Below the pieces are notes generated by a model, which was given only the letters and a program-made list of their open reading frames with translations, was not told the origin of the DNA and did not search any database. From positions 248,001-312,000 of the forward strand of contig JAQMWT010000531.1 of assembly GCA_029834535.1 (NCBI GenBank): DNA of 64,000 nt, written 5' to 3'. The position numbers were made by a program, and so were the translations under genes. Positions 1-64,000 of this stretch are shown here, piece by piece (within the stretch, counting starts at the first letter, position 1; each line of letters starts with the position of its first letter). Source of the DNA: Chrysophaeum taylorii. Its lineage: Eukaryota; Sar; Pelagophyceae; Pelagomonadales; Pelagomonadaceae.

Positions 1-67
1 CAAGCGTTCTGCCGCGAAAACCCCCTCGGGATCGCACCGAACGAATATGCCGTGGCCAAGGCCAAAT

Positions 68-427
68 CTAACTTAACTTAGTAGCGGGGACGCCCGCGAC
101 GAGGTCGAGGCTCGACAAGGCGTCCGCGATGTCGGTATGTCTCGATCGGATGAACTTGAAGGCGATGTGCGTGTTCAGTTTGTGTCGGACCATGATCTGC
201 TTGAGCAACGCGGTCGCGAGAACGCCGTCGATTGCGTCCAGGGCGTCCACCGACAAAAACTCGGGGTACATCGACATCTTATCGATGATGATGTTGACGA
301 GCGACGGCACCGGTTGGGGCTCGGGCCGCCACACGACGCTCACGGGCTCTTCGCGCCGACACTCTCGCGACTGCTCCTTCTTCGCGAGTCGTCGTCGTTC
401 TTGTCTTTCATCGCGGTTCTCCTCCAT
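68..427 (-). CDS. Hypothetical protein, probably the first exon of a gene leaving the left edge
   Basis: A 119-codon frame opens at the ATG at 427-425 (the frame extends one TTG codon further upstream). The first 30 residues are charged (R/E/K rich). The rest looks like a folded helical segment, with YPEFLSVDALDAIDG followed by an amphipathic helix. I recognise no family. Just before the stop lies a good donor (GTTAAGT, from 77 down), and a CAG acceptor sits at 11-9, so the stop may be intronic and the gene may continue beyond base 1. Ending on SSLDLVAGVPATK would suit the lead-in to leucine-rich repeats, but this is only inference. Confidence 0.5.
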   Translation of the reverse strand: MEENRDERQERRRLAKKEQSRECRREEPVSVVWRPEPQPVPSLVNIIIDKMSMYPEFLSVDALDAIDGVLATALLKQIMVRHKLNTHIAFKFIRSRHTDIADALSSLDLVAGVPATKLS

Positions 428-547
428 CAACGTCTCGCCAAGAACTCCATCACCTTCTTCAGAACCTCCCTCCTGCGCGGGTAAGGAAGGAAAGATTCGA
501 CGAGGTCGGTCTCTTCTGAATAATTACGAACAAAACCCTTTTGTTAT

Positions 548-1087
548 TTATTCATTCATCTTCTGTTCCGCAACGGGGATGCCCTTGGACCACTGGAGGA
601 CCGAGACCGGTGTTCTACCGCGGCCGGCGTAAAAGGGATCCTCGAAGGCGAGGGGGAAGCCGTTCTTATTACTTTCGGGAGTAAAAGTGAAGACCACGCA
701 GTGGCGCAGCCCCCCGAGGCGTGTGCCGGCGTCGACGACGACGCCGTCGGTAGCGCAGAGGTCCAACTGGAGTCTCGAAGGAGTCTCGAGCCAGGGCTGG
801 ACGTCTTCGAGGGCGACAATGACCGAGACGCCGCTTTCTCCTCGGGGCTTCTCGTGGCGCGCCGCTACGACGAGGAGTACGCGTTGTGCGTCGAGCACGC
901 GGCACGCGCATGATGCCGCCGGCGACTCGAGACCGAGGGCCGAGACGTCGCCGTCGACGAGCGATTCGAGCCACGGCACGGGCGCGAGCCGCCGAAGGAC
1001 GACGTACCCATCGCTCTGGAATCTCTCCGTGTGCGCCTCGGTGACGCGTCGCGCGCTCTGCAGCGCCGACCACAGGACAAGAATCAT
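548..1087 (-). CDS. Phytanoyl-CoA dioxygenase-like protein, degenerate or short
   Basis: This is a 179-residue frame from the ATG at 1087; the earlier in-frame codons only translate the pentamer repeat and were excluded. Residues 20-45 (FQSDGYVVLRRLAPVPWLESL) match the N-terminal entry motif of PhyH-type 2-oxoglutarate/Fe(II) oxygenases. I see no clear HxD iron triad. The stretch DGVVVDAGTRLGGLRHC near residue 140 sits where the family has its GD-VVF-distal His segment. It may be an inactive or diverged paralogue of the gene transcribed divergently at 1171; their start codons are only 83 bp apart. Family membership is moderately likely and function unknown. Confidence 0.6.
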   Translation of the reverse strand: MILVLWSALQSARRVTEAHTERFQSDGYVVLRRLAPVPWLESLVDGDVSALGLESPAASCACRVLDAQRVLLVVAARHEKPRGESGVSVIVALEDVQPWLETPSRLQLDLCATDGVVVDAGTRLGGLRHCVVFTFTPESNKNGFPLAFEDPFYAGRGRTPVSVLQWSKGIPVAEQKMNE

Positions 1088-1116
1088 CCCGGAGGGTTTA
1101 GGAATAGAAACCCAGA

Positions 1117-1170
1117 GCAAGCAAGCCAAGTCAAGCCAAGTCAAGCCAAGCCAAGCCAAGCCAAGCAAGC
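1117..1170. repeat. Pentanucleotide CCAAG/TCAAG tandem repeat in a bidirectional promoter
   Basis: About ten imperfect CCAAG or TCAAG units end directly at the ATG at 1171. They fill most of the 83-bp gap between two divergently transcribed PhyH-like genes, so the repeat must form part of the 5' leader or core promoter of one or both. Read through on the minus strand it gives a spurious LGLAWLGL-type peptide. Confidence 0.9.
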
Positions 1171-2079
1171 ATGCTGCTGCGGAGGAACCCGTTCCGGGGG
1201 GTTGTGTCGTCGTCGTCGTCGTCGAGGGTGGACGTGGACGCGTGCCTCCCGGCGAGCGCCATCGCGCAGTTCCGGAAGAAGGGGGCGGTGATGCTGCCCA
1301 AGGTGGTGTCGGCCTCGTGGGTCGCCGCGCTCCGGGAGGCAGCCGAAGCGAACATGAAGTGTCCTGGTCCCCTCTGCGACGAGCACGCCGCCGCGCAGGG
1401 GACGGGCGGGCGGTTTCACGACGACCAGTTCCTCTGGAAGCGGCACGGGGCCTTTGAAGAGTACGTGCTCGAGTCGGGGGTTGGGGGTCTCGCGGCGCGA
1501 GCGATGGGTTCTAAATCTGCGCACATCTTCTACGACCAGCTTCTGGTCAAGGAGCCCGGGACGGTGGCGCCGACGCCCTGGCACAACGACACGAGCTACT
1601 GGCAGCTCGATGGATCCCAGATCTGCTCGGTGTGGCTCGCGCTCGACGACGTCGCGGCCGAGTGCGGCGTCTCGTACGTTTCCGGATCTCATTTGTCGAA
1701 AATCCGGCACGCGGTCACGAATTTTAGCGGCGACCACCATTCGGACAAAAACACGTACGCTGGCTCGGAGCCGTTGGATCCCGTGCCCGACGTCGACGCG
1801 CTGGAAAGGGAGGGGTCTGTCGAGCTTCTCAAGTGGGACATGGAACCGGGCGACGCGATATTGTTTTCGTCTTACGCCATCCACGGAGCCCCCGGCACGC
1901 CGGCCAAGGCCAACCGCCGCCGGGGCTACGCGACGCGCTGGTGCGGGGACGACGTCACCTTCGACGCGAGGCCGGGGACGATGGCGGCCGGCTGGGCCGC
2001 CGCCGGCTACGACGCTCGTCTCCAGCACGGCGACCGTCTCGGCAAGAGCGCGCTCCACCCCGACGTCCTCCGCACATAA
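1171..2079 (+). CDS. Phytanoyl-CoA dioxygenase (PhyH) family 2-oxoglutarate/Fe(II) oxygenase
   Basis: This is a complete 302-residue single-exon gene. The iron ligands are visible: H138 and D140 in TPWHNDTSYW and the distal H239 in FSSYAIHGAPG. A basic cluster follows (NRRRGYATRW) that should hold the arginine binding 2-oxoglutarate. The N-terminal FRKKGAVMLPKVV is the family entry strand. PhyH enzymes hydroxylate lipids or small metabolites; the substrate cannot be read from sequence. It is closer to the broad bacterial/algal PhyH group than to peroxisomal phytanoyl-CoA hydroxylase, and I see no peroxisomal tail (it ends VLRT). It is divergent from the PhyH-like gene at 548-1087. Confidence 0.88.
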   Translation: MLLRRNPFRGVVSSSSSSRVDVDACLPASAIAQFRKKGAVMLPKVVSASWVAALREAAEANMKCPGPLCDEHAAAQGTGGRFHDDQFLWKRHGAFEEYVLESGVGGLAARAMGSKSAHIFYDQLLVKEPGTVAPTPWHNDTSYWQLDGSQICSVWLALDDVAAECGVSYVSGSHLSKIRHAVTNFSGDHHSDKNTYAGSEPLDPVPDVDALEREGSVELLKWDMEPGDAILFSSYAIHGAPGTPAKANRRRGYATRWCGDDVTFDARPGTMAAGWAAAGYDARLQHGDRLGKSALHPDVLRT

Positions 2080-2160
2080 TAGTCCCGTTTTGGTTGGTTT
2101 TTTTTTTCTTAAAACTACTACTACTACTAAAGATGTCGGAGGTGGTGGTAATATTATATT

Positions 2161-3441
2161 TTAGGCGAGGAAGCCGACGGCGAGGAGGAAATTGAGGAGA
2201 GTGTCGAGGTCGTGGTAGATGCGCAGCGCCTGGGCGCTTTTGGAGACGCGGACGATCTCGAGCCACTCGGACTTGATGGTGGCGCGTCGCTTCCTGTGTT
2301 TGATCGACGAGAGGAGACGACCGAGGTCCGAGTCCCGGGAGCCCTCGAACTCGAGGAAGCGGGCCCCGAGGTCGGTGATGATGACGCCGAACGGATGGTA
2401 CCCGTCGAGCATTCCCCCCCCCCGAACGCCGAGGGCCGACCGGCGTTCTTCTTCCGTACGTCCGTCGAGGAGGCGGCGCCAGGCCGCCGTGCACTGGGGC
2501 TGCAAGACCGCCATGAGGGCGCCCCCGAGACCGAGGTGGATCGCTTTGAAGGTCGAGCCCGCCCAGAGGCCGGGAATGCCGCGTTGTTCGAGGACGCGTC
2601 CGCCGGCGGCAAAAGTGTGACCGACGTAGGGCGCGACCTTTCGCGTCGTCGCCGGGGCGTCGAAGACCCAGCGCGATAGGACGTCCTTCTGGGCCACCGA
2701 CCGACAGACGTCGATGGGGTTGTTGATGAGGGCCCCCAGCATGCCGGCGGCGAGGCCGGCCGCCGCGGTCGCGAACGTCGAACCGGAAGGAGCCCGGGCG
2801 AGAAATACGGGAGTCGCTGCAAAATAGACCGAAGTCCAGACCGCTTGGCGGAGCTGGAGCGCAAAGTGACCCGCGTACAAGGCCTGGGGTCCCGCGGCCG
2901 CGACGAGGGCGCGCGTCGCGCGACCCAACGAGTTCCCAAACCTTTTATCGCCGACCGCGTCGAGCTGGAGGGCGAGCTTTGCGACTTCGAGAGGCGTGAT
3001 GAGCGCGATCTCGGGGATCGTCGCCAGCGCCCCCGCGATGGCCCGGGTCCCCGCCGACTCGTCGTGCCTCCGGAGCAACATCTCGTGCGCGACGGGAAAT
3101 CCGCCGAACTTTATGATCCGGCTCGCCGTGCCCTTGGCCAGTTCCGGCGCCAGCCCCTTGCTCAAGTATCGCAGTCCGTTCACGGCTACCGACGTCGCCT
3201 CGGCGGCCGACGCCATCCGCATGGCGCGCACGAAATCCACCGGGTACGTGATCACGGCCGTCAGCGCCGCCGCAACCACCAACGGCGGCAACTCCTCAAT
3301 CACGCGACGAGACGTCGCCCCCCCGACCACCATCCGCGTCTTCTTATTCTTATTCAAGAATGAAGAATCCTTCGCCGTGCCTAAAGGGCTGTTGTCACAC
3401 GCCGCGACGACCGCAAGCCACCACAACAACAAACGCATCAT
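2161..3441 (-). CDS. Mitochondrial carrier family (SLC25) protein with extra C-terminal domain
   Basis: The 426-residue protein starts at the ATG at 3441; the upstream in-frame codon is TTG. Three carrier signatures PxD/ExxK/R are present at about residues 67 (YPVDFVR), 150 (TPLEVAK) and 242 (NPIDVCR), one per repeat, as in a six-helix solute exchanger of an organelle inner membrane. The substrate is not assignable; the general pattern is nearest the 2-oxodicarboxylate/SAM-type carriers. Two oddities stand out. The N-terminus MMRLLLWWLAVVAA is a hydrophobic, signal-like segment unusual for a mitochondrial carrier and could mean plastid targeting. After the third repeat come about 100 residues of soluble-looking sequence (GVIITDLGARFLEFEG) not typical of the family. 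Confidence 0.85.
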   Translation of the reverse strand: MMRLLLWWLAVVAACDNSPLGTAKDSSFLNKNKKTRMVVGGATSRRVIEELPPLVVAAALTAVITYPVDFVRAMRMASAAEATSVAVNGLRYLSKGLAPELAKGTASRIIKFGGFPVAHEMLLRRHDESAGTRAIAGALATIPEIALITPLEVAKLALQLDAVGDKRFGNSLGRATRALVAAAGPQALYAGHFALQLRQAVWTSVYFAATPVFLARAPSGSTFATAAAGLAAGMLGALINNPIDVCRSVAQKDVLSRWVFDAPATTRKVAPYVGHTFAAGGRVLEQRGIPGLWAGSTFKAIHLGLGGALMAVLQPQCTAAWRRLLDGRTEEERRSALGVRGGGMLDGYHPFGVIITDLGARFLEFEGSRDSDLGRLLSSIKHRKRRATIKSEWLEIVRVSKSAQALRIYHDLDTLLNFLLAVGFLA

Positions 3442-3469
3442 CACAGTTGAGGTTCTGCTTTCGGCCAAC

Positions 3470-4239
3470 CAACGCCCGATTTCGTCTTTGGGCTCTGGGG
3501 GGGTAGAAAATTATGGCTGCCTAACTATTTCAACCCTCATCCATTGTCTCGTTCGCTCTCTGTAGAGCACATAACATTTAGGATAACAAGTGGGGCCAGG
3601 ACGTCGTCACACGCACAATAAGGAATGGGAGAAGCAAGAGAGTGCACATCATAGCATGTCGAGATGGGAGGCGGCAGCAATAGAAATGAGGTTTGTGATA
3701 TCACGCTCATAGCGACGGGGATTCGTTTTCCCACAATGACATGAATAGGGAGAAAAGACCGCGCTCGGGGTCGCCTTTTTGCGTTTTGGGATGAGTGACT
3801 GCGGGCGCCCGTGGACACCCAACACAGCCACCGTCGACCATCTCTCTCTCTCTCTCTCTCTCTCCGCACTCTCTCTCTCTGAGAGAGAGTGCGATGCCCA
3901 CGTTCGTTCGTTGGTAAGTTGCATCATCGGCGGCAGCGCTCGGATGGAAGAGGGGCGGTTGAGTGTCGGGAGCCAACACAAATATCATAGCGTCGGCGGC
4001 AGGCAGGATAGGACGTCCTGGGGATGACTAGACCTGACGTTGGAAACGGGAACAAGGCATTTTGAATGAACGAATGAATGAATGAATGAATGTTTGTAAT
4101 GGTGTGTGTGTGCGTCGGAGAGAGTGGGTCACGCCTGAAATTGGCGTCGGCGGGAGGGTTACCATCGTCGTCGTCGTCGAGTCCGAGAATGATCACCCAA
4201 GGGGGAAGTAATTGTCCTCGGGTGGGTTCAAAGTGAGAA
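3470..4239. other. Intergenic stretch with simple repeats, no gene seen
   Basis: The interval contains a TC dinucleotide run that turns into a short GA run around 3841-3890, able to fold back on itself. A GAAT tetranucleotide run lies near 4063-4091, with short CGT runs near 4165. Frames here are short and low in complexity. It probably holds the 5' leader of the carrier gene and the 3' region of the giant surface-protein gene. Confidence 0.6.
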
Positions 4240-7200
4240 TCACGTTTTCTTTTCCTCGTCTTCGAACCTGACCGCCGCTAACGAAACGGGACCGGATGGA
4301 TCCTGGTGCGTCTTGGTCTCGTCTCGAATCGAGGCGTCCGCGACATAATCCACGTCGTTGGACGGGGGCGACAACACGGCCTCCTTCTTCTTCTTCAGCA
4401 AGAGATCCCGGTCCGAGGCTTCGACAAGGGTGGCCCCGACTTGTTGGTCGGAAAGCGATTTCTGGGATTTTTCGGGCTCGACTTGCTGCGCGGACACGGC
4501 CGGGCCACAACTAGTCATTATCCACCCAAAACGATTCGCGTCCAATACCCTCCACGACGACCGGCGGCCCGAATCTATTTTTTTCATGGTCACGTCGTAG
4601 GCGTCGTTCATGAGCGTGTACCCAAAGATATTGATGAGCGTAAAGTAGATGGCCACGACAAACGCGCCGAGGAACAAAATGACGAGAATGACGCCAAACG
4701 TGTTGCTCGAGAAGATCCCCTCGCGCTCCTCGAGGTTGTCCGAGACGTAAATGATGAGGGCAGCGAAGAAGATGATCACCAGCTGCATCTGCGCGACTTC
4801 CGACACGACGTCGTCGTCGTCTTCGACGTACGGCTGGTAGAGCGCGAAAATTTTGTAGGAGAAGAGCGTGCCAAACAGGCCGAGCGCGAGCTGGCTCGAC
4901 GACCCGGTGCCAAACATCGCCAGGACGCCCGTGAGAAATATGCGACGCGCTGACTCGAACACGGGAAAGTAGATGCACCGAGGCTCGTACCTGCGCGCGC
5001 GTTTGGCCATATCATCACCGCGAGGACGCGAGCTCACTCACTCTTCCCAAAGGAACTGGATGTCCTCGAGCTCTCGAATCGACTCGCGGATCTCGACTTT
5101 CTTGAGCTGGCTGAAGACCTCTTTGTGGCGACGCTGCGCGCGGCGGAACAGGTTGGCGTCGACCCCGTGACCCGAGCCGACGTCGCCCACGGGCTCGCCC
5201 GCCGCCTCCTCGAGGGCATTGAGGTCGGGATTGACGTACTTTCGATAGCGGAACAGGACGATGCCGATAATCAGCGGGCAGCCGATCGGCCACACGACGA
5301 TCGCGAGGATGACGTACCACAAGAACGACTTGTAGCGGCGCGAATCGCACCGAATCGAGAGGTCGACGGCGAGCGCGTCGTAATCGTCGCGCCCGCGCCC
5401 GCGATCAAAATGGAGGCCTGAGTTTATGGTCCGTCCAGGGATCATCATAAAAAGCAACAACAACAACGACGACGACAATGCTGCTGCTGCTGTCGTCGTT
5501 GCTGCTCGAGGATATTTTTGGTGGACGACGCACAAGAAAAGTAACGGAAAGTGTAGGACGAGCAGCCGGGGAGCGCGACCCACATCAGCAGGAGCAGCAT
5601 GTAGATGATGCGTGACTTCTCCTGACGCGTGTCGATTCTCGCGTTGAAGGCGCGGAGGCGGATAAAAATATTGAGCGTGTACAGCCCGACGCCCACAAAC
5701 GCGAGCGCAAACGGAAAAACCGTTATGATGATGAGCTCTTCGAAATAGTCCATGTGCCGGATGCAGTCCGACGAGCCGACTTGAAAGAAGTTGAGCTGGA
5801 GGACCGACGCGAGCTTGAGCACGTACGCGGTTATGGCCGGGAAGTGGACCTGCGGCAGCGACCACGGCGTCGAGCTCGAGATCTGGTAGGCAGCGATGCA
5901 AATTTTGGCCTTGGTCATGATGCTCATCCAGAACTTGCGCTGCTTGGCGTGCGCCGCTTCCTCCGTGTTCGCCTGCTCCACGGCCGCGCGCGCCACTTCG
6001 TTCTCCGCCTGCGCCACGGGCTCGGCAGCCGTGATGGCTTCCGCGTCCTCGAGGGATTCGAGATTATGAGACAGCTGGGTCTTCATCCTTTGAACGGCTT
6101 TACCGCGCCTGGCCGTTGCCATGTTGACAGCATGATGCGTCCCCTCGCGGTAGTTGAGCTTGCCGGTGAGAGAGTCAAAGAACGCCTTCTTGCACAAGAC
6201 GAGATGGTCGAAGTGGACGAACTTGTAGACCAGGACAATCAGGACGAGGATAACGCAGATAGCGACCACAATGCTCCTGGCTGATATCACAACCTTGACC
6301 GGCTTGCCACACTTCTTGCACTTGTCCGAGAGGTAGTCGAGGTCCCACCCGCGCTTGCACGCGCCGCACAGCGCACCCGTGTGCCCGCGATCTGCGAGAT
6401 TGCAGTCAGTCAGTCAGTCAGTCAGTCAGTCAGTCAGTCAGTCAGTCGAAACCCGAGGCAGGCAGGCAGGCAGGCAGGCAAGAAACGCTGAGGAAATTAC
6501 AGCACTGCTCCGACGTCATCGTGTCGTTGCCACCTCGGCAAGCCCCCTTGAGCTCGCACTCGTAGATTTTGGTGGACAGGGAGGTGGCCCGCCAGAACCC
6601 TCGCGCCTATAATGCATATGCTTGTTTTTTCGTCGGATCCGAGCGAGGCGCACGTACCACGGGGAGAGACTCGAGCCTGACGCCCGGATCATCGCATTCG
6701 AGGCACTCGTCCTCGTCGTCGTCGTCGCACGCGTCTTCGCAGTCGACGCAACACTCCGTGCATTGCTCTTCCTCTTCTTCGAGCGCGATCCTGCCGACTC
6801 GCTCGAAAAACTCCGTATTCCAGTAGTACGACGCCTGTAAACATCATCATATCGAGGAGTGGCGGATAGTAAGTAAGTCGCTCGCTCGTCGACCACAGCG
6901 TACCTCGCACGCGTCGCAGAACGTGCTTCCTTCCGTCGAGGTCGTCGTCGGAATGGGACACCTTCATATCAGAACGAACTGATCTTCGTGCTATTTTTTT
7001 TTTTGGCGAACACAACTGACCTTCGACACTCGGCCTGCGAGACGACGAAAAAAACACGCGGGAGTCACCACGAGTTGAGATTGAGTGATGGAACTGACCT
7101 GGCCGGTCAAATTATTGAAGAAGCCGATTTGGCAGGGATCGCACCCTCGAAGCGTGGAAGACGACTCCGTCCCGCGAGGACAAATTTGAGCGGCGGTTGC

Positions 7201-10200
7201 ACCAGACGTGTTGACGAAGGTGCCAGCCGACGGTAGCTGCGCCGGCGGACGACATCGTCGGGGCAACCGCGTTTGTTTGTCACCAACCAAACGTACCTTG
7301 CATTCGGTCTGCGCCCCGAGATTCTGATACTCCGGCGGCGAACACGGTATGCACGAACTCGCGCCAGATCCCGAGTACGTGCCGGCCGGACAGGCAGTCT
7401 CGTTGCTGGCTCCAGCCTCGGGGACGAACCAGCCCGGGCTCGAAAGAACACAACTCGATGCCCCGGCGTCTTCGGAGAACGTTCCCGGCGAACACTCTTC
7501 GCAAATCGACGCCGCCGAGACCGAAAAGGTCCCCGGCGCGCATACGGTTTCTTCTGAAGCGCCGGTTGAAGGCACGTAATACCCCGCGGACGCGAGCTTG
7601 CACGACGTCTCTCGCACCTTCTCCGCGAATCGCCCGGCATCACAAGGCGTACAGTTCGAGGCCTGCGACACCGAGATGGTCCCGGGGCTACACGCCGTCT
7701 GATTCGTCGCCCCGTAGTTTGGCACAAAATAGCCAGGTTCGACTAGAAGGCAAGACGTCGACTGCTCTTCCGGCTGGTACCTTCCCGGTTCGCCTGCGCC
7801 AGGAAGAAGGAGAGTCTGAAAAATGGCGGTATCGGGTAATACTCCGCTCGCTTACAGTCTTCGCACTCGAGCGCGTCAGCGCCGCCGACGGACGACTTGC
7901 CGGCTGGGCACGGCGTCGATATGTTCGCCCCTTGCGTATCGACGAAAAATCCCGGCTCGGCGGTCGTGCAGAAGAGAGCACCAAGATCTGACGAGTACTT
8001 GCCTGCGACAAAAAAGAAAAAGCGGAGTCGCAGCGCGCCGATAAACGCCATTTTCGTACCGGCAGGGCACACGCTGCACGCGCTCATTCCCGTCTCGTTC
8101 CCAAAAGTCCCGGGTTCGCAGTACGAACAGTCGTCGATGCTATCGTGAAAGGACTCGTTAGATCCCGGGTCGGAAAGAAAGCGCCCGGTCGGACACGGAT
8201 TGCATGCGTCTTCGTTGATCAAAGCGTACCTGTCGAGCGTCAGGTCGCCGTACTTGCCGCTCGGACCTGGAAAACAAGCAAGCGTTGACCGTCTTCGAGA
8301 CCCCGTCAAACAAAAAAACGACGACGACACAAAAATTAAAAACACAACAGTCTGCAGCAAAAAGATGGGAGGTGTTTCCACCAAGGGAGATCGACAATTT
8401 TGGAGGATGATTTTTTTTTTGACGCAGTCACCGACAAACAGAACACGCTTCGGAGCACAGGGTGCAGGCCACGCCGGCAAGTATTTTTTCTTGGGTGCAA
8501 TCCGCTTCGCACGTTCCATCGATATACTCTTCGTTCATGTTGATGCTGACGCCGTTCCGGTCCAGAAACTGCGAGGTGTTGCCGTGCTCGAGACCGTCGA
8601 TGGAATACTTTCCGGCGGAACAAGGATAGGTGTACGGAATGATAGAGAGCGTGGCCGTCGCGCCGGACTGGTTGAGGGCCTTGTTCAGTAAATTTTCCAG
8701 GTGGGGCTTGCTCCCGTCGTTGTTGGCTTGGTAGAAAAAAAGGACGCACGTGTTCTCTACGACGAAGGTTTGCGACCCGTCTAGCAGCGTAAACGCCGCG
8801 TAAGTCGTACTCGTACTCGAGCACCACAAGGCCGCACCCGCGGCGCCTTCCGTATCGTCTTCTGTCACCGAGTTTCCAACGAAAGACAGGTTGCGAAGAA
8901 GAAACGTCGCCTTTTCTGAGATGTGCAACGCCCCGCCACCCTCGGTCGCCACGTTGTCTATGAAGTCGCACGCGATAAGAGAGGTCGTCGAGCCGTCGGA
9001 CGCGTGCAAAGCTCCGCCCCGTAGTGCCGTATTTCCGATGAACGTCGTCGTTTCTATCGTACAGGATGTCGCGTTCGCGCAGCTCACGGCACCGCCGCGA
9101 CTTTCCGTATATTGGAGGAACTCCACCAAATTCCGTTCGAACAAGCAATCGGTGGCGACGAACGTGCTCGTACCGACGAACGAACTCGTACCAGAAGAGT
9201 CGTCGTCGTCGTTCAACCTGTCCAGCGAGACCGCCCCACCTCCTCTCGCACTCGTCGTCCCGCTGTCGTCGCGTACGAGGGAGTTGTCAACAAAGGTGCA
9301 TCTCTCGGCGATGAACGTGCCAGCGAGCACGAAGACGGCGCCGCCTCCGTCGCCTCCTTGGACATCATTTCCTACGAACCCAACGTCGGCCGCGTCGACG
9401 TCGGTCACTTCCGTGTAGATCGCCCCGCCTCCAAGGAAAAGGCTCGATATGTCTAGAGGAAGCAAGACCGTGTTGTTGACGAGGGTGCACGCGGCAAGCT
9501 CAATCTTCGTCCGCACCACATCCGAGAATCCCCGACTCCATATAGCACCGCCAGCCCGCAGCGCGCCGTTGCCAACGAGCTCCGTGTTCGAGAGCGAAAT
9601 GGTAGCGGCCTCCGCCGACGCAATCGCGCCACCCGCACCAGAGTCTATGTCGCTGGCAAAGTGGATAGCTTCGTTCGACGTGAACGCACAGTCTTCGATC
9701 ATTGCCGTCGTTAACTCCTCGAGAAAGAGAGCTCCGCCGACGACCGCGAGATTCCCTTCGAAGCGCGTCCTTCTCGCGACGAGGTTCGAACTATGCACGA
9801 ACATGGCGCCGCCGACACCGATAAAGTCGACACTATAGAAGCTGGCTTGGTTAGACAAGAAACTGCAGTCCTCTAGAATCACCTGCGTCCCAAGTTGTGC
9901 CAAAATCGCCGCGCCGTGATAGTCGGCAACATTTCCTTGGAAGATGGTGTTCCGCGCGTGAACAAAACTGTTGTTCGAGGCCCAGATGCCGCCACCATCG
10001 AGCCATGCGTAATTTTCGAAGAATATGCAATCGGTCAAGAACGCAGTTGCGTGGCTGTAGAGAAGGAGGGCAGCTCCCGAGTCTTCTTTCCAGCCGCCGT
10101 GGAAAATGATGTTCGTCACGTTGACCGATAATCCAAAGGGAACCTCGAGCAGATGGGTCGAGTAGGCTCCGTAGAACAGGGTCGTGTTGTCACCTAACGT

Positions 10201-12480
10201 GCTTCCCTGGATGCTGACGTCGACCTGAATTTGGATGGGACCCGTGAAGTCGACTTGGACCGGAGCGACGTCGACGCGAGACTGCGTCTGAATCGCTCGC
10301 CGGATCTCAAAAAAAGTTTCGTGTTCGGTTGGCAACGGCGTCGGGATCGACGTCGCCGTGGGCGCCGGTGTCGACGTCGGCGCGAACGTGGGCTGGGACG
10401 TCGAGGCGAAGGCGACATTATCGACAGCCATGTCGCCGAAAAACCCTTCGCCCGTGAAGCCCACGAACCTAACGCGAGTAGCCGACTCGGGGAGCCTCAA
10501 ATAGCCCGAGTCGCGCCAGACGTCACCTTGATCGCCCGACTTGAGGAAGCCCTGCGGCACCCACGAGGAGCCATTGTAAAACTCGAGGCCAAGAATACCC
10601 ATGTCGCTGCCATACATGTGGTATTCGAAAGTAACGTATGCGGCGCCCGAAATACTAGCATCGAAAGGCGGACTCTCGAGAACAAAAGGCCCGATGTTGG
10701 GAAAGCGCGGCGTCGAGGCCTCGACAAACATGAAATATCCGCGGGACGATTCCAACGGCCCAGTCCTTTCTGTCGGCGTGCCTTCGATGGCGCGATGCCA
10801 GCCAAGTTCCCCGGTCCCTCCCGAAGTCCACCCGCAGAGATCCTGCGTCTCGAAATCGCAACCGGCCGAGGCGACCGGCACGGGCGGCTGAGCCGTTGGT
10901 GCCGCGCTCAACGCGAACGTGGGGGCAGGACTAGCCGTCGGCGCGGGCGATACCGTCGGCGATTCGGAGAAGATGCCGCGGTCAGTAATCTCGACGGAAA
11001 GCCATTCGGTGTGAGCGACGCCCGATCCGTCGTCTCCGTCCGCGCGGCTCGTGCCGAGAAAGAAGTAGGCGCCCGTCTCGTCGGCGGCCGCTTGATCATC
11101 ACCGGCGCTCGCGTTCCCATCGTCGCCATAGCCCCCGTACGAGGCGTAATAGTAGCCGCCGCCGCCGCCGCCGTAATAATCATAGGCAGGCAACACAACC
11201 AGACTCTCCGTTCCTTGCGTAATCGACGCCTTGCAGACTGACTCGGGCGACGTCGCCGTGGCCGTCGTCAAGCCCTCCGTAATTTCGACGGTCAAATCGT
11301 ACGTCCCAGCCGGGCACAGCACGGTGTTGTTGACAAAATCCGGGCTTCTGATTTCGAAGACGTCGCAACTCCAGGCGATCGCGATCGTGCCGGCGACGTT
11401 CGATTCCGTCGTATAAACTGACGTCGACGACGTCGAAAAGTACACGGCATGGTTGTCGCAGGTCTCGTCTTTGATGAGCCGTGCCGTCACGCGGAGAGTC
11501 CGAAAGGTCTTGAATCCCTCGTTGAACCTGACGTAGTTTGTAGGCCCGACCACGACGAGCGAGCCTCGCGACACGGTAATACCTTGGGCATTGACGCAGG
11601 CCCACGAGCTCGGGACGTCGCACGGACTCGCCGTACCAAACGAGTCCAAGCTCAGCGACGTGATGTCGAGCGATGATGGCGCCGGCGTCGTCGGAGCTTG
11701 GGTCGGCTCGAAAGATCCAACAGGCACCACTTGAATGTTCTTGTTCTCTCGGAACAATCCGTCCTCGATCGCCTCCTCCCAGACGTTCTCGATTTCAAAC
11801 GGGGTTTCCGCGCTGTCGACGGCGAGCATATTTTGAGCAAAGGTATCACCGCAGGTGGTCACCTCGCTTACGATCCAGGCACCCAAGATCTCCGAGTAGT
11901 AGAGCTCTACGCTGCCCAAGGTGCAGTCGACGCAAACAAACGCCGGCCTGTCGTCGCACGCGCCCGAGCGCGAGTACTTGCCAAACACCCCTAAATGGTC
12001 AGCAATTTCGGTCGTTCCGATCAGCAACAGGGCGAAGTTGACTTCGATCGCCGAGTTGGGTACGAGCGCTCCGCCAACGCCTCTCTCCGACCACTCGGCG
12101 GTGATCGCGAGCGGACTCGAATCGCTGCTGCTGACGACGAGTTCCGCGCCGCTGCTGTTTCCGCCGCACGCCGTCGACGTAGATCCAACCCATGATGCCG
12201 ATGTCTCGTCGTAATAGACGGCTGCTGGAAGGACGCAATCGAGGCACTCGTACTTGGGCCAACAGCCGCAGAATCCCGATCTCGTGTAATTGCCCATCAC
12301 GGCCGTCCCCAGACTCGTCGCGCCCACCAGCGAGAATGTCACGTTCAAATTCGAGGCTGGACATGATGATTGTGGCTCTTCTGCTCGCACCACAACGGTG
12401 GTGCCGAGCGTTGCGACGGCGGCGAGTGCCCATGCCGTCCTTCTTCGCCGCGTCGTCGTCGTCGCCGCTGGCATCATCAT
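4240..12480 (-). CDS. Giant multidomain surface protein: MAM, beta-helix, GCC2/GCC3 repeats, C-terminal membrane domain (12 exons)
   Basis: Exons read 12480-8436, 8266-8060, 8002-7856, 7793-7297, 7236-7099, 7034-7021, 6961-6904, 6834-6658, 6606-6501, 6391-5534, 5417-5042 and 4990-4240: 7374 nt, in frame, about 2457 residues. The order is: signal peptide; two Cys-bearing repeats of about 100 residues; a further ectodomain; a MAM domain (about 540-690, CDFETQDLCGW start); Pro/Thr linkers; right-handed beta-helix (pectin-lyase-like) repeats (about 730-1230); Cys-rich GCC2/GCC3 units (CPAGTYS type, about 1325-1680); a CYRGHTGALCGACKRGW module; then about eight hydrophobic spans with the YEPRC-type motif before the sixth, and a charged cytosolic tail. 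Every join restores a family motif, for example CSVC|PSGKYG. It is probably a plasma-membrane adhesion or sensory protein. The exact function is unknown. Confidence 0.85.
6399..6480. repeat. Intronic CAGT and GGCA tetranucleotide repeats
   Basis: Intron 9 of the giant surface-protein gene (6500-6392) is largely made of about ten CAGT units followed, after a short spacer, by GGCA units. Removing it joins QC to YRGHTGALCG in frame, so the repeat expands a spliced segment only. Confidence 0.85.
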
Positions 12481-13000
12481 CGTGTCGACGAACCGGTGGC
12501 ACCCACCGGAATCCGATTCGAGTAGTAGTTAAGAAGAAGGTAATCCTAATAATGGGGGCGTTCAGCGAACAGTATAAACGCGAAAGAGGTATCGAAAGGT
12601 TGTAGAAGGCTGAAAAAGTATACAAGGCTCTGGATGATCGGTCTTCGTGGAGAAATCACGTCAAACTATTGGATGATTGTTTTTTTAATTCTGCGCATCT
12701 TCTGGGATGATTCTCCGCTCAACAGGCACACAACTGGAATGACATCATCAAAAAAAAATTTTTTTTTGTACTTGCTGTGCAAGTAGCCCCCTATTGATAC
12801 GTATTCATAAATCCAGACGTAATAATAAGGTATATGTATCAAACGAATTTAACAAAACTTTGCGGACCCCCTCCTCGTCCGTCGTGTGTTCTGCCTGCCT
12901 GCCCTCCAAAAAAAAGAGGTGCGCAGCACCTTTTTTCCCATTTGGATTCTTCTTCGGTTGTCGGTTCGACGACGAGGAGGTTGGTCATAAAAATAATAAT
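12481..13000. other. Divergent intergenic region
   Basis: This lies between the start of the giant surface-protein gene (minus) and the secreted-protein gene at 13001 (plus). Near 12751-12770 a run of nine A is followed by nine T, a perfect AT palindrome. ACTTGCTGTGCAAGT, an imperfect palindrome, follows at about 12771-12785. No coding sequence is credible here; the in-frame upstream codons of the next gene lack family-like composition. Confidence 0.55.
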
Positions 13001-13864
13001 ATGCGCGGCGATTTTTTCGTGTTGATGTTTGTCCTGGCGGCCTCGCCGGGCTCGGCGCTCACGTCGAGCATGAGTCAAACGGGGTCGAGGACGACGCAGT
13101 CGTCGACCCGAGGCACCTCGTCAGCATCAATCAGCAGTGCGTCGCGGCGTCGGCTTTCGCCGGCTGAGGAGGAGGAGGTTCCGGCCGTCACCTTGGAAGA
13201 CAATAGCCTCTTTTCCATCGGGGAAGCAGGGGCCGAGACGAGGCGCCGTAAGCTCCAAAGCTCGGACGCGTCTCGGCCGCGGAGGCCCGAACCGGCGACG
13301 CTGTTTCGCGAGCCGAGTTTGCAAGACTGCATCACCGCTCCCACGAGCGCCGGGTGCCCCGAGTCGGAGCTCTGCGAGAAATGCGAGCCGCTCTGCGACA
13401 ATTCGTGCGACTTTCTCTGTCCGCCGTCGTGCGACTTTGAAATTGTCTTGGACGTGATCTCGTTCCAGGACCTCCCCGCGGTCTTGTTTGACTTCCCGAC
13501 CTGCGTGGTCGAGCCGCCCGAATGCCAGGATCTCGTCACTCTTGTCCCCGTCGAGGCGACCTTCGTCGAAGGCAGGGACGACACGTTCTTTTCCTCTGGG
13601 GTCAACATTCTCGGCCAGCTCGACCGCGCGTGCCCGACGGTCGATACGACTTGCGAATTTGAGATTTTCGAAGGGATCGGTGACGGTGATCCGGCGACGA
13701 TCGCGTCTACCTACGAGGGTTCGGCGGTCGACGACGACACGGGCGAGCTCGACTCGTCTGACTCGGCCGTGGACGCCGAGTACATCCGTTCGATCTGTGC
13801 CGACTGCAGACTCGCCAAGAAACCGCCCGCTGGCGAAACGTGCTTGGCCAACTGCGTGGTCTGA
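13001..13864 (+). CDS. Secreted Cys-rich protein, function unknown
   Basis: The 287-residue product starts at the ATG that opens MRGDFFVLMFVLAASPGSAL, a clean signal peptide. A Ser/Thr/Arg-rich low-complexity segment follows (about 20-100). After it comes a cysteine cluster with CxxC and CxxxC spacing (CEKCEPLCDNSCDFLCPPSC, about 125-145), then an acidic domain with scattered Cys ending ETCLANCVV. Similar Cys spacing occurs in secreted algal surface proteins, but I know no named family. It lies head-to-head with the giant surface-protein gene about 520 bp away; shared cell-surface roles are possible but inferred. Confidence 0.7.
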   Translation: MRGDFFVLMFVLAASPGSALTSSMSQTGSRTTQSSTRGTSSASISSASRRRLSPAEEEEVPAVTLEDNSLFSIGEAGAETRRRKLQSSDASRPRRPEPATLFREPSLQDCITAPTSAGCPESELCEKCEPLCDNSCDFLCPPSCDFEIVLDVISFQDLPAVLFDFPTCVVEPPECQDLVTLVPVEATFVEGRDDTFFSSGVNILGQLDRACPTVDTTCEFEIFEGIGDGDPATIASTYEGSAVDDDTGELDSSDSAVDAEYIRSICADCRLAKKPPAGETCLANCVV

Positions 13865-14500
13865 TGCTGGGAAATACGTTTGTCCTATTTTTTTTTGATT
13901 GCGCACCGCCGGGCGGTGAAGTGTTTGAAGAACATCGACGACGGTGATTTTGACGCGTCTTCATCGTCGCGCGATGATATTCCAGCAGCAGCAGCGACGA
14001 CGACGACGGCATTTTTGTTTGTTTTTGTTTCTCGGGGGGTGGCGTGTTTCTCATCAAGAACTCTGGTAGTCGCGCAATTGTTGCAGATCCGGAGATCGAT
14101 GGATCAATCGATCGCTCGGTCAACGTGGTGGGTTCCTGGACCTCGAGCGCGGCGGCGGCGGCGGCGGCGTTGTTTGCTCCAGCTGAAAGAAAGAGGGCCA
14201 GTCCTTTGAAGGGGACCAACAACATTAGAAATGTCCCGTGCGAGCGGGAGGCGCGACTACCCGACGGTAGTAGTAGTAGTAGTACTCATTATCATCATCA
14301 TCATCATCATCATCATATTCGCCGTGAGATTTTTATCAGATTCCACCAAAGCTCGCCTCGGCCGGATGGCACCACCACAGCCGTCGTCGTCGTCGTCAGT
14401 CACGAGCTGTGATGGACCACCACCATGGTGGCTTCTCCAGGTAGGTAGGTAGGTAGTTAGGTGCCGACTACACTAGACCAGACGAGCATCGACCACCGGC
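13865..14500. other. Convergent intergenic region
   Basis: This stretch separates the 3' ends of the secreted-protein gene and the alpha-helical protein gene. It holds GCG, GTA, CAT and GTAG short runs (for example 14267-14330) and no frame with convincing composition. Confidence 0.5.
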
Positions 14501-17500
14501 CTAGTAAAGAGGTGGTGGCGAGGAGCAGCCACTCGGTGGTTCGAGGAGCGACGCGGGAAAGCGCGGATCCAGGTGGGTTCGGACGATGGCGGCGATAGCC
14601 TCGGCTCGTCGCTGGCGGGTAGACTTGATGGAGGCCACGTTGGCGAGTCGAGAGAGGCGAGCGTGCGCGAGGGAGGCCTCGCAGGCCGCAACCTGCGAGA
14701 GATGTGGTGTCGTCAAAGAAGAACCGCACCGCGGTGGCTCGAACGAGCGGCGCCAGATCTTTAGCGGCGACGACGGCGCCGTCGAGGAGGGGCCCGAGGA
14801 GAAAAGCAGCGTCGTCGTCGGGGGTTGGCTCTTTACATCGAAAGGGGGCGTTGTCGGGGTGGTCGAGGGCAACGCGGAAGAGGTCGCTCCGGAGAAGCGG
14901 CTCGACGACGATCGTCGCGCAGCAGGATCCGTTGTCGGGTAATTTGACGTTTCGCCAGCGTTCGAGAGACGCGTTCCACACGACGAAAACGCGGCGCTGG
15001 TGGGGTATGCTTATGCTTCCGCCGGGGTCAGCGCCCTCGAGGACGAGGTCTCCTCCATCCAGAAGCGCCGATTCGAAGGCGTCGAAGTCGGCCGAGGGCG
15101 CGTCGCATCGCAGGCGCAACGCGTAGGTCTCTCGGTCGAGCGCGTCGAGCTCCGCCAGTCTTTTCTCGAGCATTTCCGAGTTGAGAAGCGAGCGGGCGCC
15201 GCTCTCCCAGGCGCCCGGCGCGAAGAGACCGAGGCCCGCCGCAAGGCCGTGCGCGTCGCCGCCGCCGGTCTCGTCAGACCGGAACGTCCACGCGCGGCGG
15301 CCGACGGCGTCGCGCGTCGCGACGACGAACTCGGTCGCTCCCGGCGCGGACAGAATTGACAGGATCGACGCAGAACCTCGCGCGTACCGTTGCGGCGCGC
15401 GCGCCGTGGCGCCGAAGAGACGGCGCGCGAGATCGTCGTCGCCGAGCATGCTGGAAAAAGGCGGCGGGGAGGCCCCGAGCGCCCGGGCGAACGCGGCGGC
15501 GCAGCAAAGGGCGACGACGTCCCCTCGCGACGACGACGAGACGGCCAGCAAGCCCGCGTCGAGGACGGCGCGGCGCGTCGCGCCGCAAAGAGCCGCCGCC
15601 GCGCGAGCCGTCCAGCGCTCGATGCATCGCGCCGCCGCGTAAGCGACGATCTCGTCCGCGCCGCGGAGAAAAAAGTCGCGGCAGCAGTCGCGCGCCCCCG
15701 GCAACGCCGCGTCGGCGATGTCGACGGTTTTCGCCGGCGCGACGGACGCGGCGTCTTCGACGAGCGCCAGCGCGGCCAGCTTGACGGCGGGCGGCGACTC
15801 CGACCCGGGTCCCCACCGGGAGAGGCAGGCGAGACAGAGCGGGACCGCCTTCTCGGCGTCGCAGCGGAGGGCGAAACCCGCGGCGCGGAGTAGGATTCCC
15901 GGGTTGTCGGTCTCTGTCGCGATGGCCTCGCCGAGCGCCGCTAGCGCGACAACGCACTCCTCTTCTTGAGGCTCTTCGAGGCCGGCGTTGATGGAAAAGA
16001 CGGCGGCCAACAATTTGGCGCACGAAAACCGGAGCCGGCCGAGGGGCACCGCGTTCGCGAGATCGTCGTCGCGCGCGCAAATTACTTCGCGCGCGGCATG
16101 CGCTGCCGCGTTCAAGATAGCGCGCGCGCCCTCGAGCGCCGCCGACTCGCCCGTGATCGCGTCGCGCGCGAACAGCAAGGCGGTCGCCTTGGAGGCGAGC
16201 GTCGCGTCGCTTCCTCGGAGGGCGGCGGAGATCGCGAGCCGGGCGCGCGACGCGTGGTGCCGCGCGAGCGGCCCCGTCGAGGCACAGCGCCCGACGACGG
16301 CCAGCGCGCAGCACCGCGACTCGTCGCAGTATCCTCCTCCTCCTCCTCCGCGGCTCGGCCTCGAGAGCGCGGCGTCGAAAAGATACTCCCCGAACAAGTC
16401 CAGGACGGCGTCTGGCGTCGCCCGGTACGCTGCTCGGACCCGGTCGTCGTACTCGTCGCAAACCCGGATCGCGCGCGCCGGCCGGCCGAGGGTGGTTTCG
16501 GCGACCTCGGCGACGCACCTGACGCCGGCGGCGCGAAGCAGCCTCGGTCGATGATGATGATGATGATGATGCGGCGACGCGGGAAAAATCGGGAGTCGAT
16601 TCGGATTGCCGAGGAGAGCGAGCGTTCGCCGCCAGGCGAACCGCAGCGCCTCGATCGAGAGGGCGAGGTCGTTGGTTTTTGTCGCTCGGTGCGGGGGCTC
16701 GCTCGGCGGACTGGGCGTCGTCGTTCCTTCGACGACAGAAGCGGGAAAAAGGTCGTCGAGGCACGCTTCAGTCCACCTCGCGTCCTCGACGTCGTTTTTT
16801 TCCGTTTGGCCGTAAAACGTCGCGCGGAAGACGTAGGTTTTGGCGTCGTTTTCGTGGGCGGCCGAAAAGACTGCGAGGGAGAGACGACGCACGATGCGGC
16901 CCCACTCGTCGACCACGGCCGCGCGGAGCGCCCAGGCCGCGCGACACCGTCTCGACAAGAAGTCCCACGCCTCGACGTCGGGAACGCGATCGTCGGCGAG
17001 CGCGCGCAGCGAGACGTGGACGACCGTCCCGAACAGCACGCCGCCGATCGCGTTCCCGAGAGGATCATCATCGTGCGACAGCACCTGGTCCGCGCACCCG
17101 ACGAGCGCGCGCGCCAACACCTGCGGCGGATTCTGTACGTCGAGGAGGATATACGACTCGCGCGAGAACTTACCCGACTCGCGCCCGGGCCGCGCCGCTC
17201 GCAGGACGCGTAGTTTCGAAGCGCGTCCACCGCGGCCAAACACAGCCGCCGCCGGTCGTCGACGTGCTTGTGGTGGTGCCTGTGCTTGGGCTCTTCCTGC
17301 CTCGCGAAGAGCTTGGTCAGCCGGAGGACCAGCCGGAGCTCGAACCGCGTCGACAAGGTCTTGCGAGCGAGCCATCGCAGCGTCACGAAGAGCGCGCGGT
17401 CCGCGATGTCGACCACGCCAGGTTCCGCGAGCGGCAGCGACAGAGCATCCCCAACAATCTCGAGCGCGAACTCGACGTGCCGGTCGCTCGAGGTCAGCTT

Positions 17501-17659
17501 GTCGTCCTCGGCGTGCGCGACCAACGTTTCCAACAGCGTCGAGCACACGCTCAGACGCGCTGCGAGGGGGTACGCCGCCAACACCCCGGCGCATTGCATC
17601 ACCTCCTCGCCCTGCGCGACCAACAACAGCCCCCTCAGCTCGTCGTCGTCGTCGTCGGG
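14501..17659 (-). CDS. Large alpha-helical (HEAT/ARM-like) protein, unknown (3 exons)
   Basis: Exons are 17659-17174, 17120-14730 and 14692-14501, giving 1022 residues. The start is the ATG opening MPDDDDDELRG. Intron 1 (53 nt) has GTAAGT and CCGCAG ends and moves the frame from ...GPGASR to VLARALVGCADQ. Intron 2 is only 37 nt (GTGCGG to CTCGCAG) and restores the tail VAACEASLAHARLSRLANVAS. The protein is a chain of Ala/Leu-rich amphipathic helices, consistent with an alpha-solenoid such as a nuclear-transport, proteasome-assembly or tubulin-folding factor. I cannot assign one. A short HHHHHHH tract sits near residue 367. Confidence 0.65.
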
Positions 17660-17843
17660 CATTTTGATTATTATTTTTTCTGCCGTTGGATTCGTAACAC
17701 CATGTCCGTTTGTAGGATTTCGGGATTCGTCGCACTTTGACGTCAAGTGCCTGATTTGAAAGCATTTTCCAACTTCAGAAATCGGCACCAAAATCTAATC
17801 TATCCACCAAGGCGACGAAGGATTCTTCGCGCTGGCGACAAAC
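17660..17843. promoter_or_regulatory. Bidirectional promoter between helical-protein and ABCG genes
   Basis: The 184-bp gap between two outward-facing ATGs must contain both core promoters and leaders. It is less GC-rich than the flanking coding DNA. I see no recognised box. Confidence 0.5.
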
Positions 17844-20800
17844 ATGTCGTCGTCTGCCGCCGTTGCGCCACTCGACGACCACGACCAACAAGGCTGTACG
17901 CCGACCACCTTGCAGGCCGTGGACCTGGGATACGAACTCGGCGGCAAAAGGATCCTCGCCAACGTGAATGCCACCTTCGAACCACGAAAGCTCACGGCCC
18001 TCATGGGTAACAAAAAAATTAATTTATCGCAATCACGATTGCGGCGTTGACGTGACCAATGGATGCCTCCAGGTCCGAGTGGCGCTGGCAAGACGACCAT
18101 GCTGAACACCCTGGCCCACCGGGCCTCGGGCTCGCGCACCGGCGAAATCCTCGTCAACGGTACGCGCGTTAAGATGATGATGATGATGATGATGGTCGCC
18201 TCAAAGTTTTTTTTTTTTGTTGGCAATCACAGGCTATCCAAAGTCGCTTCAGAAGATGCGCAGCCTCCTCTCCTTCATGCCGCAAGACGATATCCTGTAC
18301 ATGCAACTCACGATTCGACAGCTCCTGCGAGTGCCGCAACGTCCCAAACGCGACGACGACGACGATGACCGTGTGTTTCGCGTAGGTATTACGCGGCAAT
18401 GATGCGCGTGCCGTCGCGGGCTGACGACGCCCCCCGCGAACGCCGCCTCCACGCTAAAAAGATCGCTCGCGCGGACGCCTTGATGAGGACCCTCGGGATG
18501 GCTCACGTCGCCGACAACGTCCTGTCCGAAGTCTCCGGAGGCCAGCGCAAGCGCGCGTCGGCGGCGGTCGAGTTCATGTCGGATCGTCCTCTACTGTTCA
18601 TGGTACCCGTCTCGCGCGACGACGCGTTGAAGCTTTTTTTTTTGTAGGACGAACCAACGTCGGGCCTCGACTCGGCGACGGCGAAAGCTCTCGTCGATCG
18701 CTTGAGCCGAGCGGCGCACGACGAATCGAGAACCGTGATCTGCACGATCCACCAACCGTCGTGGGAATTGATCGTGAGTTTTTTTGTTTGCGCGTTTTTT
18801 TTTTTTTTTTTACGCGCGCGTCGTCGTCGCTCCGCAGAACAAATTCGACAAGGTCGTGCTGCTCGCGGGGCGCGGCGGCAACCTGGGGGGAACGGTCGTC
18901 TTCGACGCGCCACCGGCACACATCCCCGCGTACTTTGAATCGGGAGGAAGCCCCGTGCCGACCGGGGAGAATCCCGCGGACCACATCATGTACGTTCTCA
19001 ACGACGAGGGCGGCGAGAAGTGGACCGACGTCTGGTCCACCTCCGAGCAGAGAGCCGTCGCTACTCAGCAGGCGACCGAGGAGCGCGCCCGCCTCGAGGC
19101 CAAACTTGACCTGGAGAGCGACGACGCGGACGATTACCCCATCTCGTATTGCGAGCAGTACCGGGTGCTTTTCATCCGCACGCTTCACATCTGGGTCGCC
19201 GATCCGCAGCAGGGCCAGCTCGTCTTCAAGATGATCGCTTTGGTCAACGTCATGATGGCGCTGCTGCTCGCGGGGATACCCGACAATTTATCCAAAGGGA
19301 ACGGACTATTCTTCTACATCGCCGCCCAATTTAACCTCTCGATGATTCCTCTCGTGATTATAATGCCCGAGGAAAGGGCGGTCATCCTCCGCGAGTATCG
19401 CAACGGCGTTTTCTCGGCGACGGCGTACTGGCTCGCGCGCTTTACGCTATGCGTGGGCAACGTCATCGTCATGGCGACGTTCCAGACTCTCTTCTTCTAC
19501 CCGGTCATTGGCTTGCCGCTCACGCCTTTCCCGTCCAAGCTCCTGCGGTGGTGGTGCTTGCAATTCCTCTATCTCGGCTGCGTGATGATGCTCGGGCTCA
19601 CCGCCGGTATCTTCTCGCAGTCGGCGCTCGGCGGTATAAAGGCCGTCATCGCAATCCAGCTTCCATGGATGTCCACAGCAGGCGTCCTGCCGCCGCTCGC
19701 GTATGTCCGACCGACCGTTTTCTTCTTGCGCTATCCTAACTTGTTCACCTGGGCGACCAAGCTAGAGCTCACCATCGCCTTCACGAGCGCCGGCGGCAAG
19801 GCCGACGAAACGCTAAGAGAAGGACTCGGAGTGCATCCGGGGAACGCCGACTCGTGCTTTCAGGCCCTCGCCTTCTGTTTTATCATCATATTCTTCGCCG
19901 GTCTCTTTGCAGTTCACCGGACTCTGAACCGCCCCGATTTGACGGCCGGTGGTCTACGCTCGTTCGCGAAAACTCCGGCGGCGGCGGCGGCGGCGGCGGC
20001 GCAAAGCGTCGCGGCGAGCGACAACTCGTACAAGCCGCTCGCCGCCGGCATCGACGACGAAAAAGGCTCCTTAATTGTCACCTCGAACCCGCTCGTCGGC
20101 GCGCTCGCTTCCTCCGTCGGCTACGGCGCGACCGACGTCGAGGCCCCCGCGGTCGTAAGATCCGTTCCAATCGAAGTGCGATCGGTGACGTACCGCCACA
20201 AACGGGCACCCGAAAAGATCGCCATCAACAACGTGAGCGTCCGCTTCAGCCCGGGCTCTGTCACCATCCTGATGGGCCCGAGTGGCGCGGGAAAGACCAC
20301 GCTCTTGAAATTGCTGTGCGGGAGATTGCCCGCCGGCACGTTTACGGCCGTCGACGGCCGCTCGCAGCCGCTTCTCGAGGGCGAGGTCCTGGTTGACCAT
20401 CGCACGACCGACTTTAGCGCGTTCAAGAAAATCGGCACGCTGACGCCCCAGGACGAGGTATTGACCCCGGAGCTCACCGTCCGCCAGACCCTGCTCTACG
20501 CTGCCGAGCTTCGCTCGCCTCGATCGTGGTCCTACGCTCAAAAAGTGGCTCGCGTCAACGCAGTCCTCGTCAAGCTAGGATTGGACGTCAAGGCCGAAAA
20601 CGTGGTTGGCACCTACCTCAAGGTCGGCATCTCGGGTGGCCAAAAGAAACGTCTCTCGATCGGCATGGATCTCTTAGCCGAGCTCCCGATCATGTTGGTC
20701 GACGAGCCCACGACCGGCTTGGATGCCTCGTCGGCCCTCAATGTTGTTCAGACGCTCATTACGCTTGCCTCGGACCAGTACCGAACAATCATCTGCACCA

Positions 20801-22047
20801 TCCACCAGCCCCCGTGGTCGATGGTCATCCAGTTCGACCAACTCGTCCTGCTCGCTCTCGGGAAGCTCGTCTTTGACGGACCTCCGGTCCGGTTGCCAGA
20901 CTTTCTGCGCGCGGGCGGATCCCCGGTACCGTCGAACGAAAACCCTGCCGACTACGCCATGGTCGTCCTCGTGGCCGATAGCAACGAGAAGTGGCACAAG
21001 CTTCACGACAAGAGAGCCTCCGCCGCCTCCGCCGTCGCCGCGGAAAAGGATACGGAGAAGACGATCGGCAGCGACGACGAGATCTCGTCACTCCTCGCCA
21101 ACTTCGACTCGTACATGGTGTCGGAATTCACGCAGTACACGGTCCTGCTGCGTCGGTTCAGTTACATCTTCATAACCGACCCGGAGCAATTCGAGGCTGT
21201 CTTCTTTCCTTCTTTGATTGTCGGAATCGTCGTCGGTCTCTCGTTCCACAACTTCGGCGTCAATGTTTACCTCGCCGCCTCGATCCTCATGGGTTGCGTC
21301 TCGCACGGCATGCTCAGCTTGAACGCCACCATGCTCAACATCCCATCCGAGCGTCCGCTCATCCTGCGCGAATTCAGGAACGGCACTTATTCCGTTCGCG
21401 CGTATTGGTTCGCGCGCGCTACCGTCTCGTCGTGCGTCGCCGTTTTCCTCAGCTTCCCGTTGACCACCATCTGGTACTCTCTCGTGGGGCTCCCCCTGGC
21501 CTCGGGCGCCATCTTGCACACCTGGCTCGCTTCGACCCTCAACGCGGCCGTATTCTCTCTCATGGGTTGTGTGAGTTCTTCGTCGTGTCTCCCCCTCCGA
21601 CCGCGAACGTGTCTTGAGAGGCGTTATGATCGACGCAGGTGATCGGGCTTGTCTGCAAGACCCCGCTTGCCTCGGCGCAGGTCGCGGATCCCATTGGCAA
21701 CTGCATGCTCGTCTTCTCGGGCGCCATCATCGCCAAGCGGTTCATAAAATCATATCTCATGCCTATCTTTTACGGTCTCCCAATCAACTGGTCGTTCAGC
21801 ATCATTCTTGGCGCCTGCTTGGAACACAAAGGAGAAGACGGCGACGACGTGCTCTCCTACTACAGCGTTCACCCCGGTGACCGGCGGTTCGGTTATTTCG
21901 TGCTTTTCGGGATGTATGTTGCCTGGAACTTTATCGGATATCATCTCGCCAGCTATATGATCAACGGTGCGCCTCGTACCGTTGTTTTTGCCCCCCCCGG
22001 CGATGCGAATCACCCCGTCCCCTTTCGCAGGCCAAGACGAGTCCTAG
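17844..22047 (+). CDS. Full-length ABCG-type transporter, NBD-TMD-NBD-TMD (8 exons)
   Basis: Exons are 17844-18006, 18073-18159, 18233-18326, 18386-18602, 18648-18773, 18838-21570, 21639-21966 and 22031-22047 (3765 nt, 1254 residues). NBD1 has Walker A GPSGAGKTT (55-63), signature SGGQRKR (about 165) and Walker B with DEPTSGLD (188). NBD2 has GPSGAGKTT (about 709), SGGQKKR (about 828) and DEPTTGLD (about 850). Each NBD precedes a hydrophobic block (about 334-590 and 985-1240), the reverse order that defines the ABCG/PDR group. Such pumps export lipids or xenobiotics at the plasma membrane or vacuole. The first five exons are small and cover NBD1. Intron 3 appears to be GC-AG, and the last exon encodes only GQDES plus a stop. 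Confidence 0.9.
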
Positions 22048-22616
22048 CTTGAAACACCAAGGTTTCCTTGCCGCCGCGAATTTGGACTCTATCTGTGTAG
22101 CCGGTCCTTCGTGTCATCATCGGGACACGCCGTATCCCGTCGTCGTGACTGACTTAACAATCGAAAGTGCTCCCCCCCGAAGAAATTCGCGATCCACCTC
22201 AAGGGACTCGCGCGGCGACATCGTAAAAAACAACAAAAAACCTTCGTCGAACCCGAATGCTCCGTCGGACCTAGTGTGCGCCATATGCGAAGAGAGAGCT
22301 CGCCAAACACAGAAAGTGCGAGTAAAACTCTCCTCGCGTGCGGGGCATTTTAATTAACTAATTAAATAATTAATTTATTAATTAATAGAAAGCCCGATCG
22401 ATCTCAAGAGAGTCTCCAGGGTTGTGGTACTACTTACCGTAGGCGACAGGGAGACGGAAACCTGGACACGATGCGTCGTCGTAAGACTTGGGAGATCCTC
22501 TAGCTGCTGCGAGATAGGTCAGTAATTTTGAGTCGCCTCCACTGTGGCGAAGGCAGCAGAAGCAGCATTATTAGTGGCCGGCGGGCAGGGCCTTTGGTTG
22601 AAACGTGTCCAAGAGC
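22048..22616. other. Intergenic region downstream of ABCG with an AT-rich island
   Basis: No gene is supported. An AT-rich block built from TTAATTAA-type palindromes lies at about 22347-22390 and stands out sharply in this GC-rich window. It could be a 3'-end or scaffold signal. Short frames on the plus strand here have no recognisable domain. Confidence 0.5.
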
Positions 22617-22790
22617 GCTTCGAGGTCAAGGTTCGTCTGCGCCTTCACAATGGCATCGCGCGGACGCTGGTGCTACGCGCGGACGCTGGGAGCACCGGGT
22701 CACGCTGCTGCACCTCCCAAATCAGGTGCTTCTTCTGCTGCCGATGCTCCTTTCGACCCCTCTTCACGACGATCGGCGTCTCTTTGTCGA
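22617..22790 (+). repeat. Inverted-repeat copy 1 of a dispersed element
   Basis: About 170 bp here reappear, reverse-complemented and at roughly 90% identity over the best 100 bases, at about 23310-23460. Shared landmarks are CGCTTCGAGGTCAAGGTTCG at one end and CCCTCTTCACGACGATCGG at the other. Copy 1 carries an extra short duplication (GCGGACGCTGG twice). The family is unidentified. Confidence 0.75.
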
Positions 22791-22834
22791 GCCGCGTGGC
22801 GGTCCGCCGTCGCTCGCCACGAAGGCGCGAGCCA

Positions 22835-22930
22835 CATAACGCGCTGTCTTTAAAGGTCGACTGCTAAGACGGGGGTGGCGTAACAAGCATAACGCGCTGT
22901 CTTAAAATGTCGACTGCATAACGCGCTGTC
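22835..22930 (+). repeat. Three copies of CATAACGCGCTGTC
   Basis: The 14-mer occurs at 22835, 22888 and 22917. The first two are followed by a T/A tract and GTCGACTGC, giving a short irregular tandem array next to the helicase remnant. It may be the subterminal part of a transposable element. Confidence 0.7.
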
Positions 22931-22952
22931 CCACGAATCAATCAGGGTTTAG

Positions 22953-23225
22953 GCTCAGGAAGGCAATTTCCACGACCCGCGGTGGCTCTTCGAGCGCGCC
23001 ATTCTCACGCCCCGCCGAAACGATGTTGTCGATGCTGCCAACGCGCGCATGACCCCGGAGACCCTTTCCCGGAGACAAGGCGACGGAGTTCATCCTTGGG
23101 CCGACAAGGTTTGGTCGGAAGACGACGCTGCGCTCTTTTCAGTCGAGTTTCTCAACTCCCCGACAATAAACGGCATGCCGACTTTGAGCGCGAGCTTAAA
23201 GTCTTCGCAATCTCGATCGATCGCA
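22953..23225 (+). mobile_element. Helitron/Pif1-like helicase C-terminal fragment
   Basis: One frame reads FHDPRWLFERAILTPRRNDV, then DDAALFSVEFLNSP and INGMPTLSASLK about 50 residues on. This spacing matches the conserved C-terminal block of Pif1-family helicases carried by Helitrons (ERAIL...N..V...N, then EFLNSL..SGLP.H.L.LK). The frame begins after a stop at 22950 and lacks the helicase ATPase motifs, so this is a remnant, not a working gene. The same frame stays open to 23450 through repeat copy 2. A decayed host PIF1 gene is the alternative. Confidence 0.6.
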
Positions 23226-23309
23226 CGGCCACTGCAACGATCGTGTCTCGTCTCGCCGAGGCTCCTCCAACTCGCCTATTGGGTGAACGGCGAGAAAAAG
23301 GGCGAGCAG

Positions 23310-23460
23310 TTCGACGGAGAGTTGCCGATCGTCGTGAAGAGGGGTCGAAAGAAGACTCGGCCGCAGAAGACGCACCTGATTCGGGAGGTGCAGCAGCGTG
23401 ACCCGGTGCTCCCATTGTCCACGCGATGCCATCGCGCAGACGAACCTTGACCTCGAAGCG
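23310..23460 (-). repeat. Inverted-repeat copy 2 of a dispersed element
   Basis: This is the reverse-complement partner of 22617-22790. Together they flank the CATAACGCGCTGTC array and the helicase remnant, so the three may be parts of one broken DNA transposon or nested insertions. Confidence 0.75.
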
Positions 23461-23652
23461 GTACCAACCCCGTATTATACAGTTTCAACCAACCAACCAA
23501 AGACCCTGCCTCGCCGGGCACACATTAATCAGCCGAAAAGGAGCGTTGGTTATCAACCAAAGGATTTCTCCGTCGTAGTACACCATGGTAAGCAGAAAGA
23601 AAATCTCCGGCGGCTCCTCTAAAATAATGCGCGGCGCCAGATTTTTTCTTTT

Positions 23653-25122
23653 TCAGGTGATGTGGAATATGCGTAGGAGTTCCTTCTTGAGATCGTTGGA
23701 ATCGGGGTGGTCCGCATTGATTTCGCACGACTTTGAGACGAGCGTGCAGGCGTCCTTCAAATTGCCGAGCTTGCGCGCGACGAGAGCACCGTTGAAGAAG
23801 GGCTGGAACAAGGAGGAGTCGGCGGCGTGGTTCTGGGCTGACGCGAAGCACGCGAGTGCCGATGCCGCGTCGTGGTCTCTGATTGCCAGAACCCCGAGGT
23901 TGGTCAAGCTTTCGGCGTGGGTGTTGTCCAGGGAGAGTGCGATGTTGAAGGCCTGGGAGGCGAAGTCCTTGTCGCCGAGGCCGATTGCCACGTGTCCGAT
24001 ATTGTACCAGACGTCGGGGTTGTCGTCGGCGAGTTGGAGCGCTCGCGTCAAGCAGCCGAGGGCCATGTCGAACTGTGACGAGTAGAAGCAGCACAAGCCG
24101 ACGTCTGTCCATATTTCGGGTCCGGCGACGCCCATCTGGAGGAGTCGTCGATAGAATCTCAATCCGATCTCGGGGTAGCCCGCATAAAAGTTACTCGCGG
24201 CGAGGCACGCCAAACCCTCAACGTGGGAGGCGTCGAGCTCGACAACCTTTTTGTAGGTGCCGACGCTGAGTTCGACGGACCGTACGAGCTCGTGGACTCT
24301 AGCGACCCACATAGTGAGGCGGACGTTGTCGGGGGACTCCGCGAGGGCCGCGTGTAAGACCGCAAGCGCCGCCGTGGGTTGGTCGAGTCTCAAATAGACC
24401 TTGGCGAGCTCCAAAACAGCGGGAACCATTCGCTGCTCTCGAATCGACGCCGACAGCGCGTTCTCGGCGTCGCGGTACAAACCAAGCTGGTAGTAGCACC
24501 GGCCCTGGCGATACTTCCACCACCAGCTCGTCCTCGTTTCCTCGAGCAGCGCCGCGGTGCACAGATCTAGTGCGGCCGTCGGGTTTCTTTCGTGCCGGAG
24601 CAAATAATCGCACCCGACTTTGGCCGCGGCTTGATTTTTGGCCATTGTCGTCGCGTCGACCCGTCCTCTGTTGAACAATCCGTCGAGCGCTTGCGACGCG
24701 CCCGAGGCCGTACCCAACCGCAGCTCGCGGCCCAGAGAGGTGATTGGGCGCGCCGTCGACGTCGGTCGCGCGAGCGCCGCCGCGACGTCCGCCTTGGCCG
24801 TGATAGGGCGGCTCGCCGTGCCGGGTCTCAAATAGCCCGACACCGGCCGGTCGACACCCCCGGCAGACGAGGTGGTAGGCCTCGTCGACGTCCCGGGTCG
24901 CGGCTTGGTACTGACAGCGTTCTCGTCGAGCATCAGATCCGCGACACCCTCTTCCTCGAGCTCCGTGTCGTCCTCCACGTTCTGGCCGGTCCGAGCGCGA
25001 CATTGCAGAAGTAACGCCGCTTGATCGCCCGGCTGCTGCTTCAGCAGGCCTTCGCACAACGACGCGCATCTCTCGTAGTCCCGCCGCTTGAAGTGGCTGA
25101 GCGCCAACCAGAAAGGGTCCAT
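23653..25122 (-). CDS. BBS8: BBS8 / TTC8, TPR subunit of the BBSome
   Basis: The 489-residue single-exon gene has the BBS8 layout. An N-terminal TPR (MDPFWLALSHFKRRDYERC) is followed by the diagnostic RPGTS/RPxT linker (residues about 75-140, with repeated RPGTSTRPTT-type motifs and LRLGTASG), then about ten TPRs from residue 165 to the end. Human TTC8 is slightly longer. BBS8 scaffolds the BBSome, the coat that moves membrane proteins in cilia, so the organism should have, or recently had, a flagellum. Its ATG lies about 195 bp from the antenna-protein ATG on the other strand. Confidence 0.93.
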   Translation of the reverse strand: MDPFWLALSHFKRRDYERCASLCEGLLKQQPGDQAALLLQCRARTGQNVEDDTELEEEGVADLMLDENAVSTKPRPGTSTRPTTSSAGGVDRPVSGYLRPGTASRPITAKADVAAALARPTSTARPITSLGRELRLGTASGASQALDGLFNRGRVDATTMAKNQAAAKVGCDYLLRHERNPTAALDLCTAALLEETRTSWWWKYRQGRCYYQLGLYRDAENALSASIREQRMVPAVLELAKVYLRLDQPTAALAVLHAALAESPDNVRLTMWVARVHELVRSVELSVGTYKKVVELDASHVEGLACLAASNFYAGYPEIGLRFYRRLLQMGVAGPEIWTDVGLCCFYSSQFDMALGCLTRALQLADDNPDVWYNIGHVAIGLGDKDFASQAFNIALSLDNTHAESLTNLGVLAIRDHDAASALACFASAQNHAADSSLFQPFFNGALVARKLGNLKDACTLVSKSCEINADHPDSNDLKKELLRIFHIT

Positions 25123-25317
25123 CGTGGCGTTATTGTGTGGTCGGTCCGTTCAAACGGCCGGCCGGCCTGCGGGGGGTTGAAATTTTTGAACGCTGCGATC
25201 TTCCGAAGAATTGAAAGAAGCACACACACGAGAGTCGATCCATTCGCAAGAACAAGTTCAACGAAGACCCCACCGTGAGTCGCGTCACCCTGTATGTAGA
25301 CCATCACACGAACGCAG

Positions 25318-25929
25318 ATGTTCTCCAAGCTTGTCGTCGCCCTCTCCCTCAGCTCGGCTGCCGCCTTCGCACCAATTCCCGCCCACGCGGCCCCGAAGAC
25401 CGTTGTCCAGGCCTTCGAGACCGAGCTCGGCGTCCAGGCTCCGCTCGGGTTCTTCGACCCTCTCGGCCTCCTCGCCGATGCCGACCAGGAGCGTTTCGAT
25501 CGCCTCCGCTACGTCGAGATCAAGCACGGCCGCATCTCGATGCTTGCCGTCCTCGGCCAGATCGTCACCAAGGCGGGGATCTTCCTTCCGGGCAACATTG
25601 ACTACTCGGGCACCAAGTTCTCCGACGTCCCGACGGGCTTTGGCGCCTTCTCCGCGATCCAACCGGCTGGCATCGCCCAGATCGTCGCCTTCGTCGGCTT
25701 CCTCGAGCTCTTCGTGATGAAGGACTCCGCCAACGGCGCCGCCCCCGGCGAGTTCCCTGGCGACTTCCGCAACGGGGCCCTCGACTTTGGCTGGGATTCG
25801 TTCTCGGAGGAAACGAAGCTTTTCAAGCGCGGGGTCGAGCTCAACAACGGTCGCGCCGCCATGATGGGCATTCTCGCGCTCATGGTCCACGAGGAGCTCG
25901 GCGTTTCCCTCTGGCCGGGCGGCATCTAA
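25318..25929 (+). CDS. Fucoxanthin-chlorophyll a/c-binding light-harvesting protein
   Basis: The 203-residue precursor opens with a signal peptide and transit peptide meeting at AAFAPIP, the ASAFAP-type cleavage motif of plastids with four membranes in stramenopiles. Helix 1 has the chlorophyll-binding EIKHGRISMLA and helix 3 has ELNNGRAAMMGI; a middle hydrophobic helix (IVAFVGFLELFV) lies between. It binds chlorophyll a/c and fucoxanthin-like carotenoid in the thylakoid antenna. No intron is seen. Codon use is strongly C/G ending, as expected for high expression. I cannot assign an LHC subfamily. Confidence 0.95.
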   Translation: MFSKLVVALSLSSAAAFAPIPAHAAPKTVVQAFETELGVQAPLGFFDPLGLLADADQERFDRLRYVEIKHGRISMLAVLGQIVTKAGIFLPGNIDYSGTKFSDVPTGFGAFSAIQPAGIAQIVAFVGFLELFVMKDSANGAAPGEFPGDFRNGALDFGWDSFSEETKLFKRGVELNNGRAAMMGILALMVHEELGVSLWPGGI

Positions 25930-25935
25930 GTGCGT

Positions 25936-25975
25936 GCTACCGACCGACCGACCGACCGACCGACCGACCGACGAC
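25936..25975 (+). repeat. CGAC tetranucleotide repeat just after the antenna gene
   Basis: About eight CGAC units begin a few bases past the stop codon, so they lie in the 3' untranslated region. The stretch from here to 26388 holds no gene; ATT and GGAAG short runs are the only other structure. Confidence 0.85.
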
Positions 25976-26388
25976 CAGGGGAGGTATGCGCGACTTGGCT
26001 CACGCTGCGACCTTCTCTATCTACCCACCCGACTCCGCGTACGCGTGTGTTTTTCCTGGCGCGCGCGCGTCTCGCGCGAGGGACCCATATCGCGGCACAT
26101 GATTCATGTGCCTGAACCCGATGCTTGTCGTGAATATCCCATGAGAAGAAGAGGAGCACGCGTGCGTGCCTCGGACGGAAGGGAGGAAGGAAGGAGAGAG
26201 AGGAGAGAGCCTTTTATTTTATTTTATTTTCTCATGCACAGCCCCTTGTTTTATCTTATTATTATTATTATCGAATTTGGTGGGTGGTAATAAACGAATT
26301 GAACAGGAGGGTGCTCCTACCCTCGAAACAAACAAACAATCCGTCTCCACAACAACAAATGGCCAACCGCCCGCCCAGCGACGTGCCG

Positions 26389-27351
26389 TCACAAACCAGG
26401 CGGCCTTTGCGGCGGCGGCGGCGGCGGCGGGAGGAGGGGCGTAGAGGATGATGGTCTCGCATCGACAGGGGCACGGCGCGGGCGGTCGTCGTCGGGATGG
26501 TTGGCCACCGCGGCCTTTTTGGCAACAGGAGGCGGCAAGTCCCGCGGGGGGACGACGACCTGCGTGTGCGTCGCGGGGGTTTGGTAGACGCGGACATAAT
26601 CGATCTCGAAGGTGGTGGGGAAGGCGGAGGGGTCAATCCCCATCGTGCCCCCCCAGTTGCCGCCGACGGCGACGTTGAGGATAAGGTGAAATCGCTGGTC
26701 GAAGGGCCACTCGGTCGCGCCGCCGCCGCCAGGCCTCGAAAACTCGAAGAAGGCGTTCCCATCCACAAAGCAGCGGATGGTGTCTGGGTTCCACTCGACC
26801 GAATAGACGTGGAAATCGTCGTGGGCCGTCGGGACGCGGGTAGTCGCCTGGATTTGGGTCTTTATTCGGTGGTTATAGGCAGCCGTGTGGACGGTCGCGT
26901 GAACGACCCCCGGCTCGAAACCAACGTTTTCCATCACATCGATCTCGCCGCTCTCCGGCCACGCGCCGTAGCGTTGGTCTGTCGGCATCAACCAGATCGC
27001 CGGCCAGACGCCGGGTCTTCCCGCGGGAAGTTTGGCGCGGACGTCGACGCGCGCGTACTTCCACGAGGCGCGTCCCTTGGTCAAGAGACGCGCTGATGTG
27101 TAGGGCTCGGTGAGCCAATCTTCCCGTCGCGCCGTCAGGACGAGCTTGCCGTCGCGCACGACGCTGTTGGCTGCGCGCCCGGCCATGTACCACTGCAACT
27201 CGTTGTGCCGCCGATCGTGCGTCCAGTTGTTCGCTTCCACCTGGTAGCCCCATTTGGAGGGGTCGGGGAGCCCCTCCTCCTGGAACTCGTCGCTCCACAC
27301 CAACTTGTACCCCGACTCCTCAAGGGACGCCTGACTACAGGCGTTCATCAT
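26389..27351 (-). CDS. GH16 family beta-glucanase (laminarinase-like)
   Basis: The 320-residue protein contains the GH16 catalytic motif ESGEIDVMENVG (about residues 137-148), with the nucleophile and acid/base Glu separated as in E-I-D-x-x-E. Flanking family strands include YKLVWSDEF at the start, VWPAIWLMP, WPFDQRFHLILNVAVGGNWGG and FEIDYVRVYQ at the end. It should cleave beta-1,3 or mixed-linkage glucans, fitting turnover of laminarin-type reserve or wall glucan. No signal peptide follows the first ATG, so the enzyme looks cytosolic unless an upstream exon is missed. A Pro-rich, Ala-poor tail of about 50 residues ends the protein. Confidence 0.9.
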   Translation of the reverse strand: MMNACSQASLEESGYKLVWSDEFQEEGLPDPSKWGYQVEANNWTHDRRHNELQWYMAGRAANSVVRDGKLVLTARREDWLTEPYTSARLLTKGRASWKYARVDVRAKLPAGRPGVWPAIWLMPTDQRYGAWPESGEIDVMENVGFEPGVVHATVHTAAYNHRIKTQIQATTRVPTAHDDFHVYSVEWNPDTIRCFVDGNAFFEFSRPGGGGATEWPFDQRFHLILNVAVGGNWGGTMGIDPSAFPTTFEIDYVRVYQTPATHTQVVVPPRDLPPPVAKKAAVANHPDDDRPRRAPVDARPSSSTPLLPPPPPPPQRPPGL

Positions 27352-27585
27352 TCTTTCGGACGCTGCTGGTTAGGGTCGGCTAATAGTATGACGGATAGAT
27401 GTTAGATGTGCCGGCGTGCGAGTACGCTCTCGGTCTTACTCGGCTCCTCCTCGAACCAAAGGAGCAAGAAGAAGAAGAAGAAGAAGAGGCACTGATTTCT
27501 TCTTCTTAAAGAAGAAGAAGAAGAAGCAACATCATCAACATCGTGGGAAGAAAGAAAGAAAGAGAGAAAGATGATGGTCGTCCGT

Positions 27586-28582
27586 CTAGTTGCCGACGTG
27601 CCACGCGCGAATGAGGCCTGGAGAAGAAGAATAAAAAAACAAGGCACGAATCCTCCTCCTCACCGTCGGTGTAGCCCGAGTAGAGGACGGCGCCGTCGGA
27701 TGACCAGCAGATGCAGGTGCAGTAGGGGACCTGGGCGTTCTTGCCCATCTGCGGGAAGTCGGGGCGCAGCTCGTCGACGACGACCTTGGACTCGAGGTCC
27801 CAGATTTTGATACACTGGGTGGTCGCGGCGCAGAGCCAGTAGCGGTTGGGCGAGAAGACGAGGGAGTGGATAATGTCGCCGGCGTCGAGGCTGTAGAGCC
27901 TCTTGCCTTCGTTGAGGTCCCAGAGATTGGCGGTGCCATCCTTGCCGCCCGAAGCGCATAGCGAGCCGTCGGGCGAGACGGTGACCGTGTTGAGGTAGCC
28001 CGTGTGACCGTGGAGATTGGTGCGGAGCTTGCAGTTGGTGAGGGACCAGACCTTGACGAGCTTGTCCCAGCCGCAGGAGACGATCACGGGGGCCTGCACG
28101 CTCGGCGAGAAGCGCACGCACGAAACCCACTCGGTGTGGCCCTCGTCGGAGATGGTGTACTTGCACTCGCCCAGCGTGTTCCAGAGCTTGACCGTGTTGT
28201 CGCGGGAGGCGGAGATAATTTGGCGGTTATCGGTCGAGAAGGCGACCGACAGCACGTCCTTCGAGTGGCCGACGAAGCGTCGAGTCGTCTTCCCCGTCGC
28301 GAGTTCCCAGAGTCGCAGAGACCCGTCCCACGAACCCGACAGTGCAAACTGTCCGTCCGAGGAGATCACCACGTCCGACACGAAGTGCGAGTGGCCCTTG
28401 AGCGCGCGCCGGGGGTACCCGTACTCGCTCTCGTCGCCGCCCCCCGCCAATGCCCAGATCAGGACGGTCTTGTCGCGCGACGACGATACGATCATCGAGG
28501 GGTCCTCGGCCGTCGTCGCAATCGACGTCACCCACCCCGTGTGGCCCTTGAGCGTCCCCCGTAGTGTCAAGGCCTCGGTCAT
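27586..28582 (-). CDS. RACK1: RACK1, 40S-associated seven-WD40 scaffold (2 exons)
   Basis: Exons 28582-27664 and 27617-27586 encode 316 residues, matching the usual 313-317. Seven WD40 blades run through the whole chain, with [61 protein letters not shown] and [10 protein letters not shown]. The 46-nt intron (GTGAGG to CTCCAG) joins GYTDG to LIRAWHVGN, the expected C-terminus; unspliced, the frame runs into low-complexity sequence. RACK1 sits on the small ribosomal subunit and anchors signalling kinases. It shares a 137-bp bidirectional promoter with the gene at 28720. Confidence 0.96.
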
Positions 28583-28719
28583 CTCTTTTTCCTTCGGCGA
28601 CTCTGCTGATTTCTGCTGATTTCTTGCTGAACTCTGCTGACCTCTCTGCTTCGCCGAACCACCACAGGTCTAGATTAGTATTACCTGCCGTTGAAAGAAG
28701 AAGTCCGTTGTCGTTGCAC
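28583..28719. promoter_or_regulatory. Bidirectional promoter with four TGCTGA repeats
   Basis: Between the outward-facing RACK1 and 28720 genes, (C/T)TGCTGA occurs four times at 28603, 28613, 28624 and 28634, spaced about 10 bp or one helical turn apart. Such phasing suits a transcription-factor cluster, but this is inferred from pattern alone. Confidence 0.5.
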
Positions 28720-29382
28720 ATGTTCCTCATCCTCTTGCAGTTGGTGACGACCTCGGTCTCCTTTGTGCAGCAGCAGCAGCAGATCGCCGCCTATATAGGG
28801 CCAAACCGGCTCATAGTGCGCAGACAATCTTCTTCTTCTTCCTCCTCCTCCTCCTCCTCCTCCTCTGAGGGGGAGAGTCCCGAGGAGTTGTTCGCGCGCG
28901 CCGATGCCCTGCGACGCGAAGCCGCCGAGGCAGCCGAGGAGTTGCTGCAGTTGCGCGCCTTGCAGGCCTCCTCCTCGTCGTCGGAGGAGAAGGCTGGCCG
29001 GCGGAACACGAGCAAGGCCTGTTGGATCGAGCGGAACATCGAAATCCAGAACAAGACCGTGAGGCTCCGGTACAACGAGAGCGAGTGGGCGGATTTCGAG
29101 TCGGAACTCGCCGTCATCATCGAGCAGGTCCGCGAACGAGAGGCCTTCCGACGCCGGGTCCTCGGGCCCTTCTTCGACCTCGTCGTTTCCGCCGAGGACA
29201 CTGTCCACTCCGCCTGGTTCAAGCACCGCCAGGTCCTCCGGACGATGGAGCCGTGGCCCGGGCTCCTCACGCGCCGCGACTTTTCCCTGACGCCCGCTGG
29301 GGTCGCGCTCACGGTGCTCCTCGTCTTGGGCCTCGGCCTCTACGCCGCGGAGGTTGTGTTTTATTATTACCTCCGACGATGA
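28720..29382 (+). CDS. Membrane-anchored protein with N-terminal leader, unknown
   Basis: The 220-residue frame begins MFLILLQLVTTSVSFVQQ, a signal-like leader; upstream in-frame codons lie in the RACK1 promoter and were excluded. A run of about 13 Ser is followed by an Ala/Glu-rich helix (residues about 55-90), a central domain (IERNIEIQNKTVRLRY, then FESELAVIIEQVRERE), and one hydrophobic span at the C-terminus (VALTVLLVLGLGLYAAEVVFYYY). The leader could be plastid-directing, with VSFV at the junction. No known family was recognised. Confidence 0.65.
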   Translation: MFLILLQLVTTSVSFVQQQQQIAAYIGPNRLIVRRQSSSSSSSSSSSSSEGESPEELFARADALRREAAEAAEELLQLRALQASSSSSEEKAGRRNTSKACWIERNIEIQNKTVRLRYNESEWADFESELAVIIEQVREREAFRRRVLGPFFDLVVSAEDTVHSAWFKHRQVLRTMEPWPGLLTRRDFSLTPAGVALTVLLVLGLGLYAAEVVFYYYLRR

Positions 29383-29450
29383 TGATTGATGATGAATGAG
29401 ATTGTGTCGACAAAAACAAAACAACGGACCTAGTATAGAAAGAAATAATA

Positions 29451-30527
29451 ATGTGGCAGGCGTGGGTGGTGGTGATGGAACGGTGGGGTCGGAGCCTGTT
29501 GCAGTGTCCGATGATGATGGAGCAGGACGAGCGGACGTTGTGTCTGCCGCGGATCGTGAAGAGCGCGTTGAGTCCCGAGGAGGTGGCGGCCCTCCTCGCC
29601 AGCACGACCACCGAAAAGGCGTGGTCTCGGGATGAGGGAGGGCGCCTCGAGAGCGTGGACGTGGCCGACACGGTGTGGGTGGAGCGCGTCGCGAACGCGT
29701 CGTTCTCGTCGATGCGGTGCGGGCGGCGCGTCCAAGATCGAGAGGTGACGCGCGCGGTCGTCGCGAGGTATCGGGAGGGCGAGGACCTGGACCAACACGT
29801 CGACGAGTCGCTGTTCGAGGTGGTGGTTCCGCTCGGACGGTCGCGAGTCGTCGGCGTCCGGTTTCCCGAGTACGTCGACGCGCTGCCGCCGCGGCTGGCC
29901 GCGCAGTGCCGCGGCGAGGAGCCGCCGACGCTGCCGTTCTTGCGCGAGCTGCCGCCGCCGCCTTCGTTCTCCGGCGAATCGTTCGGCGCCTCGATGCCGC
30001 TCTTTCCGTACGCAAAAATGTGTCCGCCGACCTGTCTCTCCGAGACCTGCGACGACCACCTGGTGCGCGGCGAGGCCCTCGCGCGCCTCGAAGGAGCGTT
30101 TGGCTGCGACTGCACGTTGTGCAAGGAGACGAACGCGTCGCGATTTCGAGAAAACGAAGACTTTGAGTTTGAGGGCGGGGGGACGATCTTCTCCTCGCTC
30201 CGGGACGTCACCTTTTTTCCCGAGGTCGGCGACGCCCTCGTCCACGGGGCGAGGCTCAAGCACGGCGCCGACCGGGTTACGTCGGGCGTTCGCCGCGTCC
30301 TCGTCTTGTCCCTCGATGACGGGCTCTGTCTCGATGGGAGAGAGCACTTCAACGTCGCCTTCACCTCGATTATCGTGATACTCCTGGTCCCCACGCTCCT
30401 CTGCTTTTGGCTCTTCGCCGACTTTGACGACTTTGACGACGACTCCTCCGACGACGCGGGCCGAACGAGGCGTCGCCAAAGTCGTCGTCGTCATAGTAAG
30501 GGGGAAAAAACGCTGCGCGCGACCTAA
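29451..30527 (+). CDS. Membrane-anchored 2OG-Fe(II) oxygenase, prolyl 4-hydroxylase-like
   Basis: The 358-residue protein carries HxD in EDLDQHVDES (about residue 115) and a distal iron/cosubstrate motif in LVHGARLKHGADRVTSGVRRVLVLSL (His about 269, the basic residue 8-9 further), the P4Hc fold pattern. A Cys-rich insert (CPPTCLSETCDD...CDCTLC, about 195-230) lies between the two halves. One hydrophobic span (SIIVILLVPTLLCFWLF, about 304-320) and a charged tail follow, so it is probably tail-anchored in the ER or Golgi. The first ATG is used; another at residue 23 (MEQDERT) is possible. The protein substrate is unknown. Confidence 0.75.
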   Translation: MWQAWVVVMERWGRSLLQCPMMMEQDERTLCLPRIVKSALSPEEVAALLASTTTEKAWSRDEGGRLESVDVADTVWVERVANASFSSMRCGRRVQDREVTRAVVARYREGEDLDQHVDESLFEVVVPLGRSRVVGVRFPEYVDALPPRLAAQCRGEEPPTLPFLRELPPPPSFSGESFGASMPLFPYAKMCPPTCLSETCDDHLVRGEALARLEGAFGCDCTLCKETNASRFRENEDFEFEGGGTIFSSLRDVTFFPEVGDALVHGARLKHGADRVTSGVRRVLVLSLDDGLCLDGREHFNVAFTSIIVILLVPTLLCFWLFADFDDFDDDSSDDAGRTRRRQSRRRHSKGEKTLRAT

Positions 30528-30575
30528 AAAACAACGTAAAGGAGACACCACCACCACCACCACCACCGTCGGGAA

Positions 30576-33500
30576 TCACCCGTCGATGGAGGCCATGATG
30601 AGGCGCTCGAGCTCGGCGGACTTGAAGTTGGGGAGGTCGAAGGTGATTTCGGCGATAAAGGAGGGCGCCGCCCTGAAGGCGGCGCGGACGGCGGGCTTTG
30701 GGGCGTGGCGGCGGGCCCACAAGGCGGCCGCGCGCTGGAGGAGCTCGAGGAGCCTGTTGGCGACGTCGGAGCGCGTGCCCGAGGGCACGGCCGAGAGGAG
30801 GGCCTTGACGGGATCCGCGAGCGTCGTCGAGGGGTGGTTCGCGCGGGCGCGGGCGAGCAGCAAGGCGCGGAGTCTGGCCATCCATCGCAGGAGGTCCGCG
30901 GCGACGCGGAGCTCGTCGACGACGCGGCGGAGCCTGATCTCGAGAGTTCGAAAATCGGCGCCGTTTCCGCGCTCGAAAAAAAACACCGGTTCGTCATCGT
31001 CGACGTCGGAGGAAAAGAGGTCCTCGTCGTCGTCGTCGTCGTCCAGCAAGTCGTCGCGCGAGGAGTCGAAGAAAAAGCCGAGGTCGTCGTGGCGCCACTT
31101 CCAGAGGTCGCGATCGTCGGGAGCGGCTTTCACGACGTTCGAGAGGCGCCGGAGGTGAGACCTGAGTAGCGTCGCGCGCGCCTCGTCGGAAACTGCGACG
31201 GTCGCGGCCTCGACCAAGCGCGCCACGAAACGGCGCGATACGGCTGCGGCGTCCTCTTCCGACGCTGCCAAGCCGGGCGGCCAGAGGTCGGCCTCGTCGT
31301 CGCTCGCCCGATCGGCAAAATGATCGCCCTTCTGACACTCGGCGAGGAGTCCGCGGCCGCGGCCGTCGGCTTCCGGGTCGCGGCGCTCGTCGCGACCGGT
31401 CACGAGGGCCGCGGCCGCCGCGGCCCGGCGATCGGTCGGCGAGTCGTTCGCGAGTCGACGCCCGTCCTCTCCCGCGAGAAAAGCCGAAAGCTGTTTCTTG
31501 CGAACCTCGACGGCCGCGTCCCCCGTCGACCCCGCGACGGGCGGGTCGTAGCACCAGAGGTGGGCCGAAACGAGGGCCTCGAGCTCGGATTGGGACAGGT
31601 CCTTGCCGGCGTCGGCGCGCCACGCGAGCCCGGCGCCCAAGAGTGTCGTCGCGTCGGCAAACGGTCTCGCGTACGTCGCCATTTCCGGCTCGGTCGGCGC
31701 CGACCGAACCAGGACGCCCGCGTTCCTCTCGGCGCGGCAGATCCGCGCGGCCGCGACCAACGACGCCACCAGAGGGGCTTGCCGCAGCGCGGTCGGCCGT
31801 CGCGCGTCCGAGCCGCCCACAACCACGCAGTCCGCCGCGAACGGTCTCGCGTTCGAGACGCGCGCCGCGTTCGCCGCGCCCTCGGCGTCCGCGACGAATC
31901 CCAGGGAGAGCCCCGTTCCGTCGACCGCCGCCTCGCACGCCCGCGTCGCCTCGTCGTCGGAAGCGCCCCACACCCACACCGTCCCGGCGCTGCTGCTGCT
32001 GCTGTTCATCGTCGCCGCGCTGCGCCACGCGCTCGCGAGCCGCGAAGCCAACGCGCCGCAAGCGGCGGCCGCCGACGCCGCGTCGTCGTTTTTCGTCGCC
32101 GCCGTCCCCACCTTCAGGGCTACGCTGTCGCACACTGGCGGCCGGGTGCCGGCGGCTTTTTGGCCGTTCGCCTCGTCGTCGCGCCGCAGCACGGCGAGCA
32201 CCCTTTCGGCGTTGGTCGCCGCCGCGCCGACCGGCCACGTCGGCACGACCGTGATCGTACCCAGAGCCGCGCATCGCGCGGCGACGACGTCGACCGTGGC
32301 CTCGTCGACCGCGTCGTCCACAAAGGCGTACACGGTGTTGATGCGCCACGCAGCCAGCCTTTGGAGATCCTCCAGGACCCGCGGCACCGCCGCACCCGTT
32401 CTTAAATCCATCGTCGCCGCGCGCACGCGCGCGTCGGGGCAGTCGTCCACCGCGAGCGACGGCAGCTTGAGGGAGAGGCCGTCGGCCGTCGCGTAGAACC
32501 GCAGCAGCTGCGCGAGGGTTCCAACACCATACCGAAGCCCGGCGGCGTCGGCCCCGACGAGCCGCGCGCGCCGCGAACACACGGCGAGCCGGTACGCCTC
32601 GCGACCCGTCGTCGTCTTCCCGCACACCGACAGCCTGATCTTCGCCCCCGCGAACCGCGCGTCGCCGGGCACAACGCCGTCGAGCCGGACACCCAGGAGC
32701 TCGCTCAGCGCCGCGACGGCCTCCCCGAACCCCGCGCTCGCGTCGTCCACGGCCACGTCCACGAAACCCCGCTCCGACGACACTTCCCAGTCGGCCTCCT
32801 CCGCCGACCCGCGCAGCAGCCTGCACCTCCGCGGCGGCGGCCACACCATGGGCGCGCGGCACGACGCCACCTTCGCCGGTGCTGGTGGTGCTGCTGGTGG
32901 TGCGGGCTTTGGCGGCGGTTGTTCTTGATAATTTTTTTGGGGTGCCCCCATCTTCTCCGCCAGCGCGCGTTTGATCCTTTGGTCCTTGGCGAGATCCGAC
33001 GCCGTCTTGCCCGCGTCTCTGCCGTCGCCCACCACCGCGTCCGCGTTCGCGCCGTGCTCGAGGAGCAACGTCGCGACGGCCGCGTTGGAGCTCTTGGCGG
33101 CCTCGTGCAGCGGCGTCGCGCCGTCGTCGTTCACCGCGTCTACGGCCGCGCCCGACGCGACCAGCGCTTTCGCGACCTCGACCTGCCCAAAGCTCGCCGC
33201 CCAATGGAGCGGCGTGTCCCCGCCAAAACTCGCCAAGTCCGTCTCGTGCGCGGCGCCAACGAGCTTGAGCAACGGCTCGACGCGCTTCGCGTCCCCCAGG
33301 GCGACCTGCTGCATCAGCTCGGCGTACGCCGCCGCTCGGCACGCGCCGCCCTCGAGCCACGTCGCGCCGTTCGCTTCCGGAAACGCCCCGAGCCGAAGCA
33401 ACGCGCGGACAGCATCCACCTTGCCGTTCGAACACGCGACCTCCAGCAACGACTGTCCCTCCTCCGACCGCGCCTTGCCCAACACAACGCCCAGCTCCTC

Positions 33501-33656
33501 GCCTTCCTCCAGTTTCCCCTTGAGCGACGTCGCAGCCGACCCAATAATGTCGGCCCGGCCGTACTCGGCCGCAGCAAACAGCACGCGATACTCCTCCTCG
33601 GGAGGACCCTCCTCTTCCGCCGATCCCTCCTTCTCCTCTTCGCTGCTTGACGACAT
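30576..33656 (-). CDS. Ankyrin-repeat protein fused to a GH20-like (hexosaminidase fold) region
   Basis: The 1026-residue single-exon gene begins at the ATG at 33656. Ankyrin repeats occupy about 20-215, clearest in GGDTPLHWAASFGQVEVAKAL and DDGATPLHEAAKSSNAAVA. After a Pro/Ala linker comes a segment resembling the N-terminal and first barrel parts of GH20/HexD hexosaminidases: LRYGVGTLAQLLRFY (about 385), RVRAATMDLRTG (about 412) and LQRLAAWRINTVYAFVDDAVDE (about 430). The usual catalytic Asp-Glu pair is not evident, so activity is doubtful. An Asp-rich stretch and a helical tail end the protein. With ankyrins and no signal peptide it should be cytosolic, odd for this fold. Confidence 0.65.
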   Translation of the reverse strand: MSSSSEEEKEGSAEEEGPPEEEYRVLFAAAEYGRADIIGSAATSLKGKLEEGEELGVVLGKARSEEGQSLLEVACSNGKVDAVRALLRLGAFPEANGATWLEGGACRAAAYAELMQQVALGDAKRVEPLLKLVGAAHETDLASFGGDTPLHWAASFGQVEVAKALVASGAAVDAVNDDGATPLHEAAKSSNAAVATLLLEHGANADAVVGDGRDAGKTASDLAKDQRIKRALAEKMGAPQKNYQEQPPPKPAPPAAPPAPAKVASCRAPMVWPPPRRCRLLRGSAEEADWEVSSERGFVDVAVDDASAGFGEAVAALSELLGVRLDGVVPGDARFAGAKIRLSVCGKTTTGREAYRLAVCSRRARLVGADAAGLRYGVGTLAQLLRFYATADGLSLKLPSLAVDDCPDARVRAATMDLRTGAAVPRVLEDLQRLAAWRINTVYAFVDDAVDEATVDVVAARCAALGTITVVPTWPVGAAATNAERVLAVLRRDDEANGQKAAGTRPPVCDSVALKVGTAATKNDDAASAAAACGALASRLASAWRSAATMNSSSSSAGTVWVWGASDDEATRACEAAVDGTGLSLGFVADAEGAANAARVSNARPFAADCVVVGGSDARRPTALRQAPLVASLVAAARICRAERNAGVLVRSAPTEPEMATYARPFADATTLLGAGLAWRADAGKDLSQSELEALVSAHLWCYDPPVAGSTGDAAVEVRKKQLSAFLAGEDGRRLANDSPTDRRAAAAAALVTGRDERRDPEADGRGRGLLAECQKGDHFADRASDDEADLWPPGLAASEEDAAAVSRRFVARLVEAATVAVSDEARATLLRSHLRRLSNVVKAAPDDRDLWKWRHDDLGFFFDSSRDDLLDDDDDDEDLFSSDVDDDEPVFFFERGNGADFRTLEIRLRRVVDELRVAADLLRWMARLRALLLARARANHPSTTLADPVKALLSAVPSGTRSDVANRLLELLQRAAALWARRHAPKPAVRAAFRAAPSFIAEITFDLPNFKSAELERLIMASIDG

Positions 33657-33748
33657 TCGCCGCTGCCTGGCCACTCGACAGGGGACCCGCCCGCCCGCGA
33701 AGAAGACCCTTCCGGTTCTTCCGGTTTCGGCCGTGTAATGAAAATCTA

Positions 33749-36700
33749 TTACAACCGGACAAAGGAAGGCAAGTCCGCCAACGACGCGAGCGTCGACGTC
33801 GACCGGCCCCCTTCTCGGAAAGTCGACCTATCGCGGTCGTCACTAATCCGCTTTTTGCCTCTCCGTCGCTTCTCGTCGTAGGTGTCCGCAGGAGGAGGAC
33901 CGCCGCCGCCGCCGTCGTCGTCGTTGGGAATTCTCATCTTCTTCTTTTTGGCGTCCGATGACGCGGTCGTCTTACTACCGTCGCGCACCAGGCGCGACCA
34001 CGCCTCCTCGTCGAAGCGGTCGTGCGTCGGTTCGTCGGCGTAATACAACCTGAGCGCTCGGGCGTCGGCGTCGGAGACGTCGAGGCCGGCCGCGCGCAGC
34101 GCGACCGCCAGCTCGGTCTGCGTGAGCATGACTCCTCTATCGAGGAGCTCGCCTCCGTGCACTTGGACGAGCTTGGCAAACTTTGCGGCGTCGCCCACCT
34201 TCTTGGCTTCCTTGCTGGCCCATCGACCGACGGTACGGCGGAGCTTGGCGAGCCAGACGGGATTGAGCCAAGAACTGAAGGTGACGTAGTCGATCGCGTC
34301 CGACTCGTCCGGCTTGGACCACACGTTCCGCACGATGCCGCCCAAGATTCTTTTATCGCCGAATAATTCCGTCGAGGAGCGCGACGCGAGCTTGTCGATA
34401 GCTCGGTCGAACTTTGACGCGGCTATGCTGCCCGTCGTCTTCTTGTCGTATTTTTGGAAGAGCTGCTGGTCGAGCCGAGCAATGTCGTACTTGCCTCTCG
34501 TGCCCTCGACAACCGACCGCAATCCACGCCAAAGCTCTCCTAACCGCTCGCCGCCAGCCACCGCGCCCTGCGCGAACGCGATCGCATCTTCGGGAGGCAC
34601 GGACCCGTCGCCGTCCACGTCGACGTGCGCCAGGAGGGACGTCAGCGTAGACTCGTCCGGCTTTCGAAAGCCCAGGTCTCGCACGATGTACCGCAGGCTC
34701 CTGATCGACAGCTGTCCACTACCCTCGACGTACGACTGTAGAAACTCGACCAAATCCTCCTTGTCGTTCAAAGCTCGCCGATACGTCTCGACTCGCTCGT
34801 CTTCCGTCTCGTCGTCGTGGTTACTCTCTTCGTCAGGCTGCAGCTCAGCTGCCGAGCCCTGCTCCGCAACTTGCGGCGGCGACATCGGCTCCCCGAGCCG
34901 TTCCTTGTCGATCGGAACGATCTCGGGCATGTTTTCGTCGAGCTGTTTGAGGTACTCTTGGTATTCGCCGGCTTGGTCGTTCTCGTGAGGCGCGGCTTCT
35001 TCCAGAGCGCGCACTTCGTCCATCGCTTCCCGCATGCGCGCGGCGATCCGTGCTATCACTTTGGCGTGGCCGACCTTGACGCCAGGAAGCGCCAGCGCGT
35101 CCTCTTCCGTCAGCTGCTCCAAGGCCTCTAGACAGTCCCAGCCGTGCTCGACGAGGGGTCCCACGCATGGCAACAAGAACCCGTAACTGTGGCTCTCGAA
35201 CCATTCTCGAATTTCGGCCCCGCTTGCTTCTTCGTTCGTTCCTTGACGGTCGTCCTCCGCGAACGCCTCGCTTTCCTCCTCCTCGCGCGTCGTGGCGGCC
35301 ACTTCTGCAGCAGAAGCGGCACCAGCCTTCTTCGACGGTTCGTCGCAGTCCGCTCCTTTGCGGCGGCGTTGTTCGCCATCTTCGACGCCGCCGCCGCCGC
35401 CGCCGCCGCTATAGTTTTCTTCGTTGCCGCCAAGGATCTTGTCTTGCGCACCCTCGTCCTGGTTCTCGTCGTCGGGAGGAAGATTTCTGAGCGTTTCTCG
35501 TGCGGCCTCGACGAGCACGTTCCTTTCAGCATCGCCGGCGTCGTTCGGATTATCCACCGAGAAGTCATCTTCATACATTTCCGCCGACGCTTCTTCGTTA
35601 GCGGCTGGATCTTCGATTTCCGCAGTTTCTGTAGCATCGTTTTTAGCGATGCGGGTGGACGAGCCAATCTCGTTCTCCTCTTCCAAGCCAATCACCTTTT
35701 TTTGATCAGCAGTCGCTTCGTTCTCGGTTTGCGCGTGCCCATCCTTGTCGCCATCTTTTGTAGTCCCCAAGCTACTTTTCTGATCGGCAGACACAGTGGT
35801 GGCCACATTATTCGCGCCTCGCGAACGCTTATCCTCGTCGTTCACGTTCTCGCTGGTCGTCAGATCAGCAGGCACTGGAGCCTCATTATTGCCAGGTTCT
35901 TCAGCGTACAACAACAACCCATTCTTGTAGGTGCCCGTCGTGCGCAAGCCGCTCATCTCATCGGTAGTCGCCTTCCCATCGTCGTTCGCGCGAAACCAAT
36001 GTTCTTCGGCGCTGGTATCGTTTACGACCAAGCCGCTCATCTGATCTGCCTCGTTCTCGACGTCCGCCGGGTGCCCATCTTCGTTGGCTTCATCGGCACC
36101 AGCAAAGATCGAGCAGCGCGGTGAAGACGGCGGGGGGGGCTGTAGTTCGTCTCGAACGTCGTTGCGCCGAATCGTCGTCGTAGACCTGCTCGACGGTTGC
36201 GCCGATCGTGGTCTCGATGCCGTAGCAGCATCTCGCAATGTAGAGCTTGGACTCTGAGGCTGCGCGGAGCGAGGGCGCAGTATCGCCGGTTCTCGAGGTC
36301 GGGTACCACTTGGCGGACGCTGGTCAAAATCCCATTCCCAGTCGACGTCATGGTCCGCCGGCATCATCCTATCGCTTTCGGGCAGGTTGGAATCCGCATC
36401 CCACGCGCCGACATCAACAAGCGCTTTCTTGGTGGCTCGCTTGATGGCAGCCACACAAGGCCACGTCCTCGTCGCCAGCTTCGAATGGATCATCACTAGT
36501 TGGGCGATGTTGTTGCTGGAAGTACGCACGGCGAGCTGCACTTCGAGCGCCCCTATTCGCGCGGCGTCCGAGTCCGATATCTCGACGATCGACGTCGCGC
36601 GAACGCGGAATTCCCTCATCGCGTCGACAGCCGCCTCTGCCGCGGCCCGCGCCTCGCGCTCATAGCGTTCGGGGTCGTGGCGCGTGGACATTTGTTTCCC

Positions 36701-38269
36701 GCGGTTGGGCCGCGCCTCCACGGTGACGAGGGCGTCCCATTCGTGGAGGCGCCCGTGCTCGCTCCGGTCGCGCGTCTCAACCTCCGACAGGAGAGCCGCA
36801 CGTCGTTCGTCTGGCGGCGGTGGTCTCGGTGCGAACACCGAAGCGCCCTTGAAATTTCCGGCGAAGATTTCTCGTTCGTATCGCAAGCGTCTTTCGAGTG
36901 CTTTCCACGCCGTACAACGTCCCGCGTATGTCTTGGCTGCCCGCGCGATCGAAAACGTCGGGTAGCCCTCGGGTATTGGCCGCGGTTTTTTATTCGGGGG
37001 CTGCGGCTGGGCCATTCCCTTAAGCTGCTGCTGCTGCTGCTGCTGGTTGTGACGACAACGCAATACGTGCTCGTAGGTACTTTTTGAGACGCGGTGACCC
37101 GTGCGCTGATCATAAGTGTACGCGTCTGCAAAAAAACGTCGCCGGCGCCCTTTGCGGATCGATGATGATGATCCAGCGAGCAACAGCTCAGGGTTTCCGA
37201 GCACCGTCGCCGTCGCCGTACTCACTCTTGCGCGCGCGTGCCGAAACGCCGACCCAACCGACGGTTCCTGTTGCGCAGAACCCCCTCGGTTCTTGCTTTT
37301 GTGCTTGTTGTTATCGTCGCGACCGCGTACAAATGTCCCCCAAGCCGGTTTGGGCGGTCCGCGCTGGGTCGCTTCGACCGTCGGCTGGGCGGCTCGCTCG
37401 ATTGTCACCTTCGGGGGTCGCGGTTGATACTCGCGCGTCTGCTTCGAGTGCCGTCTCCTCCGACGTCGACGGTCTGTCTTGAGACCGTTGTGCGACGTAT
37501 CGCACTCCTCAAGTCGCGCTTCGAGCGCCTCGACCTTGGCAACGAGGGCTTCAACCTGCAAGTCCCTCGATGTGCTCGCAGATTGCAACGGTGACTTCCA
37601 AGAGTGCTGTTGATCTACCAAATTCGGGGGCGCGGCGTTGGATCGAAACTCGACGCGTTGCTGCGGTGCCGCCGAGTCGCTGAAGATTATGACTCTGTTC
37701 GGAGAACATACTCCGTCCACAGTCGGCGGTTTCGACCTTCCCTTGGCGCTGCACGGTCGGGCGCTGGGACCACCACTCTGCTGTTGATGCACCGTCGATT
37801 GCGGTGCTTCCCTAGTGTTCTGCTCGGCAAAAGTAGCAACGCGCGACGAACTTGCTGCTCGTCGGAGAGACTCGGCATCATCGACCTGCTGCTGACGACT
37901 GGCGGCGCTTTCTTGGACGACCTGCTTGATGGCGATGTCGCCCAAAGGTGATGCGTCGTCGTCGTCGTTCTCGTCGATGTTTACGAAATCGTCGTCGTCG
38001 TCCTCGTAGTAGTCGTCCTCATCGTTAGAGCGACGGTTCGACCCATTGTCGTCGAAGTCCGCGGCGTAGGACTCCTCGACTTGTTGTTCGTTGGCCGCTT
38101 CCTCCGGCTCGGCAAAATCCTCCTCATAATTCATGCCGCCCGATGGTTTGTGTGACGCCACTGCGTATGAATTATCGTCGTCGATGTCATCGACGGTCGA
38201 TGGCTCGGCTCGGCTCAACACCTCTTCGACCACATCGTCGTTGTCGTCGGCGTCATGGAGACGCTCCAT
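33749..38269 (-). CDS. Very large acidic protein with SAM and EF-hand domains
   Basis: A continuous 1506-residue frame opens at the ATG at 38269; nine further upstream codons lack an ATG. The first 100 residues are dominated by Asp/Glu, and a short Gln tract (7) lies near 413. A basic middle region holds EGYPTFSIARAAKTYAGR and Arg/Glu helices; a second acidic region spans about 700-1000. A SAM-like domain (about 1018-1081: FLLPCVGPLVEHGWDCLEAL, then LTEEDALALPGVKVGHAKVI) is followed by an EF-hand loop DVDGDGSVPPED near 1210. It looks like a cytoskeletal or ciliary scaffold regulated by calcium, which is inference. The neighbouring divergent gene also has EF-hands. Confidence 0.7.
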   Translation of the reverse strand: MERLHDADDNDDVVEEVLSRAEPSTVDDIDDDNSYAVASHKPSGGMNYEEDFAEPEEAANEQQVEESYAADFDDNGSNRRSNDEDDYYEDDDDDFVNIDENDDDDASPLGDIAIKQVVQESAASRQQQVDDAESLRRAASSSRVATFAEQNTREAPQSTVHQQQSGGPSARPCSAKGRSKPPTVDGVCSPNRVIIFSDSAAPQQRVEFRSNAAPPNLVDQQHSWKSPLQSASTSRDLQVEALVAKVEALEARLEECDTSHNGLKTDRRRRRRRHSKQTREYQPRPPKVTIERAAQPTVEATQRGPPKPAWGTFVRGRDDNNKHKSKNRGGSAQQEPSVGSAFRHARARVSTATATVLGNPELLLAGSSSSIRKGRRRRFFADAYTYDQRTGHRVSKSTYEHVLRCRHNQQQQQQQLKGMAQPQPPNKKPRPIPEGYPTFSIARAAKTYAGRCTAWKALERRLRYEREIFAGNFKGASVFAPRPPPPDERRAALLSEVETRDRSEHGRLHEWDALVTVEARPNRGKQMSTRHDPERYEREARAAAEAAVDAMREFRVRATSIVEISDSDAARIGALEVQLAVRTSSNNIAQLVMIHSKLATRTWPCVAAIKRATKKALVDVGAWDADSNLPESDRMMPADHDVDWEWDFDQRPPSGTRPREPAILRPRSAQPQSPSSTLRDAATASRPRSAQPSSRSTTTIRRNDVRDELQPPPPSSPRCSIFAGADEANEDGHPADVENEADQMSGLVVNDTSAEEHWFRANDDGKATTDEMSGLRTTGTYKNGLLLYAEEPGNNEAPVPADLTTSENVNDEDKRSRGANNVATTVSADQKSSLGTTKDGDKDGHAQTENEATADQKKVIGLEEENEIGSSTRIAKNDATETAEIEDPAANEEASAEMYEDDFSVDNPNDAGDAERNVLVEAARETLRNLPPDDENQDEGAQDKILGGNEENYSGGGGGGGVEDGEQRRRKGADCDEPSKKAGAASAAEVAATTREEEESEAFAEDDRQGTNEEASGAEIREWFESHSYGFLLPCVGPLVEHGWDCLEALEQLTEEDALALPGVKVGHAKVIARIAARMREAMDEVRALEEAAPHENDQAGEYQEYLKQLDENMPEIVPIDKERLGEPMSPPQVAEQGSAAELQPDEESNHDDETEDERVETYRRALNDKEDLVEFLQSYVEGSGQLSIRSLRYIVRDLGFRKPDESTLTSLLAHVDVDGDGSVPPEDAIAFAQGAVAGGERLGELWRGLRSVVEGTRGKYDIARLDQQLFQKYDKKTTGSIAASKFDRAIDKLASRSSTELFGDKRILGGIVRNVWSKPDESDAIDYVTFSSWLNPVWLAKLRRTVGRWASKEAKKVGDAAKFAKLVQVHGGELLDRGVMLTQTELAVALRAAGLDVSDADARALRLYYADEPTHDRFDEEAWSRLVRDGSKTTASSDAKKKKMRIPNDDDGGGGGPPPADTYDEKRRRGKKRISDDRDRSTFREGGRSTSTLASLADLPSFVRL

Positions 38270-38357
38270 CAAGAGAGGCGACGCGATTTGAGACAATCGC
38301 GGCCCTCCAGGTAGTCAGTCATTCGGCTACTTGAATGTGCAAAAACTCCCTAGGTGT
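38270..38357. promoter_or_regulatory. Shared promoter of two divergent EF-hand genes
   Basis: Only 88 bp separate the two outward ATGs as called, so transcription signals of the SAM/EF-hand gene and the EF-hand gene must overlap. If the second gene starts at 38454, the gap is 184 bp. Confidence 0.45.
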
Positions 38358-39999
38358 ATGTATCCTTGTATCCTTGGTTGTTTCGGTTTACAGTCCTGTG
38401 ATGTCACGCCCCACGTTCCGAAAGATCTTGCGCGGCCACGACAACAATCGCTGATGAGAAGTTGGCAAAAGGACGACAAGTGCCATGGTGACGACGACGA
38501 GCCATTCGCCACGCCAAACCTCGACTTTCCCACAATTCGATGGATGGATCGCCATCACAACAAACGCGTCATCAACAGTATTGCCTTTAACGAACGAAAG
38601 ATTACGCAATTGCGGGAGATGTTTCTTCACTTGGACGTCAACTCCAGCGGCGCCATCGAGGTCAAAGAAATCGAGCAAGCCATGCGCCAGTTGACGGCGC
38701 TCAATCCGCTCTGTCCGTTCGAGCGACACAAAGTCCTCGAAACGTTTGAGTCGAGTGACGGCAATGGCACAGGTTCGAACGTCTTCCTCGCTCTTATGGA
38801 TTGCGAGCTGTGCACACAGGATGCATCGACTGGGACGACTTCGTCCAGGTCATGACATCAGACGCCCGCAGCCACGCGTACCCGCTCTTGAGCGACGAAC
38901 AGAAAGCGAACAATAGCCAGCAGCAGGTCTTCTACGAATTCGCGACGCTCTATCGACGACAGATGCTAATAAACGACATCAAAGCCAAAGCCGATACGAG
39001 CCAGGTCGGCGAGGCCTGCGACATATTCCGAGAACTCTTTGAGATGCAACTTACCTCGGACAAACTCGCCGAAGACGCGCAAACTAAGACCAACAGCAGG
39101 ATTCAGGGCAAACTTCGTGTGCAGGCACGGCTGCTTGCTGCGCGGTCCAAGCGTGCCTCGCGGATCATCATCCTGAAGGAGAAAAAAACTCTAGTTGACG
39201 CGTGTTCATCCCGGAATGACGACACATCTACCGCGCAATGGTCCAAGCGCAATCCTCCCTCTCCTCCTCGTGCGCATCATCACATCGATGTTCGTGAGGG
39301 GGGCAATACAGCAAAAGAAGTGGGTCGAAATGCCTGACGAGAAGGCATTTTTTTTTTCACTTTCGTCGTGTTCAGGTGCGAGCGCTGTTGGATTCGATCG
39401 ACGCGGCGCGCGAGGCAAAGTATAACGGAGTAGTACGCGACAATTCGACGATCCCAAAGGGACCGGGAACAGCACCAAGGTCGCCGCCACCACGGGACAT
39501 CGCGCGCCACTGTTGGCCGTGCGATGTGACTGTGGCCGACAGGTCGTGCCGCACCCTCGAGACACCCGCCCCGGCGCCGGCGATGACCTCTGAGGAGTAT
39601 GTAGCTTCGACTTGGGCGCGCGTCTGTGCGGAAAACAGGGTCAACGCGTCTCTCGCGGAAGAGATCAACTTGACTCCTTCGGTAAAAGAGGCCAGGCTTT
39701 CGGCCGCTTTGCGGAACCCTGCGGCGGCGGCTTGCCCGAGCCCGCCGTGGTCGACGCCGCGGGGCAGAGCGAGCATAGCCGCCACCGCCACCACCAGCAT
39801 GGCGTTCAATCACAGGAGTGCGCGAGATTCGAACTTGAAGCGCAGCGGCGTGTTTGTCGAGCTCGCTACCAAGATCAGCAAGCGATCGGCGACACGCGTG
39901 GTTCCGGTCATGGCGCCTGGAAAGCCGCTCGGCCCTCCCCCAACAAAGTCCCGACATCCTCATAAAGAGACGCGAAGCCGACGCCTCATATTATTTTGA
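38358..39999 (+). CDS. EF-hand calcium-binding protein (3 exons)
   Basis: Exons are 38358-38772, 38820-39319 and 39376-39999 (512 residues). Intron 1 (47 nt) is convincing because removal rebuilds an EF-hand loop, SDGNGTG|CIDWDDFVQVM. A first EF-hand precedes it (LHLDVNSSGAIEVKEIEQAM). Intron 2 (56 nt, GTGGGT to GTTCAG) joins NTAKE to VRALLDSIDAAREAKYNG. The tail has a helical segment (SLAEEINLTPSVKEARLSAALRN) and a basic end. An alternative start, MRSWQKDDK at 38454, would remove 32 residues that look less protein-like. The calcium-responsive partner is unknown. Confidence 0.75.
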
Positions 40000-40129
40000 T
40001 AAAATCTGTCACTATACTTAGCACAGCGACCACCAAGTGTCGTCGACGGTCGTTTTTTTTTTTGCCTCAATATAATGTAGCGAGAGGCGCGTCGCGAGAT
40101 GAAGAAACACCACGTCATATTAAAGAAGG

Positions 40130-40190
40130 AGCAGTCGTAGTCTTCAGGACCAAGGTGAATTTGTGACCGTAGATCCGTCATTGCACCAAC
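40130..40190 (-). promoter_or_regulatory. Candidate SECIS element of the SELENOS gene
   Basis: Read on the minus strand, ATGA (40181-40178) is followed by GGATCTACGG, an apical loop with AAA (40162-40160), then CCTTGGTCC, which pairs back with two internal mismatches or bulges, then TGAA (40146-40143). This is the eukaryotic SECIS plan: a non-canonical UGA/GA quartet, a stem of about ten pairs and unpaired adenines in the loop. It lies about 53 nt past the UGA codon, close to the known lower limit for SECIS spacing. I folded it by hand only. Confidence 0.65.
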
Positions 40191-40225
40191 CGGAGCAGCG
40201 CCTCGTCCTCGCGACCGGCAGGCGG

Positions 40226-40606
40226 CTAGCCTCAGCCGCCGGCGCGCGGGTAGCGACCCTTTATCGACGGGCGATATCCGGCCCTGCCGCCGGCGCCGTC
40301 GAGCGGATTGTGCGAGGGTGGTCGCGCCGTGTGCTGGTTGGAAGGGCGTTTTGGGGGCGGTTTCTTTGCCGCCTCCTCGTCGTGCCGTCGTTGCTGTTCT
40401 TCGCGCACTCGTAGCCGTTCGACGTCGAGTACACGACGTCGTTCGGGATCGTCCGCTGCCTTCATCCGGCGTCTGTGCTGCGCTCGGACCAACGCCTCGG
40501 GCCAGTACTCGGGGTGGGACGCAAACAACACCAATACAAAGCCCGCAAGCAGGAACCAACCGTACCGCTGCAGGAGCAATGTGACGTGTTCGAGCAAATC
40601 TACCAT
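40226..40606 (-). CDS. SELENOS: Selenoprotein S (VIMP), UGA-encoded selenocysteine at the penultimate position
   Basis: From the ATG at 40606 the frame reads MVDLLEHVTLLLQRYGWFLL, a membrane span, then a charged helix (DVERLRVREEQQRRHDEE). A Gly/Pro tail follows (NPLDGAGGRAGYRP, then YPRAGG), then TGA (40234-40232), GGC and TAG (40228-40226). The C-terminus GG-U-G is exactly that of animal SELENOS (GGUG), as is the NPLxGxGG motif upstream, so the TGA is read as selenocysteine and the protein has 126 residues. SELENOS is an ER membrane reductase and p97/Derlin partner in ER-associated degradation. A SECIS-like hairpin follows. Human SELENOS is longer (189) mainly in the helix. Confidence 0.9.
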
Positions 40607-40746
40607 TGGAGGAGGAGGACTCGTCGACAAGAACAACAAACTTCCCGTTTCACGGCTTGCGGGCGAGATGTTCCGTGTCGCTCTTCACGTCACAGCCTTC
40701 GTCGAGACATCATCGACACCAGAGGTTAGGGAGTAAGCGCAGGAGG

Positions 40747-41519
40747 TTAGCACAGTCGACACGAGGCCCATGGGACGCGAGACGCGCGGATCTTCGCCTT
40801 GTCCTTATTAACGATATCGATCGCCTCCCGGAGTCTCAAATTGTGCTCTTCCTTCTCCATCAAGGCGGCCTGAAGAAAGAGGACGGAGTGCGACGATAGG
40901 AAAGGAAGGGCCGACGCACCTGCATGGCGGCGTATTCGTCCTTGATCTCGCGGGTGTGGCGGCCGATATGGTAGTGGAGGCGCATGGTGAAGGTGACCAT
41001 GTCGGCGTCGTCGCGGAGCGAGTCGGGTATCATGTCGAGTTTGTCGTTATGCGAGCAGTCGAGGACGTCGAGAGTGTCGAGACTGCCGATGTCGGTGGGG
41101 AGCGACTCGAGTCTGTTGTGGTGCAGCACGATGACTCTCAGAACTTGGAGGGAACCGAGAGCCGCAGGCACGGTGGTGAGGCGGTTGTGGTTGGCAATTA
41201 CTTCCTCGAGGAAAAGGCAGTCGCCGAGCTCGGGGGGGAGCCACGTCAGGTTGTTGAAGGCGCAGTTGAGGACGCGCAGCCGCGTGCAGGTGCCGAGTTC
41301 CGCGGGCAGACTCTCGAGCGTGTTGTGCGAGACGTCGAGGTGGGCGAGGAGCTCGAGGCGAAACATGTCGCCGGGAAGGCGGACCAGGTTGTTGTGTTCG
41401 AGCCGCAGGCTTCGCGTTCGCGGGTCGATCCGCACGTCGTCGAGGCTCCGCCAGCCCCTCATCGAGAGGTCCACTACCCCCACGTAAGCAGCATCATCAT
41501 CATTGTCCTCATCGTTCAT
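40747..41519 (-). CDS. Leucine-rich-repeat protein with C-terminal helix (2 exons)
   Basis: Exons 41519-40920 and 40869-40747 give 240 residues. About six LRRs of 23 residues run from 20 to 165, in the Shoc2/Ras-suppressor type (LPxxLxxLxxLxxLxLxxNxL), for example LPAELGTCTRLRVLNCAFNN and VPAALGSLQVLRVIVLHHNR. The 50-nt intron (GTGCGT to CTTCAG) joins EYAAMQ to AALMEKEEHNLRLREAIDI, continuing a charged helix. Without splicing the frame ends in a Phe/Pro tail. LRR proteins of this type act as binding scaffolds in signalling; the partner is unknown. Confidence 0.85.
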
Positions 41520-41946
41520 GGCAACAACGCCTCGTTAAAAATGAATGAGAACGAGGGTTATTATTGCTTTTCACTTGCTTCTTTCTTTTCTTGAACTTGT
41601 TGTAATCGTTCGGGGGGAGGGCGCCTTGCCTTGCCTTGCCTTGATGATGACGATGTCGAGTGCGGAGGAGGAGGAGCCAGTGTTGTGGTGGTGGTGGTGG
41701 TGGTGGTGGTGGTGCGCCTGTAGATGAGTCGACCAAGGGAGGCGACGTCATTAGAAAAGGCCGCTTCGGGACTGGTGACCGGGGAGACAGATGATGAAAA
41801 AGATGCCCGAAACGACAACACCACAAGGAGAAAGAGAGAGGGAGGGAGGGGAGAAAGGACGAGTCGCCCGTTGCTTGCTCGGAGATGGGTCCACGCGTCC
41901 AAGGTGGGTAGGCATCGTACTGGGGCCGACGCGTCGCGCTTTGTTC
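41520..41946. other. Intergenic region with trinucleotide and pentanucleotide repeats
   Basis: This lies between the LRR gene start and the 3' end of the coiled-coil gene. It contains a GTG run (about 41684-41712), three CCTTG units (about 41625-41640) and a GAGAG/GGGAGG purine stretch. No convincing gene is seen. Confidence 0.5.
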
Positions 41947-44262
41947 TCAGGTGGATACGGTGTCTTGGAGATCGCGCTGCATGCGCATGGCGGCTTGGGC
42001 GTCGTCGCGAAAGATGCGGAGCTGGCACTCGGCGCCGTGGAGTTTGGCGCGCATCGCGACAGACTCGGACTCCCACTCGGCGTTGAGCTTAGCGATTTCC
42101 GCGCGGACTTTGGTCTTGTCCAGCTCGTGAGTGTGTATGAGCTTGTCGACGCGGGCGAGCTCGTCCTTGGCGAGGTCGAGGACGTCCGGGGGTCCGGGGG
42201 AAACGGCGTTGGCGAGGGATTCTTGCTTGGGGTCGTCGTCGTCGTCGTCGAGGAGGCGACCCTCGGCGAGGGCGAGAGCGTCGGCTTCCGAGGAGGCCGC
42301 GGCGAGCTGTCGGGCGGAAACGTGGGCGTCGGCGTCGAGGGCGTGGCGGAGCTGCTTTTCGCGCGTCGATGTCTCGAGAGCGACGGTGCGCGCCGTTTTT
42401 GTCGCGGCGTCGAGGCCGGCGTCGGCTTCGAGGAGCGCGCGTCGCGCGACCTGCTCGAGCCTGACGCACTCGTCGAGGTCGCGCTGCGCCGCCTCCTTGG
42501 CGGCGAGGGCCGAGGCGGCCGATCTGTTCGCGCGGCGGCTCGACTCGCGGAGGACGTCGCGGCGGTCGAGGGCGCCGGCCGTGACGCGGGCGAGGGCCGT
42601 CTCGGCGGCGCGCGCCGCCTCGAGCTCGGACTCGAGGTCTCGCGTGTTGGCCGCGTCGGTTCGGCGCGTCGCGTCGAGCGCGAGCTCGACGGCGCGCGAG
42701 GCCGAGGCGTAGGCGTCGATGAGGCGGCGGCGGCACGGGCCCTGGGCGTCGTCGGGGCCGACGGCCTCGGGGGGCGCGGGGAGCACGTGGACGGCGCCGT
42801 GCTCGAACGCGTTCGCGGCCGGGGCCTTGTCGTCGCGCGGCGGCGGGTCGTGCGGCTGCGCCGTCACCTCGGGCTGGGCGTCGTCGTCGTCGTCCGTGAC
42901 GAAGGAGTCGGTGGTGGGGACGTTGAGGCGCATGTCGACGTCGGCGGTATCCTTGAGGTCGAGGAGGCGCGCGAGCTGTTCGACGGCGTCGCGCTCGTCG
43001 TGACGACGGGCGAGCTCGAGCGCCAGTCGGCCCGTGCGCGTGGCCGCCGAGCGCTTGAGCGCGGCGAGGGCGTCCTCGGCGTCCTTGCGGCGCGTCGCGG
43101 CCGCCGCGCGCTCGGCCTCGCACCGCGGGAGCTCGACCTGCTCGAGGTGGCGCCGCGCGTCGGCCGCGCGCCGCGCCTCCTGGGTCGCCGCCTCGGCCTC
43201 GGCAGCGCGCTGGCCGAGGCGGCCGCGGCACCGCGCGGCGCGCTCTTCGACGACCCCCGCGTCCTCCTGCGCCGAGCGCTGGGCCGCCGCGGCCTCGTCG
43301 CACGCGCGCTCGGCCGCTTCCCGGAGGGCCGCGCCCGAGGCGGCCTCGGCGTCGCGGCGGTCGCGCGCCAAACACGCGCGCTCGGCCGCCGCGGCCGAGG
43401 CCGCCTCGGCGCTCGCGAGTTCCTCGCGCAGCCGCGACCGCTGCGCGAGCGACGCCTCCCGCCGCTCGGCCCGCGACTCGCGCCACGAGACGCGCGATTC
43501 CACGAAGTCCCCAAGAGCCTGCCGCCGCGTCCGCAGGCCCGCGACCCCGCGCGACAGCTGCGCCGCGCGCACCTCGAGCGACCCGATCTCCGAGGCGACC
43601 TCGCCCTCGCGCTGTCGGAGCGTCGCCTTGAGGGCCTCGCGGGCCTTGGCCTCGGCCGTCGCCTTGGCCTCGGCAACCAGCCGCCGCCGCCGCGCGGCCC
43701 GCGCGACGGTCGCGTCCTCGCTGCTCAAGTTCTTCGTCTCCTCGGCCGCGACGAAGTCCACGAACGCCTCGCTCGCCTCTACGACTTCCACGCTCTCGTA
43801 CGCGCGTATCAGCCACTGCTCCCACCCGACCCGCCGCGCCTCCACCGCGTCGGCCACGGCCGATTCCCCCTTCGCCATCACGCCCCGCGACTTCTCGGGG
43901 GCTTGGCCCGACGGCATGAAACTCGACATGAACGGAAAAAACGACGTCTTGTTCTGCGCCTGCTGCTGCGCCGCCTCCGACGCGCGCATCGCCGCCTCGT
44001 CCGCCGCGCTGATCGGCACCGGGCTCGCGTGGCTAAACCCCGTCTCCTCCTTCACACCCTGGCACACGCCGATCAGCTCGGACCTAAGATTATGACACAA
44101 GATTACTTATTTCCTTTTTTCCTTCTCGACTCACTCTCCGATGCCGCGCCGAACGGCCAAATCGTACTTTTCGTACAAGTCGTACCGCAGATCCAGGGCC
44201 GATGTCACCTCGTGCGCCTCACCGGCCAGCACCAGCCGGCACGGGGGCGCTGCCGACGACAT
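41947..44262 (-). CDS. Long coiled-coil protein (2 exons), unknown
   Basis: Exons 44262-44135 and 44083-41947 make 754 residues. The start ATG opens MSSAAPPCRLVLAGEAHEV. The 51-nt intron (GTGAGT to CTTAG) joins RRGIGE to SELIGVCQGVKEETGF. From about residue 150 to 420 and again from 500 to 740 the sequence is Ala/Arg/Glu heptad coiled coil (for example AAERACLARDRRDAEAASG), with an acidic, Pro-containing break near 440-480 (VTDDDDDAQPEVTAQPHDPP). It ends AMRMQRDLQDTVST. Such proteins are common in basal bodies and flagellar roots, but no family is recognised. Confidence 0.75.
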
Positions 44263-44461
44263 GATGTTTGCGGCTCCACACCAGAGCCCTGTTTGTTTTG
44301 TTGTTTCTTGTGTACGCACCCCCAGTTCTGACTCAATTTTTACAACGGCCGGCGCACCAACGGAACGGACGTTCGTCGTCGTGCTCCTAGGAGTCCTAGT
44401 CGTATTGCTGATAATGATATGATATGATGGGGGGTGACTATGACTACGACTACGACTATGA

Positions 44462-45126
44462 CTACGACTTCACGGGGACGTAGACCTCGTTCTTCTTGTA
44501 CCAGGGGAGCGTCCAAGGGGGGTTGTGGCGGCGCCACTCCCAGCGCGTCTCGTCCACTTCGAGCCCGTCCGACTTGGCCGCCGCGACGAGATCGTCCTTC
44601 TTCTTGACCGCCGTCCCCTCGTTCCAGGACCCGTAGTACGTCGCCACGACAGCCTTCTCGGCCCCTTTGGGCACCACGGTCACGGCCTCGTTCGTCGGCG
44701 CCGGCGGCTCGGTGATCGCGGCTGGCAGCACAAACTGCATCTTCTTATCGTTGGTCGTCACAACGGGCGACGTCATCGCAATCTTCGTCTGGGTCGCGTT
44801 CTCCGCCTTGGCCATCACGCCAATGTACCCTGCGCCTCCTGTGGGCAGCAGTGCCCACCACGCTCACACACACACCTGCAAGCTTGTTGAACGCGTCGTT
44901 CTTTTCGTTGGGGGCCTCGATCATCATGCCAGCGGCATACGACCGCACCTCGTACGTCGGTTTCTGCAGCGACCGACCACCCTGATGAGCAAAAGCGAGG
45001 TCTCTCTCACCGTTTCGATCACGCTAAAAGCGTGCGTTTCGCCCGAGCTATGGCGAGTCGCGGTGAGGATGGCACCGCCGTCACGATGATGATGATGACT
45101 CACATGTACCCGAACAGCGAACTCAT
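44462..45126 (-). CDS. SOUL family haem-binding protein (4 exons)
   Basis: Exons are 45126-45104, 45047-45011, 44963-44876 and 44838-44462 (174 residues). The tiny first exon encodes MSSLFGY; joins give ISGETHAFSVIET|KPTYEVRSYAAG and NKLAG|GAGYIGVMAKAE, then KIAMTSPVV, the SOUL hallmark. The family core continues through VVATYYGSWNE and ends WTLPWYKKNEVYVPV, where SOUL proteins have their P-x-x-RxNEVxVxL end. Introns are 56, 47 and 37 nt. SOUL proteins bind haem or tetrapyrroles in cytosol or plastid; no transit peptide is visible here. Confidence 0.88.
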
Positions 45127-46150
45127 TGCTCGTCGTCCTTGCGCGAGACGGATGATTCCTTCCTTCCTTCCTTATGCCCTGCTGACGTGGCGAGAACAGT
45201 CTTGAAGTATTATGGTACATACAATAAGACATTGCCGTGGAGGCGCTTTTTTCTGGGAAGAAGAAGCTGCATGCATATGCACGCCTTCGCGCCCAGCGCA
45301 CCACGCGCGGCACAGGTCCGCAACCTCCGGCGTCGGGCGAAGGTGAATGGTGCGACGTGCATCGCCAACACACCATATGCTGGCACGGCGTTCTTTGCGT
45401 GTATTCAACTTAAAGTCAACTTAAACAAAAAAAACATTGGGGTCAATCAAGAAGTCTTACGTAAGCCGAATGAATTCCCATAATAATTAATTACGAGCAG
45501 AAACCTCTCGACAACAACAACGCTTCAAGAATACACAACCTGTCGCGTGCGAGCAACAATTTCGCCATGACTCAATCCAACGCGTTCATCATCATCTCCA
45601 TCTTCGCAAGCCCCAGCAAAAATCAAACCAACCGAACCCACCCAATTCTTTCTCGTGGCACCACGTGTCTCCGTGCCACGCGCAAGAAGAGATTATTAAA
45701 GTCCACTACGACGTGCTGCTGCCCCCCCCAATGCCGATGAGCTTCTTCTTCTTCTTATCACTCGTAGCAGGCCCATGTTTCTTCTTTCTTTCTTCGAGGC
45801 TTAAAAAGTTTGGGTCGAGCCCGCGGCACCCTGAATCATCGTCGTCGTCGCGAGCAAGCGGCCCCGCCCGATAGGTGTCGACTGTCGCTCGGACCGCTAT
45901 AGCTTGAAACTACAAAACCGCCGTGATGCTCCTTTGGGAACAACAAGCAGACCTTTTTTTGATCGGCCGCGCCCATTGCCCGGACAATATCAACCTGGGC
46001 GGGAATCCCACACCTCGTGAGCTTGCCGAAAACAACAGCTCACAGGAGTGCGGTTCGTGCCCTCCCACGAGCACGAATGCGGAAGTTGGCGGGATGCAGC
46101 CTCGGCGAGCGCACGTTGCGTCGCGTCGCCCGAGATGATGATCATAATCA
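45127..46150. other. Gene-poor intergenic kilobase
   Basis: No reading frame has family features or coherent composition. The stretch is AT-richer than its surroundings and holds short TTCC runs near 45160, A tracts near 45428 and TTC runs near 45740. It separates the SOUL gene start from the pICln 3' end. Confidence 0.5.
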
Positions 46151-46923
46151 TCACAATAGCGGGTCGTCGTCGTCTTGGTCGTCTTCTTGAGTGAGGTCGG
46201 TCGGAGCGTCGTCGAACTGGCCCTCCCTGGCGCCACATTATCACGAGCGGGGGAACACGGGGGGAGGACGCCGGTCGAAGAGGACTGGGCGGGCTCGAGA
46301 CCCGGGGGCACGGCGAGCATGGCATCGAAGCGCGAAAGGATTGCCTCTTGCTGCAGTGCGAGGTCGTCGTCGTCGTCGTCGTCCTGGGCGAGGCCGGCCA
46401 TGCCGTCCTCTTCGTCGTCGGGGTTAAGTTCTGCGGCGCGGGAGAAGGCGTCGAAGAGGGCCGGGAGGGCTTCGGGGTCTGAGGGGGCGAGGAAAAGCTC
46501 GGAGGGAGTCTCGGGAGGCACATCGTCGAGGAGCTGGGCGTAGAGGCAGGGGGTCGGGTAGGTGTCGGGATCTCTCGAAATGGCGTGGAGGCCAACGCGG
46601 TCGACGCGGAGCGCCAAGGTGTTTGCCGCCGCCTCGCCGGCGGTGCGCTGTGCCGCCGCCTCGCCGGCTGTGATTGCCGCCGCCTCGCCGGCGGTGTTTG
46701 CCGCCGCCTCGCCGGCGGTGCGCTTTGCCGCCGCCTCGCCGGCGGTGATTGCCGCCGCCTCGCCGGCGGTGCGCTCCCAGAGGATGCGTTTGGTCGTGAC
46801 GCGCAGACGGCCGACGCCCCAGGGCTCCCTGGACTCGTCGTCGTCGCGGCACACCGCGCAGGCCACGTCATCGAGCGCGTAGAGGAGGTCCTCGTCGTCC
46901 TCCAGAGGCATAGGTGACGTCAT
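46151..46923 (-). CDS. CLNS1A: pICln methylosome subunit with an internal minisatellite (2 exons)
   Basis: The PH-like pICln core is clear: RVTTKRILWER, then LHAISRDPDTYPTPCLYAQL, the family signature, then DPEALPALFDAFSRAAELNPD. The acidic tail GQFDDAPTDLTQEDDQDDDD ends at 46151 and is reached by a short intron upstream of about 46222. The best join is VLPP|EGQFDD with a 32-nt intron, or TG|GQFDD with 47 nt; I cannot decide. pICln delivers Sm proteins to the PRMT5 methylosome for snRNP assembly. Between strand ILWER and TLALRVD sit six TAGEAAAx units. The start is the ATG at 46923; MPLEDDEDLLY at 46911 is an alternative. Confidence 0.85.
46620..46773 (-). repeat. Coding minisatellite, six TAGEAAA units inside pICln
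   Basis: Units of 24 or 27 bp built on CGCCGCCTCGCCGGCGGTG (plus strand) are repeated six times. They encode TAGEAAA followed by I, N, KR or QR. The array keeps the reading frame and expands a loop that has only about ten residues in animal and plant pICln. Confidence 0.92.
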
Positions 46924-47428
46924 GGAGTACCTGCAACGCCAAGAGATGATGAAGGACGACACGGACGGTTATCCCGAGGGTTCGCGGCGTAAGAAGCCGT
47001 CGAAGGAGGGGACCATCCAAATGCTGGCGGCGGTGGTTGCCGTCGCGATCTGGGGCCCGCCGACCATTTCGTTGTGTCTCGAGAAGCCCTACGAGCCGAA
47101 AAAAGCCGACCCGTACGACGGGTCCCTCGTCTTCGTCCGGCCGGTCCCCGAGTCTTTGACCTCGGACTCGACGCTCGAGTGCGAGCTCGGGGCGGCCGTC
47201 GAGGCGACGGTACAGTTCGACGTCTATCTCGACGCCAGGCTCGTCCTGGGCGGGGACGCGGGCCGCGCCGTACTCCCCCCGCCGCACAATCAACCCCGCC
47301 GCATCTCCCTCGACCTCGGGGAGATTCCAGTCGGGATCCACAACCTCACCCTCGCCGCCTCCTCCCTCGAGACGCCCCCGCGCTTCCCCCGCCTCGAAAA
47401 TACCTCCCTCTTCGTCAGCACGTCGTAG
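46922..47428 (+). CDS. Single-span membrane protein, unknown
   Basis: The 168-residue frame starts at the ATG at 46922, which overlaps the pICln ATG on the other strand. A charged N-terminus (KKPSKEG) precedes one hydrophobic span (IQMLAAVVAVAIWGPPTISLCL, about 32-53). An exposed domain rich in beta-type sequence follows (SLVFVRPVPESL, then ATVQFDVYLDARLVLGG and GIHNLTLAASSL), with NLT and NTS as possible glycosylation sites. This suits a type II protein with a lumenal or extracellular domain. No family was recognised. Confidence 0.7.
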   Translation: MEYLQRQEMMKDDTDGYPEGSRRKKPSKEGTIQMLAAVVAVAIWGPPTISLCLEKPYEPKKADPYDGSLVFVRPVPESLTSDSTLECELGAAVEATVQFDVYLDARLVLGGDAGRAVLPPPHNQPRRISLDLGEIPVGIHNLTLAASSLETPPRFPRLENTSLFVSTS

Positions 47429-47435
47429 CAAAGTG

Positions 47436-48773
47436 CTAGTCCCCTCGATGATGTTTTTGGCGGCCCTCCTCGACGCAGGTCTGGAGGGCCGCCTTGAGCT
47501 CGACGTTGGTCGGGTCGAGGCGGAGCGCGTCCCAGAAGGCCGCGGCGGCTTCCTCGTAGTCACCGAGGGCCGCGAGGGCCGTCGCGCGCCGGAAGTGGGC
47601 TTTGGGCCAGGTCGCGTCGAGCCGCACGCACGTCTCGGCGTCGGCGAGGGCTGCCTCGCGGAGCTTAAAGGCGCCGCCCTCGCCACCCCCCTCGGCGAGC
47701 GCGAGCCGGGCGGCCGCCCGGTTCGAGAACAGGACCTTGTTCGTCGGGTCGAGGGCGACCGCCTCCGAGTAAATCTCCACGGCGCGCGCGTGGTCGCCGC
47801 GCTTCATCGCCTCGTTTCCCTCGACCTTCTTCCGCGCCGCGCCCTCGGCGTCGTCCGGCGCTCGAGGAGTCGTCGCCGCCGCCGCCGCCGGGGGCTCGAT
47901 ATACGTCCGCTCCTCCTTCCGTTCGAGGGCGGGTGCGTTGCCCCCTCCCCGTACGCCGCCGCGCTTCCGCAAGAGCTCGATGCAGGCCGGGTTGGTGGCG
48001 AGGTCGAGGGCCGTGCGGCCCTCGGCGTCGCGGGAGTTGGCAGCGCGGCAGCCGTCGGGCGCGTCGAGGATGGCCGACAGCGCCTCCTCGTCGTCGGCGC
48101 ACACGTGGGCGACCGTAGCCCCACCGCTCACCACGAGCCCCACGTCGGCCCCGGAACGCACGAGGCGCGCGACGCTCGCCGCGTTCCCGAGGGCGGCAGC
48201 GAGGACGAGGGCCGTCAGGCCGCGTTCGTCCGTCGCGTCGACCGACGCGCCCTCGCTCAACAACGCCGCGACGCCCGCCTCGGCGGCGACCGGGTCATCG
48301 TTGCCGGCGGCCCAGTGCAGCGGGGTCCCGCTCGCCGTCGACGCCTCGAGACACCCCCCCGCGTCGCACAAGATCCCGACGACCGCCGCCGGCTGAACGC
48401 TCGCGGCAGCGCGGTGCAGGGGAGTCGCGCCGTTCGAGTCTCGCCGCGTCGCGTCCGCCCCGAGACTCACGAGCGCCTCGCACGACGCCGCGAGGCCCTG
48501 CGAGGCCGCGAGCGCGAGCGGCGTCACGCCGGCCTCGTCGGGGGTGTCCAGGAGTCCCGGGGCCTTCCTTGCGATCCACCGCACGGTCTCCGCCGACCCC
48601 GAGACGCCGCCGAAGTGCAGCGCGTGCCGTCCGTTTCCGTCGCGGAACCCCCGCACCTCCTCCTCCTCGAACCTCGCCATCGCCTCGAGGTCCCCCCGCT
48701 TCGCCGCCTCGAACAGCGCCTTGAGATCGGCGCGGGCGCGCCGCATCGCCGCATACTTGCCGCGGGCGTCCAT
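47436..48773 (-). CDS. Ankyrin-TPR protein
   Basis: The 445-residue single-exon gene combines about six ankyrin repeats (40-285; for example GVTPLALAASQGLAASCEAL, GATPLHRAAASVQPAAVVGI and GTPLHWAAGNDDPVAAEAGV) with three C-terminal TPRs (about 318-430; KKVEGNEAMKRGDHARAVEI, AVALDPTNKVLFSNRAAARL). The TPR set keeps the K-N-N-K-R carboxylate-clamp pattern (K-xxx-N, then SNRAAA, then KAHFRRA) that binds the Hsp70/Hsp90 C-terminus. An adaptor or co-chaperone role is therefore likely. It converges on the membrane-protein gene, with 7 bp between the two stops. Confidence 0.87.
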   Translation of the reverse strand: MDARGKYAAMRRARADLKALFEAAKRGDLEAMARFEEEEVRGFRDGNGRHALHFGGVSGSAETVRWIARKAPGLLDTPDEAGVTPLALAASQGLAASCEALVSLGADATRRDSNGATPLHRAAASVQPAAVVGILCDAGGCLEASTASGTPLHWAAGNDDPVAAEAGVAALLSEGASVDATDERGLTALVLAAALGNAASVARLVRSGADVGLVVSGGATVAHVCADDEEALSAILDAPDGCRAANSRDAEGRTALDLATNPACIELLRKRGGVRGGGNAPALERKEERTYIEPPAAAAATTPRAPDDAEGAARKKVEGNEAMKRGDHARAVEIYSEAVALDPTNKVLFSNRAAARLALAEGGGEGGAFKLREAALADAETCVRLDATWPKAHFRRATALAALGDYEEAAAAFWDALRLDPTNVELKAALQTCVEEGRQKHHRGD

Positions 48774-48837
48774 CTCGAACCCTCTCTCTTTTAGTCAGTC
48801 CCCTGGCTGATGCTAACCCTATTACGACTTAGCTTTA

Positions 48838-49275
48838 ATGTCGTCTAACCCTAGCACGATGCGTCGCCTCATAAAGTTCGACGAGGACCGCCAGGCGAGC
48901 ATCGTCGCGTTGCGGGACCCGGCCCCGAAGAACGTGATCGAGACCCTCCGCGTGCGGCGCGACAAGCAGGTCAACGATCTGCAGCTCGAGATCGAGGCCC
49001 TCGTCAAGATCGTGGGCGACGACCCCCGCGGGAAGCTCCTCGTCGCGCGCATCAAGTCCCGCCTCATCTTCAGCGTCCAGCGCCTCGCGCACCACTGCCT
49101 TTTCCGAAAAGAAAACGCCGACGATGCGATCGCCGACGAAATTACCTTCCTCGGATGCTGCATCAAGGTGTTCGAGTCTGCTCTCGAGGACCTCAGGGCC
49201 CTCAACAAGGCCCCCGGGACACCCCTTAACTGGAAGCGTGCCCGCGAAACAAACGACGACGACGATGAAGACTAG
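48838..49275 (+). CDS. Small helical protein, unknown
   Basis: The 145-residue frame has an ATG at 48838, 64 bp from the ankyrin-TPR ATG on the other strand. It is predicted all-helical: MRRLIKFDEDRQASIVALRD, VIETLRVRRDKQVNDLQLEI, then LGCCIKVFESALEDLRAL, with an acidic end. It has the composition of a real gene (balanced hydrophobic/charged pattern, C/G third positions). No family is recognised, and no signal or membrane span is seen. Confidence 0.65.
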   Translation: MSSNPSTMRRLIKFDEDRQASIVALRDPAPKNVIETLRVRRDKQVNDLQLEIEALVKIVGDDPRGKLLVARIKSRLIFSVQRLAHHCLFRKENADDAIADEITFLGCCIKVFESALEDLRALNKAPGTPLNWKRARETNDDDDED

Positions 49276-49520
49276 TAGTAGTAGTACTAAGTCTAGGTGG
49301 TTTTATCAACGACCACTCGGCGTCTAGTTTTTATCTAGCCTCTCCATCCGAGAAAGGAGGACGCGCGCATCATCATCATCATCGCGCATCTCGACGCCCT
49401 CGGGCTTACTGGCCGGTACAAGTGATCGACAACAGCCGTGTTCGAAGGGCCTCGCGGCTTTGTTGTGGCACCGCTCGAGGCGAGGGGAGGGGGGGGGGGA
49501 GGCGTGGGGAGGCGTGAGGA

Positions 49521-49590
49521 GGCTCGGCTCGGCTCGGCTCGGCTCGGCTCGGCTCGGCTCGGCTCGGCTCGGCTCGGCTCGGCTCGGCCC
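49521..49590 (+). repeat. GGCTC pentanucleotide tandem repeat
   Basis: Thirteen perfect GGCTC units plus a degenerate one lie 216 bp before the next ATG. The interval 49276-49805 otherwise holds G runs, a CAT run and no gene; the AEPSR/LGSAR peptides read from it are translation of the repeat. Confidence 0.95.
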
Positions 49591-49805
49591 GACGACGCGC
49601 TGCGGCACTTCTGGTCTGTGGCGCCAATCCGCGTCGTGTACGACCAACGTGCACGGCGCAAACTTTCTCTCGTATCGACGAGCTATGCGATGCCGAAGTT
49701 GGACGCCAAGGCCCCGCCGCATCGCAAAAGCCCGCCCGCCCGCCGAACCGATCGAACCCTTGAGGAAGAAAGAAGTCAGGCCCGTTGGATTATGATTCTG
49801 GGAAC

Positions 49806-51299
49806 ATGATCGTGCCGTTGGCGGTGTCCGGGACGATCGAGGAGGGGTTCGAGCTGCGGCGGAACATTGATGCCGAGAGCTGGGAGGCCGTGTTTCTCGG
49901 GCCCGCCCTGTGTCGCGGCGCGAAGATGTACCTGGACATCAAGGAGACCGGGTGCCGGGAGCACGATCGGGTGAACCCGGCACGGGTGAACCCAGCGATG
50001 GTGCTGACGGGGGACGAGCGCGACGCCAACGTTTATTCGGTGTACCTCGTCGAGGAGCGCGCGTGCGTGAGTGCGCTGTTGGGGGAGCCGCGGCTTCTGT
50101 CGATGGCTGCGGACGCCCTGCGCGTAGACCTCGAAGACCCGCTGACGAGTCCGCGAGTGGTGGAATTCGCGCGCGCCAAGCTCGGATACGACGCCGAGAC
50201 CTGCGCAGTTCTGAGCGTCGTGGCGGCATATCGGGGGCGGAGGTTCGTGGCGGCGCCGCCCTTCGAGATCCGTTCGGACGGAACGCGCGTGACGTCGTTC
50301 CGGAGATCGCTGGCGATATTTTCCGGCATCGACCAGGCGGTCCCCGGGTCGAGTTCTTGGAACCAGGCGGTCGCGGCGGCCTTGGTCCGTGCCAACGCCG
50401 AGCTCCCCGCCGATTCGGAAGCCCTCTATGCGACCAACCGCGTCCAGAATCGTCTTTCGACGAGATTGTCCGTAGAAGAGATTCGAGTCCTCTTTTCACG
50501 CGCGGGGTTGGGCGACATCCCGGCGCTCCCCGAACCCCTACGCGTCAGGGCCGACCCCTATCCCTTTCCCCTCGTCGGCTCTCTCGACCCCGAGACTACG
50601 GCGCTCCTTATCGTCGACCTCCAGCGAGACTTCACGGAGGAGGGCGGCTACGCGTCGGCGATGGGCCTCGACCTCAAGCCCCTCGCCGCGCCGTTGGCCA
50701 ACGTCAAGCGCGTTTTAGCGGCGGCGCGCTCGTCGGGCCTCAAAATCATACACACCCGCCAGGGTTTTCGCGACGACCTCGCCGACGTCCCTCCCCACGT
50801 CGCCGCCCGGTTCGCGAAACACTGCGACATTCTCATAGGGAAGACCGTCGGTCCCCTCGGGACGGTCTTTATTAGGGGGCAGCCCGGCTGGCACATCAAC
50901 GACGCGGTCGCGCCGATCGAGGGCGAGCCCGTCGTCGATAAGACGGCCAACTCCGCCTTTGTCGGCACCGACCTCGACCGCATCCTCCGAGCTTCCAACA
51001 TCCACAACCTCGTCTTGTGCGGTAATACCCTCGATGTCTGCGTCCACAGCACCATGCGCCACGCGAACGACCTTAACTACCACACCTGCCTCCTCGAGGA
51101 CTGCTGCGGCTGTGCTGCCGAGGCACTCAAGAAGGCCATGCTCCACTCTGTCAAAATCGAGACGGGCGTCTTCGGCTGCGTTTCGAACGCCGATGCCTTT
51201 ATTTCGGCCCTCCACGCCATGCCTCCCCCCCTCGCCTCCCTCCTCTCCTCGAGGCGAGGCTCGTTCCGCCTCGCCCTCTCAGACTCCGAGCTCGTGTAA
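49806..51299 (+). CDS. Isochorismatase-like cysteine hydrolase with an unknown N-terminal domain
   Basis: The frame opens with a TTG at 49785; the first ATG is at 49806, giving 497 residues. The C-terminal half (about 262-470) is an isochorismatase-family amidohydrolase. Its triad is Asp in LLIVDLQRDF (about 270), Lys in VVDKTANSAF (about 379) and the nucleophile Cys in GNTLDVCVHSTMR (about 412). The family includes nicotinamidase, biuret and ureidoacrylate hydrolases; spacing resembles the latter two. The first 255 residues (AVFLGPALCRGAKMYLDI, then DANVYSVYLVEERACVSALL) form a domain I do not recognise. The substrate is unknown. Confidence 0.82.
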   Translation: MIVPLAVSGTIEEGFELRRNIDAESWEAVFLGPALCRGAKMYLDIKETGCREHDRVNPARVNPAMVLTGDERDANVYSVYLVEERACVSALLGEPRLLSMAADALRVDLEDPLTSPRVVEFARAKLGYDAETCAVLSVVAAYRGRRFVAAPPFEIRSDGTRVTSFRRSLAIFSGIDQAVPGSSSWNQAVAAALVRANAELPADSEALYATNRVQNRLSTRLSVEEIRVLFSRAGLGDIPALPEPLRVRADPYPFPLVGSLDPETTALLIVDLQRDFTEEGGYASAMGLDLKPLAAPLANVKRVLAAARSSGLKIIHTRQGFRDDLADVPPHVAARFAKHCDILIGKTVGPLGTVFIRGQPGWHINDAVAPIEGEPVVDKTANSAFVGTDLDRILRASNIHNLVLCGNTLDVCVHSTMRHANDLNYHTCLLEDCCGCAAEALKKAMLHSVKIETGVFGCVSNADAFISALHAMPPPLASLLSSRRGSFRLALSDSELV

Positions 51300-51422
51300 A
51301 AATAAAGAAGAGTTTATTTATGGATACCTACCCCAAGTAGTTAGTTAGTTGTGTGAAAGATCCTGTTGTTGTTGTTGTTGTTGTTGGTTGTTGTGAAAAA
51401 AAAAAAAAAAAAAAAAACAGCG
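51300..51422. promoter_or_regulatory. Short intergenic gap with GTT repeat and A tract
   Basis: Between two same-strand genes, a (GTT)n run around 51364-51390 is followed by an uninterrupted run of about 21 A ending just before the ATG at 51423. The A tract would be in the leader of the glycosyltransferase mRNA. Confidence 0.55.
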
Positions 51423-53252
51423 ATGACGACGACGACGAAGACGTCTGAAAGAAAGGCCGCCGCCCGCAAGGCGGTGCCGTTGGTAGTGATCCTCAGCATC
51501 ATCATCGTCGGCGTGGCGGTCCAGGCGTTGTGCGCACAGCTGGATCTGCCCCCCGGAAAGCTCCTCCGGAACCTGGTCGCCCCCAGCAAGCCCTCTTCCG
51601 TGACCCCCAAGTACTCGTGCGGAATTGGCGAGATCGCGGCGCTGGTGACGGTGGTGGTGACGGTGAAGGACGCGTGCTCGCAGATGCCAGAGTTCGTCGC
51701 GGCGTTGAAGGAGGTCGTCGGACCCGAGACGGCGTTGATCTTGACTTACCCGCGTTTCGAGTCGTGCGCGCCGGAAACCCTCGGCGTCGACGTCGCGAGC
51801 TGGAAAAAGGTCCGGACCATCGCACTTCCCCCCGACTCGTCCCCGATGCGCGGGTGGGTCGACGCGGCGGAACTCGTCGACACGAAATACGCCCTACTCC
51901 TCCACAACGACGGGTACGCGATAGACGACTTCTTCGCGTGCGAGCTGTTGCGAGCCCTCGAAACGCGCAACGGGTCCTACGCCGTTGCTGCCCCGATGTT
52001 GTACGAATCCAAGGCCGACGGCTCGCTGGCGGCACACGCGACGCAATCGAGGCTTAGGGTTGTGGACGGCGTCGTGCGGCACGACCACTCGCTCGCGAGA
52101 GCGTTGAACAGAGGCGCCGACTACGACGAAGGGGAACAGACCGATTTTCTCGAGGACCATGGGTTTATGATCGAGACCGACAAAATCACGACGGTCGTCG
52201 ACCCCTCCGCATCCTACACCCTCGAGTACATCGACATGATTCTCTCGCTGAAATCGCGAGGTTGGAAAGTACTCTTCGTGCCGACCGCGCGGCTCGAGTT
52301 CCGGATCGCCGAATTCTCGTGGCGCGACATCCCGTACTTCATGTACAAGAGGTCCGAGGCGACCTGCCACGGCACCCGCGACTACCTCGCGAAAAAGTGG
52401 GACTCCAAGTTCCCCAACACGGGCTTCTGGACCTACATCAAGTACACGATCGTCGAGTCCCACGAGTTTCCGGAAAGCGAGCTCGAGGAGCTCCCCTGGC
52501 ACCAGCACGCTTCTCTCTTTCTCGGTTTTTTCCAGATGGCCGGCTACAACCGCTATTTTATCAACGATTCTACTTTCCAGTACGTCGCGCTTCTCGACGC
52601 CCTCGACTCGGGCACTCTCTCGACCTTGGGACCGATCTCCGCTTCGCGCGTCACTGCTCGAACCCAGCCCGCGACCGTCCGCAACGCCTCCAAGGCCTCG
52701 CACTTGCTCCCGACCTTGGACAAGGGCTGGCTGCCGTCGATCGAAGCGGACATGCCGCTCGAATACCTTCCATTCGCGGTCGCCGAACTTCGCTGGCCGG
52801 GCCGGCGGTGCCGGCGCGTCCTCTCGGACTCCGGCGCGAATCTTACATTCCCCAAGCACCTCTGCGGCGTCGCCGCCCAGCACGGCGATTCCTGCTCCTG
52901 CTGGGTCAATCTCCCCACCTTCAAGGCCCACTCGGCCCTGATGACCTTCTTGGCCAGCCTCGCGAGTCTCGCGAAACTCCCCTCGCGCGTCACCACCTAT
53001 CTCGAAATGTTCCTCGGCTCCACCAACAAAGCGGCAAACCACGTCTACGCCCTCGACCCCTGGCGCGACCGCCTCACGACCTTCCGGGTCGCCACCTGCG
53101 GCGGCGCCAAGACCGCTACGGCCGCCTTGGATGAGCCCTGCGACGACCTCGACTTTCGCTTCGACGATGCCAGCCGCGTCGTCCACTTTTCGGGGAGGCC
53201 TGCGACCCCCGACGAGCTCGACGCGGCCCTCAGGCGAATCTACTCCTTGTAG
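51423..53252 (+). CDS. Type II membrane glycosyltransferase-like protein
   Basis: The first ATG gives 609 residues. A short basic N-terminus (KAAARKAV) and one signal-anchor span (PLVVILSIIIVGVAVQALCA, about 19-38) are typical of Golgi enzymes. The lumenal part resembles GT2/GT-A transferases. VTVVVTVKDACSQMPEFVAAL starts the fold, AELVDTKYALLLHNDGYAID holds an acidic motif at the DxD position (about 160-180), and SLKSRGWKVLFVPTARLEFR and SWRDIPYFMYKRSEATCHG follow as in GT2 proteins. The second half is unassigned and Cys-containing (HLCGVAAQHGDSCSCWV). Acceptor and donor sugars are unknown. Confidence 0.65.
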   Translation: MTTTTKTSERKAAARKAVPLVVILSIIIVGVAVQALCAQLDLPPGKLLRNLVAPSKPSSVTPKYSCGIGEIAALVTVVVTVKDACSQMPEFVAALKEVVGPETALILTYPRFESCAPETLGVDVASWKKVRTIALPPDSSPMRGWVDAAELVDTKYALLLHNDGYAIDDFFACELLRALETRNGSYAVAAPMLYESKADGSLAAHATQSRLRVVDGVVRHDHSLARALNRGADYDEGEQTDFLEDHGFMIETDKITTVVDPSASYTLEYIDMILSLKSRGWKVLFVPTARLEFRIAEFSWRDIPYFMYKRSEATCHGTRDYLAKKWDSKFPNTGFWTYIKYTIVESHEFPESELEELPWHQHASLFLGFFQMAGYNRYFINDSTFQYVALLDALDSGTLSTLGPISASRVTARTQPATVRNASKASHLLPTLDKGWLPSIEADMPLEYLPFAVAELRWPGRRCRRVLSDSGANLTFPKHLCGVAAQHGDSCSCWVNLPTFKAHSALMTFLASLASLAKLPSRVTTYLEMFLGSTNKAANHVYALDPWRDRLTTFRVATCGGAKTATAALDEPCDDLDFRFDDASRVVHFSGRPATPDELDAALRRIYSL

Positions 53253-53933
53253 AAAATAATAACACGCCCCTAACGAATGGACTCCTTCTTGTTCAAGACT
53301 ATTATGGTTGTCCTCGTCGCCAACGAACTCCTAACAAAACATCATCCACTGCGCAACCCCCCCCCCCTCCAAAGCGCACTCTCATCACTTAAGTCTCTCT
53401 CCTTCCCTTCTTCTGAGGCACGCGCTACTTTCATCATCATCATCATGATGATGATGATGATGATGTGTTGCTTCCTTCTTCGCGCACAACTCTTGTTGTC
53501 TTTTAGTTACGACGCGTGGCGGGGCTTTGAATGAACGAATGAATGAATGAATCATGCTCATAGACGATGATGCGTCTTGTGAGGCATGACAGCACTACTA
53601 TGAACGTAAACGGATGATGGATGGCACCACCACACTCCGTGACGGAGTATGTTTTGGCGTATCATGATGGAAGAAAGAGCCAAGTAGTATTCTTCGAACT
53701 AAACTCGACGCGACTTGAACCGCCAGGTGTGTGTGTGATCATCATCAACAACCGAGAGCGAAGAACTGCGGGTATCGCCGCAGCAGCAGGAGATGTGCTT
53801 ATCTCAATACTGCGCAACCAGCCGGCAGTCCGGTATATATACCGTGTGGTGCGTTTTTTCACACACCACCCTTCCAGCAGCCAACCGGGATATTGAGTGT
53901 ATTATTATTAAAGTTGCATTTTCGCGCATTGCC
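53253..53933. other. Intergenic region with self-complementary CAT/ATG repeat
   Basis: A (CAT)n tract runs into (GAT)n at about 53432-53464, giving a hairpin-capable inverted repeat. GAAT units lie near 53530-53552. The frame upstream of 53934 is open from 53793 but reads as untranslated leader. Confidence 0.5.
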
Positions 53934-55265
53934 ATGAACTCGCTGCATGATGTGGTCGTGGAACGCGATGTCGTCTCGATCGGCGACAAGACGTACCCGT
54001 TCCTCGATATCCTCGGGGTGCGGAGCTATACGAAGGGCGTTGAGGTCGTGTTGTGCGAAAAGCCGGGCGTCGGGTGCATGGGTGGGTCTGGAGAGCGACG
54101 GCTCCGGTCCGAAAAAGTCGCGGTTGAGGACCCCTCCGCCGTCGCGAGCGAGGTGCGTGCGGCCGTTAAGGCGGCAACACCTAATGCGCCGAACCGCGTT
54201 TTGGTGTTCGTGAATCCGTCGAGCGGGACGGGGCGCGCGTCAAAGGTTTACCAGCGTTCGGTGAAACCGGTGCTCCGAGCGGCGGGCATAGAGATCGATC
54301 TCGTCGTGACGAGCCGCGAAAACGAGGCGTTCGAGAAGTGTGCGGGCGGCTTCGATGACCCGCCGGGCGGGATTCTGGTCGTCGGCGGCGACGGCACGCT
54401 GAGCGAGGTCGTACGCGGCCTCGTCGCGCGCGACGCCGATCTCCTCGCCATCCCGCTCGGTCACGCGCCGGGTGGCACCGGTAACGCGTGCGCGCAGTCG
54501 ATCGCCCACCAGTGTGGCGACGCGTGCTCGGGCGTGGACGCGGCCTATTACGTCGCCAAGGGTACGACGCGGCCGCTGGATCTCCTCCGGGTCGAACTCG
54601 CCGACGGTTCGGTCGTCCCTTCGTTCCTTTCGATCGAGTGGGCAATTATCGCCGACATCGACCTCGGCTCGGATTCGCTCCGGTGCTTAGGCGACGCGCG
54701 ATTCACCCTGGCGGCTATCTACCGCTTACTATGCCTCCGAAAGTACTGCGGCACCCTATCCTATTTGCCGGAGGAGGAGGAGGAGGAGGTTTCGCGCGAG
54801 AAGACGCCCGACTCGACGAGCTTTTGTTCCACGAGACTCCCGCCACTCGCCGAACCCCTGCCGGATTCGTGGGTCCAAGTGGAGGCCACGACCTTCCAGT
54901 TAGCCATGGCCCTCAACCTCTCACACATAGACGCGACCACGCTCCTCGCCCCTCGCGCGCGGCTCGACGACGGCGCGATCCACCTCGTGTGGACCGCGGA
55001 AGGCACGGGGTGCTGCGCGGCTCTGAACCTTGCGGACACCATGATAAAGTTTGAGGACGGCACGCATATCGACAAGACCTCCGTCAACACTATCAAGTGC
55101 CGGGCCTTCCGGCTCGTCCCCAGCCGCGCCGACACGAGCCGCCTCGCGATCGACGGCGAAGAGGTGCCCAACGCGGCCATCCAGGCCGCGGTAGTTCCGA
55201 GGACCCTCCGCGTCTTCACCGCGCCACAACATAACTACGGCGCCATAACCAGGCAACCCCACTAG
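53934..55265 (+). CDS. SPHK: Sphingosine kinase
   Basis: The protein has 443 residues from MNSLHDVVVERDVV; an earlier in-frame ATG at 53793 adds sequence that is not family-like. The DAGK/SphK catalytic blocks are present: C1 FVNPSSGTGRASKV (about 92), C2 VVGGDGTLSEVVRGL (about 149), C3 LGHAPGGTGNACAQS (about 174), and the sphingosine-kinase-specific C4 SIEWAIIADIDLGSDSLRCLGDARFTL (about 233) with RKYCGTLSYLP. The enzyme phosphorylates sphingoid bases to a signalling lipid. A short Glu run with a Ser/Thr insert (EEEEEEV) follows residue 280. Its stop overlaps the stop of the convergent ankyrin gene. Confidence 0.92.
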   Translation: MNSLHDVVVERDVVSIGDKTYPFLDILGVRSYTKGVEVVLCEKPGVGCMGGSGERRLRSEKVAVEDPSAVASEVRAAVKAATPNAPNRVLVFVNPSSGTGRASKVYQRSVKPVLRAAGIEIDLVVTSRENEAFEKCAGGFDDPPGGILVVGGDGTLSEVVRGLVARDADLLAIPLGHAPGGTGNACAQSIAHQCGDACSGVDAAYYVAKGTTRPLDLLRVELADGSVVPSFLSIEWAIIADIDLGSDSLRCLGDARFTLAAIYRLLCLRKYCGTLSYLPEEEEEEVSREKTPDSTSFCSTRLPPLAEPLPDSWVQVEATTFQLAMALNLSHIDATTLLAPRARLDDGAIHLVWTAEGTGCCAALNLADTMIKFEDGTHIDKTSVNTIKCRAFRLVPSRADTSRLAIDGEEVPNAAIQAAVVPRTLRVFTAPQHNYGAITRQPH

Positions 55266-55636
55266 CTACACCTTCGGTCTTGTTCGCGCGACTCCAAGGC
55301 GTCGTAGGCGGCCGCGAGCGCCGTCGGATCGACGTCGGCGACGAGCTCGCCGCAGTCGTTTTTAAGGTCTGTGCGCGCCCCGAGCGCCAGGAGTTCGGCC
55401 ATGAAGCGCGGGTCGGCGCCGTTGCGCGCTGCCAAGTGCAGCAGCGTGTCTCCGCGCTCGTAGGCCTTGGAGTGATGACCGAGTTTACGAGGCCAATAGT
55501 CGCTCCGCGAAAGCATGTACCCGCCGTAGTGCCCCCCCCGCACCTTGGCGTCGACGTGCTCCCTCTGGAGGACCCCCCTCTCAATCCTGCCCTCATCCAT
55601 CGCCGTAATCGCGACGCGGCCCCACCATGTCTCCAT
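55262..55636 (-). CDS. Small ankyrin-repeat protein
   Basis: The 124-residue frame starts METWWGRVAITAMDEGRI; upstream in-frame codons read as leader. One clear ankyrin repeat is present (ERGDTLLHLAARNGADPRFMAELLALGARTDLKN, about 60-95), with a possible degenerate second one. It is a short adaptor-like protein of unknown partner. The stop codon (TAG on the minus strand, 55264-55262) shares the palindrome CTAG with the stop of the sphingosine kinase gene. Confidence 0.7.
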   Translation of the reverse strand: METWWGRVAITAMDEGRIERGVLQREHVDAKVRGGHYGGYMLSRSDYWPRKLGHHSKAYERGDTLLHLAARNGADPRFMAELLALGARTDLKNDCGELVADVDPTALAAAYDALESREQDRRCS

Positions 55637-55762
55637 CGCTCTGGGAGCAGAACGCTTGAGCCTTGGTAGGCCCCAGTTCTTCTTCTTCTTATTTATTACT
55701 TCGTTCAACACACAATTTTGATTGGGTAAACGCGTATCTATCTATCTATCTATCTATCGCGG

Positions 55763-57073
55763 ATGAGACGGCGCATGTTGCTGAGGCGCGTGTCGGCGGT
55801 GGCCCAGAAAGCACACAAAAAAAAGTCGTACGAGCCCGCTCCTCTGGGACCGTTGTCGGCGGCCGCCAAGATAAAGGAAGCGCAGTATGGCGCCGAGAAC
55901 TACCATCCCGTCCCTGTGGTCCTCGCTTCCGGCAAGGGCGCCAAGGTGTGGGACGTTGACGGGCGCGAGTACCTCGACTTTCTGTCGGCGTATTCGGCGG
56001 TCAATCAGGGCCACTGCCACCCCAAGATCGTCGCGGCGCTCAAGGCTCAGGCCGAAACCCTCACTCTGAGTTCGCGCGCCTTCCACAACGATCGGCTCGG
56101 CGAATGGTGCGAGTACGCGACCCGCGTCTTTGGGTTCGAACGCCTCCTCCCCATGAACACGGGTGTCGAGGCCTCGGAGACGAGCGTCAAGCTCGCGCGA
56201 CGCTGGAGCTACGCTGTGAAAAAAGTGCCCGAGGGCACGGCGCGCGTCGTCGTCGCGAACAACAACTTCTGGGGTCGAAGTATTGGCGCAATTTCCGCGT
56301 CGACCGACCCCACGTCCTACGGCGGCTTCGGGCCCCTCGCTCCGGGCTTCGACTGGGTACCCTTTGGCGACGCCCAGGCCCTCGAGGACCTCCTCGAACG
56401 CCAGGCCGAACGCACCGCCTGCGTCATGCTCGAGCCTATCCAGGGCGAGGCCGGCGTCATCGTGCCGCCCGAAGGATACCTCGCCAAGTGCCGGGACCTC
56501 TGCGACCGCTACAACGTCCTCCTCACCTTCGACGAGGTTCAGACTGGCCTCGGCCGCACGGGACGCCTTTTAGCCTGTCACCACGACGACGTCAAGCCGG
56601 ACATCCTCGTCCTCGGTAAGGCTCTCAGCGGTGGCCTCCTTCCCGTGTCCGCCGTCCTCGCGGATTCGCACGTCATGTTGACGATTCGTCCGGGGGAGCA
56701 CGGCTCAACCTACGGGGGAAACCCCGTCGCCTGTCGCGTCGCCAAAGCCGCGATTCAAACCCTCGTCGAAGAGGACATGATCTCCAATGCCCGGGACCGC
56801 GGCGCCGAGCTCGAGGCCGGCTTGAGAGACCTCGTCCAGAGGCGCGACGTCGCCCTCGACACCCGCGGCCGCGGCCTTCTCAGAGCCCTCGTCATCGACC
56901 CCGACCGCGTCGATGCCTGGGACGTCTGCCTCGCACTCCGCGACAACGGCCTTATCACCAAGCCCACGCACAACAACGTTATCCGCCTCGCCCCGCCCCT
57001 CGTCATCTCCTCCGATGAAATCAAGCAGGCCCTTGCCGCCTTCGACACCGCCCTCGCCTACTTCGACGACTGA
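55763..57073 (+). CDS. OAT: Ornithine aminotransferase
   Basis: The 436-residue single-exon enzyme has a basic, Arg-rich N-terminus (MRRRMLLRRVSAVAQKAHKK) suited to mitochondrial import. Family blocks are complete: EYLDFLSAYSAVNQGHCHP, MNTGVEASETSVKLARRW, FWGRSIGAISASTDPTSYGG, EPIQGEAGVIVPPEGYL, FDEVQTGLGRTGR and the PLP lysine in ILVLGKALSGGLLPVSAVL (about 286), then GEHGSTYGGNPVACRVA. It interconverts ornithine plus 2-oxoglutarate with glutamate semialdehyde. A (TATC)n run of about 24 nt ends four bases before the ATG. Confidence 0.96.
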   Translation: MRRRMLLRRVSAVAQKAHKKKSYEPAPLGPLSAAAKIKEAQYGAENYHPVPVVLASGKGAKVWDVDGREYLDFLSAYSAVNQGHCHPKIVAALKAQAETLTLSSRAFHNDRLGEWCEYATRVFGFERLLPMNTGVEASETSVKLARRWSYAVKKVPEGTARVVVANNNFWGRSIGAISASTDPTSYGGFGPLAPGFDWVPFGDAQALEDLLERQAERTACVMLEPIQGEAGVIVPPEGYLAKCRDLCDRYNVLLTFDEVQTGLGRTGRLLACHHDDVKPDILVLGKALSGGLLPVSAVLADSHVMLTIRPGEHGSTYGGNPVACRVAKAAIQTLVEEDMISNARDRGAELEAGLRDLVQRRDVALDTRGRGLLRALVIDPDRVDAWDVCLALRDNGLITKPTHNNVIRLAPPLVISSDEIKQALAAFDTALAYFDD

Positions 57074-57679
57074 CTCGGACTCAGGACGGACGGACGGACG
57101 GACGGACTGGACGTGCTCTGTCACTGACTCAAGTAGCATTGTATTTATTACGTTCCGAGGAACTCGATTTTTCGTACTCGAATCGAAGAAGAGGAGTTGG
57201 TTTTTAATTACTGTAGAGGAAGGAAGGAGGCTATGTTTTTTTTTTTCTTGGTAGAAGTCGCCGCCGCCGCCGCCGGCCGCCGCCGCCGCCGCCCTATATA
57301 TTATTATATCGTCTCATTATTGGTGAGAAGAGGAGGTTGTTCATTCAAAAAAAGCCGCCTCAATGCGAATCGGCGGACCGTCACCACATCGTCGCGTAGG
57401 CACCATCATCATCATCCTGCGTGGATTTTACTCCTGCATGGTCGTTGTCGGCCTGGCTTTCGTAGAAGCGGTCTCTAATAATTCGGAATGCGCCTGAAAG
57501 CTTCTTGGTCGGTCGGGCTCTCGCTTGGTTGGCATGGTTGCCTTGTAGTTAGGTAGCTTGCAGTATCCGAGGCTAGGTTGGCATTGCTGATTGGCTTCAA
57601 TCTATAGCTGAGACTGCATACTTTTAGCCCCATACTTTTATGTGTTAGACCTTGAAAAAAAACCCTGTCGGCGAAGAAG
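57074..57679. other. Intergenic region between OAT and EIF6
   Basis: A GGAC tetranucleotide run (about 57086-57104) begins just after the OAT stop. A CGCCGC run (about 57257-57293) is followed by AT-rich TATATATTATTATA. No gene is supported. Confidence 0.5.
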
Positions 57680-58589
57680 ATGATTCGTTGCCAGTTCGAG
57701 GGGAGCAACGAGATCGGTGCGTGCGGGGTTGGATGAATGTTAGGCGCGCTTTTAGGTGTCGTTTCGCGACTGACAAACGCTTACGCCCTGACTTGCGTCG
57801 GAAATTCCGAGTCGTTCTACTCGGTGTTCCAATCGGAACTCTCGCAGCACATTCCTGTCGTCCACGCCTCGATCGCGGGGTGCCGGTTCGTCGGGCGCGT
57901 CACCGTCGGCAACCGCCGCGGCCTCTTGGTTCCCAACACAACCGGCGACCAAGAACTTCAACACTTGCGAAACGCCCTCCCCGACGTAAGGACGAATTTT
58001 GGCGTAAATTTAGCGATGTCTCTCGCCGTAGTCCGTGGTCGTGCAACGCGTCGACGAGCGGCTCTCGGCGCTCGGGAACTGCATTGCGTGCAACGATCAT
58101 GTCGCGCTCGTCCATACCGATCTCGACCGGGAGACCGAGGACATCGTCGCCGACGTGCTGGGCGTCGAGGTTTTCAGACAGACCATCTGCGGCAACGCGC
58201 TCGTGGGTTCCTATTGCGTCTTCACCAACCAGGGCGGCATCGTCCACCCCCGGACAAGCGTCGAGGATCTCGAGGAGCTCGCGAGCCTCCTCCAGGTGCC
58301 CCTCATCGCGGGCACCGTCAACCGAGGTCTGTTCCTCTTTTTGATGTGTCCTAACCCCCGCGGCGCAGGTTCGGATGTGCTGGGCGCGGGGCTTGTCGCG
58401 AACGACTGGGCCGCCTTTTGCGGCTATGACACCACCTCCACTGAGATAAACGTCCTCGAAACCGTCCTCAAGCTCGACGACGACGACGACGACGACGACG
58501 ACGGCGATCTCGCGGGGACAAGTGCAAGAGGAGGAGGAGGAGGCCCGACGCCCAAAATGCGCGACGCCCTCATCGATACCATCGTGTGA
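57680..58589 (+). CDS. EIF6: Eukaryotic translation initiation factor 6 (4 exons)
   Basis: Exons 57680-57716, 57756-57985, 58032-58326 and 58369-58589 give 260 residues, with introns of 39, 46 and 42 nt. Joins restore conserved eIF6 text: [36 protein letters not shown] and [20 protein letters not shown]. Other hallmarks are [42 protein letters not shown] and [15 protein letters not shown]. eIF6 keeps 60S subunits apart from 40S and acts in 60S biogenesis. The C-terminal tail is unusual: nine Asp in a row plus a Gly run are inserted before [10 protein letters not shown]. Confidence 0.96.
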
Positions 58590-58650
58590 AAGGGTATTTA
58601 TTATAAAAGGGTTAGGTTCTGCTAAAAGAGGGTTCGAGAATCTTCAACCT

Positions 58651-59264
58651 ATGATGCGCTGTCTCGTCGTCGCTGTCTCCGTCGCGGTCGCCGGCGCGCT
58701 CAGCACGCAGAGCGTCTCGCGAGCGAGGTTCTTGCGCAGCGCCGAAGCCGCGGCGTTGACGTGGGCCTCGTCGCGCGTGGCCTGGGCCGACGATTACGAG
58801 ACGCTTGATTCTGGGTACGTTGCTCCGTCGCGAGTCAAAAACAAGCAACACGCCGCAGGTTGCGATACAAGGTCCTCAAGAAAGGGGACGGCGCCGTCCC
58901 AAAGGTGGGGGACCTGATCTGCATCCGGTTCAAAGGATCCTTCGAGGGTCGCGTCTTCGACGATATCACGGAGACTCCGGAACCCCTGTACTATCGCGTC
59001 GGTTCCGGCACGCTGATCAAGGGCATCGACGAGGCGCTCCCCCTTATGCGCTTCGGCGACACCTGGAGCCTCGTCATTCCTGGCCCCCTCGGTTTCGGGC
59101 CCAAAGGTCAGTCATTTTCCTGCCCACCTGCACACGTACGCTGCGCAGGCCGCCCCGCCAGCGCCGGCAAGCCGCGGATTCCCTCCAACGCCGAGCTCGT
59201 GTACGAGCTCTCCATCGTCGGCTTCCCCGGCTTCGAGGGCGATTTGATCGACACGGTCTTGTAA
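58651..59264 (+). CDS. Plastid-targeted FKBP-type peptidyl-prolyl isomerase (3 exons)
   Basis: Exons 58651-58814, 58859-59106 and 59149-59264 encode 175 residues. The leader MMRCLVVAVSVAVAGALS is a signal peptide; the following RARFLRSAEAAALTWAS...AWA resembles a transit plus thylakoid-transfer segment, suggesting the lumen. The FKBP domain reads RYKVLKKGDGAVPKVGDLIC, RVFDDITETPEPLYYRVGSG, GIDEALPLMRFGDTWSLVIP, then GFGPKG|RPASAGKPRIPSNAEL and VYELSIVGF. Introns are 44 and 42 nt; the second keeps frame, so only the family fit shows that it is spliced. Several substitutions in the active-site pocket make catalysis uncertain. Confidence 0.88.
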
Positions 59265-59267
59265 TTA

Positions 59268-59478
59268 GGGCCGGCGTGGCAGGGCTTTGGTTGGTAAAAA
59301 AAAAAGTTAGAAAGGGGGGGGGGGAGGAGCGCTAGTCTGGCGTGAGTTCTCTTTGTAGCAAGTTACTTACGACGGGCCGGCGTGGCAGGGCTTTGGTTGG
59401 TAAAAAAAAAAAAGTTAGAAAGGGGGGGGGGAGGAGCGCTAGTCTGGCGTGAGTTCTCTTTGTAGCAAGTTACTTACG
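59268..59478 (+). repeat. Two-copy 106-bp tandem duplication after the FKBP gene
   Basis: A unit starting GGGCCGGCGTGGCAGGGC and ending TAGCAAGTTACTTACG occurs at 59268-59371 and again at 59374-59478. The copies differ almost only in the lengths of the A and G runs. It begins three bases after the FKBP stop, so the duplicated unit is probably that gene's 3' untranslated region. Confidence 0.95.
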
Positions 59479-59813
59479 GCTTATCTTTTTTCTTTATCTG
59501 CTTTCTTTCCTATGGTTTGGAAGCAGTCTTGCGTCCTATAGGTAATTTCTCTTTCTAGTACGCAAAAAGAAAATACGGAAGACTCACACACAAAGCTCTT
59601 CGGATGATTAATGCGTGCGCGAAACCGTCGTCGCCAGATCAGTATATCAGTACATTGCATGCTAAACGGATCGCAAAAAACGGGAAGTTCAATGTGCGTC
59701 ACGTCTTTGGCAAAACACGCTCTCTTCGAGAGGGTTAGTGTTTCAACCAAAGGAGAACTTTTAGTTATTAGTTCCCCCCCCCCCCACGAAAGAACGGTCG
59801 CACTTCAACACCA

Positions 59814-60614
59814 ATGTTGGTGTTGTTTTGGATTCGAGTGTCGCTCGTGGCGCGGGTGGCGGGGGCGCTGCACGCGGTGATCATGCCCGGGGCGTCGTGG
59901 AGCGAGGCGGCTCGCGTGCTCGACGCGCGGCTCGCCTGCGAGACGACCGTCCTCGCGCACGGCAGCACGAGGGTCGCGATCCGCGAGGCGCTGTCGGGCA
60001 AGCCGCAGACGACGCACGTGTTCGCGAGCGACGACGACCACGACGCCTCAGCGCTCTTCCTCGAGGTCTGCGACGACGCGCTCGAGCTCTGGACAGCGGT
60101 TCACTCGCCCGATGCCTCGACCAACGATATGCTGGGTTCGATCCTCGGAACCAAATTCTGCGTCTTCGTAGCGCGAGGCCACCCCGTTGACGTCGCCGAC
60201 TGCCTCGCCCTCGTCATCGGCCGCGAGGACGCCGTCGCAGGCGCGGTCGTCGACACTTCGCACCCCCGCAAGGCTCTCGGGTGGGACGGACCCTCGAGGG
60301 CGAGTGATCCCGCCGACGCCCCGCCGGTCGCCGACCAGGACGCTCCCCCCGCCGACAGTGCTGCCGACCAGGACGCGCCCGTTGCCCCCGACCTCGACGA
60401 GCCGCCAGCCGTCGACCTAGCAAACGAGGTTCCCTACGAGAGACGAACCGTCGCGCAGCTTAAGGAGGCTCTCAAGGAGAGAAGCTTGAAGGTCTCCGGC
60501 CGAAAGGCCGACCTTGTCGAACGCCTGCAACAGCACGATGAGGCGATGATGGTGAGCGACGAAAAATTATCCACTCCGCCTCTTTCCGAACCCACTCCCG
60601 CGGGCCGCGACTGA
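59814..60614 (+). CDS. SAP-domain protein with signal-like N-terminus
   Basis: The protein has 266 residues from MLVLFWIRVSLVARVAGALHA, a signal-like leader. A middle domain (about 20-145; WSEAARVLDARLACETTVLA, then GTKFCVFVARGHPVDVADCL) is unassigned. An Ala/Asp/Pro linker (DQDAPPADSAADQDAPVAPD) follows, then a SAP motif at about 207-240 (RRTVAQLKEALKERSLKVSG RKADLVERL). SAP motifs bind DNA or RNA. With a leader, a plastid nucleoid or organellar site is possible, as plastid SAP proteins are known, but this is inferred. A C run of about 12 lies 30 bp upstream. Confidence 0.75.
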   Translation: MLVLFWIRVSLVARVAGALHAVIMPGASWSEAARVLDARLACETTVLAHGSTRVAIREALSGKPQTTHVFASDDDHDASALFLEVCDDALELWTAVHSPDASTNDMLGSILGTKFCVFVARGHPVDVADCLALVIGREDAVAGAVVDTSHPRKALGWDGPSRASDPADAPPVADQDAPPADSAADQDAPVAPDLDEPPAVDLANEVPYERRTVAQLKEALKERSLKVSGRKADLVERLQQHDEAMMVSDEKLSTPPLSEPTPAGRD

Positions 60615-61557
60615 TCGTGAACCACCTCTCGCTGCTGCTGCTGCTGGTGCTGCTGCTGCAAAAAAAAAAACTAGCGCACGCCTTCTCTTTTTGTGAGGCG
60701 CGCACCGCTTTCGTCTATTAGCGTCGAAATCTATAATAATATAGGGCCGGCCGCCGGCCCCCGGAAGGGCTCCTCGGGAGAATATATATACCCGACAGAC
60801 AAAAAAGTCGCCGCGCCACGAAGTTCGTAGACAACGAGCAAGTTGATTCGCCGCAAGCCCATCGCTTTTTTCTTGTGTTCGTCGAGGATAAGGCGGCCGG
60901 GGCGAAACCACGGAGTTAAGAAAAGACGAGTGGCCACCGTTTTTAATCGACCTGCGCCTATTCGTGCTTCTGCTGGCTTTTATTCAAACCCGTAGACTGG
61001 ACTACAAGCTTGCGCGCGTCGTCCGACAAGACAGCCACACGAAGAGGATGCCCACGATTCGACGCCTCGCCGCCGAAATAAGTCCACCGTGCCCTCGTAT
61101 ACCAGATTGTCGTCGGTCATCACCAATTGGAGATGGTCCTCCAAGTTTGGAGCAAGACGGACGTGGGCGCCCACGACGTCCAAATGTTGGACGACGACAT
61201 CGACGACGAGGATGAACACTTTTTTTCCGCAAGGGAATAGTCGTTGAATGTCTGCAAGGCGCGGACCTTGACGACGTACGACGAATAATGCGCAGGAGAT
61301 CGAGCGCGCGCCACGACGAAAAGTTTTGTGGAACGTCCGGTTGAATGACAACGGGTCTGTGCGAGAATAGACCGACGACCGAAAACAATTCGACGAAGCG
61401 TCCGGGAATGCCACCGACGACATAATCAAGCGCAGCATGTTATGTTTGGCGCCGTAAAGCAGGACCGGCTCGCAATTTGGTGTTATTTTCCTGGGGTGCT
61501 GTTTTGGTGGCATACTAACTAACTAACTTCGGACCTCTCCCGGGCATGGGAGCCAGG

Positions 61558-61581
61558 CTGGACCGGCAGGAGCCGGTCCAG
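61558..61581. other. Perfect 10-bp inverted repeat (hairpin)
   Basis: CTGGACCGGC and its exact reverse complement GCCGGTCCAG flank the loop AGGA. It lies in gene-poor DNA with no adjacent gene end. Its role is unknown; an RNA hairpin or transposon-end remnant are possibilities. Confidence 0.8.
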
Positions 61582-62166
61582 GATCACTGAGCAAAATCAC
61601 ACAGTTGGGGTAGAGGCGAGGGATGAAAAGGTGTTGATGGCGGACCGCCACTGCGCGCGGTCTCGTGCGCATACACCCGAAACTAATGGCGGCAAAGGAG
61701 CACAAGCGCCCGATTCGCGAATTAAAAACCGAAGAGCGCGCCCAAGGACGCACGTGAGGCGTTCGGAGGCGACGCCGAATCTGAAGGGAGAGCCATGAGG
61801 AAAATTCAACAGCGAGTGCGCGCGTTGACTGACCTAGTACGCGACTTCAAGATAGAGGCGTTTCTTTGTGAAAAAAAAATGGCGTCGAGAGGTAGCCGAA
61901 GAAGATACAATAAGACGTGCAAACAATGTTTGCACGATGAAAAACTCCTTAAATCTGTACAAATTGTTTACTACCAAGCGTCTGTCTCTCATCAAGCATT
62001 ATGTAGAAAACTTCTTTTATTTGTCCCACCCGCTGCGACGTCCTTCGTGAGCGTCCGCCGAAACGTGTCCCACCGTACTTTGACGCCACCCGCGCGAGAC
62101 CCTCGAGACGAGCGATGTTCACCCTGATTCGCTGTGCGAGCAGACGCCGGCAGTCCCTCCTGACCT

Positions 62167-62460
62167 TCACGCCTGCAAGATGAGCATGAGCGTCAGTTGT
62201 TGGTACTCAAGCATTTTTGTGCCTTCCTCGGTACATTTCGCAAACACGACCGTGGCAATGCCTGACACGCCACACACTTTCGCGGCGACGGCGGCGGCGA
62301 CCAGCAACGTGGAGACGACATTCTTTCCAATGGAAGTGTGCATCAAAATAAATTCGCGTGGCCCAAGACGACGACGTACTTGAAACTCGTGAAAGCTATT
62401 AGGTCGACAAAGCCCTGCGTGTTTGCGTTCTTCCAGGCGGCGCTGCGCGTGCGTGGACAA
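62167..62460 (-). pseudogene. Possible gene fragment with YIF1-like membrane segment, weak
   Basis: Two overlapping minus-strand frames look coding. One reads GFVDLIAFTSFKYVVVLGHA, reminiscent of the DLVAYSGYKFV motif of Yip1/YIF1 Golgi proteins. The other continues HTSIGKNVVSTLLVAAAVAA and ends LEYQQLTLMLILQA. They are in different frames with no clean splice between them, no ATG start and no upstream exon before the gene at 62603. A decayed or mis-resolved gene is possible; chance is also possible. Confidence 0.25.
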
Positions 62461-62602
62461 CGCATCGCTCGAAAGGCACTCGAGAATTCGTGAGAGTTAT
62501 TATGAGGGTGTATGCTTGCAGTCTGAGTCAGCGATATCCGATAAGTAGCAGAGTTCAGGTGACGGTTTCGTCTGCACAGTTCGTCAAAATTGCTTTTGTC
62601 CC

Positions 62603-63043
62603 ATGCTGGCGCACCTGATCATCTTCGCGTCGCTTCCCTTCGTGTCAGCTGCCAACTACCCGCAGGCCTTGGCCATCACAGCCATCACTGTCGCTGCGCT
62701 CATTGGTGGCGTGCTGATGGGCATTTTGGCCTGCACACTGTTCGGCGGGATGCCGCAGCGGGCTTTCGAAATGAAAGCGGTCGAGCACAAGCAAACCCAG
62801 AAAATGCACGAGTCGCCGACAGAACTGGATATCCACAATCTCGAAGCGCCAAAGCCGCAAGAGCCAACCAAGCGGCCGGCGGACGAAGGTGCTTCCCTGT
62901 TGTCGCCAGCAAAAACAACGATGGAGATCGACCGGATGGAGCTCGAGGACAAGGTGGAAGTTGACAGGTACGCGCACAAGTTCTCGGACGATCCCGACGC
63001 CAAAACCCAGTTCGGATGCATGGGCTGCGAACTCTTGGCCTGA
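62603..63043 (+). CDS. Small membrane protein, unknown
   Basis: The 146-residue frame begins MLAHLIIFASLPFVSAANYP, a signal peptide, followed by a strong hydrophobic span (ALAITAITVAALIGGVLMGILAC, about 22-44). The cytosolic-type tail is charged (KAVEHKQTQKMHESPTELDI, then KPQEPTKRPADEG, EIDRMELEDKVEVDRY) and ends with CMGCELLA. This suits a type I protein with a tiny ectodomain. The tail Cys pair could be lipidated or bind metal, which is inference. No family was recognised. Confidence 0.65.
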   Translation: MLAHLIIFASLPFVSAANYPQALAITAITVAALIGGVLMGILACTLFGGMPQRAFEMKAVEHKQTQKMHESPTELDIHNLEAPKPQEPTKRPADEGASLLSPAKTTMEIDRMELEDKVEVDRYAHKFSDDPDAKTQFGCMGCELLA

Positions 63044-63668
63044 TGAACCCACCGGTCTGTTGGAGCAGGGTCATCCCGCTCGGCCCATGTGGTCTCGAAC
63101 ATCCAGACGAGGGGACCAAGCGTGGGTTTAGGAACACTGGGGGGCAAGGCACCTCGGTTTTGTCTGCATCCTTAAATTGCACAGTGCGTGTAAATTATGT
63201 CTTATATTATGTCTGTCATACGTAATATAGGCTTGCTTTCGGACGCGGACGCAGACATATTTATCCACGAGGATGCTGGCAACCCCGGGAGGTACTATCG
63301 GCCCGACGACGTGAGTTCGGAGGGCTCGACCGAAAAGGGGTCGTGCGCATTGAATGCGAACTCCCATGCATATACCAAGCGGGGAGGGATGCTCCTACCC
63401 TCTCGCCCGCGCTACAAACCTGGACCCCTGAAAATAAGGTAGGGTCGCCGGGGGCAGATAAAATTTATAATTAAAAAAAATGCTTTAATAAACTAGGCCC
63501 TAGCCACTATTTTCTGAAGACGAAACGAGAAACCCTATTGAGGCGGCCCAAGTTCGCCGCCGTATCGGATCTCCAGCGCCTTGGGCTGGGGGCGCTCTGC
63601 CCTCACCCCCCTCAGCCATGTCGCTGCCTTGAGCAACAACCCCACCCAGGCCGCCCGCGCCCAGCAGG
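63044..63668. other. Intergenic region, nothing recognised
   Basis: Frames are short on both strands. The only structure is a short A tract near 63473 and locally lower GC at 63440-63500, consistent with 3' and 5' flanks. Confidence 0.45.
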
Positions 63669-63962
63669 ATGTCACTCTTCGCTGCACCAACGTCCGGCGG
63701 CAGCATGCGTACGACCTACGGGCGGGGCCCGTCCTCTCTTCGCCTGCCCCGCGGCTCGGCGATGACCCCGCCTTTCAGGCAGCCCTCACGTCTTTACCCC
63801 GAACACTTGAGCGGGATACCCACTTCCGACTTCCTGGCACATCCCTCGTGTCTCCACACGCCTCAAGCCGCCGCACGCAACCCAGCCGTCGACTCGGTTT
63901 TCAACAACACAAAAGCGGCGTTGGGTCTTCTGTGGCGCGGTGATGGCGATGGCGGCGGGTGA
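63669..63962 (+). CDS. Probable first exon of a gene leaving the right edge
   Basis: The ATG opens MSLFAAPTSGGSMRTTYGRG and the frame continues for 97 codons with Ser/Pro/Arg-rich, disordered-looking sequence (GSAMTPPFRQPSRLYPEH), then NTKAALGLLWRGD. The stop at 63960 is part of GGGTGAGTCG, a strong splice donor (GTGAGT from about 63960), so the true exon probably ends just before it and the gene continues past base 64000. No domain was recognised. Confidence 0.5.
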   Translation: MSLFAAPTSGGSMRTTYGRGPSSLRLPRGSAMTPPFRQPSRLYPEHLSGIPTSDFLAHPSCLHTPQAAARNPAVDSVFNNTKAALGLLWRGDGDGGG

Positions 63963-64000
63963 GTCGATGGGAATTTCTTTGGACGTCGGGGATGAGCCTA

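Follow-up and report, generated by a model that had tools for sequence, protein, structure and literature searches.

A short selenoprotein S gene with a probable penultimate selenocysteine codon and a candidate SECIS hairpin downstream

The minus-strand frame 40606-40226 encodes, with high probability and leaving aside the identity of a hairpin downstream, a selenoprotein S (SELENOS) in which UGA is decoded as selenocysteine (Sec). Positions are those of the window, the whole stretch of 64,000 nucleotides that was analysed. The frame of 126 codons starts with ATG at 40606 and ends with GGC GGC TGA GGC TAG: TGA, the proposed Sec codon 125, at 40234-40232; GGC at 40231-40229; and TAG, proposed from its codon context as the true stop after one Gly codon, at 40228-40226. 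Translation with Sec gives 126 residues ending ...NPLDGAGGRAGYRPSIKGRYPRAGGUG, and the standard reading gives 124. Frame, codons and peptide are exactly those described, on this strand, in the initial annotation. The codon usage score of the frame is +0.012, and the remaining forward frames score -0.307 and -0.508. One reverse frame, at -0.013, is not separable from the SELENOS frame, so that codon usage is only mildly helpful as support.

Family assignment comes from the Pfam profile Selenoprotein_S (PF06936), the sole family matched by the protein in a search up to E 10. The match (E 7.4e-7 for the 126-residue form; E 6.6e-7 for the 124-residue form) is significant at a threshold of 1e-3. 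In bits it sits right at the curated cut-off of 29.8: 29.7 for the 126-residue form and 29.8, rounded, for the 124-residue form and for a 137-residue form. The two halves of the protein match the profile independently and in the correct order: the first 99 residues alone score 26.7 bits over profile positions 27-103, and the last 37 residues alone score 9.5 bits over positions 161-192 of 192. The E-value of this second match is 1.2 over 24,736 models, or about 5e-5 by our own division if a single family is named in advance. The last 27 residues searched alone gave no match to PF06936, and the profile matched nothing in 14 control genomes.

Alignment to SELENOS had been proposed as a check, and the tail does match that of the human protein through GG-U-G-stop. 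BLASTP against a human SELENOS sequence checked over residues 49-122 gave E 1e-8 for the single comparison, with 27% identity (45 of 169 columns) and 51 gaps. The C-terminal tail (40309-40226), NPL-G-GG...RP...GGUG, is common to the two proteins; the residues NPL-G-GG-A-RP-G-P-GG-Sec-Gly stay in register to the last one. With the final GG-U-G left out, the tail alignment was equalled by 1 of 10,000 shuffles. A PDB sequence search returned a best E of 0.31 and no member of the Selenoprotein S family. The 124-residue protein was also sought in prokaryotic genome contigs (210 pattern matches) and viral contigs (7 pattern matches), with no confirmed relative in either; these collections carry no information on algae.

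The context of the UGA is singular within the window. Of the 1330 TGAs counted on both strands and in all frames, 85 precede a single codon of whatever kind and then a stop; in two that codon is Gly, and only the SELENOS TGA stands in Gly-Gly-TGA-Gly-stop. The other TGA-Gly-stop, at 26676 on the plus strand, follows an Arg-rich frame that has no SELENOS-like tail. In human SELENOS, too, the in-frame UGA is followed by one codon, for Gly. TGA terminates three of the four Pfam-supported frames checked (mechanical ORF ends, some possibly shifted by introns), and therefore seems not to be reassigned in general. Together, the profile match, the tail alignment to the human protein, and the single occurrence of this codon context make Sec insertion at 40234-40232 very likely, as judged from sequence. 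These results uphold both the SELENOS identity and the penultimate Sec of the initial annotation. The initial annotation is also reasonable in warning that the Sec would escape automated annotation, a problem already known, since PMC3628699 reports Sec to be absent from 22 of 36 SelS protein records. Routine annotation would shorten this product by two residues and label it a non-selenoprotein.

The remainder of the protein has the expected predicted architecture: a single transmembrane helix at the amino terminus and, after it, a charged helical part, presumably cytosolic. Kyte-Doolittle hydropathy peaks at a mean of 1.8 over residues 10-28 (40579-40523), and the AlphaFold2 single-sequence model places helices at residues 2-30, 35-50, and 54-81, with none thereafter (mean pLDDT 72, pTM 0.29). 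The tail is Gly-rich in sequence and ends in GG-Sec-Gly. The model thus agrees with a protein that crosses the membrane once and has a flexible carboxyl-terminal end.

Two traits of human SELENOS, neither of them taken as family-defining, are missing, which was unexpected. The 124 residues that precede the UGA include no Cys, and hence no counterpart of Cys174, the partner of Sec in the human protein. Also missing are the alanines of the p97/VCP-interacting motif RX5AAX2R: human RQEALAAARLK aligns with RRRVLDVERLR. Val-Glu here replaces the two alanines, so recruitment of p97 through a motif of this type is doubtful. Without Cys there can be no internal selenosulfide bond of the human type, and a redox role would need a partner protein or a lone selenol. 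The bond proposed for human SelS joins Cys174 and Sec188, in a region described as the most conserved part of the protein (PMC3628699).

Features in common with human SELENOS (VIMP) are the predicted amino-terminal membrane helix, a charged, presumably cytosolic part, the NPL-G-GG...RP...GG-Sec-Gly end, and penultimate Sec; the human protein has 189 residues rather than 126. Human SELENOK likewise is single-pass with GG-Sec-Gly near its end and no partner Cys, but belongs to a separate Pfam family, SelK_SelG (PF10961), to which the protein described here gave no match up to E 10. The gene is, from its sequence, a further member of a known family: algal SELENOS selenoproteins are already published. 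PMC7539508 counts SELENOS among 42 algal selenoprotein families, as one of the least widespread and almost exclusively in Sec form; these algal proteins were compared by description. For Aureococcus, 59 predicted selenoproteins are given in PMC6627142 and PMC5917014. A literature search that was not aimed at this point alone found no description of a Cys-free algal SELENOS.

Published eukaryotic SECIS elements combine an upper stem with a core of AUGA..GA and with AA in the loop (PMC11227280, PMC3473315). The hairpin named as a candidate SECIS in the initial annotation is present at 40192-40132 on the minus strand, with ATGA at 40181-40178, AAA at 40162-40160 in a 9-nt loop, and TGA at 40146-40144 (the first letters of TGAA). 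Its lower stem, CGGTTG/CGACTG, has 6 bp; its upper stem has, by descriptor, nine pairs at -5.5 kcal/mol, with one bulge and one mismatch, and eight pairs in the predicted fold. The SECIS claim itself stood in part. The hairpin exists, matches a type I descriptor, and has its upper stem in some of the predicted folds; it lacks an Rfam match, and its spacing is short. This leaves a fair candidate, for which we consider the chances of being the actual SECIS about even or slightly better.

The spacing, 53 nt from the first base of UGA to ATGA, is at the published lower limit: PMC3316567 gives 207-5207 nt for mammals, and a minimum of 51-111 nt from experiments on Dio1. In human SELENOS the SECIS occupies nt 320-441 of the 3' UTR.

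How readily would such a hairpin arise by chance? The descriptor scan of 700 nt from the UGA found one type I site, the ATGA at 40181. The limits for upper stem and loop came from part of PMC11227280, a paper on Asgard archaeal SECIS elements; two rules, the location of AA within the loop and the obligatory terminal pairs, were set by us. In 2000 dinucleotide shuffles of the 300-nt 3' flank, 274 had any descriptor match, 141 had an ATGA match, and 57 had a match as good as the candidate, or 11 if an equally long lower stem was required. In a set of 426 window tiles, each 300 nt long and including the one that holds the candidate, 16 had an ATGA match and six an equally good one. A count on both window strands gave 17 sites (seven with ATGA) that reach the pairs and energy of the candidate, and a lower stem of at least 6 is present in two of the seven equally good ATGA sites, again including the candidate. 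In all of these counts the thresholds for "as good as" are the candidate's own values, and the gap ranges for the lower stem were chosen by us; the counts thus lean in its favour.

Folding gave mixed results. For three pieces of sequence, 198, 143, and 110 of 200 shuffles folded at least as well. Minimum-energy folds contain the upper stem for the 117-nt and 49-nt pieces, and lack it for the 67-nt and 141-nt pieces. A looser energy scan found 97 sites that reach -5.5 kcal/mol in 128,000 strand bases, and 57 that score -9 kcal/mol or better. Energy scanning of 1400 nt turned up two other RTGA sites more stable than the candidate, both on the minus strand. One is a GTGA at 40012, which scores -12.2 kcal/mol and lies 222 nt from the UGA; the other is an ATGA at 39209 with -8.9 kcal/mol. 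In view of the 57 sites at -9 kcal/mol or better, and of the long irregular stems of both sites, neither was preferred. The looser scan required closing pairs to form, and the one at 40012 is a non-standard A with G.

Rfam covariance models gave no SECIS match when the window was searched at the gathering score, or when 801 bases were searched with E allowed to reach 10, a null result of unmeasured sensitivity for which no positive control was obtained. RF00031 had no match in any of 14 control genomes. Viral glutathione peroxidases from IMG/VR were sought as UGA-Sec positive controls, but Sec was found in none of 21 loci: the Sec position holds Cys in seven, Leu in 12, and Ala in two. Rfam searches on nine of the 21 loci gave no match. 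As a separate observation, the IMG/VR contigs L008-L019 encode a glutathione-peroxidase-like protein in which Leu replaces the catalytic Cys or Sec (motif IASKLGY), and which has CNQFGKQEP where the sequence examined extends that far; L020 and L021 have Ala at the catalytic position.

The explanation that competes most directly accepts the Sec-encoding SELENOS gene and regards the hairpin at 40192-40132 as a product of chance, with the real SECIS elsewhere in the 3' UTR or beyond a 3' UTR intron. We consider this a serious possibility, if somewhat on the improbable side. It accords with the silence of Rfam, a spacing at the published lower limit, and the unremarkable folding energy, as well as with the equally good descriptor matches in six of 426 tiles and the 97 sites of equal energy in the looser scan of both strands. 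It must nonetheless accommodate the fact that the hairpin is the sole type I descriptor match within 700 nt of the UGA, and the sites that might replace it, 40012 and 39209, although more stable, were judged poor SECIS shapes for their long irregular stems.

Other explanations dispense with Sec or with the family. The protein might be an ordinary SELENOS-like one that stops at the UGA, with GGC-TAG and the hairpin being accidents or remnants of a lost selenoprotein. The lack of covariance-model support for a SECIS would be expected of such a gene, and the missing Cys partner and p97-motif alanines would suit it; we nevertheless think it unlikely, given a Gly-Gly-TGA-Gly-stop found at one of 1330 TGAs and in exact register with the human end, and the almost exclusive Sec form of algal SELENOS (PMC7539508). 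Membership in SELENOK, or in another single-pass family with a GGU tail, is suggested by the GGUG end and the want of a partner Cys, which resemble SELENOK. It is very improbable: Pfam returns PF06936 and no SelK_SelG, whereas human SELENOK matches only PF10961 (E 2.8e-29). Finally, the frame might be no gene at all, its profile match reflecting a hydrophobic stretch and Arg/Glu-rich composition. A score at the Pfam cut-off and a codon usage shared with a reverse frame are what this would predict, but the profile is matched by two distinct stretches in their proper order, and the tail agrees with the human one up to the final residue; we judge it extremely improbable. Sec-decoded SELENOS remains the preferred reading, with the hairpin at 40192-40132 its best SECIS candidate.

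A second, GC-rich hairpin lies at the UGA itself (40240-40221, minus strand). Its eight pairs, GGCGGCUG-AGGC-UAGCCGCC with one G-U pair, enclose both UGA and UAG. Shuffling equalled a 26-nt piece containing it in 9 of 200 cases and a 57-nt piece in 105 of 200, and a perfect hairpin of at least seven pairs surrounds 29 of the 1330 window TGAs. This structure, for which the evidence is weak, might be a recoding aid. The SL1 hairpin of human SelS mRNA is likewise near the Sec codon and a possible recoding aid; the resemblance is one of position and not of form, and SL1 lies 9 nt past the UGA (PMC3628699), whereas the hairpin here encloses the UGA.

In mammals, a Gly-Gly C-terminus marks truncated SELENOS for KLHDC1/KLHDC2-type ligases. 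By analogy, failure to decode the UGA here would yield a product ending ...RAGG, whose Gly-Gly may act as a C-degron. In successful decoding, the gene, presumably nuclear, would yield a short selenoprotein S: ribosomes would read UGA 40234-40232 as Sec, add Gly, and stop at UAG, with the 3' UTR hairpin as the best candidate for directing Sec insertion. The product would cross the membrane once, with a helical part in the cytosol and a flexible Gly-rich tail that ends in GGUG, and its Sec would act either on its own or together with another protein. Human SELENOS is located in the ER membrane, its tail facing the cytosol (PMC3628699), and a similar location is plausible here.

The absence of Cys bears on the role of Sec in SELENOS, since Cys174 is needed for the redox switch that has been proposed in human SELENOS. 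A natural homologue that has no Cys could separate this switch from other roles of the tail, including that of a Gly-Gly C-degron after failed decoding. We offer tentatively, as an idea that may well prove wrong, that this is a minimal Cys-free SELENOS, which lost or never had the partner Cys and the p97-motif alanines, and which would use a lone selenol as does SELENOK; its mRNA would carry a SECIS unusually near the UGA and a hairpin that encloses the Sec codon. If so, the conserved core of SELENOS would be the membrane anchor together with the GG-Sec-Gly tail, with a truncated form ending in a Gly-Gly degron; the selenosulfide switch and p97 binding would lie outside that core.

A leucine-rich-repeat gene (41519-40747; 240 codons when spliced; LRR_8, E 1.1e-14) precedes SELENOS on the minus strand, and its TAA ends at 40747, about 140 bases before the SELENOS start. 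It contains a probable 50-base GT-AG intron (40919-40870), with splice sites that we chose to keep the frame open. Continuation of the frame through this intron suggests that the SELENOS locus is eukaryotic nuclear DNA. Elsewhere in the window, long plus-strand frames at 55763-57073, 53793-55265, and 18784-21642 match the class III aminotransferase, diacylglycerol kinase, and ABC transporter families, respectively.
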